Assembly: GCA_027490195.1 (NCBI GenBank)
Contig: JAIXYN010000099.1
Span: forward strand, 62,001-126,000
DNA from: Verrucomicrobiaceae bacterium
GTDB taxonomy: Bacteria; Verrucomicrobiota; Verrucomicrobiia; Verrucomicrobiales; Verrucomicrobiaceae
Length of the DNA stretch: 64,000 nt
Reading direction: 5' to 3'
The notes under the pieces were generated by a model that worked only from the letters and a program-made list of their open reading frames with translations, searched no databases and was not told the DNA's origin. This document shows, piece after piece, positions 1 through 64,000 of the stretch (its first letter is position 1; each line of letters opens with the position of its first letter). The position numbers and the translations under genes were made by a program.

Positions 1-48
1 GGGTGCGCGGGCATGGGCTTGACGTCAACTTTGGAGGTGGTGCGCTGA
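1..48 (+). CDS. Possible C-terminal tail of an upstream gene (partial)
   Basis: The first frame is open from the window edge to a TGA at 46-48 and would encode 15 residues ending T-L-E-V-V-R. The glycine-rich run before it vaguely resembles the end of thiolase-fold proteins, but the piece is far too short to identify. It is listed only because it may be the end of a gene cut by the window. Confidence 0.2.
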   Translation, partial: GCAGMGLTSTLEVVR

Positions 49-96
49 ATATCTGCTCGCATATACGCCGCAAATGCGTCATCTTTGGGTATGGCC

Positions 97-387
97 ATGA
101 CCACACTGACGCCCACGAGTGCACGTTTAAACCTTTCCAGCCTGCTGCGTCGGGCGCTGAAAGGCGACGATATTGGCATCGTGGTGGACGGGAAAATCAT
201 CGCGCTGCGCCCAGTGGAAGTTGAAGCCACTGACTATGCGATGCGTGAGTATGGCGCGACTGAGAGTGAACTGGCCGACTTTGCAAAAAACGTGCATGTC
301 AAAATCGAAAAAGAGGGGAAATCAGGAAACCTCCGAGATTTCACCGGCGACATCGAAGCCCTCGTTGCGGGCAAGAGTCACCGCTGA
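97..387 (+). CDS. Phd/YefM-like antitoxin
   Basis: This 96-residue protein looks like the antitoxin of a type II toxin-antitoxin pair. The N-terminus (T-S-A-R-L-N-L-S-S-L-L-R-R-A) followed by a short strand with I-G-I-V-V-D-G-K-I-I-A-L-R-P matches the Phd/YefM fold, in which an N-terminal DNA-binding domain represses its own operon. The acidic C-terminal half would be the toxin-binding segment. Two in-frame ATGs (91 and 97) are possible; 97 fits the usual Phd start best. The 3' end overlaps the next gene by about 23 bases, typical of coupled TA genes. The assignment comes from the motif pattern and the neighbour. Confidence 0.6.
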   Translation: MTTLTPTSARLNLSSLLRRALKGDDIGIVVDGKIIALRPVEVEATDYAMREYGATESELADFAKNVHVKIEKEGKSGNLRDFTGDIEALVAGKSHR

Positions 388-649
388 TCTTCTGGACCAA
401 CTCCGTCAGCGCACCAAAGCCGACCGCAAGGTGATCGGCGAGGCGATGAACTCCGTGCTGGCTGCATGGGGGCACCCGCACCTGCACTCCGGCATCAGCA
501 TCCGCCGTCTGACAAAAAATATCTTTGAATGCCGTGTAGATCTTGAGGAGCGGCTGGCCTTTGTCTTTGTCACCACGCCTCCTGAACTGGTGTTCTTTTT
601 CATTGGCAACCATGATGAAGTCCAGCAGCTCATTCGCTCGCAGCGATAG
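365..649 (+). CDS. RelE/ParE-like toxin
   Basis: A protein of about 94 residues, overlapping the antitoxin gene and probably started by TTG at 365; no ATG lies nearby in frame before residue 28. Its pattern (an N-terminal helical segment, then strands ending F-E-C-R-V-D-L-E-E-R-L-A-F-V-F and G-N-H-D-E-V with a terminal basic tail) is that of the RelE/ParE/HigB fold, whose members cleave ribosome-bound mRNA or poison gyrase. The H-D-E-V block near the C-terminus is typical of RelE-superfamily toxins. The weak TTG start inside the antitoxin gene would keep the toxin in short supply relative to antitoxin. The exact subfamily is not clear. Confidence 0.6.
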   Translation: MRARVTADLLDQLRQRTKADRKVIGEAMNSVLAAWGHPHLHSGISIRRLTKNIFECRVDLEERLAFVFVTTPPELVFFFIGNHDEVQQLIRSQR

Positions 650-679
650 ATTTTACGCCAAATTGTGCTATACTTCACG

Positions 680-1378
680 ATGTCAGCCGCCCGACTTACC
701 CTTCTCCTATTTGCGTTCGCCGCCTCGGTGCATGCCGAACTGTCTCTCGACGTGCCTGCGATCGAACTGAAGCCGATGCCGGAGGACGAGGAGGTGGAGA
801 CCACCTTCAAGTTCCGCAACAAGGGGGACAAGACGGTCAAAATCCTCGGCCTTGAAAGCGCTTGTAGCTGCCTTAGTGCCGAACTCGACAAGGCTGAGTA
901 CAAGCCGGGTGAAGTCGGCACTGGCCATGCTTCGTTCAAGGTTTCCACGTTTGTGGGAAGGCATGAAAAATTTGTTACGGTCAATACCGACGACCCGAAA
1001 CAGCCCGACTGGCAGATCAACTTCATTCTTGATGTGCCAGCCGTGGTGGACATCAAGCCCAAGAATCTCCAGTGGTCGATTGGTGATGCTCCGGCGCCCA
1101 AGGCATGCCAAGTCAAATTCTTGGGCAATGAGCCAATGAAGATTATCAAGATCACACCGACCCGTGAAAATGTGGAGTTCGACTGGAAGGAGATCAAGGA
1201 GGGGCGGGAATATCTCATCACCGTGAAGCCTAAATCCACAGAGGAGGTCACAATGGGGGCGCTCAAGATCGAAACGAACAGCAGCATCGCCAAATACCGT
1301 TACCAGCTCGCCTTTTTCACGATCACCCGGAAGCCGGAGGCGCAACCTGCTGCCGATACCACTGCGACTAAGCCCTGA
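680..1378 (+). CDS. DUF1573 family exported protein
   Basis: A protein of about 232 residues with a clear signal peptide (hydrophobic run L-T-L-L-L-F-A-F-A-A-S-V-H-A, cleavage likely after V-H-A). The mature part begins with the DUF1573 pattern: a beta sandwich with F-K-F-R-N-K-G-D, then the conserved C-S-C pair in E-S-A-C-S-C-L, followed by a second Ig-like domain. DUF1573 proteins are periplasmic or surface ASH/Ig-like proteins of unknown function, common in Bacteroidota, Planctomycetota and Verrucomicrobiota. The ATG at 680 is preferred over an upstream start because the signal peptide begins there. It is followed 12 bases later by an exported rhodanese, so the two may form an operon. Confidence 0.8.
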   Translation: MSAARLTLLLFAFAASVHAELSLDVPAIELKPMPEDEEVETTFKFRNKGDKTVKILGLESACSCLSAELDKAEYKPGEVGTGHASFKVSTFVGRHEKFVTVNTDDPKQPDWQINFILDVPAVVDIKPKNLQWSIGDAPAPKACQVKFLGNEPMKIIKITPTRENVEFDWKEIKEGREYLITVKPKSTEEVTMGALKIETNSSIAKYRYQLAFFTITRKPEAQPAADTTATKP

Positions 1379-1390
1379 TCTGGCTGCTGT

Positions 1391-1834
1391 ATGGTTACCG
1401 CGCTTCGTCAGGCCACGTTTCTCATCCTCCTTGCCGCCACAGCGGCCTGGGCCACCCACGCGTGGCATCCGCGTGCCCCAGCGCTGTATCTGGTGGAGGA
1501 ACCGCTGCGAAAGGACGAGGTCTCCATGCAGGTCATCCAGCAGCGCTGGCAGGGCAAGGTGCTGTGGATCGATGCGCGCATTCAGGAGCAGTATGATGAG
1601 GCGCACATTCCGGGTGCGGTGCTGCTGAATGAACAGCATTTTGAAGAGCAGCTCTTTGGTTTGCTGGACACGCTACAGACGAATACGAAGCCCATCATCC
1701 TCTACTGCAATGCGGCCAAGTGTGATGCCAGCCGCAAGATTCTCGAACGACTCAAGCAGACGCTTTCCATTGAAAACGCCTTTGTGCTGAAGGGCGGCTG
1801 GAATGCATGGCAGCAGGTTGCAAAGAAGGAGTAG
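1391..1834 (+). CDS. Exported rhodanese-like protein
   Basis: A 147-residue protein with an N-terminal hydrophobic export or anchor segment (about residues 8-24) and one rhodanese domain. The domain is recognised from L-W-I-D-A-R near the start, the A-H-I-P-G-A block, and the active-site loop with the catalytic Cys in Y-C-N-A-A-K-C-D, where a persulfide would form; a G-G-W-N-A-W stretch closes the fold as in typical single-domain rhodaneses. It lies 12 bases after the DUF1573 gene. Its substrate and partner are unknown. A second periplasmic rhodanese lies at 21080-21457. Confidence 0.8.
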   Translation: MVTALRQATFLILLAATAAWATHAWHPRAPALYLVEEPLRKDEVSMQVIQQRWQGKVLWIDARIQEQYDEAHIPGAVLLNEQHFEEQLFGLLDTLQTNTKPIILYCNAAKCDASRKILERLKQTLSIENAFVLKGGWNAWQQVAKKE

Positions 1835-1881
1835 GAATGGAATTGACGGTGCGGGGTGTGAGTCCGTAGCATGTTAGCCTT

Positions 1882-2148
1882 ATGTCACTCCAAGGACTTC
1901 TTATCTGGTCGGCGCTCGGACTGGTCGCGGGCATGCTGGCAAAACTGATCATGCCCGGCAGGCAGGGCATGAACCCCATCACCACGGTGCTACTGGGAAT
2001 CATTGGCAGCATCATCGGCGGCAAGGTTGGGAGCCTGTTTCACTGGGGAGTTGTCGGCGAATTCAGCATCAAAGGCATCGCCACGGCCGTGGGCGGAGCG
2101 CTGATTTTGATGTTTGTCTGGCGGCTGCTGTTTGGCAAAAAAGGCTGA
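1882..2148 (+). CDS. GlsB/YeaQ/YmgE-family membrane protein
   Basis: An 88-residue, very hydrophobic, glycine-rich protein with about three membrane spans. The G-L-V-A-G-M-L-A-K segment at the N-terminus, the central G-I-I-G-S-I-I-G-G and the closing G-G-A-L-I-L-M-F-V-W-R match the transglycosylase-associated protein family (GlsB/YeaQ), small inner-membrane proteins often linked to general stress. No enzyme residues are visible. It sits alone between the rhodanese and the NfeD-type gene on the same strand. Confidence 0.85.
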   Translation: MSLQGLLIWSALGLVAGMLAKLIMPGRQGMNPITTVLLGIIGSIIGGKVGSLFHWGVVGEFSIKGIATAVGGALILMFVWRLLFGKKG

Positions 2149-2187
2149 CGCGGTGCCGGTTGCGGGGCAGATGACACACTCGTAGTC

Positions 2188-4344
2188 TTGAACATGCAAA
2201 TCCTCCGTCTTTTTCTGCTGGCCAGCCTGAGCGTTCTTTCTGCCACAGGCTTCGCCGCGCCACTGACAGGCCAGCTGGCTCGCGTGGGTGTCACCGATTC
2301 CGACATCGAGGATGTGCGGCGCTGGCGCGAAATGCGGCAGTGGATGGATGAAGCCATCAAACAGGGGGCGGCGGGGCTGATCCTCGACATCAACGTCACG
2401 CAGAGCAACGCCCAAGCTGCGCTGTCTCTGGCGGAGGAGGTTGCCCGCTTGAAGGTCAAAACGCAGGCCTATGTGAACACCTCCGCCATCGCTGGTGGAG
2501 CCTTGCTGGCGCTGGCCTGTGATGAGATCTGGATGGCTCCCGGCTCCCGCATCGGCGCGGCTCCGCCGAAGGTGCCGGCGGGTGAAGAGCTATCGCAAAA
2601 AGCGCAGGACACGCTGCTGGCGGAGTCGCTTGCCGTGCTGAAAGCCGGGGCGCGCAGTTTGTGCAAACTGAAGGGGCATCGCCCAGAAATCGCCGATGCC
2701 TTCGTGGATCGTGACAAGGGCCTGGTACTTGGTACCAAGACGCTGGCGGAAAAAGGGGAGCTTCTGCTGCTGGATGCCGACACCGCCGTGGAGCCCGTTG
2801 ATGGCAAGCCGCTGCTGGCACGGGCGATCATTTCAGACGTGGAGGCCCTGGCCAAAGCTGCCACGCCGGCGGGAAAGCTGGTTGTCTTGAATGTGGGCTG
2901 GTATGATCAAAGTCTTAAAAAAGCGTTGGCAGCCAAGCCTGCGCCTGAGGTGGAGTTCAATCCCAAGCAGAGTGAAATCCCTGCCTTTACCAACAGCCAA
3001 AGCTATGCGGGCAAAGTTGTCGTCATTCCTGTGGGGCAGGACGATTTGATTATCCCCGCTCGTTTTGAATTCATGAAGCGTACGCTCGCCCGCTGCAACA
3101 ACGACGGGGCCGAGGCGGTGATTTTTGAACTCGACACTCCAGGCGGGCTGGCTTGGGACACGATTAGCCTGATGATGAAGGATTTGCAAAATCTGAAGGC
3201 GCGCAGCTTTGCCTTTGTGAACACGCGGGCCATCTCCGCTGGAGCAATGATCGCCATGGCGACGGACACCATCTATATGGCGCCCGCCAGCGCCATCGGA
3301 GCCTCCACGCCGGTTTCGGGCGATGGTGCCCCACTGGCCGAGGCGGAGCGTGCCAAGAACAACTCTGCCTTCATGGGCATGGCCCGCACGGTGGTGCGTG
3401 AGAAGGGGCACGATGTCCGCATCATTGAAGGGATGATCGACATGGAGCGCGGGCTCAGCATCAACGGGCAGGTGATCATTCCGAAAGGGGAGATCGTCAC
3501 GCTGGATTCCGCGCAGGCGACGATGCAGATCGATGGCAAATCGCTGCTGGCCAAGGGGATCGTCAAATCAATCAAGGAGATCAAACAACTTGAATCCCTC
3601 AAGGGTGAGGTCGTGACTGCGGAGCCCACGGGTTTTGAAATGATCGCCATTTGGGTCACACGCTATGCGGCGATTTTGATCCTGATCGGTCTCGCGGGAG
3701 GGTATCTCGAAATGCAGGCTCCAGGTTTTGGTCTGCCTGGGTTTGTTTCGGTCGCAGCGTTTGCGCTGTTTTTCTTTGGTCACTACGTGGCCGGGAGTCT
3801 GGCCGGGCAGGAGACGATGGTCGTGGCGGCTATTTTTGTGGCTGGCATCGTTTTGATCGGCGTGGAACTGCTGGCGGCACCTGGCACGATCCTGCCGGGA
3901 GTCGCGGGCTTTCTCTGCGTGATGGTAGCCCTGGTCTATGCGATGTCCGGCTGGGAGGTGATGCCGCCGAGTGGGGCCACCGCGGGCAGCTTCAACCTCG
4001 AAGCTTATGCCACCGGTTTCCGCAATTTTGCGCTCGGAGTTACGGGGGCGGCGGTGATCATCACGCTGGTGTGCCTCTGGCTGCCAGATCTGCGTCCGTT
4101 TCGCTCGCTAATCCTGCAAACTTCCGCCGGTGGGACTTTGAACGATGCCCCGGCGATGCGGGACGCCATCCTGGCCCAAGTGGGCGACAGCGGCAGCGCC
4201 CGCAGCGCGCTGCGCCCCTATGGAACCGTCGAAATCGGCGGACTACTTATTGAGGCGATGGTGGAGGGGGGCTATGTGCAAAGCGGTACTCCGGTGCGCG
4301 TGCGGGAGATTCGGGGCGAAAAGATCATCGTGGAAGCGGTTTAA
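2188..4344 (+). CDS. Tandem ClpP-domain NfeD membrane protease
   Basis: A 718-residue NfeD-family protein with a signal peptide (about 1-23), two ClpP-like domains (about 25-250 and 270-490), a block of about five membrane spans (about 490-640) and a C-terminal OB-fold NfeD domain (about 670-718). Family members are membrane-bound serine proteases with a Ser-Lys dyad that act with stomatin/SPFH partners in membrane quality control. The second domain keeps the nucleophile in A-I-S-A-G-A (Ser350), with a candidate Lys downstream in E-R-A-K-N-N. In the first domain the matching block reads A-I-A-G-G-A (Ala102), so it has lost the serine and is probably structural. Usual NfeD proteases are about 430-480 residues with one such domain. 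No SPFH gene is adjacent. Confidence 0.85.
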   Translation: MNMQILRLFLLASLSVLSATGFAAPLTGQLARVGVTDSDIEDVRRWREMRQWMDEAIKQGAAGLILDINVTQSNAQAALSLAEEVARLKVKTQAYVNTSAIAGGALLALACDEIWMAPGSRIGAAPPKVPAGEELSQKAQDTLLAESLAVLKAGARSLCKLKGHRPEIADAFVDRDKGLVLGTKTLAEKGELLLLDADTAVEPVDGKPLLARAIISDVEALAKAATPAGKLVVLNVGWYDQSLKKALAAKPAPEVEFNPKQSEIPAFTNSQSYAGKVVVIPVGQDDLIIPARFEFMKRTLARCNNDGAEAVIFELDTPGGLAWDTISLMMKDLQNLKARSFAFVNTRAISAGAMIAMATDTIYMAPASAIGASTPVSGDGAPLAEAERAKNNSAFMGMARTVVREKGHDVRIIEGMIDMERGLSINGQVIIPKGEIVTLDSAQATMQIDGKSLLAKGIVKSIKEIKQLESLKGEVVTAEPTGFEMIAIWVTRYAAILILIGLAGGYLEMQAPGFGLPGFVSVAAFALFFFGHYVAGSLAGQETMVVAAIFVAGIVLIGVELLAAPGTILPGVAGFLCVMVALVYAMSGWEVMPPSGATAGSFNLEAYATGFRNFALGVTGAAVIITLVCLWLPDLRPFRSLILQTSAGGTLNDAPAMRDAILAQVGDSGSARSALRPYGTVEIGGLLIEAMVEGGYVQSGTPVRVREIRGEKIIVEAV

Positions 4345-4402
4345 TCTCAATTTTTGCGCATGCATTCGCAGGTTTTGATCGTTAATCTTCCCCAACAAAC
4401 GC

Positions 4403-6067
4403 ATGTCTAAAAATCTCAGTGCCCTCTCTTTCCGCAAAGGTGTCGAAAAAAACGTCTTTGAGCGCATGGTCGCTGCCGCCGATAAGGCGGGAACGGCTGA
4501 AAAGAATGACATCGTCCATCAGATGGGGCAGGATCACCTCTTTGGGGATGCCATTACCCTCGGGGCGGTGTCGTTCTATGATTTCCTGAAAAAGGAGAAT
4601 GAGGGCAAGAAGGTGTTTGTCTGCAACGGCAGCGCTTGTTTGTGTGCCGGAACGCAGGAAAAGCTGCACCACACGCTGGAGACGCATTTCAAGCCGGAAG
4701 AGATCGGCCACATCTGCTGCCTTGGCCGCTGCCATGAAGGCGGGGCCTTGCAGTATCAGGGGAAAAACTACTCAGGGCAGAGCGATGACGCGCTGGCCGA
4801 ACTCGTCAAGACGGGGAAGGGGGATGCGGAAGATCGCTATGCGGTTGTCTCGCACTTGCAGCCTGCACAGCTCACGGCTGAGTTTCCTGGCATCGACGCC
4901 TACTATGAGCCTTTCAAAAAGCTCATTGCGGGTGGAGATCGTAACGCTTTGGGAGCGGACCTGAAGGACAGTGGCCTGCGTGGCCGTGGAGGTGCGGGCT
5001 TCCCTCTGCATTTCAAATGGTCGAGCTGCCGTGCTGCGGCTGGTGAGGTGAAGTACATCGTCTGCAATGCGGACGAAGGCGATCCGGGGGCTTACATCGA
5101 CAAATACCTCATGGAAAAGCAGCCGCACAGCGTGCTGCTGGGCATGATGGTCGCGGGTTGGTTTGCTGGGGCTGAGAACGGCATCCTCTACATCCGCGCT
5201 GAGTACCCGGATTCCGTCACGATCATCAACGAAGCCATCGAAGACCTGCGCGCTGCGGGGTTGCTCGGGCAGAACATTTTGGGTTCTGGATTCAACTTCA
5301 TGCTGAAGTCCATCAAAGGCGCGGGCGCCTACATCTGCGGTGAGGAGACCGCGCTGCTTGCCAGCCTCGAAGGCCAGCGCCCTGAAGTGCGTACGCGTCC
5401 GCCATTCCCCACCATCGAAGGTCTCTTCCGCAAGCCAACGATCGTCAACAACGTGGAGACCTTTTCAAACATCCATGCCGTGCTGACCTTGGGCGGCAAA
5501 GGCTATGCGCAGATCGGAACGCCGCAGTCCACTGGACCGAAGCTGCTCTCGCTGGATTCGCATTTCGTGAAGCCCGGCATCTACGAGGTCGCCATGGGCA
5601 CGCCGCTGCAGACGGTCTTCGACTTGGCAGGTGGATTCAAAAGCAAGATCAAGGCCGTACAGATCGGCGGTCCGCTCGGCGGCATTGTGCCACTCTCGCA
5701 CGTCGGCCAGCTCACGGTGGATTTTGAGAGCTTCAAGAAGGCTGGGTTTCTGCTGGGGCATGCCGGCGTCGTCAGCATCCCTGAGTCGATGCCGATGATC
5801 GAGTACATCCAGCACATGTTCCAGTTCACTGCGGATGAGAGCTGCGGTAAATGCTTCCCTTGCCGCCTCGGCAGTACACGCGGCAAGGAACTCATCGCCA
5901 AAGCCCGCGCCGACAGCAGCTACAAGATCGACCGCGAACTCATCACTGATTTGCTCGATACCATGGAGCAGACTTCGTTGTGTGCTCTCGGTGGCGGTGT
6001 GCCGCTGCCCATCAAGAATGCGATGGAGCATTTTGGTGCCGAACTCAGTCCCTTTTTCAAAGCCTAG
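4403..6067 (+). CDS. fdsB: NAD-dependent formate dehydrogenase, beta subunit (NuoE/NuoF-like)
   Basis: A 554-residue diaphorase subunit. The N-terminus carries a thioredoxin-like 2Fe-2S module with the NuoE pattern C-x4-C (C74, C79) and C-x3-C (C106, C110). The rest is NuoF-like: the R-G-R-G-G-A-G-F-P loop for NADH/FMN (about residue 195), A-D-E-G-D-P-G-A-Y, the G-E-E-T-A-L-L block and the C-terminal 4Fe-4S motif C-G-K-C-x-P-C-R with a later Cys. It would pass electrons from the molybdenum subunit to NAD+. The stop codon is 25 bases before the alpha-subunit ATG, so the two are one operon. A separate FdsG/NuoE-like gamma subunit is not found beside it. A hydrogenase diaphorase is the alternative, but the neighbour makes formate dehydrogenase much likelier. 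Confidence 0.88.
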   Translation: MSKNLSALSFRKGVEKNVFERMVAAADKAGTAEKNDIVHQMGQDHLFGDAITLGAVSFYDFLKKENEGKKVFVCNGSACLCAGTQEKLHHTLETHFKPEEIGHICCLGRCHEGGALQYQGKNYSGQSDDALAELVKTGKGDAEDRYAVVSHLQPAQLTAEFPGIDAYYEPFKKLIAGGDRNALGADLKDSGLRGRGGAGFPLHFKWSSCRAAAGEVKYIVCNADEGDPGAYIDKYLMEKQPHSVLLGMMVAGWFAGAENGILYIRAEYPDSVTIINEAIEDLRAAGLLGQNILGSGFNFMLKSIKGAGAYICGEETALLASLEGQRPEVRTRPPFPTIEGLFRKPTIVNNVETFSNIHAVLTLGGKGYAQIGTPQSTGPKLLSLDSHFVKPGIYEVAMGTPLQTVFDLAGGFKSKIKAVQIGGPLGGIVPLSHVGQLTVDFESFKKAGFLLGHAGVVSIPESMPMIEYIQHMFQFTADESCGKCFPCRLGSTRGKELIAKARADSSYKIDRELITDLLDTMEQTSLCALGGGVPLPIKNAMEHFGAELSPFFKA

Positions 6068-6092
6068 TACTAATCCCAAAACCACCTCTTTT

Positions 6093-8864
6093 ATGGTCAA
6101 GGATCTCTCCACTCTCACTGCTTTCATTGATGGCGATGCCCATCAATTCAATGAAGGCGACACGCTCTTAAATTTCATCGACCGTCATCGCGGGCGCGGG
6201 CATGTGCCGACGCTGTGTGATGCACCGCAGCTGGAGCCGTATGGCGCTTGCCGAGTGTGTTCGGTCGAAGTGGCGCTGCAGGCTGATGGGCCGCGCCGCG
6301 TGGTGGCTTCGTGCCACACGCCTTTGACGGCGGGCATGCATGTGTTTACCGAATCGCCGAAGGTGCGGAAGCTGCGGAAGAACATCGTCGAGCTGGTGCT
6401 GACGGACCACCCGCTGGACTGCCTGACCTGCGAAGTGAGCGGGAACTGCGAGCTGCAAACGGTGGCGGCGAAGGTGGGCATCCGTGGGGTGCGCTATCCG
6501 GCGGGGGCGAATCATCTGGACCGCAAGAAGGACCACTCGCACGCCTACATGACGTCCGAGCTTTCGAAGTGCATCAACTGCTCGCGCTGCGTTCGTGCGT
6601 GCGATGAAATCCAGGGGCAGCATGTGCTTTCGATGCATGGTCGCGGCTTCAACGCGAAGATCATCAAGGGGCTGGATGAGTCGTTTGCGGACTCTGAGTG
6701 CGTCTCCTGCGGAGCCTGCTCCCAGGCCTGCCCGACCTCGGCCATCAGTGATGTGTTCTTTTCCAAGTCCATCGAGGCGACAAAGAAGACGCGGACGATC
6801 TGCACCTACTGCGGTGTGGGCTGCAATCTGAATGTGGCCACGAAGGGTGACCAGGTGCTGAGCATTCAGGCTCCTGTGGATGCGGAGGTGAACCATGCGC
6901 ACACCTGCCTGAAGGGACGCTTTGCGTTTAAGTTCTACAATCACAAGGACCGCCTGCGCACGCCGCTGATCAAGCAGCCTGACGGGCAGTTCAAGGAATC
7001 GACGTGGGATGAAGCGTACGATCACATCTTCGCTAATCTGACCCGCATCAAGAACGATCACGGTGGGCAGGCGGTGGCGGGGATTTCCTCCGCACGCTGC
7101 ACGAATGAGGAGAACTACCTCATGCAGAAGTTCATCCGTGGCGTGATGGGCACGAACAACATCGACTGCTGCGCCCGCGTCTGCCATTCGCCGACGGCAT
7201 GGGGCATGCAGAAGAGCTTTGGCACCGGTGCGGCCACGAACTCGTATGAGGACATCGAGCACACGCGCTGCGTGATGGTCATTGGTGCGAATCCGACGGA
7301 AGGGCATCCGGTGACGGGTGCGCGGCTGAAGCAGCACATCATGAAAGGCACGCCGCTGATCGTGATCGATCCGCGCAAGATCGAACTGGTGCCGTATGCG
7401 AAGCATCACCTGCAACTGCGTCCCGGCACGAACGTGGCGCTGCTGAACATGTTTGCCCGCTGCATCCTTGATGCCGGTCTGGTGAAGACCGAGTTCGTGA
7501 AGAAGCGCTGTGAGAACTGGGATGAGTTTGAAAACGGGCTGCGTGCGCTTGACTTGGATGCGCTGCAAAAGATCACCGGTGTGAGCATTGATCTCGTGCG
7601 TGCCGCAGCCATCGAATACGCCTCCGCTGAAGCGGCGATGAGCTTCCATGGCCTCGGTGTGACTGAGCATGAACAAGGTGCGAAGACGGTCATGCTTATC
7701 TCAAACCTCGCAATGATGACTGGTAACATCGGTCGTCCGGGTGTGGGTGTGAATCCGCTGCGCGGTCAGAACAACGTGCAGGGTGCTGCGGACATGGGCT
7801 GCCAGCCGCATCAAGGTGCCGGTTATTTTGAAATGGCCGATGTGGAAGTGCAGAAGCGCTATGCCGACTTCTACGGCGTGCCGAGCCCGAGCGAACCCGG
7901 CTGGAAAATCCCGCAGATGTTTGACGCTGCTGTGGAAGGCAAGCTGAAGGCGCTCTGGCTGATGGGTGAGGATGTGGTGCAGACTGACCCGGATGCGCAT
8001 CACGTGCGTCATGCGATGGAGAGCCTGGAGTTCCTCGTGGTGCAGGAGATTTTCATGACGGAAACGGCGAAGTATGCCGACGTGATTTTGCCTGCGTCCT
8101 CCTTCTTGGAAAAGAGCGGCACCTTTACGAATGCGGAGCGCCGCATGCAGCGGGTGAATGCCGCTGTGAAGCCGCTTGCAGGCACCAAACCGGATGGGCA
8201 GATCATGTGCGAAATCCTCCAGCGCTTTGGCTTCCCACAGGCGGACTACACACCGGATGGTGTGCTGGCGGAGATTGCGCAGATCGTGCCGTTCTTCAAA
8301 GGTGCCACCTGGGAAAACCTGGGCATCAACGGCAAGCAGTGGCCGGTCAAAGAAGGCGGTGTGGACACGCAGATCATGCATCAGGAGCAGTTTGCCCGTG
8401 GCAAGGGTCACTTCCATTTCTTCCCCTGGGTGGAGTCCACCGAGTTGAAGACGAACGGCCAGGAGTTCCCCTTCATCCTCACGACGGGACGCATCTTGGA
8501 GCACTACAACTGCGGCACCATGACGCGACGCACGGGCAACAGCGACATCGTCACGCAGGACCTGCTTTCCATTAATCCTGAGGACGCCAAGCGCAAAGGC
8601 ATCCGTGATGGCGACATCGCTCGGCTCTCCAGCGCTCGTGGTGAAGTGGAACTTGAAGCTCGTGTCACCGATGAAGTGAAACCCGGCATTCTCTACACCA
8701 CCTTCCACTTCCCTGAAGCCATGGTGAACAACGTCACCGGCCAGGGCTGCGATGGCGACACCATGTGCCCCGAGTACAAAGTCGTGGCCGCTGATGTGGA
8801 ACTCGTGCGTGCTGGCAAGCTGAAGAAGAAGCAGAAGGACGGCTTTGCGCCTGCGATGGTGTGA
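6093..8864 (+). CDS. fdsA: Formate dehydrogenase, molybdopterin alpha subunit
   Basis: A 923-residue molybdo-bis-MGD oxidoreductase of the FdsA/FdhF type that oxidises formate to CO2. From the N-terminus: a 2Fe-2S ferredoxin domain (C-D-A-P then C-R-V-C), the His-Cys 4Fe-4S motif H-x3-C-x2-C-x5-C, two ferredoxin-like 4Fe-4S clusters (C-I-N-C-S-R-C and C-V-S-C-G-A-C), then the catalytic domain with its own 4Fe-4S ligand set (C-x2-C-x3-C). The molybdenum ligand is Cys364 in C-C-A-R-V-C-H, where E. coli FdhF has selenocysteine; no Sec codon is used. ATG 6093 was chosen because it starts the ferredoxin domain just after fdsB; the frame stays open further upstream inside fdsB without homology. Neither fdhD nor fdsG follows. 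Confidence 0.93.
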   Translation: MVKDLSTLTAFIDGDAHQFNEGDTLLNFIDRHRGRGHVPTLCDAPQLEPYGACRVCSVEVALQADGPRRVVASCHTPLTAGMHVFTESPKVRKLRKNIVELVLTDHPLDCLTCEVSGNCELQTVAAKVGIRGVRYPAGANHLDRKKDHSHAYMTSELSKCINCSRCVRACDEIQGQHVLSMHGRGFNAKIIKGLDESFADSECVSCGACSQACPTSAISDVFFSKSIEATKKTRTICTYCGVGCNLNVATKGDQVLSIQAPVDAEVNHAHTCLKGRFAFKFYNHKDRLRTPLIKQPDGQFKESTWDEAYDHIFANLTRIKNDHGGQAVAGISSARCTNEENYLMQKFIRGVMGTNNIDCCARVCHSPTAWGMQKSFGTGAATNSYEDIEHTRCVMVIGANPTEGHPVTGARLKQHIMKGTPLIVIDPRKIELVPYAKHHLQLRPGTNVALLNMFARCILDAGLVKTEFVKKRCENWDEFENGLRALDLDALQKITGVSIDLVRAAAIEYASAEAAMSFHGLGVTEHEQGAKTVMLISNLAMMTGNIGRPGVGVNPLRGQNNVQGAADMGCQPHQGAGYFEMADVEVQKRYADFYGVPSPSEPGWKIPQMFDAAVEGKLKALWLMGEDVVQTDPDAHHVRHAMESLEFLVVQEIFMTETAKYADVILPASSFLEKSGTFTNAERRMQRVNAAVKPLAGTKPDGQIMCEILQRFGFPQADYTPDGVLAEIAQIVPFFKGATWENLGINGKQWPVKEGGVDTQIMHQEQFARGKGHFHFFPWVESTELKTNGQEFPFILTTGRILEHYNCGTMTRRTGNSDIVTQDLLSINPEDAKRKGIRDGDIARLSSARGEVELEARVTDEVKPGILYTTFHFPEAMVNNVTGQGCDGDTMCPEYKVVAADVELVRAGKLKKKQKDGFAPAMV

Positions 8865-9079
8865 GCAATCCACTCAAGGTATTCAAAGGCATGAGGCAAG
8901 TCATCCCAGTGGTGCTCGTCTGTTTGTCTGCGCAGAGTTGTAGGCTTAAATTTTGACCATACCCGTCCCAGGCTAGGCCTGGCGGATCAAGTTTGAAGGC
9001 CCGATGCTTGCCGTGGCGGTGAGGAAGCTGGAATCTTTCCCCCATAGCTGCAGTGAACGGCTGCCCACTCATCATCACC

Positions 9080-9886
9080 ATGGCCACACGAATTCTCATC
9101 GTCACCGACCTGCATCAGCGGGCCGTGCTCTATGATGCGTTGATCAAGCTGGCGGGCGAGATCAAACCGGACGCGATCATCCTCGGCGGGGATTTTCTGC
9201 ATCATACAGGTCTATTGCCATATGGGCATACGCAGCAGCTTACAACGACTCAATGCGCGGTGGAACTCCATGCGATTGAAGCGCCGCTCATGCTTGTGCG
9301 CGGCAATCACGAGGACGAGAACTGGTTCGAGTTTCGCGATGCCTGGAAGTCGCTGCACACTTCCGCTCCTGTGCGTTTGAATGGGAGCTTTGCCATGATC
9401 GGAAGTGTTGGTGTGGTGGGATTTCCATGTTTCATGGGGTATCAGCAGCCGTTCAGCGAAGGGCAACCGCTTGGAGGTGAACACTACCAATACTGGTTCA
9501 AGCACCTGCTTGCGGATCACGGCGATGACGCGAAGCGGCTTTGGATCATGCACGAACCGCCGACTGGTACGCAAATTTCCGAGGAAGGATCCCCGGTTGA
9601 AGGGAATGCTTGGTGGAGGGATGCCATTGAGGAGCATCAGCCTGAACTTGTGGTATGTGGTCATGATCACACCACGCCGATCAGTCGTGGTGTGTGGAAG
9701 GACCAAATCGGTGCGACGAACGTCCTCAACGTGGGGCAGAATATGGATGGGCCGCTGCATGCCACGCTGGTGATGGGCGCAGCCTCGGACCGGCTGCAGT
9801 TTGAAAAGCTTGTGGTGGATTCAACTGCATCAGCCAAAACGCACGCAGCTCACGGGTGGCAGATCGGCGCTGAGGCGGTTCCATGA
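9080..9886 (+). CDS. Calcineurin-like metallophosphoesterase
   Basis: A protein of about 268 residues with all the dimetal phosphoesterase motifs in order: D-L-H near the start, G-G-D-F-L-H-H, G-N-H-E-D, a conserved H in I-M-H-E-P-P, and G-H-D-H near the end. Such enzymes hydrolyse phosphomono- or diesters; the substrate cannot be read from the sequence. The start is put at ATG 9080, directly before the first strand and the metal-binding Asp; an in-frame GTG at 9053 is possible. The last 19 codons overlap, on the other strand, the tail of a decayed gene (9830-9985), so the natural C-terminus may have been changed by that event. Confidence 0.85.
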   Translation: MATRILIVTDLHQRAVLYDALIKLAGEIKPDAIILGGDFLHHTGLLPYGHTQQLTTTQCAVELHAIEAPLMLVRGNHEDENWFEFRDAWKSLHTSAPVRLNGSFAMIGSVGVVGFPCFMGYQQPFSEGQPLGGEHYQYWFKHLLADHGDDAKRLWIMHEPPTGTQISEEGSPVEGNAWWRDAIEEHQPELVVCGHDHTTPISRGVWKDQIGATNVLNVGQNMDGPLHATLVMGAASDRLQFEKLVVDSTASAKTHAAHGWQIGAEAVP

Positions 9887-9985
9887 GTCGCCGCTGTTTT
9901 CGCTGATCCAGACGGAGCCCGTGGCGCTGCCGAAGGCGAGGGTGCGGCCGTCGACGGTGAAGTGAACCGAGGGCATTGGCACGTG
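9830..9985 (-). pseudogene. C-terminal remnant of a BNR/sialidase-like repeat protein
   Basis: Read on the minus strand, the segment is an uninterrupted frame of about 50 codons ending at TGA (9830-9832). It encodes V-D-G-R-T-L-A-F-G-S followed by G-S-V-W-I-S-E-N-S-G-D-S-W and L-P-P-V-S-C-V-R-F. That S-x-D-x-G-x-x-W-type block and the closing L-P-P-V pattern are characteristic of the last blade of BNR/WD40-like (exo-alpha-sialidase-type) proteins. It follows the MFS stop codon directly and in the same frame, with no room for the rest of a gene, so it is best read as the leftover 3' end of a deleted gene. Its 3' end runs into the metallophosphoesterase gene. Confidence 0.65.
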
Positions 9986-11257
9986 TTATACCGGCAGGTC
10001 TTCGCCCTGTGTCTCAGGCAGACAAGCGAGGAAAATCAGGCCGAGGAGGAAAAACCCACCAAGGCAGGTGATCGCGGTACGCAGGTCCAAGGTGGATTTC
10101 ATCCAGGCGCTGAGCCAGATGAGCACGGGAGCGGCGAGCAGGCGGCCTGTATTGAAGCAGAAGCCGGAACCCGTGGCGCGCAGATGCGTGGGAAACAGCG
10201 CAGGAAAAAAGGCTGCGTAGCCGGCATGGATGCCCTGAGCAAAGAAGCCGAACACCGGCAGCAGCACGAGCAGCATCGTGTAACTCCCGACATACGAAGG
10301 AAGCCAACAGACGATGGGTGTCATAGCGAGTGCGGCGAGGTGCATGACGACGAAGGTTTTTTTGCAGCCCCAGCGGGCGCTAAGCGGGCCGAAGGCAAGC
10401 ATGCCTGCGCATGCGCCTGCGGTTTGAATGAAGCCAAAGGCGATCTTCGATTTACTGGCCCAGTCAGGATCTCCAGTGCGTTTCAGGAAATCAGCGGCGA
10501 TGTCCTGACCTGCGACCACCACACCCCAGAAGGTGGCGAGGCCGACCATGGCGAGGAGTGCGCCGAAGATCGCGCGTGAGCGCCAGCGCGGCGTGCCGAG
10601 CAGTTCGCTGAAACTGCCCATGCGCTTGGCCTTGGTTTGCCGTGCTTCCTTCCAGGCTTCGGGTTCTTTGATGCTGAGACGCACCCAGAGCACGAGGAGC
10701 GCGGGGATGACGCCGAGCATGTAGGCGGTGCGCCACTGAGTGCCGACCCACAGACCGGAGGCGGCGGCGAGCCAGAGGCCGACGACACTGGTGGCGTGGA
10801 AGATGCCGCCGGCGCGCTCGCGTGCTTCTTTGGGGAAGACTTCTGCCACGAGCGCCGCGCCCACGGCCCACTCGCCTCCTACCCCCATGGCTACGAGAAA
10901 GCGCAGGGTGCCAACTTCCCAGATCTCACCGGCAAAGGCGGTGATGCCCGAGAAGATGGAATAGAAAAGAATGGTCAGCGCCATGACGGGATTGCGGCCC
11001 CATTTGTCTGCGAGAGAGCTGAAGAGCAGGCCGCCAAAAGTGCCGCCGAGAAGGAAGATGCCGAGGAAGCGCTCACCCCATATTTTGACGAGGGGATCGT
11101 CGGCCTTCACATGCAGCAGGTCCGGCAGCATGTCGGCGCGTGTCAGATTGTAGATCTGCCCTTCAAACGCATCAAACACCCAGCCGAGTGAAGCGACGAC
11201 CAGCACCAGCCACTGGTAGCGGGTGACGGTGGAGTACAATTTGGGGGAAGGAGGCAT
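9986..11257 (-). CDS. MFS transporter, metabolite/sialate:H+ symporter type
   Basis: A 423-residue major facilitator protein with about twelve hydrophobic segments. The loop 2-3 signature is present (L-A-D-K-W-G-R-N-P), as is an acid-containing first helix (W-V-F-D-A-F-E-G), typical of the sugar-acid and sialate:H+ (NanT-like) branch. After the sixth span comes a cytosolic loop with R-L-S-I-K-E-P-E-A-W, also typical of that branch. The substrate is unknown; the sialidase-like remnant directly behind the stop codon hints that the neighbourhood once handled glycans. It is divergent from the Cys-cluster gene at 11340. Confidence 0.85.
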   Translation of the reverse strand: MPPSPKLYSTVTRYQWLVLVVASLGWVFDAFEGQIYNLTRADMLPDLLHVKADDPLVKIWGERFLGIFLLGGTFGGLLFSSLADKWGRNPVMALTILFYSIFSGITAFAGEIWEVGTLRFLVAMGVGGEWAVGAALVAEVFPKEARERAGGIFHATSVVGLWLAAASGLWVGTQWRTAYMLGVIPALLVLWVRLSIKEPEAWKEARQTKAKRMGSFSELLGTPRWRSRAIFGALLAMVGLATFWGVVVAGQDIAADFLKRTGDPDWASKSKIAFGFIQTAGACAGMLAFGPLSARWGCKKTFVVMHLAALAMTPIVCWLPSYVGSYTMLLVLLPVFGFFAQGIHAGYAAFFPALFPTHLRATGSGFCFNTGRLLAAPVLIWLSAWMKSTLDLRTAITCLGGFFLLGLIFLACLPETQGEDLPV

Positions 11258-11339
11258 GATTGAGAGAATCAGTCAATCTGAAGGCAGAAGAAATGTCGAA
11301 GCTGAAATGTGGAAAAGTGTTATGGGAAGGTATCCGGTC

Positions 11340-11651
11340 ATGAATCTTGAACCTTCACCATGTCAGAGCTGTGGAGCATGCTGCGCGCAGTATCGCGTCT
11401 CCTTCTACTGGCAGGAGGCGGTGCAGCGTGGTCTGGATGAGAGCATGCTGGTGCAGGTGAGCCCGTGGCAGGTTTGCTTTCTCGGCACAGAGCAACAGCC
11501 GGTGCGCTGCGTGAATCTAGAGGGTGAGGTGGGCGCGTGTGTTTCATGCCGCATCTATGAGCAACGCACGACGCCGTGCCGCAGTGTGGAGATCGGTGAT
11601 GACAAGTGCCTGCAGGCCCGAGCAGCGCATGGACTGGGGGCGTTGGCATGA
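11340..11651 (+). CDS. YkgJ-family cysteine cluster protein
   Basis: A protein of about 103 residues with the CxxCxxCC signature at the N-terminus (C-Q-S-C-G-A-C-C) and further cysteines in V-C-F, V-R-C, A-C-V-S-C and P-C-R, matching the YkgJ/UPF0153 zinc- or iron-chelating domain. Function is unknown in the family; a metal- or Fe-S-binding role is inferred from the cysteines. ATG 11340 lies just before the motif; an in-frame ATG at 11322 is also possible. It is transcribed away from the MFS gene. Confidence 0.8.
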   Translation: MNLEPSPCQSCGACCAQYRVSFYWQEAVQRGLDESMLVQVSPWQVCFLGTEQQPVRCVNLEGEVGACVSCRIYEQRTTPCRSVEIGDDKCLQARAAHGLGALA

Positions 11652-11660
11652 GAGGTGGTT

Positions 11661-11900
11661 TCACACGGGCAACGTCGTTCCTGGAATGGCGACGGGGTAC
11701 CAGCCGTCTGCATAGGGTTTGACCGGCGGTTCGGTGGCCTAGGTAATATTGTCGGGTACGAGGACGCCCTGTGAATTCATGACCTGCTCCCACGTGCTGA
11801 CGTGGCCGGTGTAGCTCATGACGCCCATCATCGTGCTGTGCGCGGCGTAGTCGGCGTCGTTGCGGACTTTGCCGGTGCGGATATTTTCAAAAGGTTTGCG
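11661..11900 (-). pseudogene. C-terminal remnant of a Gfo/Idh/MocA oxidoreductase
   Basis: The minus strand holds an 80-codon frame with a TAG near 11745 and a final TGA at 11661-11663. Before the TAG it reads F-E-N-I-R-T-G-K-V, then A-A-H-S-T-M-M-G-V-M-S-Y-T-G and S-T-W-E-Q-V-M-N-S, the recognisable C-terminal segment of verrucomicrobial and planctomycete Gfo/Idh/MocA proteins (the I-R-x-G-K helix and the Y-T-G-x-x-x-x-W-E-Q end). After the TAG the frame continues with P-P-V-K-P-Y-A-D-G-W-Y-P-V-A-I-P-G, as in the intact tails of that group. The N-terminal NAD domain is absent. A truncated, stop-bearing relic. Confidence 0.7.
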
Positions 11901-11906
11901 ACTGGC

Positions 11907-12323
11907 TTACCCGAGGTGGGCGGCGAGTCGGTCGAAGTTTTCTTCGTTGGAGGGAACGCAGATGGGTTTGAAGCATTCGCAGATTTCGGCGCTGGGGAAT
12001 TGCATGCGCCAAGTCATGCGGGTGCCGCCTTCGGCATCGTCGAAGGTGATGGTCATGCGGAAGTCGGGGGCGAAGTGGTCAAAGACGATGCGCTCGGCTG
12101 GGACGACTTCGATGAAGCGGCTGTGATTGGTGTAGTTCTTGCCGTCGGGACCGTGCATGGTGAATTTCCATTCGCCATCGGGACGGAAGTCGAATTGATC
12201 GAAGGTGTTGGTGAAGCCCTTGGGGCCCCACCATTTGGTGAGCTGCGTTGAGTCGCTGTAAGCGGCGAAGAGCCGTTCGCGGCTGACAGGGAAGATGCGG
12301 GTGCTGATGATTTCCGAGCTCAT
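11907..12323 (-). CDS. SRPBCC/AHSA1-type lipid-pocket protein
   Basis: A 138-residue START/AHSA1-fold protein. Diagnostic features are the N-terminal I-S-T-R-I-F-P-V-S-R-E-R-L-F-A-A-Y, the W-W-G-P-K-G-F motif, the D-F-R-P-D-G-E-W strand and E-V-V-P-A-E-R-I-V-F before the C-terminal helix. Such proteins have a hydrophobic pocket and bind or process small ligands; the ligand is unknown. The ATG overlaps the stop of the upstream VOC gene by an ATGA, so translation is coupled. It is the last intact gene of the TetR-led cluster. Confidence 0.85.
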   Translation of the reverse strand: MSSEIISTRIFPVSRERLFAAYSDSTQLTKWWGPKGFTNTFDQFDFRPDGEWKFTMHGPDGKNYTNHSRFIEVVPAERIVFDHFAPDFRMTITFDDAEGGTRMTWRMQFPSAEICECFKPICVPSNEENFDRLAAHLG

Positions 12324-12745
12324 GCCTTGGCCTCCACCGTGACCATCCAGCCCATGCCGAATTTGTCCTTCAACATGCCGAAGCGTGGTGACCAGAAGGT
12401 CTTGGCCAATGGCATGGTGACATGGCCTTCAGCGGCGAGGGCATGGAAGGCGCAATCAACCTCGGCCTCGGTGGCAAGGCTGAGCGAGAGGAAGAAGCCG
12501 CCGAAGGTGTCGTTACCACCGCAGCCATCGGAGGCGAGGAGGAAGGTGCTGCCCACCTTGAAGCTGGCGTGCATGACCTTGCTTTCATAGCCTTCAGGCA
12601 GAGTGCCGGGTGGCATGGGATCGGGGCTGTCGCTGTAACGCAAGAACATCTGCACTTCGGCACCAATGGAGGACTTGTAAAACTCGAGAGCCTCTTCACA
12701 GCGACCACCGAAGAAGAGGTAGGGTTGGACGAAGGAGTGGGACAT
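12320..12745 (-). CDS. VOC (PhnB-like glyoxalase) family protein
   Basis: A 141-residue protein of the vicinal-oxygen-chelate superfamily, PhnB-like branch: the opening V-Q-P-Y-L-F-F-G-G-R-C-E-E-A-L-E-F-Y, a central V-M-H-A-S-F strand, and the closing W-S-P-R-F-G-M-L-K-D-K-F-G-M-G-W-M-V. PhnB-type proteins lack a proven reaction; the fold usually handles small-molecule ligands. The frame stays open upstream into the neighbouring gene, but homology begins at ATG 12745. It lies between two SRPBCC genes. Confidence 0.85.
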   Translation of the reverse strand: MSHSFVQPYLFFGGRCEEALEFYKSSIGAEVQMFLRYSDSPDPMPPGTLPEGYESKVMHASFKVGSTFLLASDGCGGNDTFGGFFLSLSLATEAEVDCAFHALAAEGHVTMPLAKTFWSPRFGMLKDKFGMGWMVTVEAKA

Positions 12746-12815
12746 GAGAGGGCGAGAGGGAGATCTGGATGTTGAGGTGCTGGAAATGACGAATGACGAA
12801 CAGTGAGGGGGGCGG

Positions 12816-13304
12816 TTAATTTGAGCCCGCGAGTTCGACGAGTTGGTCAAAGGCTTTGCTCCAGCCGTCGATGAAGCCCATGGCGGCGTGTTTTTCGCAG
12901 GCTTCCTTGGTCCAGTGGCGGGCGCGTGCGGTGTAGCGGGTTTTGCCGGTGGGCAGTGTTTCCCAGGTGAGGATGGCGGTGAAGAAGTGATTCGGATTGG
13001 GCTCCCAATTGGGCAGATAGCCGTCGGTGAAGACGAGCTTTTCATTGGGGACGATTTCGAGGTAAACGCCCACATTGGGAAACTCCTGGCCTTCGGGGCT
13101 GCGCATGGTGGTTTTGCAGGTGCCGCCGGGGCGGAGGTCGATCTCGCAGGCAATGGTGGTCCAAGGTTTGGGGGTGAACCATTGGACCACGAGGTCGGGC
13201 TGCGTCCAGCCAGCGTAGAGTTTGGCAGCGGGGACGTCGGTTTCACGAACGAGAACGAGTTCGCGTTCGGAAAGAGGGGATTCGATGGGAGCGGGCAGGG
13301 GCAT
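12816..13304 (-). CDS. SRPBCC/AHSA1-type lipid-pocket protein
   Basis: A 162-residue protein of the AHSA1-like SRPBCC group. It shows the family layout: L-V-L-V-R-E-T-D-V-P-A-A-K-L-Y near the start, a W-F-T-P-K-P-W motif in place of the usual W-W-G-P, D-L-R-P-G-G, and G-V-Y-L-E-I-V-P-N-E-K-L-V-F. The C-terminal helix G-W-S-K-A-F-D-Q-L is also typical. Ligand unknown. It is 12 bases downstream of the GyrI-like gene on the same strand and is related to, but clearly diverged from, the SRPBCC proteins at 11907 and 13800. Confidence 0.85.
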   Translation of the reverse strand: MPLPAPIESPLSERELVLVRETDVPAAKLYAGWTQPDLVVQWFTPKPWTTIACEIDLRPGGTCKTTMRSPEGQEFPNVGVYLEIVPNEKLVFTDGYLPNWEPNPNHFFTAILTWETLPTGKTRYTARARHWTKEACEKHAAMGFIDGWSKAFDQLVELAGSN

Positions 13305-13316
13305 GTTAAGGATGAG

Positions 13317-13778
13317 CTAAAGGAGAGGGTGATTCAGTTCCGTTTGGTAATCGGCGGGATTTGGCGTCGTAGACGGATCTGTCAGGTAGCGCTCCCAGAG
13401 ATTGGGCGCACGGGTGAGGCCCTGGGCTTCGATCATGTCGATGAAGTTGCTCCAAGCATCGCCGAGACCTTCATAAGGGCCGGTGTAAAGGGTGCGTGCG
13501 ACTTTGGCAGCGGGCAGTTCGCTTTGCTTCACCCGACCCACGGATGTCATGGGACTGGAAATGGGCACGCCGACTTCGAAATTGAAGACGCCGGGTGTCA
13601 TGCCGAAGTGATGGGCAAACACGGGCCCGATGGGGCCGATGCCCTGCGCCGAGGCAGCGGCCATTGTCTCCATGATCGCTGGGCCCATCACTTCCTGGAT
13701 TTTGTCACGCGCCACGGTGATGTGAATCACGGCAGCAGGCTGGGCCTCGGTTTGAACAATGGCGAGAGGAGCGAGCAT
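13317..13778 (-). CDS. GyrI-like effector-binding domain protein
   Basis: A 153-residue stand-alone GyrI-like (AraC-type effector-binding) domain. It shows the two-strand/helix repeat, with V-G-V-P-I near the middle, the L-P-A-A-K-V-A-R-T-L-Y-T-G-P-Y-E-G-L-G-D-A-W motif that is diagnostic of this fold, and an N-P-A-D-Y-Q-T-E-L close. Stand-alone forms bind small ligands and can act as hydrolases or sequestering proteins. It sits between two SRPBCC genes in the TetR-led cluster, which argues for a shared ligand. Confidence 0.8.
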   Translation of the reverse strand: MLAPLAIVQTEAQPAAVIHITVARDKIQEVMGPAIMETMAAASAQGIGPIGPVFAHHFGMTPGVFNFEVGVPISSPMTSVGRVKQSELPAAKVARTLYTGPYEGLGDAWSNFIDMIEAQGLTRAPNLWERYLTDPSTTPNPADYQTELNHPLL

Positions 13779-13799
13779 GATGGGCGCTGTGCGAAAAGT

Positions 13800-14339
13800 T
13801 CAGGCTTTCGGTGCGGCTTCAGCGATCTTCTTCAAATTGGCGAGGCCTTCGAGGAACTGGTCGCCGCACATTTTTTCGCAGTCCATGAACATGCCCATGA
13901 TCTTGCCGATGAAGGGCTTCTTGCTCTGCATGGCCCAGGTGATCTTGGTGCCGGTGCCTTCCGGGGTGAAGGTGAACTGCACATCGCTTGTGCCGGCAAA
14001 GGGACGCACGAACTCCAGCTTCATGCCGACCTTTTCATTGGGCTTGCTCTCGATGAGCGTGGTGCTGCCTTCGCCGACTTCATTGTTGCCGGACCACTTG
14101 TAGATGGCACCCACGCCTTCGGACGGGCCTTCGAGGGTCTTCTTCATGCTGGGGTCCAGCTTGGACCATGGTGACCATGCGTCCCACTGGCGGAAGTCGT
14201 TCACGATTTTGAAGACCGCTTCGGGTGTGGCCGTGGTGGTGGCTGAGCGGGTGATGTTCATGTCATCGGACTGAAAAGATGCGATGACGCAGATGATGGC
14301 GATGATGAGAGCAAGGCCGAGGAGGATTTTTTTGATCAT
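13800..14339 (-). CDS. Membrane-anchored SRPBCC family protein
   Basis: A 179-residue protein with an N-terminal membrane anchor (about residues 4-22, I-L-L-G-L-A-L-I-I-A-I-I-C-V-I-A) and a polyketide-cyclase-type SRPBCC domain: a P-E-A-V-F-K-I-V-N-D-F helix, the W-S-P-W motif, G-V-G-A-I-Y-K-W and the T-W-A-M strand near the C-terminus. The intact gene starts at ATG 14339, but the frame stays open upstream through a VOC-family fragment (14340-14543). Regulation is probably by the TetR protein encoded just upstream. Confidence 0.85.
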   Translation of the reverse strand: MIKKILLGLALIIAIICVIASFQSDDMNITRSATTTATPEAVFKIVNDFRQWDAWSPWSKLDPSMKKTLEGPSEGVGAIYKWSGNNEVGEGSTTLIESKPNEKVGMKLEFVRPFAGTSDVQFTFTPEGTGTKITWAMQSKKPFIGKIMGMFMDCEKMCGDQFLEGLANLKKIAEAAPKA

Positions 14340-14543
14340 GGTGTGTGTTGTGTGTTGGATTTGGACAGGGGAATACTTGGCGGCTTCTTTGGAGGACTGG
14401 CAGTTTCCGAGCATGGCGCTCCAGCGCTTCTGCATCTCTTCGGGGGAGACTTTTTCGATCTCGTGCTGGAGCATCCATTCATGGCCGAAGGGATCGCGCA
14501 CGGAGCCGCTGCGGAAGCCGTAGAATAGGGTGAGGAAGCTCAT
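14340..14543 (-). pseudogene. C-terminal fragment of a VOC protein, in frame with the SRPBCC gene
   Basis: A 68-codon stretch from ATG 14543 that encodes the end of a VOC/glyoxalase-like protein: F-Y-G-F-R-S-G-S-V-R-D-P-F-G-H-E-W followed by H-E-I-E-K-V-S-P-E-E-M-Q-K-R-W. That ending is diagnostic of PhnB/glyoxalase VOC proteins, but the N-terminal domain of about 100 residues is missing, replaced by the short M-S-F-L-T-L. There is no stop between it and the SRPBCC gene, so a fusion of about 247 residues could be made. Most likely a relic of a deleted VOC gene in the same cluster. Confidence 0.7.
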
Positions 14544-14550
14544 CGCAGGC

Positions 14551-15180
14551 TCAGGGATTGGCGAACAAACTGTCCACATAGTCGCGGGCCAGTTTGAGAT
14601 TGTGACGAATCAGTTCCTGGGAGCGGCAGGTCTTGCCGACGAGCATGGAGCCCTGCCAAAGACTGTTGAGGAACCAGGCCACCTGCATGGGATCAAACTT
14701 CGTCTTGAGTTTGTGCCGCTTCTTGGCGGCGGTGAGCATTTTGGCCACGTTGGTGGTCCAGAGGTTCAGCTCTTTGTCGCACGCGGCCTGAAACACCGGA
14801 TTCGTGGCGGACATTTCTTGCGACATCATGCCCACCATGCAGACGACGGGATCGTCGCTGCGCCGGGTGAAGCCGACCATGATGTCAAACATGCGGTGCA
14901 GTTGTTCCAATGGATCGAGGGTCGTATCCTTCCATGCATCGGCATAGAGGGCGGTGCCCATCTGACCCCACCACTCGACGGCTGCTTTGCCGAGGGCTTC
15001 CTTGTTCTCGAAGTGGTGGAAGAAGCCACCTTTGGTCATGCCAGCCTCTTTGCAGATCTGATCCACTGAAGTGGCGGAGAAGCCCTGCTGCAGCATGAGG
15101 CGCACGGTGGCGTCGATCAACCGCTGCCGGGTGGCGGCGGGGTCGCGTTCACGCTTGGTGCTGTCGGCTTTCTTGGACAT
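14551..15180 (-). CDS. TetR/AcrR family repressor
   Basis: A 209-residue TetR-type regulator. The N-terminal helix-turn-helix is clear (about residues 18-62): A-T-R-Q-R-L-I-D-A-T, G-F-S-A-T-S-V-D-Q-I, A-G-M-T-K-G-G-F-F-H-H-F. The C-terminal ligand domain is helical and unassigned. It is the first gene of the minus-strand cluster of SRPBCC, GyrI-like and VOC genes and very likely controls them and itself: a strong palindrome lies over its own start codon (15177-15198). No Shine-Dalgarno sequence is visible before ATG 15180, so the message may be leaderless or start further in. Confidence 0.85.
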   Translation of the reverse strand: MSKKADSTKRERDPAATRQRLIDATVRLMLQQGFSATSVDQICKEAGMTKGGFFHHFENKEALGKAAVEWWGQMGTALYADAWKDTTLDPLEQLHRMFDIMVGFTRRSDDPVVCMVGMMSQEMSATNPVFQAACDKELNLWTTNVAKMLTAAKKRHKLKTKFDPMQVAWFLNSLWQGSMLVGKTCRSQELIRHNLKLARDYVDSLFANP

Positions 15181-15198
15181 ACAAACTGGTTGGTATGT
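15177..15198. promoter_or_regulatory. TetR operator palindrome over the start codon
   Basis: A 22-bp inverted repeat whose half sites (ACATACAAACT and GGTTGGTATGT on the plus strand) match at 9 of 11 positions, with the outer six bases perfect (ACATAC/GTATGT). It covers the ATG of the TetR gene on the minus strand. The size, symmetry and position fit a TetR-family operator for autoregulation; this is inferred from sequence only. Confidence 0.7.
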
Positions 15199-15248
15199 AA
15201 AAAGATGAAGACTGATGGCAAACTTTTTTTGCTGAGCCGGTCAGGCGA

Positions 15249-16481
15249 TCACTTTGCTGGCTCGCCCACGCACCAGAGATATTCCTGGCGAGTGGGGCTG
15301 GTCTTGGCGGAGCGGAGGTAGATGCGGTTGTCGCAGATGGCGGGAGTGCTGAAGGACTCGTCTCCAAGTTGGTTTTGCGACACCAGTGCGAACTTCTCCG
15401 GGGTGGCCTCGAAGACGGAGGTGACGCCGCCTTTGCTCGTGACGTAGATGCGCGAATCGGCCATGACGGGAGAGCCGTAGAATTCGCGGTCCACTTTCTC
15501 CGACCACAGCTCTTCACCCGTGGCGGACTTCCAGCAGGCGGCGCGTCCGGCATCTCCCACGGCGAAGACATGGCCGTTCTTCACGATCATGGACGGCACA
15601 TAAGTGCGGGTGACGTTTTCCCAGGCGATCTTGCCAGAGCCATCGGCCTCTACGGCCATGGTATGATTCTTCGGATAACCACCGCCGAGGAAGATGCGGC
15701 TGCCATCGGTCACGGCGGTGACCACGGTTTCTTCGGTGCTGCCGTCGATGCTCCAGAACTTTTTGCCGGTGAGCGGATCAAAGCTCTCCACCTTGTTGCA
15801 GCCTGCGAGCACGGCCTGCGTTTTTCCTGCAGCGTTGACGACGGCTGGGGATGCGTAATTCGCCACGGGTGGGCGATCCTGCTGCCAGACGATCTCGCCG
15901 GTGAGTTTGTTGAGGCCGGACATCTTGCCGCCACCGCGATGATCTGCGGAGACGAGAACGACGGACTGATAAATGACTGGTGACGAGCCAAAGCCTTGAT
16001 GCACCTGGAAGTCGCAGACACGGCGCTGCCAGAGCTGCTTGCCGGAGAAATTGAGCGCGGTGGTGAAGATGGCGCCGTTGTTGAGGAAGTTGATGAAAAG
16101 GCGCTCACCATCGCTCACGACATCGGAGGAGGCTTGTGATGAGATTTTATGGCCTTTGGTGTTGAGGTTGCCGCGATGCACGATGGCCTCCCATTTCTTC
16201 TTTCCTGTGGCCCGGTCATAGCAGAGCACCAGTTGCTCTTCGGTCTCCATGTCAGCCGTGGCGAGATAGACCTGGTCTGCCACGATGGTGGGCGAGCCGT
16301 GGCCACGACCGCGAACCTCGGCCTTCCAAAGGATGTTTTCACTTTCGTTCCACTTCAGAGGCAGCTTTTGTCCTGATGCGGCATGGCCATCCATGGTGGG
16401 GCCGCGCCAAGCCGGCCAGTCGGCGGCGATGAGGGAGGTGGTGACAAGTGCGGAGGCGAGCAGCAGGGCGTGGATGTTCAT
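15249..16481 (-). CDS. PQQ-repeat beta-propeller protein
   Basis: A 410-residue exported protein with a signal peptide (about 1-20) and W-P-A-W-R-G-P at the start of the mature chain, the hallmark of verrucomicrobial and planctomycete PQQ-like beta-propeller proteins. Repeats of the L-D-x-x-T-G-x-x-x-W type follow (A-T-G-K-K-K-W, L-T-G-E-I-V-W, L-T-G-K-K-F-W, A-T-G-E-E-L-W). No quinoprotein dehydrogenase catalytic residues are recognisable, so a binding or assembly role (BamB-like fold) is likelier than enzyme activity. It lies 68 bases upstream of the TetR gene on the same strand. Confidence 0.85.
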   Translation of the reverse strand: MNIHALLLASALVTTSLIAADWPAWRGPTMDGHAASGQKLPLKWNESENILWKAEVRGRGHGSPTIVADQVYLATADMETEEQLVLCYDRATGKKKWEAIVHRGNLNTKGHKISSQASSDVVSDGERLFINFLNNGAIFTTALNFSGKQLWQRRVCDFQVHQGFGSSPVIYQSVVLVSADHRGGGKMSGLNKLTGEIVWQQDRPPVANYASPAVVNAAGKTQAVLAGCNKVESFDPLTGKKFWSIDGSTEETVVTAVTDGSRIFLGGGYPKNHTMAVEADGSGKIAWENVTRTYVPSMIVKNGHVFAVGDAGRAACWKSATGEELWSEKVDREFYGSPVMADSRIYVTSKGGVTSVFEATPEKFALVSQNQLGDESFSTPAICDNRIYLRSAKTSPTRQEYLWCVGEPAK

Positions 16482-16539
16482 GCGGGCGTTGCATTACGCT
16501 GCGAGAGAGGGAGTGCTGTCAAAAGCGCTGTGAGTCGCA

Positions 16540-17424
16540 CTATTTGGCAGTGACGGGTTTCATCAGGCCGGTGAGAGGGTGATGAGTGACGGTGTCCCAG
16601 GCGATTTCCTGGAGCAGCTTGTTGAGCTTGGTTTTGTCGTCCTCGCTCATGTCCTTGAGGGCTTTGAAGGCGTTTGGCACCGGCAGGCCTACGGGGCTGC
16701 GGCGATAGATGACGGCGAAGTGGCAGTAGCTGGAAAGGATCTGCAGAGGGGGCAGGGCATGGCCCCAGTTGTCGCGGAAAAGTTCGGCTTGGGTTTTCAG
16801 ACCGGGGGCTTCGCCTTTCACGATCTTTTCGCGCAGCGTCACTGCGGCCATGCCGACGGGCACGATGAAAATGGACTGCTTGTCCAGCCGCTGGTTGATG
16901 CCTTGGATATAGTCTTCGATGTCTTTGGCATAGCGCATGGTGGCATCGCGGAGCTTGCCGAGGTCGGTGGCGTTGTGATCAACTTTCTTGCGGGTGTCGA
17001 GCGGGTACACCGGGTTGTATTCGTCATTCGGCATCCAGTATTCCTGAACGGTGATGCGCAGTGTGGGATTGTGTTCGATGCCGAGCTTCACGAACTGCTC
17101 GATGGCATCATCCGGCAGCCAGATGGGGGAGAGGGTGAGGACGTCCACCTTGCCGGTTTTCAGCACCTGCTTCACCACGCTTTTTTCTTCGGGGACGTCC
17201 CAGTGTTTCTGCACGGTGGAGCCTCCGATGCTGGAGATGCCTACGAGCTGATGCTCCAGCCCCGCGGACTTCGCGATCTCATCGACCTGCTTGTACGTGA
17301 AGACATGAAAGCTGTGCCCGCAGGTGGCGACGCGCTGGCCGGTGGTGATCGGCGGCTACAGATCCTGCGCATGAACAATGGACGTGGTGAGACAAAAGGC
17401 GGCGAGAAGGTGGACTGGTTTCAT
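16540..17424 (-). pseudogene. SGNH-like exported protein interrupted by an in-frame stop
   Basis: From ATG 17424 the minus strand encodes a clean signal peptide (M-K-P-V-H-L-L-A-A-F ending I-V-H-A-Q), but codon 23 is TAG (17356-17358). The frame then runs on without a break to 16540 and includes V-A-T-C-G-H-S-F-H-V-F, the GxS-type block I of SGNH/GDSL-like hydrolases, L-V-G-I-S-S-I-G-G-S, and about 230 more residues. Apart from the one stop the gene looks intact, so it is either a fresh nonsense mutation, a sequencing error, or is read from an internal start (for example GTG 17214) without the signal peptide. Family members are conserved planctomycete/verrucomicrobial proteins of unknown substrate. 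Confidence 0.65.
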
Positions 17425-17479
17425 ATAGGGCTGTGGCTGGGGGGCGGCCGTGAGAGAATAATCTACCCTCAATAGGCCC

Positions 17480-18526
17480 TTAAAATTTCAGCATCTCACC
17501 CACTGGCAGCGGCTTGTTCTGGCGGATGGATTCTTCGGCGACGAGGCATAGGCCGGCGGACCAGAGGCCGTCGAGGCCGGTGGCGATGGGTGGTTTGCCG
17601 GTACGGACCATTTCGATGCATTGGGCGATTTCTTCGCGGAGTTCGAAGACTTCGCCGCTGTGCTTTTCGAGCTTCACAGTTTCGAGGTTTTCACCGTCGA
17701 AGACTTTGAGGAAGTACTCGGGTTCGAGGGTGCGATCGAGTGCGCCGCTCCATGCGGCCCACAGCGCGCCCTTGGTGCCGCTGACTTTGACGGTTTGATG
17801 GTGCTCGAAGGCGGCGAGTGTCTGTGACACCACGGCGTAGCTGCCGTTGGCGTATTTGAACATGGCGCTGAAGTTATCATACAGCGTGGGGCGCTGGGGA
17901 TCGCGGGAATTGGCGTAGGCGTGGAGTTCGACGGGGTCGCCGCTGCTTTCGAGGTACCAGCGGGCGAGGTCGAAGAAGTGGATGGGTTCTTCGAGGACCC
18001 AACTGCCCACGCGGTTCTGATCGTAGCGCCAACCGCTGGCACCCTGGCGGTAGGGTTTTCGGGAGAGTTCGACGAGGACGTACTGGGGATCGCCAATGGT
18101 GCCTCGTTCAATGATGTTCTTGATTTCTCCCCACTGGCTGGAGAGGCGGAGTTCGTGGCCGACGGCGAGATGCACTCCGTGTTGCTGAGCGCCTGCGACG
18201 ATGGCTTTGCAGTCGTCGAGCGTGATGGCCATGGGTTTTTCGAGCAGGACGTGTTTGCCTTGGGCCATGGCCGCGAGGGCGATCTCACGATGCGTGTGGC
18301 TGGGGGTGACGATGTCGATGAGGTCGAAGTTCGCCTGAGCGATCATCTCCAGGCTGTCTGCAAAGATGTGGGCGTCGGGGTAGAGTTTGCGAGCTTCGTC
18401 ACGGGAGGCTTCAGAAGGTGCGCTGATGGCGACGAGCTGAGCGTCTGAATTTTGCGCGATGGACTGGGCGTGGAATTTGCCCCAGGCACCGAAACCGGCG
18501 AGAGCGAAACGGACGGGGGAGGACAT
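17480..18526 (-). CDS. Gfo/Idh/MocA family oxidoreductase
   Basis: A 348-residue NAD(P)-dependent oxidoreductase. The N-terminal Rossmann motif is A-L-A-G-F-G-A-W-G, followed by the D-I-V-T-P-S-H-T-H and E-K-P-M-A sequences (Lys of E-K-P is the catalytic Lys of the family), then the second-domain motif G-S-W-V-L-E-E-P-I-H-F-F-D-L-A-R-W with the catalytic His. Family members act on sugars, inositols or sugar nucleotides; the substrate is not evident. The frame is open further upstream, but the Rossmann fold begins at ATG 18526, which was chosen. Confidence 0.9.
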   Translation of the reverse strand: MSSPVRFALAGFGAWGKFHAQSIAQNSDAQLVAISAPSEASRDEARKLYPDAHIFADSLEMIAQANFDLIDIVTPSHTHREIALAAMAQGKHVLLEKPMAITLDDCKAIVAGAQQHGVHLAVGHELRLSSQWGEIKNIIERGTIGDPQYVLVELSRKPYRQGASGWRYDQNRVGSWVLEEPIHFFDLARWYLESSGDPVELHAYANSRDPQRPTLYDNFSAMFKYANGSYAVVSQTLAAFEHHQTVKVSGTKGALWAAWSGALDRTLEPEYFLKVFDGENLETVKLEKHSGEVFELREEIAQCIEMVRTGKPPIATGLDGLWSAGLCLVAEESIRQNKPLPVGEMLKF

Positions 18527-18647
18527 AGGAAGGGAAAGATGAATGCGATCCAGATTCCGGCTATAGCGGGGACTACAATACGTGCCTGGGTTGGCGAGGA
18601 GGTCTTGGGTGTGGCGGGGCGCTAGGGTCGAGGACGAGGACGATACT

Positions 18648-19799
18648 TTACCGGCGGGGTGCTGTGGTAAGTGGCGTGACGGGATCAGGAACGCGCCGCC
18701 CCTGCACTTCATTCAGGCGGCAGGCGGGGAGGTGCGGCAGGACGTGTTTGGCGAAGAGGTCGCATTCTTCAAGATGCGGGTAACCGCTGAGGATGAAGGC
18801 GCGCATGCCCATGTCCATGTAGCGGTTGAGTTTGGCGAGGACCTGTTCGGGATTGCCGACGATGGCGCTGGCGCAGCCGCTGCGTGCTAGGCCGATGCCA
18901 CTCCAGAGATGGGGCTCGATGTAGAGGTCGGTGCTCTGCGCGCGGAGCTCGTCCTGACGTTTGACGCCGGCGCTTTGGCTGTCCAGGGAGCGGGCTTTGA
19001 TCTCGGCACCTTTTTCGGCGGTGAGTTTGGAAATGAGGTGGTCGGCGGCGGCGCGGGCTTCGGCTTCGGTTTCACGCACGATGACATGGGCACGGAAGCC
19101 GAAGTCGATCTTGCGACCGTAGCTGGCGGCCTTTTCTGACATGACACGCATGGTTTCGGCGATGCGCTCTTCCGTCTCGGGCCACATGAGGAAGACGTCG
19201 CAGTGCTTTGCGCAGAGGTCCTGCGCGGCAGGCGAGATACCGCCGAAGTAGAGCAGGGGACCCCCGTTTTGCTGGTAGGGCTTGGCGGGCTCGGTGGTGG
19301 GCAGGCTGAAGTTGTAGAAGTCGCCCTTCCATTCAAACGGGCCGTCGGTGCGCCACAGTCCTTGCAGGATCTGGATGATCTCGCTGGCACGGGCGTAGCG
19401 GACTTCGTTGCTCTCCTTCATGCCGGGCATGTCGGAGGAGATGATGTTGATGCACAGGCGGCCTTTGGCGATGTGATCGACGGTGGCGAGGGCGCGTGCG
19501 AGCATGGGGGGCCAGACTTCGCCCATGCGCAGGGCGACGAGCTGGTTGATCTGTGTTGTCAGCGGGGCCATGGCAGCGGCAAAGGCCAGCGCGTCTTGTC
19601 CGGCGATCCAGCCGGAGGGCAGCAGGATGTTCTGGTAGCCGAGGGCGTCGGCTTTTTGTACGATGGCGCCGCAGTGTTCGAAATTGGAGCGGATAGAGCC
19701 ATCCGGAATACCGAGGAATTCGTAATCGTCGGAACAAAGAGCAGAAAACCAGGCGACTTCACACTTGCGATCAAGGGTGCGAATGGGTATGTCTCTCAT
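18648..19799 (-). CDS. LLM-class flavin-dependent monooxygenase (SsuD-like)
   Basis: A 383-residue luciferase-like monooxygenase of the alkanesulfonate monooxygenase (SsuD) group: E-V-A-W-F-S near the start, L-P-S-G-W for the flavin site, G-R-L-C-I-N-I-I-S, the Y-A-R-A-S-E-I loop, F-Y-N-F and Y-F-G-G-I-S-P-A-A. Such enzymes use reduced FMN from a partner reductase to cleave sulfonates or related compounds. No reductase or sulfonate transporter is adjacent. It is divergent from the ROK regulator at 19868, 68 bases away, which is the likely controller. Confidence 0.85.
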
Positions 19800-19867
19800 T
19801 GGTAAATTTTTGACGGGAATGCATTGATCCTGCTGGACAGCGAGAGATCAACAGGCTTTTTATTCGA

Positions 19868-21001
19868 ATGCGAAAAAACCCCATTGTCCAACGTGAAACA
19901 CTCGGGGCTGCTGTGCTGCAGGTGCGCAGCGGGCGTGCGACCTCGCGCACTACTCTGGCCAAGGCGCTGGGGATTTCGCCTTCGACCACGGGGTTGTATG
20001 TCGATCACCTGATCGCCGAGAAGTATTTGAACGAATCGGGATTGAACCAAGGACCGATGGGCCGCCCCCGGCGCCTACTCAGCACGCAAGCAGGGGCCGG
20101 CTGGTTTGCCGGCGTGGAGTTTAATGCCCATCGCATTCAGGCCGTGGGCGTGGACTTCTCAGGTGGCTTGAAACAAACCGTGGAACTCCTCCTGCCAGAT
20201 GAGGTGATGGCCGACCAAGTGACGAAGGCGATTCTCTCCTGCGTAGCCAAACTGGCTGAAACGATGCAAGGCCCGCTGCTTTCGGTTGGGCTAGGAGTTC
20301 CTGGTCTGGTAGATGTGCAGGCCGGTGTGGGGTTGTATTATGCGTTCATTCCGGACTGGAAGCAGGTGCCGCTGGTCGAGATAATTGGTTCCAAGCTGAA
20401 AGTTCCTGTTATTCTGCAGAACAATCTGCGTGCGATTGCACTGGCGGAACGCTGGTTTGGTATCGGGCACAGTTTGAACGATTATGTGATCCTTGGCCCT
20501 CGCAGCGGCTTTGGCATCGCCATTGTTCAAGACGGTCGAGTGATCGAAGGTGCGCATCATGCCGCCGGAGAGGTTGGGCGCTGGCCGTGGCCGTTGATGG
20601 GGGGGGCGGGTGAGGTCAAGGAATTGCATCATGCGCTGAGCGCTCCCGCGACTTGGCGGCGGCTGTCAGGAGTGGATGGACGGGCAAAGCTGCCCGAAGA
20701 TCTGCGGGCAGGCCTCGCGGCTTTTTCTGATTCGAAAGGGCCGGTATGGGACGCCGTGTGTACGGACTACGCGCGTGTGATCGGCTTGCTGCACATGATC
20801 ATCGACACCGGGGTGTTCATTCTTCACGGCCCCTTGACGATGCTAGGAGAGCGCTTCTGCCAATCGATTACAGATGTCGCATGCGCGCTGATGCCTGCCT
20901 TGCGGGAGGGTGGATTGAAGGTGGTGCCTTCGACGCTAGGGGATGACGCTGGTGCACTCGGTGCGGCGAGCCAGGCCATGGAAGCGTGGGCGCCGGCTTG
21001 A
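19868..21001 (+). CDS. ROK-family transcriptional regulator
   Basis: A 377-residue protein with an N-terminal winged helix-turn-helix (about residues 12-60: R-T-T-L-A-K-A-L-G-I-S-P-S-T-T-G-L-Y-V-D-H-L) fused to a ROK sugar-kinase-like domain (G-V-G-L-G-V-P-G, A-A-G-E-V-G). Two features of active ROK kinases are absent: the catalytic Asp site reads Q-N-N-L-R-A-I instead of E-N-D-A-N-A-A, and no CxCGxxGC zinc motif follows the H-A-A-G-E-V-G block. It is therefore a regulator that binds a ligand, probably acting on the divergent LLM monooxygenase. Confidence 0.85.
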   Translation: MRKNPIVQRETLGAAVLQVRSGRATSRTTLAKALGISPSTTGLYVDHLIAEKYLNESGLNQGPMGRPRRLLSTQAGAGWFAGVEFNAHRIQAVGVDFSGGLKQTVELLLPDEVMADQVTKAILSCVAKLAETMQGPLLSVGLGVPGLVDVQAGVGLYYAFIPDWKQVPLVEIIGSKLKVPVILQNNLRAIALAERWFGIGHSLNDYVILGPRSGFGIAIVQDGRVIEGAHHAAGEVGRWPWPLMGGAGEVKELHHALSAPATWRRLSGVDGRAKLPEDLRAGLAAFSDSKGPVWDAVCTDYARVIGLLHMIIDTGVFILHGPLTMLGERFCQSITDVACALMPALREGGLKVVPSTLGDDAGALGAASQAMEAWAPA

Positions 21002-21019
21002 CCCGCAAGCCTGCGGGCA

Positions 21020-21060
21020 CAAAAAACCGGGTGGCAGGACTGGTTCCCGCACACCCGGTG
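21020..21060 (-). terminator. Rho-independent terminator of the rhodanese gene
   Basis: Stem ACCGGGTG (21026-21033) pairs with CACCCGGT (21052-21059) across an 18-base loop. On the minus strand the stem is followed by a run of six T, so it ends the transcript of the rhodanese at 21080. A second stem (CCCGCA/TGCGGG, 21002-21017) sits at the end of the ROK gene. Confidence 0.7.
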
Positions 21061-21079
21061 AGCTGAGTCTCTTGAGGAA

Positions 21080-21457
21080 TTACTTCTCCAGAGCTTCTTT
21101 GGCGGCTTTCCAGCCGGAGATGCCAGCGGAGAGATGCTTCACATTGGTGTAGCCAAGTTGGCTGGCAGCGTTGGCTGCGGCTTTATAAGCGCTGCAGGCA
21201 GGGCCACCACAATAGGCGACGACAAGAGCACCTTTGTCAGCAGGCAGGGCGCTGGCAAGGCTGGAGCCTTGGGTCGCGAAGTCGATGGCGGTTGGCACAT
21301 GGCCGGCCTTGTAAGAGGCAGCGCCGTTCACGTCGATGACGGTGACCTTCTTGTCGGCGATGGCCTGCTTGAGATCGGCGATGCTGATGTCTGGGAACTC
21401 GGCGGCAAAACCGGCGGTGGCGACGAGTGCGAAGACGAGTGCGATGAGTTTCTTCAT
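21080..21457 (-). CDS. Periplasmic single-domain rhodanese
   Basis: A 125-residue protein with a signal peptide (M-K-K-L-I-A-L-V-F-A-L-V-A-T-A-G-F-A-A) and one rhodanese domain: I-D-V-N-G in place of the usual D-V-R, the A-G-H-V-P-T-A block, and the catalytic loop Y-C-G-G-P-A-C with the nucleophilic Cys. The closing G-I-S-G-W-K-A is typical. A frame extending upstream to 21532 lacks signal-peptide character and is ignored. Role unknown; possibly periplasmic sulfur transfer. Confidence 0.85.
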   Translation of the reverse strand: MKKLIALVFALVATAGFAAEFPDISIADLKQAIADKKVTVIDVNGAASYKAGHVPTAIDFATQGSSLASALPADKGALVVAYCGGPACSAYKAAANAASQLGYTNVKHLSAGISGWKAAKEALEK

Positions 21458-21739
21458 GATTGGATTTGGATGGGTTGAGTTAAGTGGTGCGCGTTGGACT
21501 GTGCGCGGCAGTGGCCCCGTCTGCCGGGGCAAAGGTTTAAGATTCAGGTGTATGATGACATCATGCGTGTGTGTAAGATGCTGTAGCCAGCGGTTTTATT
21601 CTGGAGAAAAAATTTTCTTTCCTGCCGTGGCATCGGCTGGAGCAGGGAAGGCATGGCGGAAACCCGAGAAGCATCATGGCAGGCTGTAGATTACAACGCT
21701 GCTAGATACGGTTGGTTTTGCCAAAAGATTCAAAAGTTC

Positions 21740-23185
21740 TTAAAGTGCTGGAATGAAGAGGCGTGCAAAGCCGTTGCGCAGGCGATGCAGGACCGGCGCA
21801 TTATCCAGAATTTCGCATGTGATTTCACGGCTATGAGCCAGTTTGGAAGCCATCTCCGAAGAGAGCCGCTGGCATAATTCAGCGTCATGGCAGGCGAGGT
21901 TGAATTCAAAGTTCAGGCGTAGGCTGCGTGGGTCCCAGTTGGTGGAGCCAAGGAAGGACCATACGCCGTCAATGAGAAACAACTTGGAGTGATCGAAAGG
22001 TGGGGGGGATTCAAAAATGCGGCAGCCAATCGACAGCAGGTCGGGATACAAGGTCTGTGCGGCCCAGCCTACAAATGGGATGTTGTTTTGCCCAGGAGTG
22101 AGGATCGTCACTTTTACGCCGCGAACCGCGCACAACCGTAGCGCCGCCATGAGAATTGGAGTGGGAAGAAAATAGGGGGTGGTGATTTGCACTTCTTCGC
22201 GGGCGGCATTGAGAGCGGCAAAAAATGCCGCTGGCATCACCTCCAGGTCCTCGTCAGGACCATCGACGATGCCGATGGCGCTTGTGTTGCCCGTGGCGGC
22301 CAACTCAGGGAACCACAGCGGGCCTTCCAGGGATTCGCCAGTGCAAAAGGCCCAGTCTTCAGCGAAAACCCGCTGAATTTGTGCCACGCATGGCCCGGTG
22401 ACGGCAAAGTGCAGATCAAGCACTGGGTGCGCCGGGGAGCGTGCGACCATGTTGCCCTCGCGGATGTTCATCCCTCCGGTGAAGGCTGTCTGACCGTCCA
22501 CCACCAAGATCTTGCGGTGATTGCGCAGGTTCATCGTGATCAGCCGCAGTACCATCCGGCTGGGCATGAAGCGGCGTGCAGTCACGCCGGCCTGTGTAAG
22601 CGCCTCCACCACTGGCGGCCATGAGTATCGTGTGCCTGCGTCATCCACCATGACACGCACCTGCACGCCGCGTTTCACGGCCAGGGATAGCTCGGTCACG
22701 AAATCCGCACCGATGCCGGTTGCCTCAAAGATGTAGCTGGCCAGCGTGATGCTCTGCCGCGCACCACGGATCGCGTCCAGCATGCGAGGCATGGCCTCGT
22801 CACCGTTATGCAGGATATCGAGGTGATTTCCCAGCGTGTAACTAAAACGTGAGATACGGTCCAGCGTGCGTGCAATCTGCTGATGCTCCTGCATGGCACG
22901 GCTATCTGTGGTTGAGATGGGCAGCGGCTGTTCCGGCACCGGATCGCGCCACGGTTCATTGATACCACTGCGGTAACGCCGGCCACTGCGGCGCAGAATA
23001 TTGATGCCAAGCAAAAGGTAAAGCAGTGGTCCGATCAGCGGTGTGAACACCACCAGTGCCGTCCAAAATGCGGCAGAGCGGTAGTCGCGATGCCGCAGAA
23101 GCAGATGGAGCAGTGCAACGACGGAGCCGACGATCGATGCAATCGCCAGCACCACCGCCCAGAAATTGTGTTCAAACCAAGTCAT
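21740..23185 (-). CDS. cls: Cardiolipin synthase (phospholipase D family)
   Basis: A 481-residue protein with two N-terminal membrane spans and two HKD catalytic motifs: H-R-K-I-L-V-V-D-G with T-G-G-M-N (about residue 225) and H-S-K-L-F-L-I-D-G with G-S-T-N-W-D-P-R-S (about residue 400). This is the standard architecture of bacterial Cls, which joins two phosphatidylglycerols (or PG plus PE) into cardiolipin at the inner membrane. The start is put at the ATG at 23185 (M-T-W-F-E-H), as the preceding codons add no conserved sequence. It is 57 bases downstream of the PrsW-like gene on the same strand. Confidence 0.88.
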   Translation of the reverse strand: MTWFEHNFWAVVLAIASIVGSVVALLHLLLRHRDYRSAAFWTALVVFTPLIGPLLYLLLGINILRRSGRRYRSGINEPWRDPVPEQPLPISTTDSRAMQEHQQIARTLDRISRFSYTLGNHLDILHNGDEAMPRMLDAIRGARQSITLASYIFEATGIGADFVTELSLAVKRGVQVRVMVDDAGTRYSWPPVVEALTQAGVTARRFMPSRMVLRLITMNLRNHRKILVVDGQTAFTGGMNIREGNMVARSPAHPVLDLHFAVTGPCVAQIQRVFAEDWAFCTGESLEGPLWFPELAATGNTSAIGIVDGPDEDLEVMPAAFFAALNAAREEVQITTPYFLPTPILMAALRLCAVRGVKVTILTPGQNNIPFVGWAAQTLYPDLLSIGCRIFESPPPFDHSKLFLIDGVWSFLGSTNWDPRSLRLNFEFNLACHDAELCQRLSSEMASKLAHSREITCEILDNAPVLHRLRNGFARLFIPAL

Positions 23186-23242
23186 AAAGCAGCATGCGCG
23201 AATCATGACGAAGTGCAAAGAACAACCCTGCAGCAGAACGTT

Positions 23243-24871
23243 TCACGCATTCTCAAATTTTCGCCAGTACAGCAGTGCGATGGGGACCATACTGAGGCAT
23301 TCCTGACCGGCCTTGGCAACGCCTTCCATGCTGTGCGTGTTCCAGGCGCCAAGGATGAGGGATATGGCGATCAAAATGGCGGAGCCGAAGGTGAAGACCG
23401 CCCGAGGAGCGATGGTGAGATGCACGGGGCGGGTTTCCTCACCGAGGAGATCAATGAAACGTGCTGCGCAGAAAATGAGAACAATGACTGAGAGCCAGCC
23501 GTTATCATCAAGCCTGCCTGGAGTGAGATAGTCGTAGGCACCGTGAGCAATGACAGCCAGCGAAAAGGTGACGATGAATTCTTCGGCACGAGCGAAGCGG
23601 GTGAGCAGCATGCGGTAGAGGCTGTGGGCGCAGATGCCGGTGAGGGAGATATGAAGGAAGTTGGCGGAGAGGAAGCGTGTCCAAGCGATGCTGCCGCCGA
23701 AATTTTGGTAGTAGCCGATGTTTTCCTCCAGTGAAAACCCCAGCCCGACAAAAGCTCCCGTGAGCAGTGCCAGACCGGGAGTGCGACGCCACATCAACCA
23801 TGGCAGGAATAGCGCAAAGAGCAGGAGTTTGCAGCCTTCCTCACGCAGTCCGACTCCCACGATGTAGTAGATCAAATCGTGGGGAAAGGGAGCATCTGAT
23901 GTCATGCCCTGATGGAACTCCTGATAGGCGAGGATGGTGAGCGTGGGCCACACGCTGGCCACTCCCGCCATGAGGGCGACGATGGGGCGCAGCCAGCGCC
24001 AGCGTTCGTGGTCGCTGTGCTGCACCAGGATGAAATACCAGAGAGCGGCAACGAAGAACGCGAGGCCTATCATGCCATAAGGGATTTCATCGAGTCGGTG
24101 ACGGATGAGGCCACGCCACTGCATCCAGACATCACCCAGCAGTGTGCCTGCATGGTGCTGGAGCAGGGGGGGGCATTGCTCGATCCAGCCGGGCTGGGCG
24201 GCGATTGTGCGGAGGAGCTTGAGGTCGCGCTGCTTAACGGCCAGGTGCAGTGCTTCTTCACGCGAGGTGGTGGCATCCGCAAAGTGCAGGCCCTCGGCGT
24301 AAAACGCCTCCATGGCCGCATGGATGTTGTTTTGGCGTTTTTGCACACTGCCGAGCAGTTCTGCGGCGAGCATTTCAGGTGGAGAAGCACGTGCGTTTTT
24401 CTCCATTTGCTGCAGTGCAGCCGGATCTCCTGCGAGAGCTGCGGTAAGAAAAATCTGGAACAAACCTGCGGGGGCATCTGTGGTGGCATGCTGCTGGATG
24501 AGTTGTGCCACCTCATAGCCGCCAAGGTTTCCAGTTTGAACGAATTTTGGAAACGCAGCCTCGTCGTTTTCTCCCAACAACTGAGGAAGCTGCGCCAGGA
24601 GCATGCGCAGCCAAAGAGCTAGCTGGCGCGGCTGCGGGGTGTTTTCATGCCGCAGGCGGTGAAACTCTTCATGCAGCCGACTCAAGGCGGAGAGGACTGC
24701 CTGACTCTGCTTTGGTTCATCCTGCCTGACACTGCCAATCACGATCCCACAGGCGATGATCATCCCAGTGGCGGCGATGCTGGCGGCGGTGCGCAGCAGG
24801 AAACGACGATTGCGTGTGAGGTAGTGCGTGCGTGCGCGCCAGCCGTGAAAATGAGAACGATTCTCGCTCAT
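23243..24871 (-). CDS. prsW: PrsW-family intramembrane metalloprotease with extended N-terminus
   Basis: A 542-residue membrane protein. The C-terminal half has the PrsW (CPBP-like) motifs: G-L-R-E-E-G-C-K (Glu344-Glu345), L-E-E-N-I-G-Y (about 381-387), H-I-S-L-T-G (His407) and A-H-G-A-Y-D (His443), the glutamates and histidines proposed as catalytic or metal ligands. PrsW in Bacillus cleaves an anti-sigma factor. The N-terminal part has one early membrane span and about 200 soluble, helical residues without a recognised domain, which ordinary PrsW lacks. It is 7 bases downstream of a small membrane protein gene. Confidence 0.85.
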   Translation of the reverse strand: MSENRSHFHGWRARTHYLTRNRRFLLRTAASIAATGMIIACGIVIGSVRQDEPKQSQAVLSALSRLHEEFHRLRHENTPQPRQLALWLRMLLAQLPQLLGENDEAAFPKFVQTGNLGGYEVAQLIQQHATTDAPAGLFQIFLTAALAGDPAALQQMEKNARASPPEMLAAELLGSVQKRQNNIHAAMEAFYAEGLHFADATTSREEALHLAVKQRDLKLLRTIAAQPGWIEQCPPLLQHHAGTLLGDVWMQWRGLIRHRLDEIPYGMIGLAFFVAALWYFILVQHSDHERWRWLRPIVALMAGVASVWPTLTILAYQEFHQGMTSDAPFPHDLIYYIVGVGLREEGCKLLLFALFLPWLMWRRTPGLALLTGAFVGLGFSLEENIGYYQNFGGSIAWTRFLSANFLHISLTGICAHSLYRMLLTRFARAEEFIVTFSLAVIAHGAYDYLTPGRLDDNGWLSVIVLIFCAARFIDLLGEETRPVHLTIAPRAVFTFGSAILIAISLILGAWNTHSMEGVAKAGQECLSMVPIALLYWRKFENA

Positions 24872-24878
24872 GCTGGAT

Positions 24879-25190
24879 TCAAGAGTCCACTTTCTTCCAC
24901 CAGTCGGGGGCCTGCTCCCAAGGAGCCTGCGTTTCAGCTTCTAAACCTGGCGTTGTCGTGCGGGCTTCGCCTGCAGATTCTTCTTCGAGCTCCATGAGCA
25001 GTTTGATGTGCGGCTCCGGCTTCGTGGTGCGCCGCCAAATGAGCCAAGCCCACATAGCAAATGCGCCCAGCAGAAATAGCAGTGTGCCGAGGGTGAAAAG
25101 AACAAACCAGTCCGAGGCCTCCATCCATTCACGCGAGACCTTGATCGTACCACCTTCGGGCCGAGGGAAGAAGGCAAGGAGCGTGAGCAT
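24879..25190 (-). CDS. Small single-span membrane protein, unknown
   Basis: A 103-residue protein with one strong membrane span (about residues 28-50: W-F-V-L-F-T-L-G-T-L-L-F-L-L-G-A-F-A-M-W) followed by an acidic, soluble tail ending W-E-Q-A-P-D-W-W-K-K. No family is recognised. It is 14 bases from the GNAT gene upstream and 7 bases from the PrsW gene downstream, so the three form an operon. A partner or regulator of the protease is possible but not shown by sequence. Confidence 0.6.
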   Translation of the reverse strand: MLTLLAFFPRPEGGTIKVSREWMEASDWFVLFTLGTLLFLLGAFAMWAWLIWRRTTKPEPHIKLLMELEEESAGEARTTTPGLEAETQAPWEQAPDWWKKVDS

Positions 25191-25204
25191 TGTGGCGGAC
25201 TGCT

Positions 25205-25678
25205 TTAAAGGTCGTTAAAGACGAGGCGCATCGGGATCATTTTAGAAAATTGGAAACCGTGCTGTTGAAAAAAGGACTGCGAGTCGGCGCTGATGCGATC
25301 CGTCAGCAAGGTAATGCGGCGGAAGCGCTTCTCCCGGGCAAATTCGATGGCTTGATTGAGCAGGCGCCCGCCATACCCCTGACGACGGTGCTGCGGATGC
25401 ACGATGACGTCCTCCATGATGAGGACGAGGCCACCTTCTGCCGTGCTGATGGTGAAGAGCAGGTTGATCATGCCGATGACCATGTGTTCCGTGCGCAGAA
25501 CAAAGATGCGGCCGCGGTTGGGTTGCTCTAAAATGAGACGCAGGCCGTGCTCCTGTTTTGAGCGGTCCGGTTTGAAATCCTCTTCTTCACTGAACAAGGC
25601 GATCAGCAGTTCCACCAGCTGTGGCAGATCTTCGATCGTTGCCGGTTCGATATGGGGCTCAATGTCGGTGGCGGGCAT
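25205..25678 (-). CDS. GNAT-family N-acetyltransferase
   Basis: A 157-residue acetyltransferase with the GNAT core: the I-E-P-A-T-I-E-D-L opening, a central strand V-I-G-M-I-N-L, the E-D-V-I-V-H-P strand and the acetyl-CoA loop R-R-Q-G-Y-G-G-R-L-L (the Q/R-x-x-G-x-G/A pattern), then G-F-Q-F-S-K-M. Substrate unknown. It is the first gene of a likely GNAT/small membrane protein/PrsW operon. Confidence 0.85.
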   Translation of the reverse strand: MPATDIEPHIEPATIEDLPQLVELLIALFSEEEDFKPDRSKQEHGLRLILEQPNRGRIFVLRTEHMVIGMINLLFTISTAEGGLVLIMEDVIVHPQHRRQGYGGRLLNQAIEFAREKRFRRITLLTDRISADSQSFFQQHGFQFSKMIPMRLVFNDL

Positions 25679-25798
25679 AATTTACAGAATAACGGGCTCG
25701 TGGACAAAGGCAATGCGTTCGATGCAGCGACTTCGGCATGTTGCGCCTTTTTGCCCCAAAATGGCGCTGATTGAATCCCCCCGTCAGTCTGCTCTTTT

Positions 25799-28330
25799 CT
25801 AGCGTTTTTGCATCGCTTCCCTCAGGTTTTCCCAGGCACGGCGAAAATCCTGTTTCGTCATGTACAACGTGGCGATTTCCTGGCGCACGTATGCAGGGGC
25901 ATTGGGGAATGCGGCTACTTTTTCCAGTGTACGCAGGGCTCCGTCCACATCTCCATGGGTCTTTTGTGCCTGAAATAAATCAATGCCGCGTCTGGCATCG
26001 GTCGGATTGTAGAGCAAGGCTCGCTCCAATGCAGGAATGTCGGTGCTGGTTCCGGGGGATGTGCGAATGATTGAGGGTAGATAGGGGAGAGCGGTTTGAC
26101 AGGCCCGCTGAAAGTCGGAATTGCGAGCGTAGTGCTCTGCGAGAATGCGCCAGCCTTCATCCCGCCACGTGCGGTTGTTTTCCAATGCCGTGATAAGAGC
26201 CTCTTGATTTCCAAACTGATACCACATGCCGAAGAGGTTCATACGATGCGCAGGATCCAAACCTCTGAGATCAGGTTGTTGAGTCAGCAGACTTTTCAAG
26301 CATCGGTCGAATTCATTCCGGGTATGCACACTCCTTAGGAACTCGAATTTTAATTCGGAAGTCGTGGCAAGCGTCCAGAGCGGCTCACGCAGTTCGGGAT
26401 GCTGGAAAGAATAGTTGAGCATTTGACGGTAATAGCCATAATCCCCCGGCGCTGCTTCAGGGTAGCGCATCAAGAATTCGCGCCAGCCGACGACGGCATA
26501 CTGGGGGTCGAAATCGAGCCAGAACACACCCTCTGTGTAACAGGTCAAAGCGTAATTTGGATCGAGCGCACGCGAACGAGAAAAATCCAGCGAAGCCTCC
26601 TCCTCAGGCTGGCCGAGACGAAGGCGCAGACATGCCCTTTCGTAGTAGTAGCGAAAATCCAACGGTGCCATTTCAATGGCTTGATCCATGAGTGGCAATG
26701 CGCCTGCAGGTGAACCGGAGTCAGCCAGCAGACACGCCCGGCTTCGCAACGCTTGCGCTGAACTAGTGCCAGGCAAAACCGGATGTCCCAGCGCTATGGC
26801 GGTCCAAGCCGCACCAATTGGCAGCAACAGGACTCCGCAAAAACGGAAGGCCAAACGTAGTGGCATGCCGGCTGGGTTTGGCAATCGGCGTGGCCGAAGC
26901 GCGATTCCCGCCAGCAGTGCCATGAAGAGTGCATAACCGAGACCATGGTTGGGCACATCACCCAGGCCATGAATGACTCCAATGCTGAAAACGATGGCTG
27001 CCGCGTTGCGCAGCCGTCGGTCCTGCATGCCTGATTTGCGTTTCTTTTTCTTGCCAAACCAGGGGCCGGTGGAGAGGAAAATCCAGAGCAGCAGCAGCAA
27101 AGCTGGAAGCAGGGTCAGCAAGCCGCCTTCCGCCAGGAGCCAGAGCAGGTCGCTCTCCGGGTGGAGGTGACGACGTATATGCTCGGGCACCTCGGAAAAT
27201 TGAGGGAAAACAGCCTCGAAATTTCCCAGTCCGATGCCGGTCCAGGGGGAATCAAGGGTCATCTTGATGCATTCCACAAACAGGGAGCTACGACCGTTAT
27301 CTGAGGCAAAATCAGCAATGCCATTTTCTGTAAACCGCTTGGAAACATTCCCGCCTGACATGACAAGCAAGGTGGAGATGATGAAGACCAGAGATGTGGA
27401 GACGGCCAGTTTTTGAAAGAACCCACGCCGCATGGCAATGGTGCCAAACCAAGCCGTCATGCCGAGGAATAGCAAGATCAGGCCTGCGCGCGAACTGTTC
27501 ATGAAAATGCAGATGACAGGCGGAATAAACCCCAGCAAACAAGGAATCCATAAACGAGATTTGCGCCGATGCGCATCAAAGCCAGTCGCAGCACAGAGCA
27601 CGCAGGTCATGGCGGCGATGCTGCTGATGTGATTGCGATTGGCAAAAGGGCCAAAGGATAGCCCCCATTCTTTGGGGTTGCGTGGCCACCAGGGAATGGT
27701 GATGGACTTGGTCCCCTCAAGGACGGAGAGCAGGCAGAGCATGACTCCGCCGAAGGTAAGGACTTGGATCATCGCCCGGCGCTGTAGGTCTGAAAAACCA
27801 CGTGTCAGACACCACGCCAGCCAGGCACAGCAGGTGGCAAAAAAGAGCCATGCCTCCATTGTGACAGAGGCCTGAGCAGTCAGGGTTTTGGACAGATGGA
27901 TATCCCAGTCCTGTACCAAGGCCGTTTGCCAGTCTGGAGACTTAAACAACCAGTTGGCTGGCAGAAACGAGAGCAACGGAGCGAGCAATGCACCCAGCAA
28001 AGCAAACAAGGCTGTCGGTGGCAGTTTGCGTTTGGGAGCAAAGAAGATCAGAATCAATGCCAGCACAAGGGTGATGAACCCTTTGGACCAAGTTTCGCGT
28101 CCCGCACCGAACATGCATGCAGCAATGGGCAGTGTGGCAAAGAGATAGCCTTGCCATGAAGGGCCGGGAATATCATAGCTGCGCTCCTGAGCCGTTGTGC
28201 CGTCCTCTTCAAAGTCGTCTTCCTGCGCTCCAGCCATCTGAGGAGGTGAATCCACCTCGTCAGCTTCATCCCCGGCAAGCAGTGGAAGCTTTTTCGCTGC
28301 TTCTTCAAACTGGGCGGACTCGTTTTTCAT
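25799..28330 (-). CDS. O-antigen ligase/polymerase-like membrane protein with C-terminal TPRs
   Basis: An 843-residue protein. An acidic cytosolic N-terminus (about 1-55) leads into about ten to twelve membrane spans with a large periplasmic loop in the second half (around residues 360-400, E-A-V-F-P-Q-F-S-E-V-P), the layout of Wzy/WaaL O-antigen ligases. The C-terminal 350 residues are TPR-like helices (A-C-L-L-A-D-S-G-S-P-A-G-A-L-P-L and A-R-R-G-I-D-L-F-Q-A-Q-K-T-H-G-D-V-D-G). It would polymerise or transfer surface glycan made on the lipid carrier charged by the WecA-like enzyme. Its ATG overlaps the upstream stop as ATGA, so the two are translationally coupled. Confidence 0.8.
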   Translation of the reverse strand: MKNESAQFEEAAKKLPLLAGDEADEVDSPPQMAGAQEDDFEEDGTTAQERSYDIPGPSWQGYLFATLPIAACMFGAGRETWSKGFITLVLALILIFFAPKRKLPPTALFALLGALLAPLLSFLPANWLFKSPDWQTALVQDWDIHLSKTLTAQASVTMEAWLFFATCCAWLAWCLTRGFSDLQRRAMIQVLTFGGVMLCLLSVLEGTKSITIPWWPRNPKEWGLSFGPFANRNHISSIAAMTCVLCAATGFDAHRRKSRLWIPCLLGFIPPVICIFMNSSRAGLILLFLGMTAWFGTIAMRRGFFQKLAVSTSLVFIISTLLVMSGGNVSKRFTENGIADFASDNGRSSLFVECIKMTLDSPWTGIGLGNFEAVFPQFSEVPEHIRRHLHPESDLLWLLAEGGLLTLLPALLLLLWIFLSTGPWFGKKKKRKSGMQDRRLRNAAAIVFSIGVIHGLGDVPNHGLGYALFMALLAGIALRPRRLPNPAGMPLRLAFRFCGVLLLPIGAAWTAIALGHPVLPGTSSAQALRSRACLLADSGSPAGALPLMDQAIEMAPLDFRYYYERACLRLRLGQPEEEASLDFSRSRALDPNYALTCYTEGVFWLDFDPQYAVVGWREFLMRYPEAAPGDYGYYRQMLNYSFQHPELREPLWTLATTSELKFEFLRSVHTRNEFDRCLKSLLTQQPDLRGLDPAHRMNLFGMWYQFGNQEALITALENNRTWRDEGWRILAEHYARNSDFQRACQTALPYLPSIIRTSPGTSTDIPALERALLYNPTDARRGIDLFQAQKTHGDVDGALRTLEKVAAFPNAPAYVRQEIATLYMTKQDFRRAWENLREAMQKR

Positions 28331-29802
28331 GCCGTGACAGAGAGCGGAAAATGGGGAGGGACTGCTGCAGATTTGATTTCAGCACTGGAAGGCAGGGCCT
28401 TCCATTTCTCCAGACAGCGTTCGAGTGCAGGCAGCAGCACATCAAGCCGGATGTGCCATTCAGCGAGATCGGTGGCATCTTCTGGACGATGGATGGTAAT
28501 ATGATTGCTTCCGCCCAAGTTTAAAATTTCTGGCTGGCTTCTGGTCCACGATTGCATGCTCAACCCCATGCGTTCGAGTCCATGTTGAAACAGGGTGGAA
28601 AAGCTTTGCAAATCCGTGCAGCGTTCCACCTCAAAATCCAGTACGCGCCCGTAGGCTCGAAAGAATTCTCGCTGTCTGCGCCGCTCCATCGCGTCGCTGA
28701 TCTGGCTGCGGAAATTGGACCAGCTTCGTATATACCCCAGATAACGTGCAGCGCCCAGTGCTAGCAAAAACAACAAGGCACCGACCATTGGCAGCGCGAC
28801 CCCCTTGGTCATCAGGATGCTCAATCCCACCAAGCTCAGTGCCAGGCAGACGGAATACATGGCAGCAAGCGCCCCCCCCTTGCTGTAACCAAGCAAAATC
28901 AACCGATGATGGATGTGTTCAGCATCCGCGTTGAAGATGGAAACTCCCCGTATTGCCCTTCGAATGATGGCGAAAAGGGTGTCCAAAATAGGCACCCCCA
29001 GGGCAATGATAACGACCAACAGCGCGCCGATGATGGACCCTTTATTTGAGGTGAAAAGGGACACGGACGCGATAAAAAAACCGATCAAATAAGCTCCGCC
29101 ATCCCCCAGAAAAATCCTGGCTGGAGGGAGGTTGAAGATCAGGAATCCTCCGAGTGCGCCGGCCATGGCCAGAGAGACAACCAAGACGTCTGGCTGGCGG
29201 CTGTAGTAGCCGAGGAAGGCCAGCGTCAGACTCAAGAACAGACCGAAACCGCCAGCCAGCCCATCCATGCCATCAATCAGATTGACGATGTTTGGGATGC
29301 TCACCAGCCATAGCAGTGTCAGTGGCAGACTCCACCATCCCAATGACACCGAACCTTCCCCGAACGGGTTACTGAGAATGTCGATCGAAACCCCCAGTGC
29401 ATACAATATCAATGCCGTACCGATCTGGCCCACCAGTTTTACCCTGGCTCCCAAGGGCTTGAGGTCATCCACAAAGCCTACGCTGAATATCAAGGCATTG
29501 CACACTGCCACAGGCAGCCAGCGGCTCCAGCCAAGTCCGCCAATGTAGCCAGCCACCAGCGAGGCCAGACCCACGGCGAGGAAAATCGGTGCGCCGCCGA
29601 GCCGAGAAATCGCCTTCGCATGAAGTTTGCGTCGGTTATCCGGTTCATCCAGCCCGATTCGCCCACCGCGCTGCAGGATCCACCAAGTTGCAAACGCGGC
29701 CACCAGCAGGGCGCCGCTAAAATAACAGGCCATTTCAAGCCACGAGACATGTCTTGGCGCCCACGGGCCCATGGCTGTTTCTTGGATGGCAGAATCAAAC
29801 AT
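28327..29802 (-). CDS. WecA/MraY-like sugar-phosphate transferase with long C-terminal tail
   Basis: A 491-residue polytopic protein of the polyprenyl-phosphate GlcNAc-1-P transferase family, starting surface-glycan synthesis on undecaprenyl phosphate. Motifs: the K-L-H-A-K-A-I-S-R-L-G-G cytosolic loop, V-D-D-L-K-P (the Mg2+-binding DD), N-L-I-D-G-M-D-G-L-A-G-G, F-L-G-D-G-G, and A-E-H-I-H-H-R-L near the end of the membrane core. About 130 soluble residues follow the last span (from about 355), beyond the usual family length, with no recognised domain. Coupled by ATGA overlap to the O-antigen ligase-like gene, hence a two-gene glycan module. Confidence 0.87.
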   Translation of the reverse strand: MFDSAIQETAMGPWAPRHVSWLEMACYFSGALLVAAFATWWILQRGGRIGLDEPDNRRKLHAKAISRLGGAPIFLAVGLASLVAGYIGGLGWSRWLPVAVCNALIFSVGFVDDLKPLGARVKLVGQIGTALILYALGVSIDILSNPFGEGSVSLGWWSLPLTLLWLVSIPNIVNLIDGMDGLAGGFGLFLSLTLAFLGYYSRQPDVLVVSLAMAGALGGFLIFNLPPARIFLGDGGAYLIGFFIASVSLFTSNKGSIIGALLVVIIALGVPILDTLFAIIRRAIRGVSIFNADAEHIHHRLILLGYSKGGALAAMYSVCLALSLVGLSILMTKGVALPMVGALLFLLALGAARYLGYIRSWSNFRSQISDAMERRRQREFFRAYGRVLDFEVERCTDLQSFSTLFQHGLERMGLSMQSWTRSQPEILNLGGSNHITIHRPEDATDLAEWHIRLDVLLPALERCLEKWKALPSSAEIKSAAVPPHFPLSVTA

Positions 29803-29946
29803 TCTTGATTGGGTAATCAGGTTGGAAAGTGGACGAGCATAAGCGTTGCATAATCAAGGATCAAGACTTCAGCACTGAAGAAGTCTTTTGTTGCAACTTT
29901 TCAGAACGCTTATTGAACTCTTGCCGCGTACCCCTCACCATCGCCA

Positions 29947-31290
29947 ATGATCAACGACACCATCGCCGCCATTTCCACCTCCTTGGGTGAGGCTGCGATC
30001 AGTGTGGTGCGCATTTCCGGCCCTCAGGCGCTGCAAATTGCTGCCCGGGTTGTGCGATTGCCAGTGAATGTCACACCACGAATGGCGCATCTTGTTCCCG
30101 TTTTGGACGCGGAGGGCGGCACGCTGGATCATGGCCTTCTGCTCTGCTTCAAGGGGCCGGCGAGTTACACGGGTGAGGACGTTATCGAATTCCACGGCCA
30201 CGGTGGCGTTCTCGTCACCCAGCGTGTTCTGGACCGCTGGCTTGCCTGCGGGGCGCGTGCCGCTGATCCGGGAGAATTCACTCAGCGTGCCTTTTTGAAC
30301 GGAAAAATGGATCTCACGCAGGCCGAGGCCGTCATGGATTTGATCCACGCGCAAAGCACGCTCGCTCTGCGTGCTGCCAATGAGCAGCTTGGTGGTGCAA
30401 TTGGTCGCGAAGCTGCCGCGATGCAGCAGGAGATCATCCCAGTGCTTGCCCATATCGAGGCCTACATTGATTTTCCCGAGGAAGACATCTCGCCCGAAAC
30501 CGGGGCTGATCTGCTTCGGCGCATTGATGCTGTGCTCGGGCGTGCGGAAAAGCTCATCGCCACTTCCGAACAGGGCCGCATTTTGCGTCATGGTGCGCGT
30601 ACGGTCATTTCAGGCGCTCCTAACGTTGGCAAAAGCAGCCTGCTTAATGTCCTGCTTGGCTTTGAGCGTGCCATTGTCAGTCCCACTGCGGGTACCACCC
30701 GCGACACCATAGAGGAGATTATCCAGGTTCATGGCATTCCGCTGCGGCTTGTGGATACTGCCGGTCTGCGTGAGGCCGGTGACGACATCGAACGCGTTGG
30801 CATTCAGCGAACAGAGCGTGAATTGGAACGCGCCGATCTCGTCATCGAAGTCGTCGATGGCAGTCGATCAGCCACTACACCGCGACTGGCGCTTTCTCCC
30901 GAACTGGCCCGCCGCCGCATCCTCATTCTCAATAAAAGCGATCTGGGCATTCATACTGATTGGAGCAGTGAGGTCGGCACCATCCCGCTGTCCTGTCTGA
31001 CCGGTGACGGCGTCGAACCGCTGCGTGATGCTATTCGCGATGTCATAGCCACGGCTGGACCGCTTGCTGCGGATCATCCCATCGCCATCAATGCGCGGCA
31101 CAAGGCTGCCTTTGAGCGCAGCGCCGAGCGTCTCCTGGCCGCCAGGGTTGCCCTCGAAGGCAATGAGGCTCCTGAATTCATCGCCTTCGAAATCAGAGAG
31201 GCACTTCAGGCCCTTGGTGACGTCATTGGACAGGTCGATGTCGAGCGCATCCTCGACGTCATCTTTTCGACGTTCTGCATAGGAAAGTGA
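29947..31290 (+). CDS. mnmE: tRNA-modification GTPase MnmE
   Basis: A 447-residue protein with the complete MnmE architecture: the N-terminal folate-binding domain (D-T-I-A-A-I-S-T, F-K-G-P-A-S-Y-T-G-E-D-V), a helical domain, and an inserted G domain with G-A-P-N-V-G-K-S-S-L (G1), D-T-A-G-L-R (G3) and N-K-S-D (G4). The last four residues are C-I-G-K, the conserved end with the catalytic Cys. With MnmG it installs the cmnm5 group at U34 of certain tRNAs. It is divergent from the glycan genes at 28-30 kb. Confidence 0.96.
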   Translation: MINDTIAAISTSLGEAAISVVRISGPQALQIAARVVRLPVNVTPRMAHLVPVLDAEGGTLDHGLLLCFKGPASYTGEDVIEFHGHGGVLVTQRVLDRWLACGARAADPGEFTQRAFLNGKMDLTQAEAVMDLIHAQSTLALRAANEQLGGAIGREAAAMQQEIIPVLAHIEAYIDFPEEDISPETGADLLRRIDAVLGRAEKLIATSEQGRILRHGARTVISGAPNVGKSSLLNVLLGFERAIVSPTAGTTRDTIEEIIQVHGIPLRLVDTAGLREAGDDIERVGIQRTERELERADLVIEVVDGSRSATTPRLALSPELARRRILILNKSDLGIHTDWSSEVGTIPLSCLTGDGVEPLRDAIRDVIATAGPLAADHPIAINARHKAAFERSAERLLAARVALEGNEAPEFIAFEIREALQALGDVIGQVDVERILDVIFSTFCIGK

Positions 31291-31317
31291 TCCTTGCAGC
31301 GTTAGTCTTCTCCAACC

Positions 31318-32202
31318 ATGAACCGTCGCCATTTCTTCGCCTCAGCGCTTGCTGCCAGCGCTGCATCACGCCTCAGCGCTCAATCCATCGACAAAGCCGC
31401 TGCTGATCCTGCCTACGTCATCAAAAACCATGGCATCAAGCACACCGTCATGGGCTGGTGCTTCAAGCCGATGGACACGATGGTGCTGGCCAAACACTGC
31501 AAGGATATCGGCCTTGTCGGCATAGAGGGGATCGACCGCAAATACTACCCAGAAGTGAAGGCGCTCGGCCTCGATATCTCCCTTGCTGGTGGACACGGCT
31601 TTGCCAACGGCCCATGCAATCCCAAGTTCCGCGATGAGGTCATCACCAAGCTCAATGAAGCCATCGACGTGGCTGCGGATGTGGGCTGCAAAAAAGTCAT
31701 CACCTTCACTGGAATGAAGTTTGAGGGGATGGACCGTGAGCAGGCCATCAAAGACTGCCTAGACACCTGGAAAGTCGTCCTGCCACATGCTGAAAAGAAG
31801 GGCATCACCCTCGTGCTGGAACACTTGAACTCACGTGACAGCTCCCACCCGATGAAGGGCCACCCCGGCTACTTTGGGGACGATGTGGACTTCTGTGTGG
31901 ACCTCATCAAGCAGATTGGCAGCCCCAATTTTAAGCTGCTCTTCGACATCTACCACGTCAGCATCATGAACGGCGACATCATTCGCCGCCTGCGCATGCA
32001 CAAGGATTACATTGGCCACATCCACACCGCTGGGAATCCCGGGCGTTGTGAACTCGACGAGCATCAGGAGATCAACTACCCGGCCGTCATGCAGGCCCTG
32101 CTCGAAATGGGCTACCACGACTTTGTCGCCCATGAATTCATCCCCACTTGGGACGATCCAATTCTCGCGCTACGGCATGCGGCGATGGTGTGTGATGTCT
32201 GA
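31318..32202 (+). CDS. Tat-exported xylose-isomerase-like TIM-barrel protein
   Basis: A 294-residue protein with a twin-arginine-type signal (N-R-R-H-F-F-A-S-A) and an AP-endonuclease-2/hydroxypyruvate-isomerase-like TIM barrel. Conserved metal-site blocks are visible: L-V-L-E-H-L-N-S, L-L-F-D-I-Y-H, G-H-I-H-T-A-G and H-E-F-I-P. Closest in pattern to hydroxypyruvate isomerase (Hyi-like) proteins; the Tat export suggests a periplasmic sugar or sugar-acid isomerase. It follows mnmE by 27 bases but is functionally unrelated. Confidence 0.8.
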   Translation: MNRRHFFASALAASAASRLSAQSIDKAAADPAYVIKNHGIKHTVMGWCFKPMDTMVLAKHCKDIGLVGIEGIDRKYYPEVKALGLDISLAGGHGFANGPCNPKFRDEVITKLNEAIDVAADVGCKKVITFTGMKFEGMDREQAIKDCLDTWKVVLPHAEKKGITLVLEHLNSRDSSHPMKGHPGYFGDDVDFCVDLIKQIGSPNFKLLFDIYHVSIMNGDIIRRLRMHKDYIGHIHTAGNPGRCELDEHQEINYPAVMQALLEMGYHDFVAHEFIPTWDDPILALRHAAMVCDV

Positions 32203-32249
32203 ATCTTGGGCAGTCTGGCTGGAATCAGCCAGATGAGAATAAACGAAAA

Positions 32250-32280
32250 AACCCCGCCGAGGTAAGACCCGGCGGGGTTG
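32250..32280 (-). terminator. Terminator of the pdxJ-rpmF operon
   Basis: A strong stem AACCCCGCCG / CGGCGGGGTT with a 10-base loop. On the minus strand it is followed by TTTTTT, so it ends the rpmF transcript just downstream of the stop at 32303; it also lies behind the convergent gene ending at 32202. Confidence 0.85.
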
Positions 32281-32302
32281 AAAATATTTCAGAGAGAAGG
32301 GA

Positions 32303-32491
32303 TCAGCTTTCGCCGGCGACCTTGCTGATCACCTGACGACCACGGTAGTAGCCGCAGCTTGGGCAGGCAACGTGACCGGGGACTGAGGTGCCGCATTCTG
32401 GGCAGCTCTTGAGTGTGGGCGCCTTCCAGCGGTTTGCGCCTTGACGCATGCGTTGGCGGCTCTTGGATTGTCTGCGCTTCGGATTGGCCAT
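32303..32491 (-). CDS. rpmF: 50S ribosomal protein L32
   Basis: A 62-residue protein with the L32 opening M-A-N-P-K-R-R-Q-S-K-S-R-Q-R-M-R and a zinc ribbon C-P-E-C ... C-P-S-C-G-Y-Y-R-G. All four zinc-binding cysteines are present, so this is the zinc-containing form. It is the last gene of the operon and directly follows yceD, a pairing conserved across bacteria. Confidence 0.97.
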   Translation of the reverse strand: MANPKRRQSKSRQRMRQGANRWKAPTLKSCPECGTSVPGHVACPSCGYYRGRQVISKVAGES

Positions 32492-32518
32492 GAGAGTATC
32501 GAGGTGGGGTCTGTTCTT

Positions 32519-32998
32519 CTAATTTAACTTGTTCAAAGCTTCCCATACACCCGGACCCGCACTTTGAGGCTCGTCGGGAGTTGTTTCCAACTCCGGTTCA
32601 AACCTGCCTTCGGCGGGACACTGACGAGGCTGGACATTGCCAGCATCACAGCGTGGGTAGCTCGGAAGGGCAAGAAGAGTATCTTCCCGTACCGTATCCG
32701 TCAAGTTGATCGTGTCATCCTTTGCAATCTCAATTTCGGTGGCGTAGTCGGCCAGTTCGACGTGGTAGTCGAAGCGTTCCAGGCAGGCACCGCATTCCAG
32801 GCTGAAGGTGGCATCCAAGCTGCCGCTAACAAGGAGATCCTTGCCGTCGCGCTCAAGGTGGAGGTCGTATTTCAACGGGGAAATGGCCTGGATGGAGTCT
32901 TTGGGGTCGAGGTCAAAGAACGCAGGGATTTCCTGCCCGGAGATGTCCTTGCCGCCATCTGGCAAGGAGCGCAGGTCGATTGAAAAGGGGCGATGCAT
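32519..32998 (-). CDS. yceD: YceD/DUF177 family protein
   Basis: A 159-residue DUF177 protein. The diagnostic block is L-E-C-G-A-C-L-E-R-F-D-Y (a C-x2-C pair at about 74-77), with the earlier beta-rich segment L-L-V-S-G-S-L-D-A-T-F and a C-terminal acidic stretch ending W-E-A-L-N-K-L. In plants and E. coli, YceD homologues take part in 23S rRNA metabolism, and the gene is almost always next to rpmF, as here (27 bases). Confidence 0.9.
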   Translation of the reverse strand: MHRPFSIDLRSLPDGGKDISGQEIPAFFDLDPKDSIQAISPLKYDLHLERDGKDLLVSGSLDATFSLECGACLERFDYHVELADYATEIEIAKDDTINLTDTVREDTLLALPSYPRCDAGNVQPRQCPAEGRFEPELETTPDEPQSAGPGVWEALNKLN

Positions 32999-33015
32999 GG
33001 GGGAAGGTGGTGGAG

Positions 33016-33498
33016 TCAGGCCAGTTGGAGCTTGCTTTTGAGGGCGGTGACGACGTTGGGTGGGACAAACTGATCGACGTGCCCCCCGAGTCGGCAGATT
33101 TCCTTGACCAGCCGACTGCTGATGTAGGTGTATTCTTCGCGAGGCATGAGGAAGAGTGTTTCGAGGTTGGGCTCTAACTTACGATTCATCAGAGCAAGTT
33201 GGAACTCGAATTCAAAGTCTGACACTGCGCGCAGGCCGCGGACGAGGGCGCAGGCCTGATGCTTGCGGGCGAAATTGACCAGCAGTCCGTCGAATGGCAT
33301 GACCTCAATGCCGGGAATCTCGGCGGCTGCGTTGCGGATGAGTTCGACGCGCTCTTCGACGGAGAAGAGGCTTTGTTTGGCGTTGTCGCGGGCGACGGCA
33401 ATGATGAGATTGTCAAAAATGCCCGCTGCACGCTGCAAGACGTCGAGATGGCCGTTGGTGATGGGGTCAAAGCTGCCCGGATAGATCGCGCGTCGCAT
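33016..33498 (-). CDS. coaD: Phosphopantetheine adenylyltransferase
   Basis: A 160-residue nucleotidyltransferase of coenzyme A synthesis, transferring AMP to 4'-phosphopantetheine. The whole signature is present: I-Y-P-G-S-F-D-P-I-T-N-G-H-L-D at the N-terminus (the T/HxGH motif), V-R-G-L-R-A-V-S-D-F-E-F-E (substrate site) and Y-T-Y-I-S-S-R-L-V-K-E-I at the C-terminus. Length fits the family. It lies between acpS and yceD on the same strand. Confidence 0.97.
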   Translation of the reverse strand: MRRAIYPGSFDPITNGHLDVLQRAAGIFDNLIIAVARDNAKQSLFSVEERVELIRNAAAEIPGIEVMPFDGLLVNFARKHQACALVRGLRAVSDFEFEFQLALMNRKLEPNLETLFLMPREEYTYISSRLVKEICRLGGHVDQFVPPNVVTALKSKLQLA

Positions 33499-33549
33499 GA
33501 GGGTATGGACCGATTGTAGCGGCTGGGGAGGGGCGTGAAAAGCAAAAGC

Positions 33550-33921
33550 TCACGCAAGCAGCACCTGCGCCATGGCCAGCTCACGCGTGTGCGTGAGGCT
33601 GACGAGGCAGGTGGCATCCCCGGCGTGCTCTTTGGCAGCGCCATGCAAGAGGATGGTGGGTTTACCATTGGCCGCACGCAAGACTTCAATATCCGTCCAG
33701 TTCACACCCTCGGCCCAGATGCCGGTTCCGAGTGCCTTGGCCACTGCTTCTTTGGCGGCAAAACGAGCGGCGTAATTCATGGCGGGCTCTGCGCAGGCGT
33801 CACAGTAGGCGATTTCGCCGGCGGTGAAGGTGCGCTCTTTGAAGCGCTGACCATGCCTTTCCAGCATCTCGCGGATGCGGGACACTTCCACGAGATCGAT
33901 GCCGATGCCGGTGGCTTTCAT
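33550..33921 (-). CDS. acpS: Holo-[acyl-carrier-protein] synthase
   Basis: A 123-residue phosphopantetheinyl transferase that moves the 4'-phosphopantetheine arm from CoA to ACP. It has G-I-G-I-D-L-V-E-V-S-R-I at the start (metal-binding Asp), and A-A-R-F-A-A-K-E-A-V-A-K-A-L-G, the conserved K-E-A site. It follows pdxJ by 6 bases, the same gene pair as in E. coli, and precedes coaD, so CoA and ACP maturation genes are grouped. Confidence 0.95.
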   Translation of the reverse strand: MKATGIGIDLVEVSRIREMLERHGQRFKERTFTAGEIAYCDACAEPAMNYAARFAAKEAVAKALGTGIWAEGVNWTDIEVLRAANGKPTILLHGAAKEHAGDATCLVSLTHTRELAMAQVLLA

Positions 33922-33927
33922 GGGGGA

Positions 33928-34683
33928 TCAATTGCGATAGGTCGCCATGACGGCGAGCATCTCACGGATCGCGCCATGCAGGCCGATAAAAATGGCGCGT
34001 GAAACGAGGTGATGGCCGATGTTCAGTTCTGCCAGGTGTGGCACAGGCCAGAGGGCAGGGAGGTTTTTCGTGGTCAGGCCGTGTCCTGCATTGATCTGGA
34101 GGCCAAGGGCGTGGCCCAGTTCTGCTGCGGCACAGAGGCGCTCGACTTCAGCAGCACGTTCCGCTTCGTCATGGTTGGCAAAGGTGCCTGTGTGCAGTTC
34201 GATCATGGCTGCGCCGATTTCAGCGCTGGCTCGCACCTGATCGAGATCGGGATCGATGAACATGCTGACCCGGGTGCCGTTGTCGCTCAGCGCCTTAACG
34301 GTGCGGCGCAATGCATCGCGCTGCCCAGCCACATCCAGGCCGCCTTCAGTCGTGACCTCTTCGCGGTTTTCCGGAACCATGCAGACGAAGTCAGGGCGCA
34401 CCTGGAGTGCGATGCTCAGAATTTCCTGGGTGTTGCCCATTTCCAAATTCAGCTTTGTGCCGATGCTTTTGCGGAGCAAATACACATCCGCATCCTGAAT
34501 GTGGCGGCGGTCGGCCCGCAAATGCACGGTGATCGAATCAGCACCCGCTGCCTCCACCGCCAGAGCGGCTGTCAGGACGGAAGGCTCCGCCTGGGAAGAG
34601 TTCGGCATGGTACGGTAGCGTGCCTGACGCAAGGTCACGACATGGTCGATGTTAACTCCGAGGAGCAGGTTGGTTTGGGGCAT
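33928..34683 (-). CDS. pdxJ: Pyridoxine 5'-phosphate synthase
   Basis: A 251-residue TIM-barrel enzyme that condenses 3-amino-2-oxopropyl phosphate with deoxyxylulose 5-phosphate to form PNP (vitamin B6). Recognised from L-G-V-N-I-D-H-V-V-T-L-R-Q-A-R, I-T-V-H-L-R-A-D-R-R-H-I, V-C-M-V-P-E-N-R-E-E-V-T-T-E-G-G-L-D and the phosphate-binding end N-A-G-H-G-L. First gene of the pdxJ-acpS-coaD-yceD-rpmF operon. Confidence 0.97.
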   Translation of the reverse strand: MPQTNLLLGVNIDHVVTLRQARYRTMPNSSQAEPSVLTAALAVEAAGADSITVHLRADRRHIQDADVYLLRKSIGTKLNLEMGNTQEILSIALQVRPDFVCMVPENREEVTTEGGLDVAGQRDALRRTVKALSDNGTRVSMFIDPDLDQVRASAEIGAAMIELHTGTFANHDEAERAAEVERLCAAAELGHALGLQINAGHGLTTKNLPALWPVPHLAELNIGHHLVSRAIFIGLHGAIREMLAVMATYRN

Positions 34684-34842
34684 GAGCGCTATTAAGCGCA
34701 GGGCTTCCCACCCGCAAGTATCCGGTCAATCAGTCTTTTGACGCAAACTTGACGGAAAAAAGTAACTGCGCGCCCAAGAAATTGAAGTACTCAATCGCTG
34801 TATCATGCGAAGGCGTATGAGCAATCTCCTATAAAAACTCCC

Positions 34843-35751
34843 ATGAAATCATTATTCTACACAATCCTCATCATTGTTGGTGCCTTCTTGGCATATGACT
34901 ATTTTGGGGCGCCTCCCGGCAAGAAACTGGTCTTTAAAAGCCTCAATCCACCTGCAAAGCCGAAGTTAGTGACGGTGAAACCTAGTGAGGAGGAAAAGCC
35001 CGTTGTCAAAGAAATGGCCCCCGAGCCTGTGAAACCTGTCGTGGTGGAAAGGCCCGTGGAAAAGGCACCCATGACAACGGCTGCACCGGCTCCGTCAGCC
35101 CCCAAGTTTGAACCCATCGAGGCACTGACCGGGAACTGGTTGAAGATTCCGGTGTCCGCCTTTCCGCGTGAGGTGAAACTGCTGCAGGACGCGATGTTCA
35201 AGATGAGCGTGGGATCGAGCAAGATAGCCGCCGGAGGCAAGGCCTATGCCCTGAGTGCAGAGAACGGGGTGCTCACCCTCGCACCGACGGCTGCTTCACC
35301 AGCACGAGCCCAACTGTCCATTGACGGCACTGATTTGAAGGCTCAGCTCAATGCGTCCTACGACAAGTGGAAGATCACGCGTGCGGAAGAACTCAAGGCC
35401 ATTGCCGCGAAAAAACTGCAGAATCAGCCTGTGGCATCTGTGACTGAAGCCGTGCCTTCCAGCAGCGAAGTGGATGAGAGTGGCAAGCCCGTGCGGGATT
35501 CCACCAGCGGCTATCCACTGCTGATTGCCAGCATGAAAAGTGGGCAAATTACAGAGATCAAGCCGGAGAATGTCACCAGCTGGCAGGACCCGCAGCCCAC
35601 CGTGATTCAAGGCAAGCCAGGCTGGGCAGTGAAAGTGGGCTGCGATGTGAAGACGGTCTTTGGGCTGCAACCCACTGAAGCACAGGCCTTGGTGCTCAAT
35701 GGCAGGGTCATTGGCTGGTATTACACTGGCTCAGGTGAGGAAGTGCCGTGA
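34843..35751 (+). CDS. Membrane-anchored protein of unknown function
   Basis: A 302-residue protein with an N-terminal membrane anchor (about residues 4-20) then a Pro/Lys/Glu/Val-rich linker (about 30-95) that should be extended and cross the periplasm. Two soluble parts follow (about 98-190 and 200-302) with no family recognised; the second ends L-V-L-N-G-R-V-I-G-W-Y-Y. It stands alone between the pdxJ operon and tRNA-Asp. The anchor-linker-domain layout resembles envelope-spanning proteins, but no function can be assigned. Confidence 0.7.
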   Translation: MKSLFYTILIIVGAFLAYDYFGAPPGKKLVFKSLNPPAKPKLVTVKPSEEEKPVVKEMAPEPVKPVVVERPVEKAPMTTAAPAPSAPKFEPIEALTGNWLKIPVSAFPREVKLLQDAMFKMSVGSSKIAAGGKAYALSAENGVLTLAPTAASPARAQLSIDGTDLKAQLNASYDKWKITRAEELKAIAAKKLQNQPVASVTEAVPSSSEVDESGKPVRDSTSGYPLLIASMKSGQITEIKPENVTSWQDPQPTVIQGKPGWAVKVGCDVKTVFGLQPTEAQALVLNGRVIGWYYTGSGEEVP

Positions 35752-35780
35752 TGAAATGTTTCACAGATTGAAGTTTCCAT

Positions 35781-35808
35781 TTGCCAGAGGGAAGAGAGCG
35801 TTTACTAT
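35781..35808 (+). promoter_or_regulatory. Sigma-70-type promoter of tRNA-Asp
   Basis: TTGCCA (35781-35786) and TACTAT (35803-35808) are separated by 16 bases and lie about 20 bases ahead of the tRNA, the expected place for a short leader. This is a pattern match only. Confidence 0.45.
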
Positions 35809-35827
35809 CACGACCCCAAACGGCAAA

Positions 35828-35904
35828 GGAGCGGTAGTTCAGTTGGTTAGAACGCCAGCCTGTCACGTTGGAGGTCGCGGGTTCGAGTCCCGTCCGCTCC
35901 GCCA
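35828..35904 (+). tRNA. tRNA-Asp (anticodon GTC)
   Basis: The 77-base cloverleaf has acceptor arms GGAGCGG/CCGCTCC, a D arm with AGTTGGTTAGA, the anticodon loop CTGTCAC with anticodon GTC, and the T arm GGTTCGAGTCC. A CCA end is encoded after the G discriminator. It is followed within 12 bases by a terminator hairpin. Confidence 0.97.
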
Positions 35905-35915
35905 GTTGGGTTTAC

Positions 35916-35946
35916 AGGCCGCCTTGCATTTTGCAGGCGGCCTTTT
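35916..35946 (+). terminator. Terminator behind tRNA-Asp
   Basis: Stem AGGCCGCC / GGCGGCCT with a short central loop, followed directly by TTTTTC on the plus strand. It begins 11 bases after the tRNA's CCA. Confidence 0.9.
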
Positions 35947-36084
35947 TCTTGCAGACAGCTTCAGCTTTGACTGCTGGTCGTGGAGCACGAGAATTTCTCA
36001 GGTGTGCAAACTCCAGCCTTTGGTGCAGCAGTGTTCTGCCACCAATTGATTCTCAGGGCTGGTTTTTGAGGCCAGGTAAGGCTC

Positions 36085-37929
36085 TTACTTTTTATTTAAA
36101 ACGCTCTCAAAACAGCGCTGCTCTTCAGGAAGCATGCTGGCTTTGGGATTGATGGACTTGATCACACCCAGCGCTTCGTTATGAAATCCACCGCTGTCGG
36201 CAATGGCGGCAAAGACGGCGCGCTGTCCCTCGGTGAGCGGGTTGAGATCAATGTATTGCAGATTTTGGAGCGCCTGTTGCGTATCACGCAGCCGCCAGCG
36301 AGCCAAGGCGACGGTGAGTTTGCGCTCATTGTCAGTCGGCTGAATTTTCAGCAAATTAACGGCGTTGCGCATGGCCAGTTCAATGTTTTTGCCAGCCAGC
36401 AGGCTGACATAAAGATAGCTTTCGACAAAATTTGTATCGTCCGGCCATCGTTTCACAGCCTCCTGAGTGGCTTGCAGCAGAGATTCAGTGCTGCGGTTGG
36501 CCCAACTTGCTTTGATCAGTCCGGTGAAGGCATCGCGCTCGATGCGGGGTGAAGCTGAGGCACGTTGTGCCGCCTTGATGGCCAGGCGGTAGGCATCTTC
36601 CGCGATGTCAAAATGACCACGATCTTCACCATACTTGGCGATTTGCAGCAGGGCAGCGTATCGCCCGTTGGTTTGAGCCGCGTCCTTGGCGGCGATCAGC
36701 TTGGAGCGCAGTTCTTCGGTGGGCTTCTTCAAGATGTAGGCCAGGTGCGCACGGAACATGACCAAAGTGGTGGGGTCGAGCACGTCCGCGACTGCGGGAT
36801 CGTTTACTAGGCGCTCCAAGTCATCGAAACGCTGCAGTACGGTGAGTGCGTTGAGATAGTTTTCCAACAGGCCCTGATGGGCTTTGGCCTCTTCCTCTGG
36901 CAGGACGGCAAGAACCTGGCGGAATTCCCCCTCTTCAACCAGCCAGCGTATGAACGGCAGCAGTTGATCGCGTTTTTTGTCCCGGTACTTTGCGGTGGCG
37001 GCTATCACGATCTCTTTTTTGTGTCCCGGAGACTGCTGAACTTCGTGCTTCAGCGCACTCACGTAATGCCTGTCATCTGCCCTGGGATGGTTCTTAAGGC
37101 GTTCAATCAGCCGGGTGGTGTCTGCTGGCGTCAAAGAGGGCAGGCTGTCGAAGTACTCCAGGGTTTGCAGGCCGATCGCATCATCCCCTGAGGCCAGTTT
37201 CCAGAGCGACTCCATGCCCAGCCCGACTTCAGTCGGATTCCCGGATGTGAGCTGGACTTTGGCGAAGCGCAGCGCCCCTTCTTTGTCATCTGGATGCGAC
37301 TGGGTGTAGGTGCGCAGCACATTGAGCAGCGGTTTGTTGTTTTCACGCTGCCCCCAGACTTCCTCGGCCAGTTTCATCAGTGGCTCGCTGGGCTGCTCCA
37401 CCTGCATCAGTTGTTCCAGCGCCTGGGCGGCCTCCTTGGGCTTTCCCAGGTTGAGGAGGCATTGCACGTGGAGTTGCTCGTCAGCTGGCGTGAGGACATC
37501 GAGGTTCTTCAGCTTGGTATAGAAGTACAGCGCCGTGTCGCGCTTCATCAGTGTGAAGTACTCAAAGAGCAACCGGATGGCTTCCTCGCTTTCAGGGGCT
37601 TTTGTGTAAGCCTCCTGGGCTTTCATGACCGCGTTCATGCTCTGGCCATTTTCCATCATCTGCCGAGCCTCCTTCACCATGCTCCCCGCACGCATGTTTT
37701 TGTATGAGTTTTTCAGTGGTCGGGCATACACAATGCCGAGGATGAGCAGGGAAGTGCAGATGGCCAGGATGACAATGGTCGCCACCCAGCGCGCTAGGGG
37801 GGACTGGCGGTCCCGATGCGCCACAGTCGGAGGCACCAGCCATTCCCAGGCGGTGATAATAGGACGCCACAAAACGAAGGGTTTTTGTGTGAGATCCTTG
37901 GTGGGATCAATTTTTTGGTTCCAAAGCAT
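36085..37929 (-). CDS. Membrane-anchored TPR-like helical-repeat protein
   Basis: A 614-residue protein with one membrane span (about residues 50-70, V-A-T-I-V-I-L-A-I-C-T-S-L-L-I-L-G-I-V) and a long all-helical repeat region from about 85 to the end, with TPR-like units (M-N-A-V-M-K-A-Q-E-A-Y-T-K-A-P-E-S-E-E-A and C-L-L-N-L-G-K-P-K-E-A-A-Q-A-L). No enzyme residues are visible, so a protein-interaction role is likely. The start is set at ATG 37929; the frame continues upstream without support. It is divergent from the ABC operon at 38173. Confidence 0.75.
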   Translation of the reverse strand: MLWNQKIDPTKDLTQKPFVLWRPIITAWEWLVPPTVAHRDRQSPLARWVATIVILAICTSLLILGIVYARPLKNSYKNMRAGSMVKEARQMMENGQSMNAVMKAQEAYTKAPESEEAIRLLFEYFTLMKRDTALYFYTKLKNLDVLTPADEQLHVQCLLNLGKPKEAAQALEQLMQVEQPSEPLMKLAEEVWGQRENNKPLLNVLRTYTQSHPDDKEGALRFAKVQLTSGNPTEVGLGMESLWKLASGDDAIGLQTLEYFDSLPSLTPADTTRLIERLKNHPRADDRHYVSALKHEVQQSPGHKKEIVIAATAKYRDKKRDQLLPFIRWLVEEGEFRQVLAVLPEEEAKAHQGLLENYLNALTVLQRFDDLERLVNDPAVADVLDPTTLVMFRAHLAYILKKPTEELRSKLIAAKDAAQTNGRYAALLQIAKYGEDRGHFDIAEDAYRLAIKAAQRASASPRIERDAFTGLIKASWANRSTESLLQATQEAVKRWPDDTNFVESYLYVSLLAGKNIELAMRNAVNLLKIQPTDNERKLTVALARWRLRDTQQALQNLQYIDLNPLTEGQRAVFAAIADSGGFHNEALGVIKSINPKASMLPEEQRCFESVLNKK

Positions 37930-38172
37930 GAGGATTCGCGACTGGGGAGCTGAATGTAGGTGTGCCGGATGCGCCGTCACGTTGAAATTTATTCTGCGAC
38001 CTGATTGTCAAATTTGGCCTTCAAGGCATCCCGCCGGCTGAGAGAATTCAGTTGAAAAGCCCGGCGTTCCTCCTAAAGCAGCGATCCGCGATTGAACGTC
38101 CGGAGGAGGCGAACAACCAGAACCGCCTCTCTGTGGCGTTCCGTTTTCCCAACCAACTGATCCAACGACGTT

Positions 38173-38913
38173 ATGATCCAAGTTAAGAACCTCATCAAGT
38201 TGTTCGGCACCAAAGTGGCTGTCGATGATGTCTCCTTCTCCGTGGAAAAAGGAGAAGTGCTGGGCTTTCTCGGGCCGAATGGTGCCGGAAAATCAACCAC
38301 CATGCGCATGGTCACCGGCTATTTCCGCCCCACGAGTGGCAGCGTGAATCTTTGTGGGATCGACATGCTCGAAGAGCCTGAACTGGCCAAGCAGCGCCTT
38401 GGTTACCTGCCTGAAAACGCGCCGCTTTATTCCGACATGACCGTGGCCAGCTTCCTTGGCTTTTGCGCCGAACTGCGTGGCCTCCATGGCGCGCAGCGCA
38501 CCCAGGCCATCGACCGTGTGCTGGACCTGTGCTTCCTCGACAGCGTGCGCAATCAGAGCGTGGACACCTTGTCCAAAGGCTACCGCCACCGCACCTGTTT
38601 CGCGCAAAGCATCATTCATGACCCAGATGTGCTCATTCTCGACGAGCCGACGGACGGTCTCGATCCGAATCAGAAGCATGAGGTGCGCAGCATGATCAAG
38701 CGCATGGGCAAGGACAAGGCGATCATCTTTTCCACGCACATTTTGGAAGAAGTCGAAGCCGCCTGCTCCCGCGCCATCATCATCGACCGCGGCAAGGTCG
38801 TGGCCGACGGCACGCCTGAAAGCCTCAAGAAGCTCGTTCCCGGTGCGAACTCTCTCGACGAAGTTTTCCGCAGCATCACCAAATCAGATACAGCTGTCAA
38901 AAAAGCAGCCTGA
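38173..38913 (+). CDS. ABC transporter ATP-binding protein (GldA-like)
   Basis: A 246-residue ATPase with G-P-N-G-A-G-K-S-T-T (Walker A), a Q-loop, the signature region L-S-K-G-Y-R-H-R (L-S-x-G-x), I-L-D-E-P-T-D-G-L-D-P-N-Q (Walker B and D-loop) and S-T-H (H-loop). The variant signature and the Y-L-P-E-N-A-P-L-Y block are typical of GldA/NatA ATPases. It begins a four-gene operon with a GldF-like permease, a GldG-like protein and a DUF4340 protein, whose homologues in Bacteroidota support gliding and secretion; here the set is without other gliding genes. Confidence 0.92.
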   Translation: MIQVKNLIKLFGTKVAVDDVSFSVEKGEVLGFLGPNGAGKSTTMRMVTGYFRPTSGSVNLCGIDMLEEPELAKQRLGYLPENAPLYSDMTVASFLGFCAELRGLHGAQRTQAIDRVLDLCFLDSVRNQSVDTLSKGYRHRTCFAQSIIHDPDVLILDEPTDGLDPNQKHEVRSMIKRMGKDKAIIFSTHILEEVEAACSRAIIIDRGKVVADGTPESLKKLVPGANSLDEVFRSITKSDTAVKKAA

Positions 38914-38953
38914 GATCCTTTCTCTTTTTTCCCACCCCCAATCCAACCAACGC

Positions 38954-39712
38954 ATGAGCAATCGAGCAATCCAAAACACTCTGGCCGTCTTTAAGCGGGA
39001 GTTTATGGCCTACTTCAACTCTCCCGTGTTTTACGTCATCGTCGTTATTTTCCTGCTGGCGACGAATGGCTTTACGTTCTTCTTCTCCCGTCTGCTGGAC
39101 AGTGACGACGTTTCACTGGCCACACGCTTCTTTGTCTGGCACCCGTGGATCTACACGGTGCTGGCTCCTGCTGTGGGCATGCGCCTGTGGTCGGAAGAGC
39201 ACCGTCTGGGTACTATTGAGCTTCTCATGACCATGCCGGTCTCACCATGGCAGGCCATTGTGGGCAAGTTTCTGGCGGCTTCCGTGATCTGGCTGATTGC
39301 CTTGGCTTTGACCTTCCCGATCGTTGGGACCGTGGCCTATCTGGGCGATCCTGACAGCGGCCCCATCATCAGCGGCTATGTGGCCAGCTATCTCTATGCC
39401 ATGGCCTGTTTGGCCGTGACTTCTGCCATCAGCGCCTTCACGCGCAGTCAGGTGGTGTGCTTCATCATCAGCGTCGCATTTTGTCTGGTCATCGCCCTCA
39501 TCGGCGATCCCGGTCTGACGCAGACGGTCGTGAACGCTGTCCCGAATGGGATGGAAGGAATCGTGCGATTCATCAGCTACTTTAGCTTCATGGATCACTT
39601 TTTTGAAATGACCAAGGGCATCTTCGTCCTGCGTGACGTGCTTTACTTCGTTTCGGTCATCGTGGTGGCGCTGCTAGTGACTGACCAGGGTCTCCGCTCC
39701 AAGCGCGCCTGA
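38954..39712 (+). CDS. ABC transporter permease (GldF-like)
   Basis: A 252-residue permease with about six spans. It starts V-F-K-R-E-F-M-A-Y-F-N-S-P-V-F-Y, the coupling-helix pattern of the ABC-2/GldF family, and holds the conserved M-R-L-W-S-E-E-H-R-L-G-T-I-E-L-L segment and M-P-V-S-P-W-Q-A. The start at ATG 38954 lies 40 bases after the ATPase stop. Substrate unknown. Confidence 0.9.
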   Translation: MSNRAIQNTLAVFKREFMAYFNSPVFYVIVVIFLLATNGFTFFFSRLLDSDDVSLATRFFVWHPWIYTVLAPAVGMRLWSEEHRLGTIELLMTMPVSPWQAIVGKFLAASVIWLIALALTFPIVGTVAYLGDPDSGPIISGYVASYLYAMACLAVTSAISAFTRSQVVCFIISVAFCLVIALIGDPGLTQTVVNAVPNGMEGIVRFISYFSFMDHFFEMTKGIFVLRDVLYFVSVIVVALLVTDQGLRSKRA

Positions 39713-39753
39713 TTTCCCACCGAGCTTTTTGATTCAACCAACCTTCTTTAAAT

Positions 39754-41703
39754 ATGAGTGCTTCCAACAAGACCGCCGCCGCTGGCGTTACCACACTGTT
39801 GATCATTGCTGTCATTTTCGCCCTGAACTTCCTCGTTGGCGGGGTGGGTTCTGGCAATCTCCGTCTCGACCTCACGGAGGATGGTTTGTTTACCCTGTCG
39901 CAGGGCACAAAAAACATTCTCAGTCGGATCAATGCCGACGAGCCGATAACCATCAAATTTTATGCGACGAACGATGACCGGGTCATGCCGAACATCCTCA
40001 AGCCGCACGCCCGCGCCATTGAGGACCTGCTGCTGGAATATGAAAAGCAGAGTGGCGGCGGTGTTTCCCTTGAAGTTATCCATCCGAATCCGGACACGGA
40101 TGATGAAGACAAGGCCAAGGACGATGAAATCCGTGGCATGCAGGTCAATCAGGAAGGTGACCAGATTTATCTCGGGCTCACCGTCCAGTGCCTCGACCGC
40201 AAAGAGATCCTGCCCTTTCTCAATCCGGAAGATGCCACAGCGTTTGAATACGATGTGTCCCGAGCCATCGCGAAGGTCATCAAGCCCACCAAGACGGTTA
40301 TCGGCCTCATGAGCGCCATGCCCATCGGCGGGGTGCCCTCCATGCCATTCCAGCAGCAGCGCGGCCCGGAAGCCTGGGCGATTGTTCAGCAGCTTCGGGC
40401 TGACTATGAGGTGCGTGATCTGACGATGACAGTCGATAAAATTGACAGCGACATCACCGTCCTTCTTGTGGTGCACCCGGCTGATATCACCAAGACGGCG
40501 GAGTTTGCCATCGACCAGTACCTCCTCGGAGGCGGCAATGTCATTGCCTTCGTGGATCCGCAGAGCCTGCTCGCTCAGGCTATGAGCAGCCAGCCCAATC
40601 CGATGACTGGCCAGCAGGGCAACATGATCAACACTTCCTCCGACCTGTCGAATTTGTTCAAGGCCTGGGGTATCAGCTACCAGAAAGACATGGTTCTGGC
40701 TGACATGAACTACAAAGGCAACCTGCAAGGACGAATCATGCCGACGGCTCTCCAGCTCCCCGGCAAAGCCATCAACCAAGATGATCGGGTGACTTCTGGC
40801 CTGCAGTCCTTCACTCTCATCAACGCGGGCGCATTGAACATCGACCGCAAGGAAGGGCTCGACGTGATCACTCTCGCCACCACTTCTGAGGCTTCGGAGC
40901 TGATCGACACGGCAGCGGCTGACAAACTGCGCCGGGAGCCTATGGTGAACTTTACCGCCAGCGGTAAAAAACAGGTGCTCGGTGTTCGTATCACCGGCAA
41001 ATTCAAGACGGCCTTCCCGGATGGCAAGCCCGAGGCTCCTGCTGGTTCCAAAGAAACTGGCGGCCCCGCGCAGGATGCCAGCGCACCAGGAGCGGCGGCT
41101 GCGAAGACACCTGAAAAGAAAGCAGACAACTCGCTCAAGGAGTCCAAAGACAGTGAGCGCAATGTCATTCTCTTTTCGGATGCTGACATGCTCTATGATG
41201 CCTTCTGCCTGAAGCAGGGGGATCTCGGAGTCGGCCTCATCACCAATGGCGGTAACCTGCCCATGCTCCTCAATGCCGTTGAAGTGCTCGTCGGCGGTGG
41301 TGACCTCATTCAAGTTCGCAATCGCAAGTCTCCGGTCCGGCCCTTCATCAAGCTGAAGGAGATGCGTGAGACGGTTGAGGAGAAATATCGCCCACAGCTC
41401 GTTAAGCTGGAGAAGGAACGTCAGGAACTGGCGGAAAAGCTCAGCAAAGCCCGTCCTCAGCTCGACCTGAAGAAGGGCGCGTTGATTGTTGATCAGGCCA
41501 CGATGAACAACATCAAAGAGATGGAGAAAAACTCGAAGACCATCGACAAAGAAGTGCGGAACATCCGTAAAGAGGTCAACAAGGAGGTGGAGTTCCGCAA
41601 GACTCTGATCAAGACCCTTAATGTGCTGCTTGTCCCATTTCTAGTGGGCATGGTGGGCATTCTTTTCGCCATGCAGCGCCGCACCCGGACTGCTGCAGCC
41701 TGA
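39754..41703 (+). CDS. GldG-like ABC-associated protein
   Basis: A 649-residue protein with an N-terminal membrane span (about 12-28), a large extracytosolic part and a C-terminal span (about 628-645) following a coiled-coil-like charged region (about 545-625, K-L-E-K-E-R-Q-E-L-A-E-K-L). The L-D-L-T-E-D-G-L-F-T-L-S-Q-G-T block after the first span is diagnostic of the GldG family. A linker rich in Pro, Ala and Lys sits around residues 430-465. It is the periplasmic partner of the GldA/GldF-like ABC pair. Confidence 0.88.
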   Translation: MSASNKTAAAGVTTLLIIAVIFALNFLVGGVGSGNLRLDLTEDGLFTLSQGTKNILSRINADEPITIKFYATNDDRVMPNILKPHARAIEDLLLEYEKQSGGGVSLEVIHPNPDTDDEDKAKDDEIRGMQVNQEGDQIYLGLTVQCLDRKEILPFLNPEDATAFEYDVSRAIAKVIKPTKTVIGLMSAMPIGGVPSMPFQQQRGPEAWAIVQQLRADYEVRDLTMTVDKIDSDITVLLVVHPADITKTAEFAIDQYLLGGGNVIAFVDPQSLLAQAMSSQPNPMTGQQGNMINTSSDLSNLFKAWGISYQKDMVLADMNYKGNLQGRIMPTALQLPGKAINQDDRVTSGLQSFTLINAGALNIDRKEGLDVITLATTSEASELIDTAAADKLRREPMVNFTASGKKQVLGVRITGKFKTAFPDGKPEAPAGSKETGGPAQDASAPGAAAAKTPEKKADNSLKESKDSERNVILFSDADMLYDAFCLKQGDLGVGLITNGGNLPMLLNAVEVLVGGGDLIQVRNRKSPVRPFIKLKEMRETVEEKYRPQLVKLEKERQELAEKLSKARPQLDLKKGALIVDQATMNNIKEMEKNSKTIDKEVRNIRKEVNKEVEFRKTLIKTLNVLLVPFLVGMVGILFAMQRRTRTAAA

Positions 41704-41749
41704 TTCCATTCAAAACTCGTTTTAAACACCTGTTCTTTTCCTCAACGCC

Positions 41750-43261
41750 ATGAAGAAGATCGTCATCCTTTTGGTTTTACTAGTCGTCATTACTGGCACT
41801 GCCTATTTTCAGTCGAACAAGCGCAACTCGCGTCTCAATCGCTCCGTTCTGAGCGTAAAGTCGCGAGAGCTGTTGTTTCCAGATTTCGACATCAACGGCA
41901 TCAAAAAAATCCGCATCAAGGAGGACAAGGCTGAGACAGTCCTCGCTGTCCAAAATGACACCTGGGTCGTTCAGGAGCGTGCGGGATATCCGGTGGACAA
42001 AGAGAAACTTCAGACCGCGCTGCTGAGCCTCAAGTACGAAAAGATCAAAGGTGGCCGCCATATCGGCAAGGATTCCTGGGGCAAGGTGGGAGTGAATTCT
42101 CCCGGCAATGCCACCGCTTCTGGCGCGGGAACTCTTGTCGAATTGTTCGACGAGAAGGGCTCTCTGAAACACTCCTTTGTCTTGGGCGGGCAGGTGAACA
42201 GCTCGGGTGGAGCTAACAATGATCAGATGCAAATGTTCGGTGGCCCTAAAGGCAATCGCTTCATCCGTATCCAAGGAGAGGACACCATCTGGGAGATCAA
42301 TGACCAACTGCCTGATCTGGTGACCAAGGCAGATGCTTGGCTGGCGAAAGCTTTTGTTGATGTGCAGAAGCTCAAGTCTGTCGAGGTTACCGCTGCAAAA
42401 CCGGCTGACTCATGGAAAGCGATCCGTGCAGATGACAAGGGAGATTTCACCCTTGAAGGTGCCGGACCTGGTGAAAGCATCGACACCGCCAAGGTCACCC
42501 TTGGCACGCTGCTTTCCAGCCCGACCTTCAATGACGTGCTCCCCAAAGACAAGGCCGCCGCTACGATGAAGGACGCGGTGAAGGCAAAGCTTGTCACCTT
42601 TGATGGGTTCACCTACAACATCCAGGCTGTAAAGCAGGCGGGGCAGGGGGACGGTGACAAATACTACATCACCTTGAGTGTCAGTGCCGAGCTTCTCAAG
42701 GAACGCGCTGCCGTGAAGGACGAAAAGCCTGAGGATAAAAAGAAGAACGACGAAGCTTTCGCAGAAGAAAAGAAGAAGTTGGAAGAGAAGCTGGCCAGCG
42801 AGAAAAAATTCGAAGGCTGGGTCTATGAGGTCACGGAATACACCGTCAGCAGCCTTTTGAAAAAGAAGTCTGAAATTCTCGCCGCACCTGCTCCCGCCAG
42901 CCAGCCAGCACCCGCCGCAGGTGGCAATGCCAGCCCTACTGGCCTGCCAGACATCAAGAAGATGATACCCGGCCTGAACACGACCCCGCCGCCAGCCGGT
43001 TCAAGCAGCTCTGCGCCTCCTGCCGTTCCTGCGGCAAATCCAGCCCCTCCCATCAGCGTGACCACGCCTGCTGTGTCTTTGCCTGCAGCTCCCAAGCCCG
43101 AAATCAAGCCAGCTCCGGCTCCTGACACCAATCCCATTACCGGTGAAAAACCCGCAGCGCCAGCGACTGCGAACGAGCCCGTCAAGCCCGCTGCACCTGC
43201 ACCTGCACCTGCTCCTGCTCCTGCTCCTCCCGCAGCACCAAGCCCACCTGCGAAGCCGTAA
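41750..43261 (+). CDS. DUF4340 protein with Pro/Ala-rich tail
   Basis: A 503-residue protein with an N-terminal span (residues 4-17, I-V-I-L-L-V-L-L-V-V-I-T-G-T) and the DUF4340 pattern: L-L-F-P-D-F-D-I-N-G-I-K-K-I-R-I-K, W-V-V-Q-E-R-A-G-Y-P-V-D, and later A-W-L-A-K-A-F-V-D-V. From about residue 375 to the end the chain is low-complexity (Pro, Ala, Thr), finishing in P-A-P-A-P-A-P repeats, which suggests a flexible or surface-exposed tail. It closes the GldA/F/G-like operon and ends in front of a strong terminator. Confidence 0.85.
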   Translation: MKKIVILLVLLVVITGTAYFQSNKRNSRLNRSVLSVKSRELLFPDFDINGIKKIRIKEDKAETVLAVQNDTWVVQERAGYPVDKEKLQTALLSLKYEKIKGGRHIGKDSWGKVGVNSPGNATASGAGTLVELFDEKGSLKHSFVLGGQVNSSGGANNDQMQMFGGPKGNRFIRIQGEDTIWEINDQLPDLVTKADAWLAKAFVDVQKLKSVEVTAAKPADSWKAIRADDKGDFTLEGAGPGESIDTAKVTLGTLLSSPTFNDVLPKDKAAATMKDAVKAKLVTFDGFTYNIQAVKQAGQGDGDKYYITLSVSAELLKERAAVKDEKPEDKKKNDEAFAEEKKKLEEKLASEKKFEGWVYEVTEYTVSSLLKKKSEILAAPAPASQPAPAAGGNASPTGLPDIKKMIPGLNTTPPPAGSSSSAPPAVPAANPAPPISVTTPAVSLPAAPKPEIKPAPAPDTNPITGEKPAAPATANEPVKPAAPAPAPAPAPAPPAAPSPPAKP

Positions 43262-43291
43262 GGCCCAAAGTTCCAGATCGTTTTTCCCACG

Positions 43292-43322
43292 ACGGAGTGA
43301 TGCCTCGCATCACTCCGTTTTG
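43292..43322 (+). terminator. Terminator of the GldA/F/G-DUF4340 operon
   Basis: A perfect 12-bp stem (ACGGAGTGATGC / GCATCACTCCGT) with a 3-base loop CTC, followed by TTTTG on the plus strand, 30 bases after the DUF4340 stop. Confidence 0.92.
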
Positions 43323-43680
43323 CTTTGGTTGAGCAGCAAAACTGGTCAGGCTTTATACCACGCACAACTCAAGACAGGTCTGTATTCCGGACGCAGCGGA
43401 AACCTGTTCCCAAACAGATGCAAGGCCCGGCGCTCGGGTCTGTAGGTTGGTCGTGTTTGGCGTCCAAGGCATTTCATCGCCCAGCGCCAGCTCCGCCAAA
43501 CCGCCCGACTGCGAGGACCTTCGCACTCGCCAGCATTTGCCGTGCGCGCACAGACACCTCCCATTCTTTGCACTGTGCGGTTTAAAACTCACTGCGTATT
43601 TCCCCAGCCAGCCTGTGAGATCATCCGCCATCCTTTTCACGAAGGAGGATCTTCAGACTCTTTTTCAACTGCGCGTGGTA
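43323..43680. other. 358-bp gap; possible decayed FGE-type gene end on the minus strand
   Basis: No intact gene can be supported. On the minus strand, 43369-43404 reads G-F-R-C-V-R-N-T-D-L-S and a stop, the usual last residues of FGE-sulfatase (formylglycine-generating-enzyme-like) domains. The bases upstream have no consistent frame for the rest of such a domain, so if this is a relic it is badly shifted. Other short frames in the gap have no recognisable product. Confidence 0.3.
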
Positions 43681-44253
43681 TTAATCGTTATGAGTTTCCG
43701 ATTGTGGCTGATCTCCACTTTGCTCCTCCCATCGCGCCAGCAACCACATTACATCTGAAAGACGGTTGAGGAATCGGATGAGTTCTTCATTGGGCACGTG
43801 ATCGGCAGTGCCTTGCAGATCGATGACATTGCGCTCGGCGCGGCGGCAGGCGACGCGGGCGAGGTCGGCATAGGCACCGCTCATGACACCGGCTTCGCCG
43901 GGAAGCGCCCAGCCTTTGAATTTTAGAGCGCCGCCTGCTTCGAGCTTTGCCACCCACTCATCCAGGTAGACGACGTTGGAGGTGGAAATGCGCTCGGGAT
44001 GGGTGGCTGCATAGCGGCTTTCTTCGCCGGGTGGGGTGGCCAGCTCGCCCATGAGTTCAATGAGCCAGCGCTGCACCTGGGGGACGACTTGCTGCGTCTC
44101 TTCGCGCAGAGCGGCGATACGCAGGGGGCCGAGGGCGGCGTTCAGTTCATCCACGGCACCTAGGGCATGGACACGAGGGTGGGATTTGGCGAGACGACAG
44201 CCAAACAGTAGGTCGGTCTGACCTTGGTCTCCTTTGCGGGTGGCGATGGACAT
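43681..44253 (-). CDS. Cob(I)yrinic acid a,c-diamide adenosyltransferase, PduO type
   Basis: A 190-residue PduO/MMAB-type ATP:cob(I)alamin adenosyltransferase, which makes adenosylcobalamin. The N-terminus has T-R-K-G-D-Q-G-Q-T-D-L-L-F-G (the ATP-binding T-x-G-D-x-G-x-T), followed by A-L-G-A-V-D-E-L-N-A-A-L-G; the C-terminal half has C-R-R-A-E-R-N and F-L-N-R-L-S-D-V-M-W-L-L-A-R. Length is normal. It is the last gene of a small minus-strand group with the 56-aa peptide and rhomboid genes. Confidence 0.93.
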   Translation of the reverse strand: MSIATRKGDQGQTDLLFGCRLAKSHPRVHALGAVDELNAALGPLRIAALREETQQVVPQVQRWLIELMGELATPPGEESRYAATHPERISTSNVVYLDEWVAKLEAGGALKFKGWALPGEAGVMSGAYADLARVACRRAERNVIDLQGTADHVPNEELIRFLNRLSDVMWLLARWEEQSGDQPQSETHND

Positions 44254-44300
44254 GTGAGGAGAGCTACGTTTTCAGAAGGTGGAAAGACGGGTGAAAAGGT

Positions 44301-44471
44301 TCACTCGTCCGGGAAGCTGTTTGGCGTTGCTTCGTGGGGTGGGGCGGCCGTGGCAGGAGCAGGTGGTGTGCGGATGCTTACTTCTCCTTTGCGGCAAGAG
44401 CGCACGGTCCATCCAAACAGCAGGGCCAGCAAGAGCAAGGCAGCCAGGCGTGCGGAGCGTGTGGAAAGCAT
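44301..44471 (-). CDS. 56-residue single-span membrane peptide
   Basis: A short frame between the rhomboid gene and the adenosyltransferase gene. It starts with a basic stretch (S-T-R-S-A-R), then a membrane span (A-A-L-L-L-L-A-L-L-F-G-W), a Cys-Arg-Lys segment and a Pro/Ala-rich tail. The start lies 16 bases after the rhomboid stop. No family is known; the position and the clean hydrophobic segment make a real small gene plausible. Confidence 0.5.
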   Translation of the reverse strand: MLSTRSARLAALLLLALLFGWTVRSCRKGEVSIRTPPAPATAAPPHEATPNSFPDE

Positions 44472-44487
44472 GTGACTGGACTCCGTT

Positions 44488-45477
44488 TCAGCCTCGTTTG
44501 GTCTGCCTGTGGCGATCTACTTCCCGGCTGGCACGTTCCAAGGTGAGCAACTCCTCCGCAGTGAGGCTGTCTTTGCCGTGCAGGTTCATTTTATCCAGCA
44601 GCGGATCTACCACGTCCTCCATCCAGGCTTCCGCCGAGTTTAAAGACCTTTGCCCAGCCAAGGGAACCGCGTCGATTTCTAAATCGGTCGCCCGCCGCGT
44701 ACGCGTGCGTGCCATGGCCGGTTTACGCTGCTGCTGGTACTGTGCTGGCTGCCATTGACTGGCATAGGTCAGGGGTCTGCCGCCATAGCCGAGGCTGCGG
44801 GCATAAAACCAGCCCAGTGAAGCACCACCAAGGTGGGCGAAGTAGGCGATTTGCATCCCTTCTGGCAAAACATGAAACAGGACTCCGGTGAGACCAAACA
44901 CCAGTTGGATGATGAACAGGCCCTTGGCCAGCGTCCACAGTCGCAAGTGAACGGGTATGATGAAATAGATGAATGCGGTGATTTTTTCATCCGGCATCAC
45001 CACCGCGAGAGCCATGAGCAAACCGAAAACTGACGCCGAGGCACCCACGAGCGGCGTGGTCATGTCGCCTAGAACAAAGCCATTCACCGCCATCTCCGTG
45101 GCTGCTCCCACAACGCCAGAGAAAATGTAGATCAGGGCGAAATGACGGCTGCCGAACCGTTCCTGCACCTCGCGCCCAGCGAACCAGAGCATCATCATGT
45201 TCATGGCAAAGTGCACCAAACCGCCATGCACAAACATGTAGGTGAACAGCGTCCAGAGTTTGCCATGCATCAATTCTTTCACACTCACACCGCCCAGCGG
45301 CATGTACATCTCACCCGTCAATGGGTACTGTACCCAGCCGGTCTCAAACACGAACTGCATGACGAACACCGCGACATTGATCCCAAGGATCACATGGAAT
45401 GCCGTGAGCTTCCGCATCATTCCGGTTGCGGAGCGTGGCGGTCCTTCACGCATGTAATCGCGATCATACAGGGACAT
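44488..45477 (-). CDS. Rhomboid-family intramembrane serine protease
   Basis: A 329-residue protein with six membrane spans. The catalytic pair is present: Ser147 in V-G-A-S-A-S-V-F-G and His215 in F-A-H-L-G-G-A-S. The H-F-A-M-N-M-M-M-L-W-F-A-G block is the conserved second-helix motif, and W-T-L-F-T-Y-M-F-V-H-G lies before it. About 100 basic, mostly disordered C-terminal residues follow the last span, ending in a short helical segment that is well charged. ATG 45477 is chosen over the TTG at 45537. The substrate is unknown. Divergent from mgtE. Confidence 0.9.
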   Translation of the reverse strand: MSLYDRDYMREGPPRSATGMMRKLTAFHVILGINVAVFVMQFVFETGWVQYPLTGEMYMPLGGVSVKELMHGKLWTLFTYMFVHGGLVHFAMNMMMLWFAGREVQERFGSRHFALIYIFSGVVGAATEMAVNGFVLGDMTTPLVGASASVFGLLMALAVVMPDEKITAFIYFIIPVHLRLWTLAKGLFIIQLVFGLTGVLFHVLPEGMQIAYFAHLGGASLGWFYARSLGYGGRPLTYASQWQPAQYQQQRKPAMARTRTRRATDLEIDAVPLAGQRSLNSAEAWMEDVVDPLLDKMNLHGKDSLTAEELLTLERASREVDRHRQTKRG

Positions 45478-45569
45478 GGGCTGAATGTGCCCGACTGCGC
45501 GCCCTGTGCGAGGTTTTTTTCGCGTTGGCGATGACAAGCGGGCCCGGTGCGGTTACGCTTGTCCGCAGT

Positions 45570-46772
45570 ATGAAATCGTCATCTGAATCCCTGCTCGACG
45601 CCGTATCCCAAAGTGGGGCGCATGACGCCGCCGACCTGCTGGAACAAGCCTCGGGCGAGGACGCGGCCAAGGTGCTCCAGCAGCTCAATCCCATGGTGGC
45701 CCAGCACGTGCTTGATGAGATGCAGGAGCAACCGCGGACTGCCGCAATGACGTTCGTCCCACTGAGAAAAGCCAGGCAGTGGGCCAGCAACCGTGAACAC
45801 CCCGAAGACAGCGTCGGCTGGTTGATGGAGGAGCCTGTGGCAGTTTTCAAACCCGAAGCGAACGCCCGCGACACCATTGAGGAAGTGCGCAAGCTCGCCA
45901 AGAAGGCCTTCATCACCTACGGGTACATCACGGACCAAGAGGAGCGATTGCTTGGCCTGTTGGTGATGCGTGATCTCATGCTCGCCGAGCCCGATGCCAA
46001 GCTCTCGGACGTGATGCTGCGGGATCCCTTCAAGCTCGATCCTGACATGGAGCTTACGGAGGCCATGAAGATGGTCGTGAACAAGCACTATCCCGTCTAT
46101 CCTGTGTGCAGCAAAGACGGCATCCTGCTGGGGTTGGTGCGCGGGCAGACATTGTTCGAGGCGCGTGCCATCGAAATCAGTGCCCAGGTCGGCTCGATGG
46201 TCGGGGTGGAAAAGGAGGAGCGGCTTTCCACTCCTTTGCTTCGTAGCCTGCGTTATAGACATCCATGGCTTCAGGTCAATCTCCTCACTTGTTTCGTTGC
46301 TGCGGCGGTGGTGGGCTTATTCGAGGGTACTCTTGACCGATTGGTTCTGCTGGCGGTTTTCCTGCCCGTGCTCGCGGGGCAGTCCGGAAATACAGGTTGT
46401 CAGGCGCTTGCTGTGGCCCTGCGTGGCATGACTCTAGGAGATTTGAAGGCGGGTGAGGAGCGCAGGCTCGTTATCAAGGAAGGGTTGCTTGGCCTGCTCA
46501 ATGGCATGTTGGTTGGCGTTTCCGCCGGGGTTGGTATGTGGGTTTATGCACGAATGAATCACCATCCAGACGCGCTCATGTTGGCGTTTGTGGTATGGGT
46601 TGCGATGACTCTCAGCTGCGTGGTCAGCGGTTTGAGCGGAGCTTTGATTCCGCTGCTACTGAGGAAATTCGGCGCTGATCCGGCCACCGCATCCAGCATC
46701 TTCCTCACTACGGCCACGGATGTGATCAGCATGGGTACCTTTCTTGGACTCGCGACGTGGTTGGTTCCATGA
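45570..46772 (+). CDS. mgtE: Magnesium transporter MgtE
   Basis: A 400-residue protein with a helical N-domain (about 1-85), two CBS domains (about 90-215) and five C-terminal membrane spans. The transport part shows the family motif A-G-Q-S-G-N-T-G-C-Q-A-L-A-V-A-L-R-G and the closing T-D-V-I-S-M-G-T-F. MgtE is a Mg2+ channel gated by Mg2+ binding to its N and CBS domains. The N-domain is shorter than usual. ATG 45570 was chosen because the N-domain begins there; its stop overlaps the next start as ATGA. Confidence 0.92.
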   Translation: MKSSSESLLDAVSQSGAHDAADLLEQASGEDAAKVLQQLNPMVAQHVLDEMQEQPRTAAMTFVPLRKARQWASNREHPEDSVGWLMEEPVAVFKPEANARDTIEEVRKLAKKAFITYGYITDQEERLLGLLVMRDLMLAEPDAKLSDVMLRDPFKLDPDMELTEAMKMVVNKHYPVYPVCSKDGILLGLVRGQTLFEARAIEISAQVGSMVGVEKEERLSTPLLRSLRYRHPWLQVNLLTCFVAAAVVGLFEGTLDRLVLLAVFLPVLAGQSGNTGCQALAVALRGMTLGDLKAGEERRLVIKEGLLGLLNGMLVGVSAGVGMWVYARMNHHPDALMLAFVVWVAMTLSCVVSGLSGALIPLLLRKFGADPATASSIFLTTATDVISMGTFLGLATWLVP

Positions 46773-47662
46773 CAGTGTGGGGCAGGGAAGAGTGGCGGCG
46801 GCGCATGCAGGAGCATGTCGGGCGCGTTGCGCCTCATGCTGACGCTTTCGTGGACCGCCGCAGCCGTGATGCGAAACATCCAGTGCATGATTTTCTCTTC
46901 ACCTACTACAGCTTTGCGCCGGCGAAGCTCAAACAGTGGGTGCCGCCCTATGGTGTAAGTCTTGAATTCACGCCTGAGGATTTTGCCATTTGTCCGTGGC
47001 TGCAAAGCGAGCGGTTCATTTGTGAAAATGGATTGCTGTCTATCGACTCGCGTCGCTTCAAGCAGCGAGAGCGCGAATTCGCCGCATGGGTCGCCATGCT
47101 TTGCACTCGAATCCTCGGCAGGGCAGGGCGCTTCAGCTGCTATGGTCTGCATGAGTGGGCCATGGTGTACCGTCAGTCGGCAGAGGAGGTGAGGCATCAG
47201 GGCTACGAACTGCGTCTGCCGCCCCACGAACTGGCCGCCTTCGTCGAGTCGCTTCCCGTGTGCTGCTCGCACTACGATGCGTTTCGTTTTTTCACCCCCG
47301 ACGCGCGGCCTTTGAATGTGCTGCAGCCCACGCTCGACTCACGTCCTGATCTCGAGCAGTCCGCCTGTCTGCATGCGAACATGGATTTGTACAAATGGTC
47401 TTCCAAGCTCTGGCCTTGGACAGGCTCCGATTTGATCGGCGCATGCTTTGAACTTGCCCTCAAGGGCCGTGATCTAGATATGCGTGCGAGTCCGTATGAC
47501 CTGAGCGCAATGGGCTACGCGCCGGTGAAAATTGAAACCGTGGAAGGACGCGCCCGGTATGAACTTGAGCAGCGCGAGCTGGCGGTGAAGGCTGCGGAAC
47601 TGCGCAGGAGGCTGCTCGATCAGTGCTCGGTGCTTTCACTTCAGGCCGCTGCTCATCCCTGA
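46769..47662 (+). CDS. Conserved protein often annotated as 3-methyladenine DNA glycosylase
   Basis: A 297-residue protein matching a widespread group seen next to various genes and commonly labelled 3-methyladenine DNA glycosylase without experimental proof. Conserved points are H-P-V-H-D-F-L-F-T-Y-Y-S, Y-G-L-H-E-W-A-M-V-Y and H-Y-D-A-F-R-F-F, plus a run of Cys residues (about 100-160). No helix-hairpin-helix glycosylase signature is evident. The ATG lies within the mgtE stop (ATGA), so it is coupled to the Mg2+ transporter. Confidence 0.7.
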   Translation: MTVWGREEWRRRMQEHVGRVAPHADAFVDRRSRDAKHPVHDFLFTYYSFAPAKLKQWVPPYGVSLEFTPEDFAICPWLQSERFICENGLLSIDSRRFKQREREFAAWVAMLCTRILGRAGRFSCYGLHEWAMVYRQSAEEVRHQGYELRLPPHELAAFVESLPVCCSHYDAFRFFTPDARPLNVLQPTLDSRPDLEQSACLHANMDLYKWSSKLWPWTGSDLIGACFELALKGRDLDMRASPYDLSAMGYAPVKIETVEGRARYELEQRELAVKAAELRRRLLDQCSVLSLQAAAHP

Positions 47663-47696
47663 AAGCACTCTGCGTGCGGTGCGCTTTTTTGTGTCG

Positions 47697-50228
47697 CTAC
47701 TCAATTTTTCGCACCGTCAGCAGTTTCAACGCTGGTTTGCCATCTTCACGCGCCTGCGCCAGGTCCACGACGAACTCCGCCTGCCAGTCGTTCAGTTCTT
47801 CGGGATCAATCAGCACCTGGCAGATGCTCCATGATGTGTTGTCATCGCTCGGCTTTACGTAGGTATGGCGGCCGTTGCGGGCTTCGTTGTCGAGGCGGAT
47901 GCGCTCATGCTCCGTGTAATAGGGCTCCATGAGAGCCGCCAGGGAGTCGGCGTTGAATGGACTGCTGACGGTGCCGACTGCTGCGGCGTAGTTTTCCACG
48001 GAGAGCGGGCGCAGGAATCGGAAGATTTCGGTGCGGATGAGGGCGGTGAATTCGCGCTTGTTGCGCGTGATGTCCGGCGCTTCCGCTGGCTTTTCTTCCT
48101 GTTCGTCAGGTTTGAAGTTGGGATCGCGCATGCGTTCCCATTCATCCAGCAGGCTGGAGTCTGTGCCGCGCAGCACCCCGGCAATCCAGCTCTCCATTTC
48201 CTGAACCGGTTCAGTTTTAAAGTTCTCGGGAACGGTCTGCGCCAGCACCTTGTGCACTCCAGAGAGATGGCGCAGCAGTACGCCTTCGGCACGGTTCAGT
48301 TCGTAGTCGTTGATGTAGTCGCTGAAGGTGCGGAAGTTCTCGAACATCTCGCGGGCAATGCTCTTGGGGCGGATGTTTTCCTGACCGATCCACGGATGCG
48401 CCTCGCTGAAGGCGTTGAAGGTGTTGTAGATGAAGTCGCGGCAGGGTTTCGGGTATTCCAGCTCCTCCAGCTTCGCGATGCGTTCTTCAAACGGTACGCC
48501 TTCGTTCTTCATCGCCACCATGGCCTCGTCCTTCACCTGATCGAGCTGACGGCGCAGAATGATGTCCGGATTTTCCAGGATGGATTCGCACAGGGTCATG
48601 ACATCTGCCGCATACGTCGGGGAAGCAGGATCAATGAGAGCCAGCGTGTCGATGAGGTAGAGGGAGAGCGTGTAATTCAGCGAGAAATCCTCCTGCAACT
48701 CGACATTGAGCCGAAGCTTGGTGCCATTGGCAGCGCGTTGTGAGGTGGGGATGATCTCAATGATTTTGCGCTGCACCAGCGCTCGGAAGAGCTGCCATGC
48801 GCGCTTCTCGTGCTGCTTTTTTGCATTGGCGGTCTCATGCGAGTCGCCAATAAGCTGGCGCATCGCCGCACAGGCATCGCCGGGTCTGCTGAGCACCTGC
48901 AAGAGCATGCCGTGCGAGACCTGAAAGCGGGAAGCCAGCGGCTCGGGAGCAGCGCTTTGCAGCTTCTTGAAGGTGTCTTCATTCCAGCCAACAAAACCCT
49001 CCGGCGCTTTCTTCTTCACCATCTTGCGCATCTTCTTCACATCGCCGGCGGCCTTGGCCTCCATCTTGGCATTTTCCACGACGTGCTCTGGTGCCTGGCA
49101 GACGACATAGCCCACATCGTCATAGCCGCGTCGTCCGGCACGCCCAGTGATCTGGTGAAAATCCCGCGCGCTCAGCGTTGCCACCTTCTCGCCGCCATAC
49201 TTGCTCAAGCGCGTGAGCAGCACGGTGCGGATGGGCACATTCACGCCGACGCCGAGGGTGTCCGTGCCGCAGATGACTTTGAGCAGGCCGCGCTGGGCGA
49301 GTTTTTCCACCAGGATGCGGTATTTCGGCAGCAGTCCGGCATGATGAATGCCCACGCCGTGGCTGAGATACTTCTTCACCTCCTTGCCATAGGGGCTGGT
49401 GAACTTAGCGCCCGCCAGCTCTTCTTTGATCGATGCCTTTTCTGCTGCGGTGCAGAAGTTGAGGCTCATTAAATCCTGGGCAGCCTGCGCGGCATCGTTC
49501 TGGGTGAAGTGGACGAGATACACCGGCGCTTTGTTGGCGGCGATGAGCTCCTGCAGCGTCACATCGACCGCTGTCTGCGCATAGCTGAACTCCAGCGGCA
49601 CCGGGCGCTCGTAGGCAGCCACAACAGTGGTCTCGGCGTTGGTCAGGTGGGTGAGCTTCTCTTTGAAAAAGTCGGAGCCGCCCATCGTGGCTGACATCAG
49701 CAGAAAGCGCGAGTCACTCATGGTCAGCAGCGGCACCTGCCAGGCCACACCGCGCTCGCGATCGGAGTAGTAGTGAAACTCGTCCATGATCACCTCACGG
49801 AAGGGAGCCTTGGCGCCATCACGCAGTGCGTAATTGGCCAGAATCTCTGCGGTGCAGCAAAGGATGGGTGCATTGCGATTCACCGTCGCATCACCGGTGG
49901 CCATGCCGACGTTGTCGGGCCCAAAGTCACGGCAGAGGGAGAGAAATTTCTCATTCACCAGCGCCTTGATGGGGCAGGTGTACACGGAGCGCCGCCCTTT
50001 GGCGAGGGAACGGAAGTGCATGGCCAGTGCCACCAGCGATTTTCCAGAGCCCGTTGGGGTGTTGAGGATGACGTTGCGATCATCGAACAGCTCCAGAATG
50101 GCCTCCTCCTGAGCTGGGTACAGCTCCAATTTTTTCTCCGCCACATAGTCGAGAAATGCCGCCAGCAGCTCGTCATTGGAGCAGTCGGTGGATTTCGGCA
50201 GTCGGCGTAGCAGAGGGTGGTCGGTCAT
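47697..50228 (-). CDS. Ski2-like DEAD/DEAH helicase with DUF3516 domain
   Basis: An 843-residue superfamily-2 helicase. Motifs in order: L-Y-P-A-Q-E-E-A-I (Q-like), T-P-T-G-S-G-K-S (I), M-D-E-F-H-Y-Y (II), S-A-T-M (III), [12 protein letters not shown] (V) and [12 protein letters not shown] (VI). The C-terminal 350 residues are a DUF3516-like domain, found on a bacterial group of Ski2-type helicases thought to act on RNA. Two perfect palindromes lie just upstream of the start (50236-50319). No nuclease neighbours are found. Confidence 0.88.
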
Positions 50229-50235
50229 GAAGGAG

Positions 50236-50256
50236 TCCAGTTGCGCCGCAACTGGA
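50236..50256. repeat. Perfect palindrome, copy 1 (helicase leader)
   Basis: A 21-base perfect inverted repeat: arms of 10 bases (TCCAGTTGCG) around a single central C. It lies 7 bases upstream of the helicase ATG on the minus strand and is almost the same as a second palindrome at 50297-50319, with the centre base inverted. Confidence 0.85.
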
Positions 50257-50296
50257 TTGATTCAGGACCCGTTACGACTCAGCAAGACTCATTCCA

Positions 50297-50319
50297 GACC
50301 AGTTGCGGCGCAACTGGTC
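50297..50319. repeat. Perfect palindrome, copy 2
   Basis: Arms of 11 bases (GACCAGTTGCG) around a single central G, otherwise the same core as the palindrome at 50236-50256. The two centres are 62 bases apart. It lies 7 bases after the stop of the YHYH gene (transcribed on the minus strand) and has no following T-run on either strand, so it is not a standard terminator. Confidence 0.85.
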
Positions 50320-50325
50320 AACTGA

Positions 50326-51279
50326 TCAAAACGGGGGTGGACCGAAACCTGGGGGCGGTCGCATGCCGGGGCCGCCGGGGCGACCACCCGGGCCACCACG
50401 CCTGCCTCGTCCGGGCGGGCCACCTCCACCAGGAGGACCACGCCGCGCGAAACTGCCGTCGGGTGTGCCAGCAAACTGACGTGGGATGTAGGGATATTCA
50501 TCGGTGAGCACGTAATGATAAATGCCCTGCGGGAATTCGGGCGTCACTCCAAAGCGGCCGTTGCTGTCGTCGAGATCGCCCGAACCCGCGACGAACTCAT
50601 AATCCTGCACAAAGGCACCATCATACTTGCCGCCGGGAGAGCCTTCAGGACGGGTGCCCTGCTTGATGGCGTAGCTTGTGCTGAGCTTTTTCAGTGCACT
50701 GCCGGCGTTTTTGGCCTCGCTGTAACCCCACGGGCCATAGATGGGGAAACCATCCGCCGCCCATCCGACGAGGATCATCTGCGGCTTGTTGCCGCTGATC
50801 TTTTCGACCATGCCATTGGGAATGCCATGGTAGTGATAGGCCCCGTTGGGTTGCACGTGCGCGTTGCTTGCATCGAGCCCGAGATCAATCGCCCCGCCAT
50901 GAGGTTCATACTGCCAGCCAGAGGATGGGTCGCCCTGCCACCACTCGGCGGCGAAGGGGTCAAACACCACGCCGTTCACAGCGATGCCGAAAGGCTGCAT
51001 GTGATAGGGCACCGGCTTTTCCGCGACCTTCGGGTGCAGAGGCACTTTGTAATCATAGCTCTGTGGCGCGATCACGTTCGGATTGTGCCGGTTGGGAAAC
51101 TGGCCGGGCGTGTGATCGGGAATGCCATTGGCCTGGATGCGGCGGTAATCATTGTCCGTGGTGATCTTCACCGTATTGGGCGGCAGTTGTGAGGACGCCG
51201 CGAGGCAGGCGGACACAAGAACGGTGCTGCTTACTTTGAGCAGCATGGCAGGCGTGGCAGCGAGGCGGGAAAATCTCAT
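50326..51279 (-). CDS. YHYH-domain exported protein
   Basis: A 317-residue protein with a signal peptide (about 1-28) and a YHYH domain, recognised from H-V-Q-P-N-G-A-Y-H-Y-H-G-I-P and the repeated-type segment G-W-A-A-D-G-F-P-I-Y-G-P-W-G-Y, with P-Q-G-I-Y-H-Y-V-L-T-D-E-Y-P-Y-I-P-R near the end. The function of YHYH proteins is unknown; histidine density suggests metal binding. The last 45 residues are Gly/Pro/Arg-rich and low-complexity. Start at ATG 51279, at the signal peptide. Confidence 0.8.
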   Translation of the reverse strand: MRFSRLAATPAMLLKVSSTVLVSACLAASSQLPPNTVKITTDNDYRRIQANGIPDHTPGQFPNRHNPNVIAPQSYDYKVPLHPKVAEKPVPYHMQPFGIAVNGVVFDPFAAEWWQGDPSSGWQYEPHGGAIDLGLDASNAHVQPNGAYHYHGIPNGMVEKISGNKPQMILVGWAADGFPIYGPWGYSEAKNAGSALKKLSTSYAIKQGTRPEGSPGGKYDGAFVQDYEFVAGSGDLDDSNGRFGVTPEFPQGIYHYVLTDEYPYIPRQFAGTPDGSFARRGPPGGGGPPGRGRRGGPGGRPGGPGMRPPPGFGPPPF

Positions 51280-51454
51280 GGCGTGAAGAATAACCCCATG
51301 GGCGCGCTTTCGTTTCAAGAATAATCCGGCTGGGCATGGCAAGGCATCGGGGTCTCCTGACCCCGATGATTCTGGGGGGGCGGGAGCCCCCCACACCTGG
51401 GTGGCTCACGATTCGCGCTTGCTTCCAGTCTTGAATTCCGGTTTGCATGCCGCC

Positions 51455-52630
51455 ATGCCAAAAGCCCCAAGTTCCACTCCCGCCCGCATCCCGCAGGTCG
51501 CCGTTCTCGTAGATACCTCGCGGTCTTATGGTCGTGACATCGTTCGCGGCATTCGGCGCTATGTGGCGGAGCACGGCCCGTGGTCGCTGTATCTGGAGCC
51601 GCGCGATCTGCACAGCCGCTTCCCGGACTGGCTCAAGGACTGGCCCGGCGATGGCATTCTCTCACGCACCGTCGATGCGGCGATGCTGCGCCAACTCAAG
51701 GCGACGAAGCTGCCAGTGATCGAACTCCGAAGCACTTTGCTGCCGCATTCATTTCCGTTTGTCGGCATGGACAACAGCATTGTCGGCACCCGGGTGGCGG
51801 AGCATTTGCGCAATCGCGGCTTCCAGCGCTTTGCCTGCTATCTGGACACTTCCGAGGCCTTCTTCGTGGAACGCAGCGAGTGCTTTGCACAGACCTTGCG
51901 AGCGCATGGTTTCGAATGCTCCATTTTCAAATCCAGCCGCCGCCTGCGCTGGGACGAGCACCAGCGGGCGCTCTCCGAATGGCTGACGTCCTTGGACAAG
52001 CCCGTGGGTGTGTTCGCCGTGAATGACCAGCTCGGCTTCTGGCTGCTGGATGCGGCGCGTCGCGCAGGCATCGCCGTGCCGGAGGAGGTGGCGGTGGTCG
52101 GGGCGGAGAATGACAACATGCTCTGCGACACGGCATCACCGCCGCTTTCGAGTGTGCGCCTGCGCGGGCAGGCCGTGGGCTATGAAGCAGCGCGCCTGCT
52201 TGATGAATGGATGGCTAAACGGCGTGTCCCCAAACCGGGTGAAAAACACCTCCTGGCACCGGGGGACATCTTCGTGCGGCAATCCAGCGACATCGTTGCT
52301 GTCGAAGATCCACGCATCGCCGCCGCGCTGCGCTTCATCCGCCAGCATGCCACAGAGCAGATCGACGTCACGCGAGTTGCGCGGGAGACGGCACTCTCAC
52401 GCAGTGTGCTGGAGCGCCGCATGAAGGCGCTGATTGGCCGCAGCCCCGGGGAGGAAATCAACCGCATCCGCTTTGCGGCGGTGGAGCAACTTCTCACGCA
52501 GACCGATCTCACGCTCGATGCCATCGCCGCCCGCTGCGGCTTCATCCACCCGCAGTACATGGCGGAGGCGTTTCGGAAGCGTTCAGGCATGACGCCGGGG
52601 GAGTTTCGCCGGCAGCGTGCTGTCGGTTAA
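51455..52630 (+). CDS. XylR-like regulator (LacI-type sensor plus AraC DNA-binding domain)
   Basis: A 391-residue transcription factor with a LacI/ribose-binding-type sensor domain (about 12-275: V-A-V-L-V-D-T-S-R-S-Y-G-R-D-I-V-R-G-I, V-F-A-V-N-D, G-A-E-N-D) and a C-terminal AraC-type double HTH (about 290-391: V-A-R-E-T-A-L-S-R-S-V-L-E-R-R, I-A-A-R-C-G-F-I-H-P-Q-Y-M-A-E-A-F-R-K-R-S-G-M-T-P-G-E-F-R). Xylose and related sugars are typical effectors of this group; which sugar is unknown here. No target genes are adjacent. ATG 51455 begins the sensor domain. Confidence 0.9.
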   Translation: MPKAPSSTPARIPQVAVLVDTSRSYGRDIVRGIRRYVAEHGPWSLYLEPRDLHSRFPDWLKDWPGDGILSRTVDAAMLRQLKATKLPVIELRSTLLPHSFPFVGMDNSIVGTRVAEHLRNRGFQRFACYLDTSEAFFVERSECFAQTLRAHGFECSIFKSSRRLRWDEHQRALSEWLTSLDKPVGVFAVNDQLGFWLLDAARRAGIAVPEEVAVVGAENDNMLCDTASPPLSSVRLRGQAVGYEAARLLDEWMAKRRVPKPGEKHLLAPGDIFVRQSSDIVAVEDPRIAAALRFIRQHATEQIDVTRVARETALSRSVLERRMKALIGRSPGEEINRIRFAAVEQLLTQTDLTLDAIAARCGFIHPQYMAEAFRKRSGMTPGEFRRQRAVG

Positions 52631-52649
52631 GCCTCGACCATAAAAAAAC

Positions 52650-52675
52650 CGGGGTGGATCACTCGATCCACCCCG
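52650..52675. terminator. Bidirectional terminator
   Basis: Stem CGGGGTGGATC / GATCCACCCCG with loop ACT. On the plus strand it follows the XylR-like gene by about 20 bases; on the minus strand it is followed by a run of T and could end the DUF2127 transcript. Confidence 0.85.
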
Positions 52676-52854
52676 TTTCTTTGAAGTGCGTACCAACAGC
52701 CATGCAGGAACCACTATCTGAAAATTGCGACCGGCGGTCTTGCTCCGCTCTCGTTGTCTGGTGGGAGATTCACACATCCTGAGGAAGATGTGTCAGAACG
52801 ATGTAAAACATTCGCAAGAAAGACGGCTTTTCTTCAATGAGGAAGCCTGAATGC

Positions 52855-53328
52855 TTAATGATTCCGCCTAGTTTTACGCTTTTGCAGCAGGACCTTGGCT
52901 ACCAGCAGCACGATCACCAGATTGACCACCAAAGCAGACACATGGATGACGGTGGCCTTCTTGTAGATCGCATAAGCCTCGGGGGGCAGGTAGATGCAGC
53001 CGCCCAGCAGGGCCAGCCATTCGGCCCAGGTCTTCTGCTTCCACAGCCCGTAGGCCTCCGCAAAACGGATGGTGGAATACAGCAGCGCCATGCCGGCCAT
53101 CAACCACAGGCGCTGGTCGGTGAGCGAAGAAAGCAGATCAATGAAGATGTGGGGATACTTCCGGGCCGGATTGAGATGCAAATGCTGCACGATTTCGCTG
53201 CTCAGCACGTGCAGATCCCGATGCAGCAGCCCCAGCAGGCCGAAGCCCGCCAGCAGCACGATCGTTCCTTTGGCCGCTTCGATGGCAGCCACGATGTCGA
53301 GACTTTTGCGCAAGCCGGAGGATGTCAT
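52855..53328 (-). CDS. DUF2127 family membrane protein
   Basis: A 157-residue membrane protein with about four spans. The L-D-I-V-A-A-I-E-A-A-K-G opening, E-A-Y-G-L-W-K-Q-K-T-W-A-E-W-L-A-L-L and L-P-P-E-A-Y segments are the DUF2127 hallmarks. Function unknown. The nearest gene on its strand, ApbE, ends 79 bases upstream of it. Confidence 0.85.
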   Translation of the reverse strand: MTSSGLRKSLDIVAAIEAAKGTIVLLAGFGLLGLLHRDLHVLSSEIVQHLHLNPARKYPHIFIDLLSSLTDQRLWLMAGMALLYSTIRFAEAYGLWKQKTWAEWLALLGGCIYLPPEAYAIYKKATVIHVSALVVNLVIVLLVAKVLLQKRKTRRNH

Positions 53329-53407
53329 GCTACATCATGCGCGGCATGCAGATGACATCAATGGGGAAGCCCCCGCATTGCATCCCAAGGGCCAGAGCTC
53401 CACGGCT

Positions 53408-54355
53408 TCAGTGCCCTGACTCCACAAACCGTACCGTCACACCCTTCACCTGCCCTGCCATTTTCAGGCCGCGTTCTTTTCCCATCACGCAGATGGCGGT
53501 GTCCAGGGCATCGCTGGTCATGCAGTCCGGGGCGATCACCGAGCAGGCGATGCGCTCCGTCAGCCCCAGCCCGGTCTGGGGGGAGACGATGTGGGAGTAA
53601 CGGACGCCGTCGATCTCGGTGAACTGGTACAAGTCTCCCGAGGTCGAGACGCCGCAGTTGTGCAGGCGCACGCTCTCCAGTTTTTCTTCCGGTGTGGCAC
53701 TGGCAAACTGCCGCAGCTTGATCTCCCACGCATCTTCTCCCGGCGGGGGATCGCCGATGGCGATGTCTCCACCCGCCATGACAAGGGCGCGGGTGAGGCC
53801 GTGCTCACGCAGCACGCGCAGTCCGGCATCGGCGGCGTAACCTTTGGCGATGCCACCGAGGTCGAGCAGCATGCCGGGCTTTAACAGCGTGATGGTGTGC
53901 GCTTTGGCATCCATCTGCACGGCGCGCCAGTCGGTGGCGGCAAGTGCCTGCTGCAAGCGGTCTGCGGGGGGCAGTTTATGGGTGCGTTTGGTGCGCCGCC
54001 AGAGGTGGGTGAGATTGCCGCAAGTGATGTCGAGAGCGCCCTCGGTGAGGCGTGCGAATTCGAGGGAGTGCGAGATGAGGGTGAAGAGATCGTCGCTGGC
54101 TTTGAAGGGCTTGTTGGGGCCGGCATTGCAGAGCTGCATGAGCTCGCTGTTGGGCTCGTAGTCGGAGAAGACGGCGTTGAGCGCGGCAATGCGTTTGAAG
54201 GCGGCATCGGCGGCCGCTTCCGCCTGTGCTTTCGAGTCCGCATGCACCGAGATGCGGAAGGTGGTGGCCATCAGCGGTGCGGAGAAATCGAAGCGCTCCA
54301 GGGCCTGCGCGGGAAGGGCACAGAGGAGCAGGAAAAGCAGGGCAATGGAAGACAC
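53408..54355 (-). CDS. apbE: FAD:protein FMN transferase (ApbE)
   Basis: A 315-residue protein with a signal peptide (about 1-16) and the ApbE fold: M-A-T-T-F-R-I, F-S-D-Y-E-P-N-S-E-L (flavin site), L-D-L-G-G-I-A-K-G-Y-A-A-D, A-L-V-M-A-G-G-D-I-A and the metal site S-D-A-L-D-T-A. ApbE flavinylates periplasmic proteins by covalent FMN attachment to a Thr. No NQR or RNF genes are nearby. The start is set at GTG 54355 because the upstream frame runs through a terminator hairpin (54390-54411). Confidence 0.9.
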   Translation of the reverse strand: MSSIALLFLLLCALPAQALERFDFSAPLMATTFRISVHADSKAQAEAAADAAFKRIAALNAVFSDYEPNSELMQLCNAGPNKPFKASDDLFTLISHSLEFARLTEGALDITCGNLTHLWRRTKRTHKLPPADRLQQALAATDWRAVQMDAKAHTITLLKPGMLLDLGGIAKGYAADAGLRVLREHGLTRALVMAGGDIAIGDPPPGEDAWEIKLRQFASATPEEKLESVRLHNCGVSTSGDLYQFTEIDGVRYSHIVSPQTGLGLTERIACSVIAPDCMTSDALDTAICVMGKERGLKMAGQVKGVTVRFVESGH

Positions 54356-54389
54356 GGAACTCACAGAAGGTGGATCGTATCGACGAAAA

Positions 54390-54411
54390 ACCCGGCCTTG
54401 GAAAGGCCGGG
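54390..54411 (-). terminator. Terminator behind the roadblock gene
   Basis: Stem ACCCGGCCTT / AAGGCCGGGT with a 2-base loop. On the minus strand a T-run follows, so it ends the transcript of the MglA/roadblock operon. It lies between the roadblock stop (54445) and the ApbE start. Confidence 0.85.
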
Positions 54412-54444
54412 TATGCAAGAGGACGGGAGTCACCCTTTCCTTAT

Positions 54445-54843
54445 TCACCAAGCTGGCTCGGCGTGCAGTGCGTCGGAGAGATTCAGGGAAGGCAAAGAGA
54501 CCGGCCGGATGCGGGTCGTAATGGGCTTGGCCAGTCTCTCACAGGCTGTGCGGATGGCGGGGATGACTTCGGTGTTTTGGCAGCGGACGAGCAGCACGCG
54601 GCGCTGCGGCAGACCGTGGAGATAAATGACACCGCCGTCGTGCTGCTGGACGATTTCCAAACAATCGCCGCTGCCGGAGCGGCGGCCAAGTTCTGAAGCA
54701 GCTGAGAGCGTGGCATGTGCCAGCACAAGGATGGCGGCGGTAGGCGGCTCGGCATCGCCCGCGCAATCGAGCAGACGTCCGGCGTCATCCGTAATGGCGA
54801 CCTGAATGATATCAGGAATGGAGGCGAGGGCGGTGAGTTCCAT
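54445..54843 (-). CDS. Roadblock/LC7 domain protein (MglB-like)
   Basis: A 132-residue protein with the roadblock/LC7 fold: an opening L-T-A-L-A-S-I-P-D-I-I-Q-V-A-I-T-D-D-A-G strand pair, a central helix with A-A-I-L-V-L-A-H-A-T-L-S-A-A-S-E-L-G, and I-Y-L-H-G-L. In Myxococcus the roadblock protein MglB is the GTPase-activating partner of MglA; this one follows the MglA-like gene by 20 bases and is the natural partner. It is the last gene of the operon, with a terminator behind it. Confidence 0.85.
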   Translation of the reverse strand: MELTALASIPDIIQVAITDDAGRLLDCAGDAEPPTAAILVLAHATLSAASELGRRSGSGDCLEIVQQHDGGVIYLHGLPQRRVLLVRCQNTEVIPAIRTACERLAKPITTRIRPVSLPSLNLSDALHAEPAW

Positions 54844-54863
54844 GGTTGAAGAACAAGGATGAT

Positions 54864-55517
54864 TTACGCGGCGAGAGCGTGGGTGGGAAGCTCGTGCGGT
54901 GTGGCGGAAGTGCTGTCCGAAGGCGCGGTGCGCAGGCGGAACTGATGCAGCACCGCCTGGGAGATGGCATTGAGCGTGGCCAGCACGTTGCGACCGCTGC
55001 GCGCGTCTGATTCGAAACTGAGAAAGGGCGTGGGCCGGTTGTTGAACAGATACTCCAGGTATTCGACCGGCGCGGCATTGGGCAGATCCCGCTTGTTGTA
55101 TTGAATGACGACGGGCAGGCGGTCGAGCGAGCTTTCGTTCATGCGCAGGTTGGCATCGAGGCTTTGGAGGGACTGCAGGTTGTCACGCTGGCGGTCCATT
55201 TGAGAATCAGCCACAAAGACCACGCCATCGGCCTGTCTCAGCACGAGCTGCAGCGTGGCATTGTAGGTGATCTGGCCGGGGACCGTGTAGAGATGAAAGG
55301 TGGTCTTATAGCCGGGCAGTGCATCTGCCTCGACGGCGAGGAAGTCGAAGAAGAGGGTGCGATCCTGCGCGGTGGAGAGCGAGACGAGGTCGCTGCAGCC
55401 ATTGGGGTCCAGCTTGGCGTGGATCTGCTGGAGATTGGATGTTTTTCCACTCAGCGGCGTGCCGCAATAGACGATCTTAAAGCTGACGGTGTGGTCGTCG
55501 TGATTGATGCTGGGCAT
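54864..55517 (-). CDS. mglA: MglA-type small GTPase
   Basis: A 217-residue bacterial Ras-like GTPase. Motifs: G-T-P-L-S-G-K-T-S-N-L (G1), R-T-L-F-F-D-F-L (switch I area), Y-T-V-P-G-Q-I-T-Y-N (G3, with the P-G-Q of the MglA group) and Y-N-K-R-D-L-P-N (G4). Myxococcus MglA sets cell polarity and gliding reversals. The C-terminus is extended by a Ser/Thr/Pro-rich tail of about 20 residues. Start at ATG 55517; the frame is open upstream without homology. It sits between the scaffold gene and the free roadblock gene. Confidence 0.92.
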   Translation of the reverse strand: MPSINHDDHTVSFKIVYCGTPLSGKTSNLQQIHAKLDPNGCSDLVSLSTAQDRTLFFDFLAVEADALPGYKTTFHLYTVPGQITYNATLQLVLRQADGVVFVADSQMDRQRDNLQSLQSLDANLRMNESSLDRLPVVIQYNKRDLPNAAPVEYLEYLFNNRPTPFLSFESDARSGRNVLATLNAISQAVLHQFRLRTAPSDSTSATPHELPTHALAA

Positions 55518-55581
55518 GGCGGAGAGGAATGACGAGTGAAAGAAAGAGAAATGCCGCAGACTTTCGCAGAATGCCGGGCTT

Positions 55582-58500
55582 TTAGCCCAGCATGCGGGCG
55601 AGTTCGCGGGCGATGAGAGTGATCTTGTCGCGCATGCCGGTGGAGGGTTCGTCATCGTGCAACACGCCGATGATGGAGTCCCCCGGAAAGCAGAAAGTCA
55701 GCAGACGACCGCCCGCATTGAGCGTGAAAGTTTCCGCGCCTTCGATGCCGATGAGCGGAGCCAAGCCCCGCAACTGACGGGCGATGTCTGGTGCCTGACG
55801 CTGGAATTCCACGGCATCCGCCTTGGATAAATCCGCGTGGCTGAGCACGTGAGAGCCATGCAGGCAGACGCAGGCGCTCAGGCCCTGCTGCAAAGCCAGC
55901 AACTCGACAACCCGTGGTGCGGAGAGGTGCTCCTCGGTGCCCAGCAGTGCGCGCAGAAGGAGCTGGTCCGTTTGGGTGTCGAGCGGGGAAAGACCGAGGA
56001 AGGAATGTTTCACCGCCGTCATTTTCGCCGGAGCCGCTGGCGGCGTGGGCTGAACTGCGGGTGGCGCCGGAGCGGGTTGAGGTTCTGGCTTGAATTGGGG
56101 AGCCACTGGCTCCGAAAAAAGCGGTGTGTTCACCGCCTGAGGTCTGAACATTCCACCTGAGGCAGGCTTGGGTGCGGGTGTGCTGAAAGCCGGAATTTCT
56201 TCCAAGGCCGGAGCGAAGGAAGGTGAGGGCTGGAAGAGAGCAGGTGCCGGGGTGGCAAACAAGCTGGTGGCTGGCTTGGCCTCGGCAGCTGGAGTGAAAG
56301 CAGAAACCGGCTGCTGCGGTGTGGGAATATACCCGAGCAGTTGAGCGCTGTTAAAACCAGATTCCCCAGGTGCTTTGGCCGCCAGGGGACCTGTGGAAGA
56401 GGAGGCAAAAGGATCGAACGGTTTGACGGCTCCTGCGAGAGGTGAATTTGAATGAGCCGCCGGTTGTGCCTCAGACGGCGACTGCGAGGCACCGAAGGAT
56501 TGAAACGCTCCGGCGAGTGGCTGCAGAATTTTCGATTGAGATGCAGCCGATGGCTGTGCGGCAGGAAAAGCGAATGCTGCTAAAGCTGGAGGCGGTGCCG
56601 TTTCAGCAGGCGGGGAGGGCGGGAATAATGCAAACTGAGCTGGACCACCGGTTGGCTGAGGGGAACCAAAAGCTGATCCAGGTGATGAAGCCGCTGCGGG
56701 AGGGGAGAACGAGAACGGTGCTGCACCACCACTCGGCTGGGCAGAAAAGGCTGACACCGGTGCAGAAGCGGCAGCAGGCTGGCTTTGCGCAAAGGGAGCC
56801 AAGGCCGCGCCGAACATCGGCGCTGGCTCTGCGGGTGCAGGCGCGGAAGCAGCAGCGAACATCGGCTGCGAATTCTGAGCAGACTGCTGCGGGGGATTGG
56901 GTTGCACCGACAGACGAGCCTGAAGCGGTGCCGGGCTTGGACTGCCAAAAGTGGCAGGTGCAGCCGTTGCCGCCGACATGTTGGTGAGCGCATGAAACAC
57001 CTCGTTCTGCGGCAGCTTGATCTTAAAATCACGCTTTGCATTGGCGAGTGTGTTGCGGAAGCCGAAGTCGGAAATGCCATCGATGAGCACGCCGAGTTCC
57101 AGCACGACGTTGCCGGAGGAAATCTGCTCATTCAGCACACTTGCCTGAACACTGGTGGTGATCCACGCCGGCAATGTGGCCGGATTGAAGCCAAGTTCCT
57201 CGACGCTGTAACCGCCTAAAACTGCAGCGAATCCCAATTTGGCCATGCCTGATCCTGATGAGGCTGGCGTATGATTGCCCTGGGGGGCTGATAGCGGCTG
57301 TGAGGAGAAGGCGTTCGGCGCAGGAGATTGTGGCTGCGAGGAAAAGGCGTTTGGCGCAGGAGATTGTGGCTGCGAGGCGAAGGCGTTCGGCGCAGGAGAT
57401 TGTGGCTGTGAGGAGAAGGCGTTCGGTGCAGTAGATTGTGGCTGTGAGGAGAAGGCGTTCGGCGCAGATGGCGCTGCCTCTTGCATTGCAGAGACGAAAG
57501 GGGAGCCAAAGGGCATCGCGGGTGCTGTCGTCGCCATGTCCGAAGGCGTAGAGGCTTTTTGCTGCGAGGCTGGTGTGAAAAAAGTGGTAATGGATGCCTG
57601 AGGCTGAACCGCTGCAGGTGTGGAACCTGACCAGTTTTCCGGCTTTGCAGGTGTGAAAGAGGGCGCAGATGGCGCAGCTGCGGCGGGCTGCTGTGACATG
57701 CCGAAAAGCGAGCCATTCGGGCTGGCACCTAGCGAGAAGGGAGATCCCGAGGAAGTGGCGGGTGCAGCTGCGGCGGGCTGCTGTGACATGCCGAAAGGCG
57801 AGCCACTTGGGCTGGCACCGAACGAGAAGGGAGATCCCGAGGAAGTGGCGGACGGAGCTGCGCCGGGCTGCTGCGACGTGCCGAAGGGCGAGCCATTGGG
57901 TGCTGCGCCTAGTGAGAAGGGCGACGCAGGGGGCTGCTGTACCGCAGGCTCTGCGGCCGGTTGACTCATTTGGAACGGGGAGCCAGCCGGGGCCTGCGGC
58001 GCGGGCGTTGCAGGCTGGCCAAACGAAAAGGGTGATGGCGATGGTGCGGCGGCGGGTGCAGGTGCGGCACCATGTCCTTCGCGGGCTTGAGCGATCAATC
58101 CCGGAAGCTTCGCCGCCGGTAGTGCCACAAGACGTGGATCCTGGGGGGAAATAGGCACTTGGAAAAGCGCCGGGCAGACTCGATACAGCTCAAAAACCGG
58201 CAATGCCGCCTGACCACTGCGCAATGCATTTTCCAGAAGAGCAGGCGGCAGGGAAAGCGGCTGCTCCATAGGCAGTGCCCCCATGCGCACGACTTCGGCG
58301 GGGAGTTGGTTGATCACATCTCCGACTGTCAGCGGTGAATTCGTGGGGGTTGCTCCGATAACGCTGAATGGCGAGATTCCTGTGGCGGAATTGATCGGCG
58401 GTGCGGAAATCGGTTCGTTGCCAGCCGTTTTGAAGAGTGGACTGCCCCCGATTTGGAAGGGGGAAGCACCCGCTGGAAACTGTTGAGGAGGAGAGGCTTG

Positions 58501-58635
58501 CATGGATGAGGGGCTATTTGTGCCTGGGCCAGCCACTCTCTGCGGATGTGCTCCCGCGAAGTATTGAGGAGCGTTTTGCCCCGGTTCGTTGGAACCGGCC
58601 CCACGCTGGAACAAACCTCGTAACGAAAAACTCAT
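55582..58635 (-). CDS. Giant Pro/Ala/Gln-rich protein with roadblock-like C-terminus
   Basis: A 1017-residue protein with no signal peptide. Most is low-complexity, rich in Pro, Ala, Ser, Gln and Phe, with two tandem repeat arrays (57299-57478 and 57674-57930) and scattered S-P-F-S-F/S-P-F-G type motifs. Two folded segments stand out: module A (about 103-182: V-G-D-V-I-N-Q-L-P, L-P-P-A-L-L-E-N-A-L-R-S-G) and module B (about 465-545: V-E-E-L-G-F, A-S-V-L-N-E-Q-I-S-S-G), which look like copies of one unit. The last 130 residues resemble a roadblock/LC7 domain (L-L-L-R-A-L-L-G-T-E-E-H-L-S, G-L-S-A-C-V-C-L-H-G). It heads the MglA operon; a scaffold or localisation factor for the GTPase is inferred. 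Confidence 0.75.
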   Translation of the reverse strand: MSFSLRGLFQRGAGSNEPGQNAPQYFAGAHPQRVAGPGTNSPSSMQASPPQQFPAGASPFQIGGSPLFKTAGNEPISAPPINSATGISPFSVIGATPTNSPLTVGDVINQLPAEVVRMGALPMEQPLSLPPALLENALRSGQAALPVFELYRVCPALFQVPISPQDPRLVALPAAKLPGLIAQAREGHGAAPAPAAAPSPSPFSFGQPATPAPQAPAGSPFQMSQPAAEPAVQQPPASPFSLGAAPNGSPFGTSQQPGAAPSATSSGSPFSFGASPSGSPFGMSQQPAAAAPATSSGSPFSLGASPNGSLFGMSQQPAAAAPSAPSFTPAKPENWSGSTPAAVQPQASITTFFTPASQQKASTPSDMATTAPAMPFGSPFVSAMQEAAPSAPNAFSSQPQSTAPNAFSSQPQSPAPNAFASQPQSPAPNAFSSQPQSPAPNAFSSQPLSAPQGNHTPASSGSGMAKLGFAAVLGGYSVEELGFNPATLPAWITTSVQASVLNEQISSGNVVLELGVLIDGISDFGFRNTLANAKRDFKIKLPQNEVFHALTNMSAATAAPATFGSPSPAPLQARLSVQPNPPQQSAQNSQPMFAAASAPAPAEPAPMFGAALAPFAQSQPAAASAPVSAFSAQPSGGAAPFSFSPPAAASSPGSAFGSPQPTGGPAQFALFPPSPPAETAPPPALAAFAFPAAQPSAASQSKILQPLAGAFQSFGASQSPSEAQPAAHSNSPLAGAVKPFDPFASSSTGPLAAKAPGESGFNSAQLLGYIPTPQQPVSAFTPAAEAKPATSLFATPAPALFQPSPSFAPALEEIPAFSTPAPKPASGGMFRPQAVNTPLFSEPVAPQFKPEPQPAPAPPAVQPTPPAAPAKMTAVKHSFLGLSPLDTQTDQLLLRALLGTEEHLSAPRVVELLALQQGLSACVCLHGSHVLSHADLSKADAVEFQRQAPDIARQLRGLAPLIGIEGAETFTLNAGGRLLTFCFPGDSIIGVLHDDEPSTGMRDKITLIARELARMLG
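57299..57478 (-). repeat. Five 36-bp tandem coding repeats
   Basis: Five copies of a 36-bp unit inside the scaffold gene, each encoding A-P-N-A-F-S-S-Q-P-Q-S-P with few changes. The copies differ at only a few bases and keep the reading frame, so they have expanded recently and are coding, not a CRISPR array. Confidence 0.9.
57674..57930 (-). repeat. Three 90-bp tandem coding repeats
   Basis: About 2.9 copies of a 90-bp unit inside the scaffold gene (30 residues each), encoding a S-P-F-S-L-G-A-S-P-N-G type segment. Copy 1 to copy 2 differ at only a few bases; copy 3 has drifted more. The copies keep frame. Confidence 0.85.
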
Positions 58636-58724
58636 CGGTGGATGTTGCTGCCCGACTTAGCAAAGTAGCAAGCCTGTGTGAAAAATCTAGTAATTATAAA
58701 CAAATACCTCAGCATTTGCGTTAG

Positions 58725-58886
58725 TTAACTGAGGTTAAGTATTGTTGCCCCACAGTTCAAGCATTTTTCCTCAGTTTCGTTCAGCTCAATGAAGGGTTCA
58801 GCAACCTCGCAGCCACGCTTGACGGATGGTCGTCTTCCACGCGCTAAAAATCGGAAGTGTGTCGAGTCTTTGAGTGTTATGATCAT
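58725..58886 (-). CDS. Possible small zinc-ribbon-like protein
   Basis: A 53-residue frame between the scaffold gene and tRNA-Glu. Its C-terminal end reads E-E-K-C-L-N-C-G-A-T-I-L-N-L-S, with a Cys pair of half-zinc-ribbon type, after a basic middle part. No ribosome-binding site or homology supports it, and no second Cys pair is found, so a chance frame cannot be excluded. The rest of 58636-58979 shows no gene. Confidence 0.3.
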   Translation of the reverse strand: MIITLKDSTHFRFLARGRRPSVKRGCEVAEPFIELNETEEKCLNCGATILNLS

Positions 58887-58979
58887 CACTGTCCGAAAAT
58901 GAATTTCATCATCGATGAATTTTCTCTTGCGCAATCATACTTTGAACGCAATATCCCGGCCCGCTCAAACCGAGCAAAC

Positions 58980-59054
58980 GACCCCTTCGTCTAGCGGTTA
59001 GGACACATCCCTTTCACGGATGCGACACGAGTTCGATTCTCGTAGGGGTCGCCA
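58980..59054 (+). tRNA. tRNA-Glu (anticodon TTC)
   Basis: A 75-base cloverleaf: acceptor GACCCCT/AGGGGTC, D arm TAGCGGTTAGGA, anticodon loop CTTTCAC with anticodon TTC, and T arm AGTTCGATTCT. G discriminator and CCA are encoded. The CTTCGTCTAG...GGACAC layout is typical of bacterial tRNA-Glu. A weak promoter pair (TTGCGC at 58928, AATATC at 58951, 17 apart) lies upstream. Confidence 0.96.
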
Positions 59055-59072
59055 CTCTCATTTTGAGAGTGG
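59052..59072 (+). terminator. Hairpin at the tRNA-Glu 3' end
   Basis: Stem CCACTCTCA / TGAGAGTGG with a 3-base loop, starting in the encoded CCA. A T-run is lacking, so it may act as a processing or weak termination signal. Confidence 0.5.
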
Positions 59073-59253
59073 TGACCGAAACGGTTCAACAAAGCCTCGA
59101 CATTGGCTTTAACTCTGACTCACGGCATCAGGTTTGATTCTCTGCAGCGCATCATGTGCAGCGCATCATGTGCAGTGTTTTTAAGTCATGGTATTGGCGC
59201 TGGAAAATGAAGCTGTGCTGGACACCGCATCCGCATCCGCTAGGCATGCATGC

Positions 59254-60198
59254 ATGTCTTCATCAGGCGGCAAACTTTTCATCACCGGTCATCAAGGTCT
59301 CGTTGGACGCGCACTGCTGCGCCACTACGCAAACAAACCCGAATGGCAGGTCATCACGCGCACCAAGGCAGAGCTGGATCTGCGTGACCAGCATGCAACC
59401 AATGCCTTCTTCGCAGCGGAGAAGCCAGATCAGGTGATCCTGGCTGCGGCGACGGTGGGCGGCATCAAGGCCAGCTACACCCAGCCGGTCGATTTCCTGC
59501 TCAACAATCTGCAGATTCAAAACAGCGTGCTGTCCGCAGCGCACCAGTATGAGACGAAGAAGCTGCTCTTCCTGGGAAGCACCTGCATCTACCCGAAGGT
59601 GGTGGAGATGCCCATCCGTGAAGACAGCCTCATGACCGGGCCGATGGAGGAGACCAATGCTCCTTACGGAGTCGCCAAGATCGCGGGGATCAAGCTTTGC
59701 CAGGGTTATCGCCACCAGCATGGCCGTGATTTCATCTGCGGCATGCCGGCGAATCTGTACGGGCCCTTTGATAATTTTGATCCCGAGCACTCGCACGTGC
59801 TGCCCTCGCTGATCCGCCGTTTTCACGAGGCCAAGCTGCACAACAAGCCCAGCGTCACCCTCTGGGGCAGTGGCAAGCCGACGCGTGAATTCCTCTTCGT
59901 GGACGATCTGGCCTCCGCCTGCGCCTTCCTGCTGGAGAACTACAGCAGCCCGGACATCATCAACATCGGCACCGGTGCGGAGATCAGCATCCGCGATGCC
60001 GCAGAGGCGATCAAAACGATCATCGGCTACACTGGCGAGATCCTCTGGGACACCACGCAGCCAGACGGGAATCCGCGCCGCCTGCTGGACGTCAGCCGCA
60101 TGGCAAACCTAGGCTGGAAAGCCAGCACCGACTTCCGTGAAGGCGTGGCGCGCACCTACCAGTGGTTCCTTGACAACCGTGCCACCGCCCGCGTCTGA
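59254..60198 (+). CDS. GDP-L-fucose synthase-like NAD-dependent epimerase
   Basis: A 314-residue short-chain dehydrogenase of the extended (epimerase) class. Motifs: I-T-G-H-Q-G-L-V-G-R-A (NADP site), A-A-T-V-G-G-I, G-S-T-C-I-Y-P (catalytic Ser) and Y-G-V-A-K (Tyr-Lys), with P-A-N-L-Y-G-P-F-D-N-F and R-E-F-L-F-V-D-D-L-A near the substrate site. These fit GDP-4-keto-6-deoxymannose epimerase/reductase (GDP-L-fucose synthase). The next gene is a sugar methyltransferase, so a modified deoxysugar is likely made. Start at ATG 59254, just ahead of the Rossmann fold; the frame opens earlier. Confidence 0.87.
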   Translation: MSSSGGKLFITGHQGLVGRALLRHYANKPEWQVITRTKAELDLRDQHATNAFFAAEKPDQVILAAATVGGIKASYTQPVDFLLNNLQIQNSVLSAAHQYETKKLLFLGSTCIYPKVVEMPIREDSLMTGPMEETNAPYGVAKIAGIKLCQGYRHQHGRDFICGMPANLYGPFDNFDPEHSHVLPSLIRRFHEAKLHNKPSVTLWGSGKPTREFLFVDDLASACAFLLENYSSPDIINIGTGAEISIRDAAEAIKTIIGYTGEILWDTTQPDGNPRRLLDVSRMANLGWKASTDFREGVARTYQWFLDNRATARV

Positions 60199-60237
60199 AC
60201 CTGTCAATGAAGTCTAGCTGGACACGCCAGCACAACA

Positions 60238-61536
60238 ATGCCAATTGAACCTATGGCCATCCAAGCTTTCCGCCCCGTCCTCATCACCCGCAACACCTGC
60301 CGTATTTGCGGCTCACGCAGCCTCACTCCTGTCGTCAGCCTAGGGGATCAATTCATTGGCGGCGTGCTTGCCAGCGCAGACGGCAGTGCCCTCATCAAGC
60401 GCAAGGTGCCTCTCGACCTCGTGCGCTGCGATCCTTCGCAGGATGAAAACGCCTGCGGCCTGGTGCAGATGCGCCACTCGGTGCCGCCGAAGGTCCTGTA
60501 TCATCGCTACTACTATGAGTCTGGCATCAACCAGTCCATGATCGACAACCTCTCGGGCATCACCCAGCTCGTGGAACAGACCGTCAGCCTTCGCGCCAAG
60601 GACATCGTGCTCGACATCGGCTGCAATGACGGCACGCTGCTCTCCAGCTACAAGACCCAGGGCCTGCGCCACATCGGCATTGATCCTTCGGACGTGGCCC
60701 TCAAGGCTCGCGCCAAAGGCTTTGAAGTGGTGAACGACTTCTTCTCCGCCCGCGCCTTCAAGAGCGTGCACGCCACGGAGAAAGCCCGCGTCGTGACCAG
60801 CATCTCCATGTTCTATGACTTGGAAAACCCGCACGCTTTTGTGCAGGACATCGCCGATGTGCTCGCCACGGACGGCATCTGGATTCTGGAGCAGAGCTAT
60901 CTGCCTGCGATGCTCGACATCAACAGCTTCGACACCATCTGCCATGAGCACTTGGAGTACTACTCCCTCGCCGTTCTTGAGCGCCTCTTCGGCGATCACG
61001 GCCTCGAAGTCATCGACGTGCATCTCAACGATGTGAACGGCGGCAGCTTCCGCCTCGTGGTGGCCAACGCCGGCCAGGTCAAGCCTTCCGCTGAAGCCGC
61101 CGCCCGCGTGCAGGACCTCCGCATCCGCGAGTTCGAAATGGCGATCGATTCCGACGCCCCTTACGCCGTCTTCCGCGAAAACATCGAGCGCATCCGCACC
61201 GACCTCACCGCCTTCCTGCAGAAGGCCAAGGCCGAAGGCAAAGTGGTGCACGGCTACGGTGCCTCCACCAAGGGCAGCACCACGCTGCAGTTCTGCAACG
61301 TCACGCCGGACCTCGTTTCTGCCATCGCCGACCGCAATCCGGTCAAGTGGGGCAGCTACACCATTGGCACCCACATCAAGATCATCTCCGAAGAGGAATC
61401 CCGCGCCGCCAAGCCCGACTACTACCTCGTGCTGCCGTGGCACTTCATGCCGGAGTTCCTCAAGCGTGAGACCGAGTTCCTCGCCCGTGGCGGCAAATTC
61501 GTCGTCCCGATGCCGCAGGTGCATCTGGTGGGTTGA
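60238..61536 (+). CDS. Sugar C-methyltransferase (TylCIII-like)
   Basis: A 432-residue SAM methyltransferase with the three-part build of NDP-hexose 3-C-methyltransferases: an N-terminal zinc-binding part (C-R-I-C-G and later C), a central Rossmann domain (V-L-D-I-G-C-N-D-G-T-L-L as SAM motif I), a C-H-E-H-L-E-Y-Y-S segment with candidate catalytic His/Glu, and a C-terminal domain with H-G-Y-G-A-S-T-K-G. It lies 39 bases after the epimerase gene and acts with it on an activated deoxysugar. A terminator follows. Confidence 0.88.
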   Translation: MPIEPMAIQAFRPVLITRNTCRICGSRSLTPVVSLGDQFIGGVLASADGSALIKRKVPLDLVRCDPSQDENACGLVQMRHSVPPKVLYHRYYYESGINQSMIDNLSGITQLVEQTVSLRAKDIVLDIGCNDGTLLSSYKTQGLRHIGIDPSDVALKARAKGFEVVNDFFSARAFKSVHATEKARVVTSISMFYDLENPHAFVQDIADVLATDGIWILEQSYLPAMLDINSFDTICHEHLEYYSLAVLERLFGDHGLEVIDVHLNDVNGGSFRLVVANAGQVKPSAEAAARVQDLRIREFEMAIDSDAPYAVFRENIERIRTDLTAFLQKAKAEGKVVHGYGASTKGSTTLQFCNVTPDLVSAIADRNPVKWGSYTIGTHIKIISEEESRAAKPDYYLVLPWHFMPEFLKRETEFLARGGKFVVPMPQVHLVG

Positions 61537-61556
61537 ATCAACGGCCTTCAAGAAAC

Positions 61557-61591
61557 AGCTCCGGTGCCGTAAGGGCCGGAGCTATTTTTTT
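61557..61591 (+). terminator. Terminator of the deoxysugar gene pair
   Basis: Stem AGCTCCGG / CCGGAGCT, loop of 11 bases, followed by ATTTTTTT on the plus strand, 20 bases after the methyltransferase stop. Confidence 0.9.
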
Positions 61592-61608
61592 GTATAGGCT
61601 TCGAGCGG

Positions 61609-62241
61609 TCACTTCTTGCCGCCGCCCTTGGAGTTCATCTTTTCAATGGCGTTTTTGAAGCGTGCCAGTTCTTCGGGTGGGATGGGCAGCGCTGAGTCGA
61701 ACAGTTCTTTGAGTGATTCACTTTGCGCCATGGTCTCAATCGCTGAGCCGTCAGGATACTCCACATAGTAGTTTCCGCATTCCCAGCAGAGGCTGGTTTG
61801 GAAGATTGGGGTGCCTGCTTGATAGACCTTGATACCATGGATTGGATAGTGGCAGAAAGCGCCGGGCACTTCGTTTTTAGCGGTGAGCAGCGTGGCAATG
61901 GCTGTCTTGAATGATTCCAGATCAGCAGGCTGGACTGCCTTTTGGGTGATGATGCGTGCGTTCCCTTGGAAAGGCGGAATCGGAAAGGTTTCGACTTCGA
62001 CATCTTCCACTTCCGCCATGGTGAAATCCAAAAGTAAGAGCTCTATTTTGTCGGCTTTCAGAATCATCGCGGAAAGGCTGTCGCGAAATTCCTTCTGAAT
62101 TCCCCCCTTTCTTTCCCAATATTTGGTTTTGGCGCCCATCTGGGCCTCGCGGGCTTCATCTGCCTTTTTGGAGTCTTCGTCCGAGGCGGCTCCCCAAAGT
62201 GCCAGGGTATGCAGCAGCAGGATCACGAGGCTTATTTTCAT
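61609..62241 (-). CDS. Exported protein of unknown function
   Basis: A 210-residue protein with a signal peptide (M-K-I-S-L-V-I-L-L-L-H-T-L-A-L-W-G-A-A) and a charged stretch after it (E-D-S-K-K-A-D-E-A-R-E-A). The rest is a mixed alpha/beta domain that has a Cys pair in C-W-E-C-G-N-Y-Y-V-E-Y-P and ends in Gly/Lys. It resembles no family I can name. The frame stays open for a long way upstream, opposite the ABC exporter gene, but the signal peptide marks the start at 62241. Confidence 0.65.
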   Translation of the reverse strand: MKISLVILLLHTLALWGAASDEDSKKADEAREAQMGAKTKYWERKGGIQKEFRDSLSAMILKADKIELLLLDFTMAEVEDVEVETFPIPPFQGNARIITQKAVQPADLESFKTAIATLLTAKNEVPGAFCHYPIHGIKVYQAGTPIFQTSLCWECGNYYVEYPDGSAIETMAQSESLKELFDSALPIPPEELARFKNAIEKMNSKGGGKK

Positions 62242-62349
62242 GAGGGGATTTGGATGGAATTGAATGGAGAAAAATTGCGAGGCACAAGATAAATCGTGCC
62301 AGATTAAAGTGGCAAAATGGCCGGTGGGCCTGAAAAAGAGGATAAAGCC

Positions 62350-64000
62350 ATGGACGACAAGCCCGAGCCGATGACCAACAGCGCTGCCCTGCGCCGCCTG
62401 CTTGTGTTTGCACGCGGGCACTGGCGCATCGCCGTGTGGCAGTTCACGCTGGCCGTGGCGGGCACCTCTCTCATCTTCGTCTTTCCCGGCGTGGTGCGCT
62501 GGTTCATGGATGAAATCATCCCGCAGAAGCGCAGCGACCTCATCTGGCGGGCCGGCGGTCTGGCGCTGCTGGCCTTCGCCTTGCGCGAAGGGTTGTTCTA
62601 TTTCCGCACCCGGGTGAACTGTACCTTTGAGCAGCGCATGATCACGGATCTGCGCAGCCAGTTGCATCGGAAGATCGAACTGCTGCCGCTGCGCTGGTTT
62701 GATCATCAAAGCACCGGTGACATTCTCACCAAGCTGGCCGACGACGTCCCTGCCACTCAGCGCGTCATCCTTGAAGGCATCGAGCAGGGCTGCACCGCCG
62801 TGCTGCAGATCCTCATCACCGCCATCGTCATGCTCGTGGCGGACAGCAAGCTCGCGCTCATCGTCCTGGCCCCCACGCCGTTCATCGCCGCCGGGGGCTG
62901 GATCTACTCGCGCTGGGTCTCCCCACGCGCCACCGCTGCGCGTGAGGCCACCAGCGCGCTCAATGCCACGCTGCATGATACCATCACCGGCATTCGTCAG
63001 ATCAAGAGCTTCACTGCCGAGGAGATGCGGCAGTGGAAGTTTCTCGCCGCCAGCCAGCGGCTCCAGGAAAAGCAGACGCGCCTCATGGCTGCCTGGGCCT
63101 TCTACTCGCCTTCCATGACGCTGCTTGGAAACGGCGGCCTCGTTCTGCTGCTCATGGCCGGTTCCTGGTGGTGTGTGCAGGGCAGCATGACGCCGGGGCA
63201 GTTGATGGAGTTTCTGCTCCTCGTGGGCTTCCTCTACGAACCCATCGCCCGGCTCCACGGCGTGAATCAAACCCTGCTCAACGGCCTCTCCGCCGCCAAG
63301 CGCGTCTTTGCCATCCTCGACAACGAAACCGAGGAGGATCTCGATGCGGGGCAGTCGCTCGCATCCATTCGTGGCGAGATCGAATTCAGCGCCGTGGCCT
63401 TCAGCTACCGTGCCGACAAGCCCGTGCTGCAAGACATCACGCTGCGCGCAGCCCGCCATCAAACCATCGCCATCGTCGGCGCCACGGGTTCCGGCAAGAG
63501 CACGCTCTTCCAGCTTCTCACCCGCTTCTACGATCCGCAAAGTGGCAGCATCACACTCGATGGCGTCCCGTTGCAAAACCTCAGCAAACGCGGGTTGCGC
63601 CAGTCCCTCGCCTACGTCACGCAGGAGGCCTTCCTCTTCGCGGGCACCGTGCGCGACAACCTCCTCATCGGCAAACCCAGCGCCACCGATGTCGAACTCT
63701 GGACCGCTTTGCGCGATGCCTGCGCCGAAGACTTCATCCGCCGCAGTCCCGAAGGTCTCGATGCCGAAGTGGGCGAACGCGGCGTGCTCCTCAGCGGTGG
63801 CGAACGCCAGCGCCTCGCCCTCGCCCGTGCCTTCCTCAAAGACGCCCCCGTGCTCCTCCTCGATGAAGCCACTTCCGCCGTCGATGTGAAGTCCGAGCAC
63901 CTCATCCAGGCCGCGCTGGCCAAACTCCGCGCCAACCGCACCAGCCTCATCATCGCCCATCGACTCAGCACCATCGTGGACGCGGATGTGATCTATGTCC
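62350..64000 (+). CDS. MsbA-like ABC exporter, fused permease/ATPase (partial)
   Basis: At least 550 residues of a half-size ABC exporter, cut by the window end. Six membrane spans (about 20-310; the second-helix region has F-E-Q-R-M-I-T-D-L-R-S-Q-L, typical of MsbA-type transporters) are followed by an ATPase with V-G-A-T-G-S-G-K-S-T (Walker A), Q-E-A-F-L-F (Q-loop), L-L-S-G-G-E-R-Q-R (signature), V-L-L-L-D-E-A-T-S (Walker B) and A-H-R-L-S (H-loop). Likely flips lipid or glycolipid to the outer leaflet. Start chosen at ATG 62350, 8 bases after an AGAGG ribosome site; ATGs at 62317 and 62407 regions are alternatives. The gene is divergent from the exported protein at 61609. Confidence 0.9.
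   Translation, partial: MDDKPEPMTNSAALRRLLVFARGHWRIAVWQFTLAVAGTSLIFVFPGVVRWFMDEIIPQKRSDLIWRAGGLALLAFALREGLFYFRTRVNCTFEQRMITDLRSQLHRKIELLPLRWFDHQSTGDILTKLADDVPATQRVILEGIEQGCTAVLQILITAIVMLVADSKLALIVLAPTPFIAAGGWIYSRWVSPRATAAREATSALNATLHDTITGIRQIKSFTAEEMRQWKFLAASQRLQEKQTRLMAAWAFYSPSMTLLGNGGLVLLLMAGSWWCVQGSMTPGQLMEFLLLVGFLYEPIARLHGVNQTLLNGLSAAKRVFAILDNETEEDLDAGQSLASIRGEIEFSAVAFSYRADKPVLQDITLRAARHQTIAIVGATGSGKSTLFQLLTRFYDPQSGSITLDGVPLQNLSKRGLRQSLAYVTQEAFLFAGTVRDNLLIGKPSATDVELWTALRDACAEDFIRRSPEGLDAEVGERGVLLSGGERQRLALARAFLKDAPVLLLDEATSAVDVKSEHLIQAALAKLRANRTSLIIAHRLSTIVDADVIYV

Follow-up and report, generated by a model that had tools for sequence, protein, structure and literature searches.

The window, the whole stretch of 64,000 nucleotides that was analyzed, comes from a Prosthecobacter-like bacterium and carries three genes on its minus strand, from position 58635 to 54445. 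ORF inspection finds all three where a preliminary description of this DNA put them; in order, the products are a giant of 1017 aa, the GTPase MglA, and a roadblock protein of a divergent MglB type. The giant-mglA-mglB arrangement is an operon-like cluster. The giant gene (55582..58635) is supported by its ORF, by purifying selection, and by its retained position directly upstream of mglA. The mglA ORF as listed (54864-55655) starts too early, with conservation in distant relatives beginning at approximately residue 45-47. The conserved start, M47, therefore defines an MglA of 217 aa (54864-55517, minus strand), and the apparent overlap between the giant gene and mglA disappears: with the corrected start, mglA begins 64 nt past the giant's stop codon. 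The third gene (54445..54843, minus strand) encodes 132 aa. Downstream (3′) of it lies a terminator-like hairpin followed by a T run (54412-54390, minus strand; 10 pairs, 7 of them G-C), which is likely the end of the operon, as judged from a consensus match only, in a region where the count of terminator-like hairpins is not above that in shuffles.

The window MglA matches Myxococcus xanthus MglA (5ymx) with E=7.4e-50 over residues 2-194 of 217, and it has the catalytic residues Arg53, Gln82, and Thr78. The third gene, previously described as a free roadblock protein, required a longer route. Alone, the 132-aa protein has a weak Pfam Robl_LC7 match that falls below the cut-off (E=0.0057); the assignment holds through a profile chain. 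An alignment of its family (A4) matches other Verrucomicrobiota MglB-type proteins (A3) with an hhalign probability of 97.3 (E=1.9e-11), and A3 in turn matches deltaproteobacterial-type MglB with a probability of 99.5 (E=1.1e-22). By this indirect chain through A3, the third gene belongs to the MglB family, with putative GAP activity.

Architecture of the giant protein

From N to C terminus, the giant consists of an N-terminal motif, a domain that we call D1, a disordered stretch, a second copy of the same domain (D2), another disordered stretch, and a roadblock domain. As a whole, it has zero matches in Pfam and NCBIfam. The N-terminal motif, MSFSLRGLFQRG (residues 1-12; 58600..58635, minus strand), is found as a pattern in 52 of the 68 aligned rows, a count that includes redundant ones. 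The hydrophobic moment of the N-terminal helix was not significant for the window giant (p ~0.47), which leaves a membrane anchor putative; it gave 0.06-0.11 for four relatives (L052-L054, L060). The test has little power, given that the membrane targeting helix of MinD, used as a reference, itself gave 0.36.

The giant holds two copies of the ~95-aa D domain: D1 (residues 96-189; 58069..58350, minus strand), which has an AlphaFold pLDDT of 84 and an unclassified fold, and D2 (residues 461-558; 56962..57255, minus strand). One profile finds both copies, and they are the only two matches to this profile in the genome at E<=1. Compared directly by hhalign within the window's family alone, D1 and D2 are weakly similar (E=0.017). 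Their kinship could reflect profile drift because the iterative profile runs via other families, though the aligned registers agree. Searches of Pfam, NCBIfam, and PDB with the D domain gave no match; among folds, the best Foldseek match has E=1.4 and the best match in a second structural comparison has Z 2.2, with an rmsd of 4.8 over 70 residues. On the predicted model, the lack of a related fold does not prove that the fold is new. D1, D2, and the N-terminal motif are conserved across families.

The two long stretches, rich in Pro, Ala, Ser, and Phe, are predicted to be disordered by composition only. The first (residues 190-460; 57256..58068, minus strand) is SPF- and FG-rich, with 2% charged residues; the second (residues 559-882; 55990..56961, minus strand) has 8% Phe and 6% charged residues. 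The earlier portrayal of the giant as a low-complexity protein thus fits these biased stretches, and not the two folded D domains. A likeness to eukaryotic FG nucleoporins is one of composition only. A repeat search found two tandem repeats, both with a period that is a multiple of 3: a 36-bp repeat in 4.8 copies (57296..57467), encoding APNAFSSQPQS-type units, and a 90-bp repeat in 2.8 copies (57673..57921). SPF occurs 10 times in the disordered parts of the window giant, versus 1.5 expected (0/500 shuffles), a count that is inflated by the tandem repeats. Of 36 proteins tested, the window protein among them, 25 show SPF enrichment at <=0.01; none of five more distant, short-linker relatives is enriched. 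Between the window giant and eight relatives, the linkers diverge fast, with 8 to 32 gap runs. In the same comparison, purifying selection extends across all parts of the giant; where dN/dS is defined, it is 0.02-0.18 for the domains and 0.09-0.26 for the disordered parts.

The C-terminus (residues 883-1017; 55585..55989, minus strand) had been suspected of being a roadblock domain, and the predicted structure and the fold searches bear this out. AlphaFold predicts an alpha-beta-beta-alpha-beta-beta-beta-alpha fold with a pLDDT of 87. Every one of the 26 Foldseek matches with E<=0.001 belongs to the MglB or Ragulator type; by entry, they are MglB, the MglA-MglB complex, Ragulator, MP1-p14, and a single structure (5x6v) titled "heteroheptameric complex", which we take to be Ragulator. 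Fold matches include 5y3a, 1veu, and 6ehr, which are of Ragulator/LAMTOR type. In VIA, Thermus thermophilus MglB is matched with Z 12.8 and an rmsd of 2.9 over 114 residues. In both comparisons, MglC matches less well than MglB chains do (Foldseek E=1.6e-3; for 7ct3, Z 9.8 with an rmsd of 3.4 over 108 residues). In the second structural comparison, GAF/phytochrome and profilin chains reach Z 9.3-10.4, which leaves the roadblock chains ~3 ahead. In the family, PF03259 is matched by 7 of 23 alignment members at E<=1 (best 6.1e-08), with the window's own copy giving no match. The C-terminus is, on these models, a roadblock domain. Profile similarity to MglB is not significant in hhalign (E=0.18 for delta-type MglB, 0.046 for verrucomicrobial MglB); therefore, MglB-like activity cannot be carried over, and by its profile the domain is filed as roadblock rather than MglB.

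Conservation of the gene pair and of the MglA P-loop

We surveyed 62 non-redundant Verrucomicrobiota mglA loci, i.e., 69 loci minus 7 whose MglA core duplicates that of another locus. The 69 include 26 of the 80 loci in one locus set, those labelled Verrucomicrobiota or a subgroup; weak or fragmentary GTPase matches (G064, G100, G081) were set aside, and 40 of 72 other MglA-positive genomes were taken. One locus labelled Rokubacteria (L050) was counted with loci outside the phylum; its D match (0.0011) is borderline. L054 was omitted from alignment A7 and L082 from alignment A6. Two loci, L049 and L051, carry the D match in one ORF and the roadblock in another, and were scored as having D upstream.

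A roadblock ORF of the giant's C-terminal type lies directly upstream of mglA in 62/62 loci. The D domain is present in 60/62, the other two stopping at contig edges, and MglB lies downstream of mglA in 50/62. The gene order proposed from the window is therefore kept in relatives, most firmly for its first two genes: the stable pair is the giant and MglA, and the partner that is lost is MglB. A C-domain profile built from the window's family alone found the domain in 20/20 loci from other families of the order (L131-L150; 19 non-redundant). The same profile failed to reach L051-L054, L060, and L082, and gave values above 0.001 for L177 and L178. In a draw of 240 genomes across the phylum, D was found in 15 and MglA in 23, with all 15 D genomes among the 23; the figure for D is a lower bound because one genome (G257) was missed there, its D protein having been found elsewhere. 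Outside the window's class, MglB adjoins mglA in 13/13 loci, and a D-bearing protein lies beside mglA, divergently transcribed, in 7/13 (not detected in 6/13). The giant-MglA system is not confined to Prosthecobacter-like bacteria. A possible link to type IV pili through the PilT family was also surveyed; 112/112 genomes of the order were positive, with or without a detected MglA, and the survey was dropped as evidence because it does not discriminate between the two groups.

To look for MglB elsewhere in genomes lacking it beside mglA, the A4 profile was used because A3 is too insensitive for divergent MglB (it missed G072 and G025). Across 10 such genomes, the divergent-MglB profile found no MglB anywhere in nine, and in G052, the tenth, a single one on a different contig; it recovered all three positive controls, and an MglB still more diverged could escape both profiles.

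The MglA proteins of these loci retain their catalytic residues (Arg53 in 60/62, Gln82 in 60/62, Thr78 in 59/62). The P-loop is different. By alignment, codon 21 of the window mglA (55455..55457, minus strand) encodes Pro where Ras has Gly12. Among the verrucomicrobial loci, 43/62 have Pro and 14/62 have Ala at this position, versus Gly in 50/53 outside the phylum, Gly being a usual feature of the MglA family and no formal requirement. MglA beyond the window's class mostly retains Gly (8/13). For H-Ras, the introduction of a simulation paper, in its available text, states that the G12P variant hydrolyzes GTP and is not bound by GAP (PMC6662853). Where MglB is missing, 11 of 12 loci have Pro, and where it is present, 32 of 50 do as well, so the P-loop change and the loss of MglB are confounded with phylogeny. 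Neither the substitution nor the partial loss of MglB featured in the preliminary description.

Known systems and the role of the giant

The locus resembles the MglA/MglB systems of M. xanthus and T. thermophilus in the intrinsic residues Arg53, Gln82, and Thr78, in having an MglB-type roadblock in the cluster, and in having a partner with a roadblock fold. It differs from them in gene order (MglB-MglA there, giant-MglA-MglB here), in the size of the partner (~160 aa versus ~1000 aa), in the Pro at the Gly12 position, and in its MglB, which is divergent here and missing from some family members. The claim that MglA/MglB switches lack a disordered scaffold does not hold. According to the available texts, the RomR scaffold of M. 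xanthus has an intrinsically disordered region (PMC10329633), and the roadblock adaptor MglC and MglB work alongside it (PMC10329633, PMC7949163). As proposed for the window, a partly disordered protein and a roadblock protein other than MglB act there on one and the same GTPase; the difference is that RomR and MglC are separate proteins, whereas here the disordered parts and the roadblock form one chain with the D domains. RomR combines a receiver domain with a Glu-rich C-terminal helix, whereas the giant has no receiver detected by Pfam and ends in a roadblock; this resembles MglC in predicted fold, and its binding to MglB or to a scaffold is putative.

Two further comparisons can be made. 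Group 3 MglA systems of beta- and gammaproteobacteria, described by Wuichet and Sogaard-Andersen, include, in the available text, MglA, one or two MglB, and a conserved protein of unknown function in which a variable linker joins conserved ends; these ends are predicted to be receiver-like and winged-helix, rather than D domains and roadblock, and the taxa differ (PMC4316618). Our literature search found no paper describing the giant; the supplementary tables of PMC4316618 may list such proteins. The second comparison, with Ragulator/LAMTOR-Rag, holds in fold and principle only: Ras-like GTPases are served by a platform built of several roadblock subunits, in a eukaryotic multi-subunit complex rather than a bacterial protein. 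Ragulator has a separate anchoring subunit.

The best explanation of the large protein is, we infer, a fusion of scaffold and roadblock, as the preliminary description had it. Our tentative preference, held at a little under even confidence, is for a variant MglA switch whose primary roadblock partner bears its own scaffold, with binding, localization, and GAP activity all as conjectured here. The observed starting point is the operon-like cluster. The giant is predicted to end in a roadblock, a fold that in MglB and Ragulator forms dimers and binds Ras-like GTPases, and a dimer of the giant would bind MglA directly; MglB, where present, would assist as a GAP or dock as MglB does on MglC. The N-terminal motif and the D domains may fix the giant to a site in the cell, for which the pole or prostheca named in the preliminary description would be conjectural, and the long Phe-rich, charge-poor chains may cluster many giants, such that MglA would be held or switched off there. 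Pro or Ala at the Gly12 position would lower the dependence of MglA on classical MglB, which would fit with MglB having decayed or been lost in this lineage. By analogy with Myxococcus, the output may be type IV pili. On this reading, the giant would unite in a single chain two roles that Myxococcus divides between RomR and a roadblock adaptor.

Alternatively, the giant could combine an MglC-like adaptor with a RomR-like scaffold; its roadblock would bind MglB instead of MglA and so place the GAP, MglA touching only MglB. The frequency of MglB downstream of mglA, its presence in all 13 loci of other classes, and the appearance of MglC in the Foldseek list are consistent with this arrangement. 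However, in the 12 loci that lack MglB the giant is still the neighbor of MglA, MglB was not found in nine of 10 such genomes, and MglB chains rank above MglC in both fold comparisons, leaving this arrangement unlikely. An effector is quite unlikely: the giant would read MglA-GTP by its roadblock and give output through the D domains and linkers, with MglB and intrinsic GTPase activity as regulators. Its constant association with MglA would suit such a role, as would D domains and linkers that are under purifying selection, match no known regulatory domain, and could be output parts; yet no output domain is recognized, and published roadblock proteins beside MglA are, in the available texts, regulators or adaptors. 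Very improbable is an ordinary MglA/MglB operon whose roadblock has a fast-evolving, functionally neutral N-terminal extension, with the repeats as slippage products: it would account for the tandem repeats and the rapid divergence of the linkers, but not for the low dN/dS of the linkers, the persistence of SPF enrichment in relatives despite sequence divergence, or the retention of D1, D2, and the N-terminal motif across families.

The preferred reading can be taken further, to a version that we consider doubtful. Verrucomicrobiota would have a self-contained polarity or clustering module in which a natural "G12P" MglA can dispense with MglB, its classical GAP, and is controlled by a disordered roadblock protein of 300-1200 residues, rich in Phe stickers, that forms a condensate-like platform by way of the D domain, a new one, and an N-terminal anchor, replacing RomR, MglC, and MglB in a single chain.

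The giant-MglA pairing looks like an undescribed way to position and regulate a Ras-like switch inside the cell. If this is true, one long disordered roadblock protein can run a bacterial Ras-like switch. The natural Pro at the Ras Gly12 position is a test case for GAP-independent GTP hydrolysis, and the D domain adds a conserved domain without a recognized fold. As far as literature searches show, MglA has not been studied in Verrucomicrobiota, and the locus provides a concrete candidate for spatial organization in this phylum.

A three-gene mglA cluster

Three consecutive genes on the minus strand make up the cluster. The first (58635-55582) encodes a 1017-aa protein, the giant; the second encodes an MglA GTPase, and the third (54843-54445) is a 132-aa ORF of a divergent MglB type. 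We place the start of MglA at 55517, at a conserved Met: in more distant relatives, similarity to the listed ORF sets in only around residue 45-47, where this Met opens the alignment. After this correction, the gaps are 64 nt between the giant and MglA and 20 nt between MglA and the 132-aa ORF. A tRNA-Glu gene (58980-59054) lies upstream on the opposite strand, and a terminator-like hairpin (54412-54390), a consensus match only, lies downstream of the third gene. The hairpin falls inside the first 21 listed codons of an ApbE-family ORF (53408-54451, minus strand; E=1.7e-70, match beginning at residue 61), so the true start of this ORF is probably further downstream. The window also holds a 783-aa ORF (61609-63960, minus strand) with no match in Pfam or NCBIfam, and a DEAD-box helicase (47697-50228, minus strand) with a DUF3516 match at its C-terminus.

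By sequence, the GTPase is a clear MglA. Myxococcus xanthus MglA (5ymx) matches it at E=7.4e-50, and Arg53, Thr78, Gln82 and NKRD are kept. Its closest named match is from a Prosthecobacter sp. MAG (91%), and its own genome holds no second match at E<=0.001.

Domains and linkers of the giant

Roadblock dimers, such as those of MglB and Ragulator, are binding platforms for Ras-like GTPases. The last 139 residues of the giant, modelled from 23 aligned sequences (pLDDT 87.3, pTM 0.82), are predicted to form a short N-terminal helix followed by helix-strand-strand-helix-strand-strand-strand-helix. A Foldseek search of the PDB with this model gave 26 matches at E<=0.001, namely MglB, MglA-MglB, Ragulator and MP1-p14 structures and one “heteroheptameric complex” (5x6v), which we take to be Ragulator. 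In a second fold comparison, the model matched an Asgard roadblock (Z 13.3, rmsd 2.9 over 111 residues) and Thermus thermophilus MglB (Z 12.8, rmsd 2.9 over 114 residues), with GAF/phytochrome and profilin chains scoring lower (Z 9.3-10.4). At the sequence level, 7 of the 23 aligned sequences hit PF03259 with E<=1 (the best at 6.1e-08), and the profile of the alignment picks up 7f8f, a roadblock chain (E=0.0033); profile comparison did not place the giant's roadblock close to MglB.

A domain of ~95 aa (D) is present in two copies, D1 (residues 96-189) and D2 (residues 461-558), whose likeness is weak if the window's family alone is used. Searches with D found no match in Pfam (0 of 27 sequences), NCBIfam (0 of 29) or PDB sequences, and a model of fair quality (pLDDT 84.2) matched no known fold. 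Within its own genome, D was found in the giant only.

Beyond the domains and the N-terminal motif, 673 residues remain. Of these, 76% are Pro/Ala/Ser/Gly/Gln/Thr, 7.4% are Phe and 4% are charged, a composition suggesting that these linkers are disordered. The tripeptide SPF occurs 10 times outside the domains, where 1.5 would be expected (0 of 500 shuffles), the observed count being inflated by tandem repeats. It is enriched (<=0.01) in 15 of 16 members of the window's family, counting the window's own protein, in 10 of 15 proteins from other families of the order, and in none of five others with shorter linkers. Residues 1-12 fit a conserved pattern found in 52 of 68 rows (redundant ones counted), with 5 of the 16 misses starting at a contig edge. 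The amphipathicity of the N-terminal helix in the window's giant is not significant.

The cluster is real, conserved and under selection. Against eight relatives, dN/dS is 0.02-0.08 for D1, 0.06-0.18 for D2 and 0.04-0.11 for the roadblock; for the disordered parts it is 0.09-0.26, setting aside 3 of 16 linker values for which dS is undefined, and some of the dS values approach saturation.

Gene order in relatives

The close set comprises 69 loci: the window, 26 labelled Verrucomicrobiota, 40 of 72 further MglA-positive genomes in the order, and two from the same class. Removing seven with identical MglA leaves 62. The giant's type of roadblock (C-type) lies immediately upstream of mglA in all 62, a count that is partly circular because the 23 sequences of the profile were drawn from the same loci. 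When the profile is built only from the window's family, it still detects the domain in each of the 20 loci L131-L150 and misses it in L051-L054, L060 and L082. D is upstream of mglA in 60 of 62 loci, both exceptions (L040 and L135) being cut by contig ends, and at least two copies are present in 46; in L049 and L051, D and the roadblock are in separate ORFs. An MglB-type gene follows mglA in 50 loci.

In all 13 loci from other classes of the phylum, mglA is followed by MglB. In seven of them, the gene for a D-bearing protein adjoins mglA and is transcribed divergently; a C-type roadblock is detectable in six of the seven. In three such divergent loci, L166, L167 and L168 (the places of L190, L183 and L182), a helix-hairpin-helix-like stretch, presumably ComEA-like, lies between D and the roadblock. 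Among 240 phylum genomes drawn, D is found in 15, all of them among the 23 with MglA. Outside the phylum, D is found in none of 53 loci (L050 not counted), a weak C-type match lies upstream of mglA in three (L072, L074 and L109), and a normal MglB lies upstream in 41, 17 of which contributed to the MglB profile. In two Zixibacteriota MAGs (L074:6587-10416 and L109:5788-9019), MglA itself (379 and 364 aa) carries at its C-terminus a long low-complexity tail, the last part of which is the basic-aromatic stretch RGFFKRLFGIK. Its gene is preceded by a free roadblock-like protein and followed by MglB and then an ATPase ORF, presumably PilB-like. This is possibly a convergent route to a disordered tail plus anchor, on the GTPase.

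Pro21, MglB loss and a proposed role

MglA of the window has an unusual Pro at position 21, which corresponds to Gly12 of Ras. The 62 close loci have Pro (43), Ala (14), Gly (2), Ser (1), Gln (1) and Glu (1), and 13 non-redundant loci of other classes have Gly (8), Pro (3) and Ala (2); 53 non-redundant loci outside the phylum, assigned by labels that in two records read only “bacterium”, have Gly (50) and Ser (3). G21V impairs motility in M. xanthus, and PMC3000849 gives a sevenfold lower kcat for the T. thermophilus protein. A simulation paper states that H-Ras G12P hydrolyses GTP intrinsically, without GAP binding (PMC6662853); by analogy, MglA with Pro21 might do the same. In L135 (genome G023) and L142 (G104), MglA is degenerate, with P-loops GPQGSGKS and GAEGAGKT and with substitutions or gaps at the Arg53 and Gln82 positions, and has possibly lost hydrolysis; a giant-type roadblock ORF still adjoins.

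The MglB-type gene is missing downstream of mglA in 12 of 62 loci. A divergent-MglB profile, run against ten whole genomes lacking the neighbor (G049 and G052 among them), found nothing in nine and detected three positive controls. In G052 it matched C129:9202-9495, with mglA on another contig (C97), which suggests relocation rather than loss. Pro21 occurs in 11 of 12 loci without MglB versus 32 of 50 with it, counts taken from related loci. A bias of this kind would be expected were Pro21 to make MglB less necessary.

Roadblock dimers bind Ras-like GTPases (PMC9481161), and the simplest reading is that the giant would bind MglA directly, since the two stay together in loci that lack MglB. The giant may thereby gather or anchor MglA at a site in the cell. 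In M. xanthus, MglA is positioned and controlled by RomR (a scaffold with a disordered region), MglC (a roadblock adaptor) and MglB (a roadblock GAP) (PMC10329633, PMC7949163), whereas the giant is one chain with a roadblock, long Phe-rich linkers, two D copies and an N-terminal motif. The text of a survey of MglA and MglB in 1,611 genomes by Wuichet and Sogaard-Andersen (PMC4316618) places Verrucomicrobia in Group 5 and reports that in Group 3 a conserved protein with different domains adjoins MglA. In its first BLASTP search, 58 of 63 MglB matches had a single domain and a length of 129-179 aa, while the remaining five had a response-regulator domain; we found no giant roadblock partner in that text. 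Nor did searches of the open-access literature, main articles only, on MglA with Verrucomicrobia, Prosthecobacter, roadblock or disorder turn one up. Most surprising are the fusion of a roadblock to a putative scaffold as an invariant partner of MglA, and the naturally occurring Pro where Ras has Gly12.
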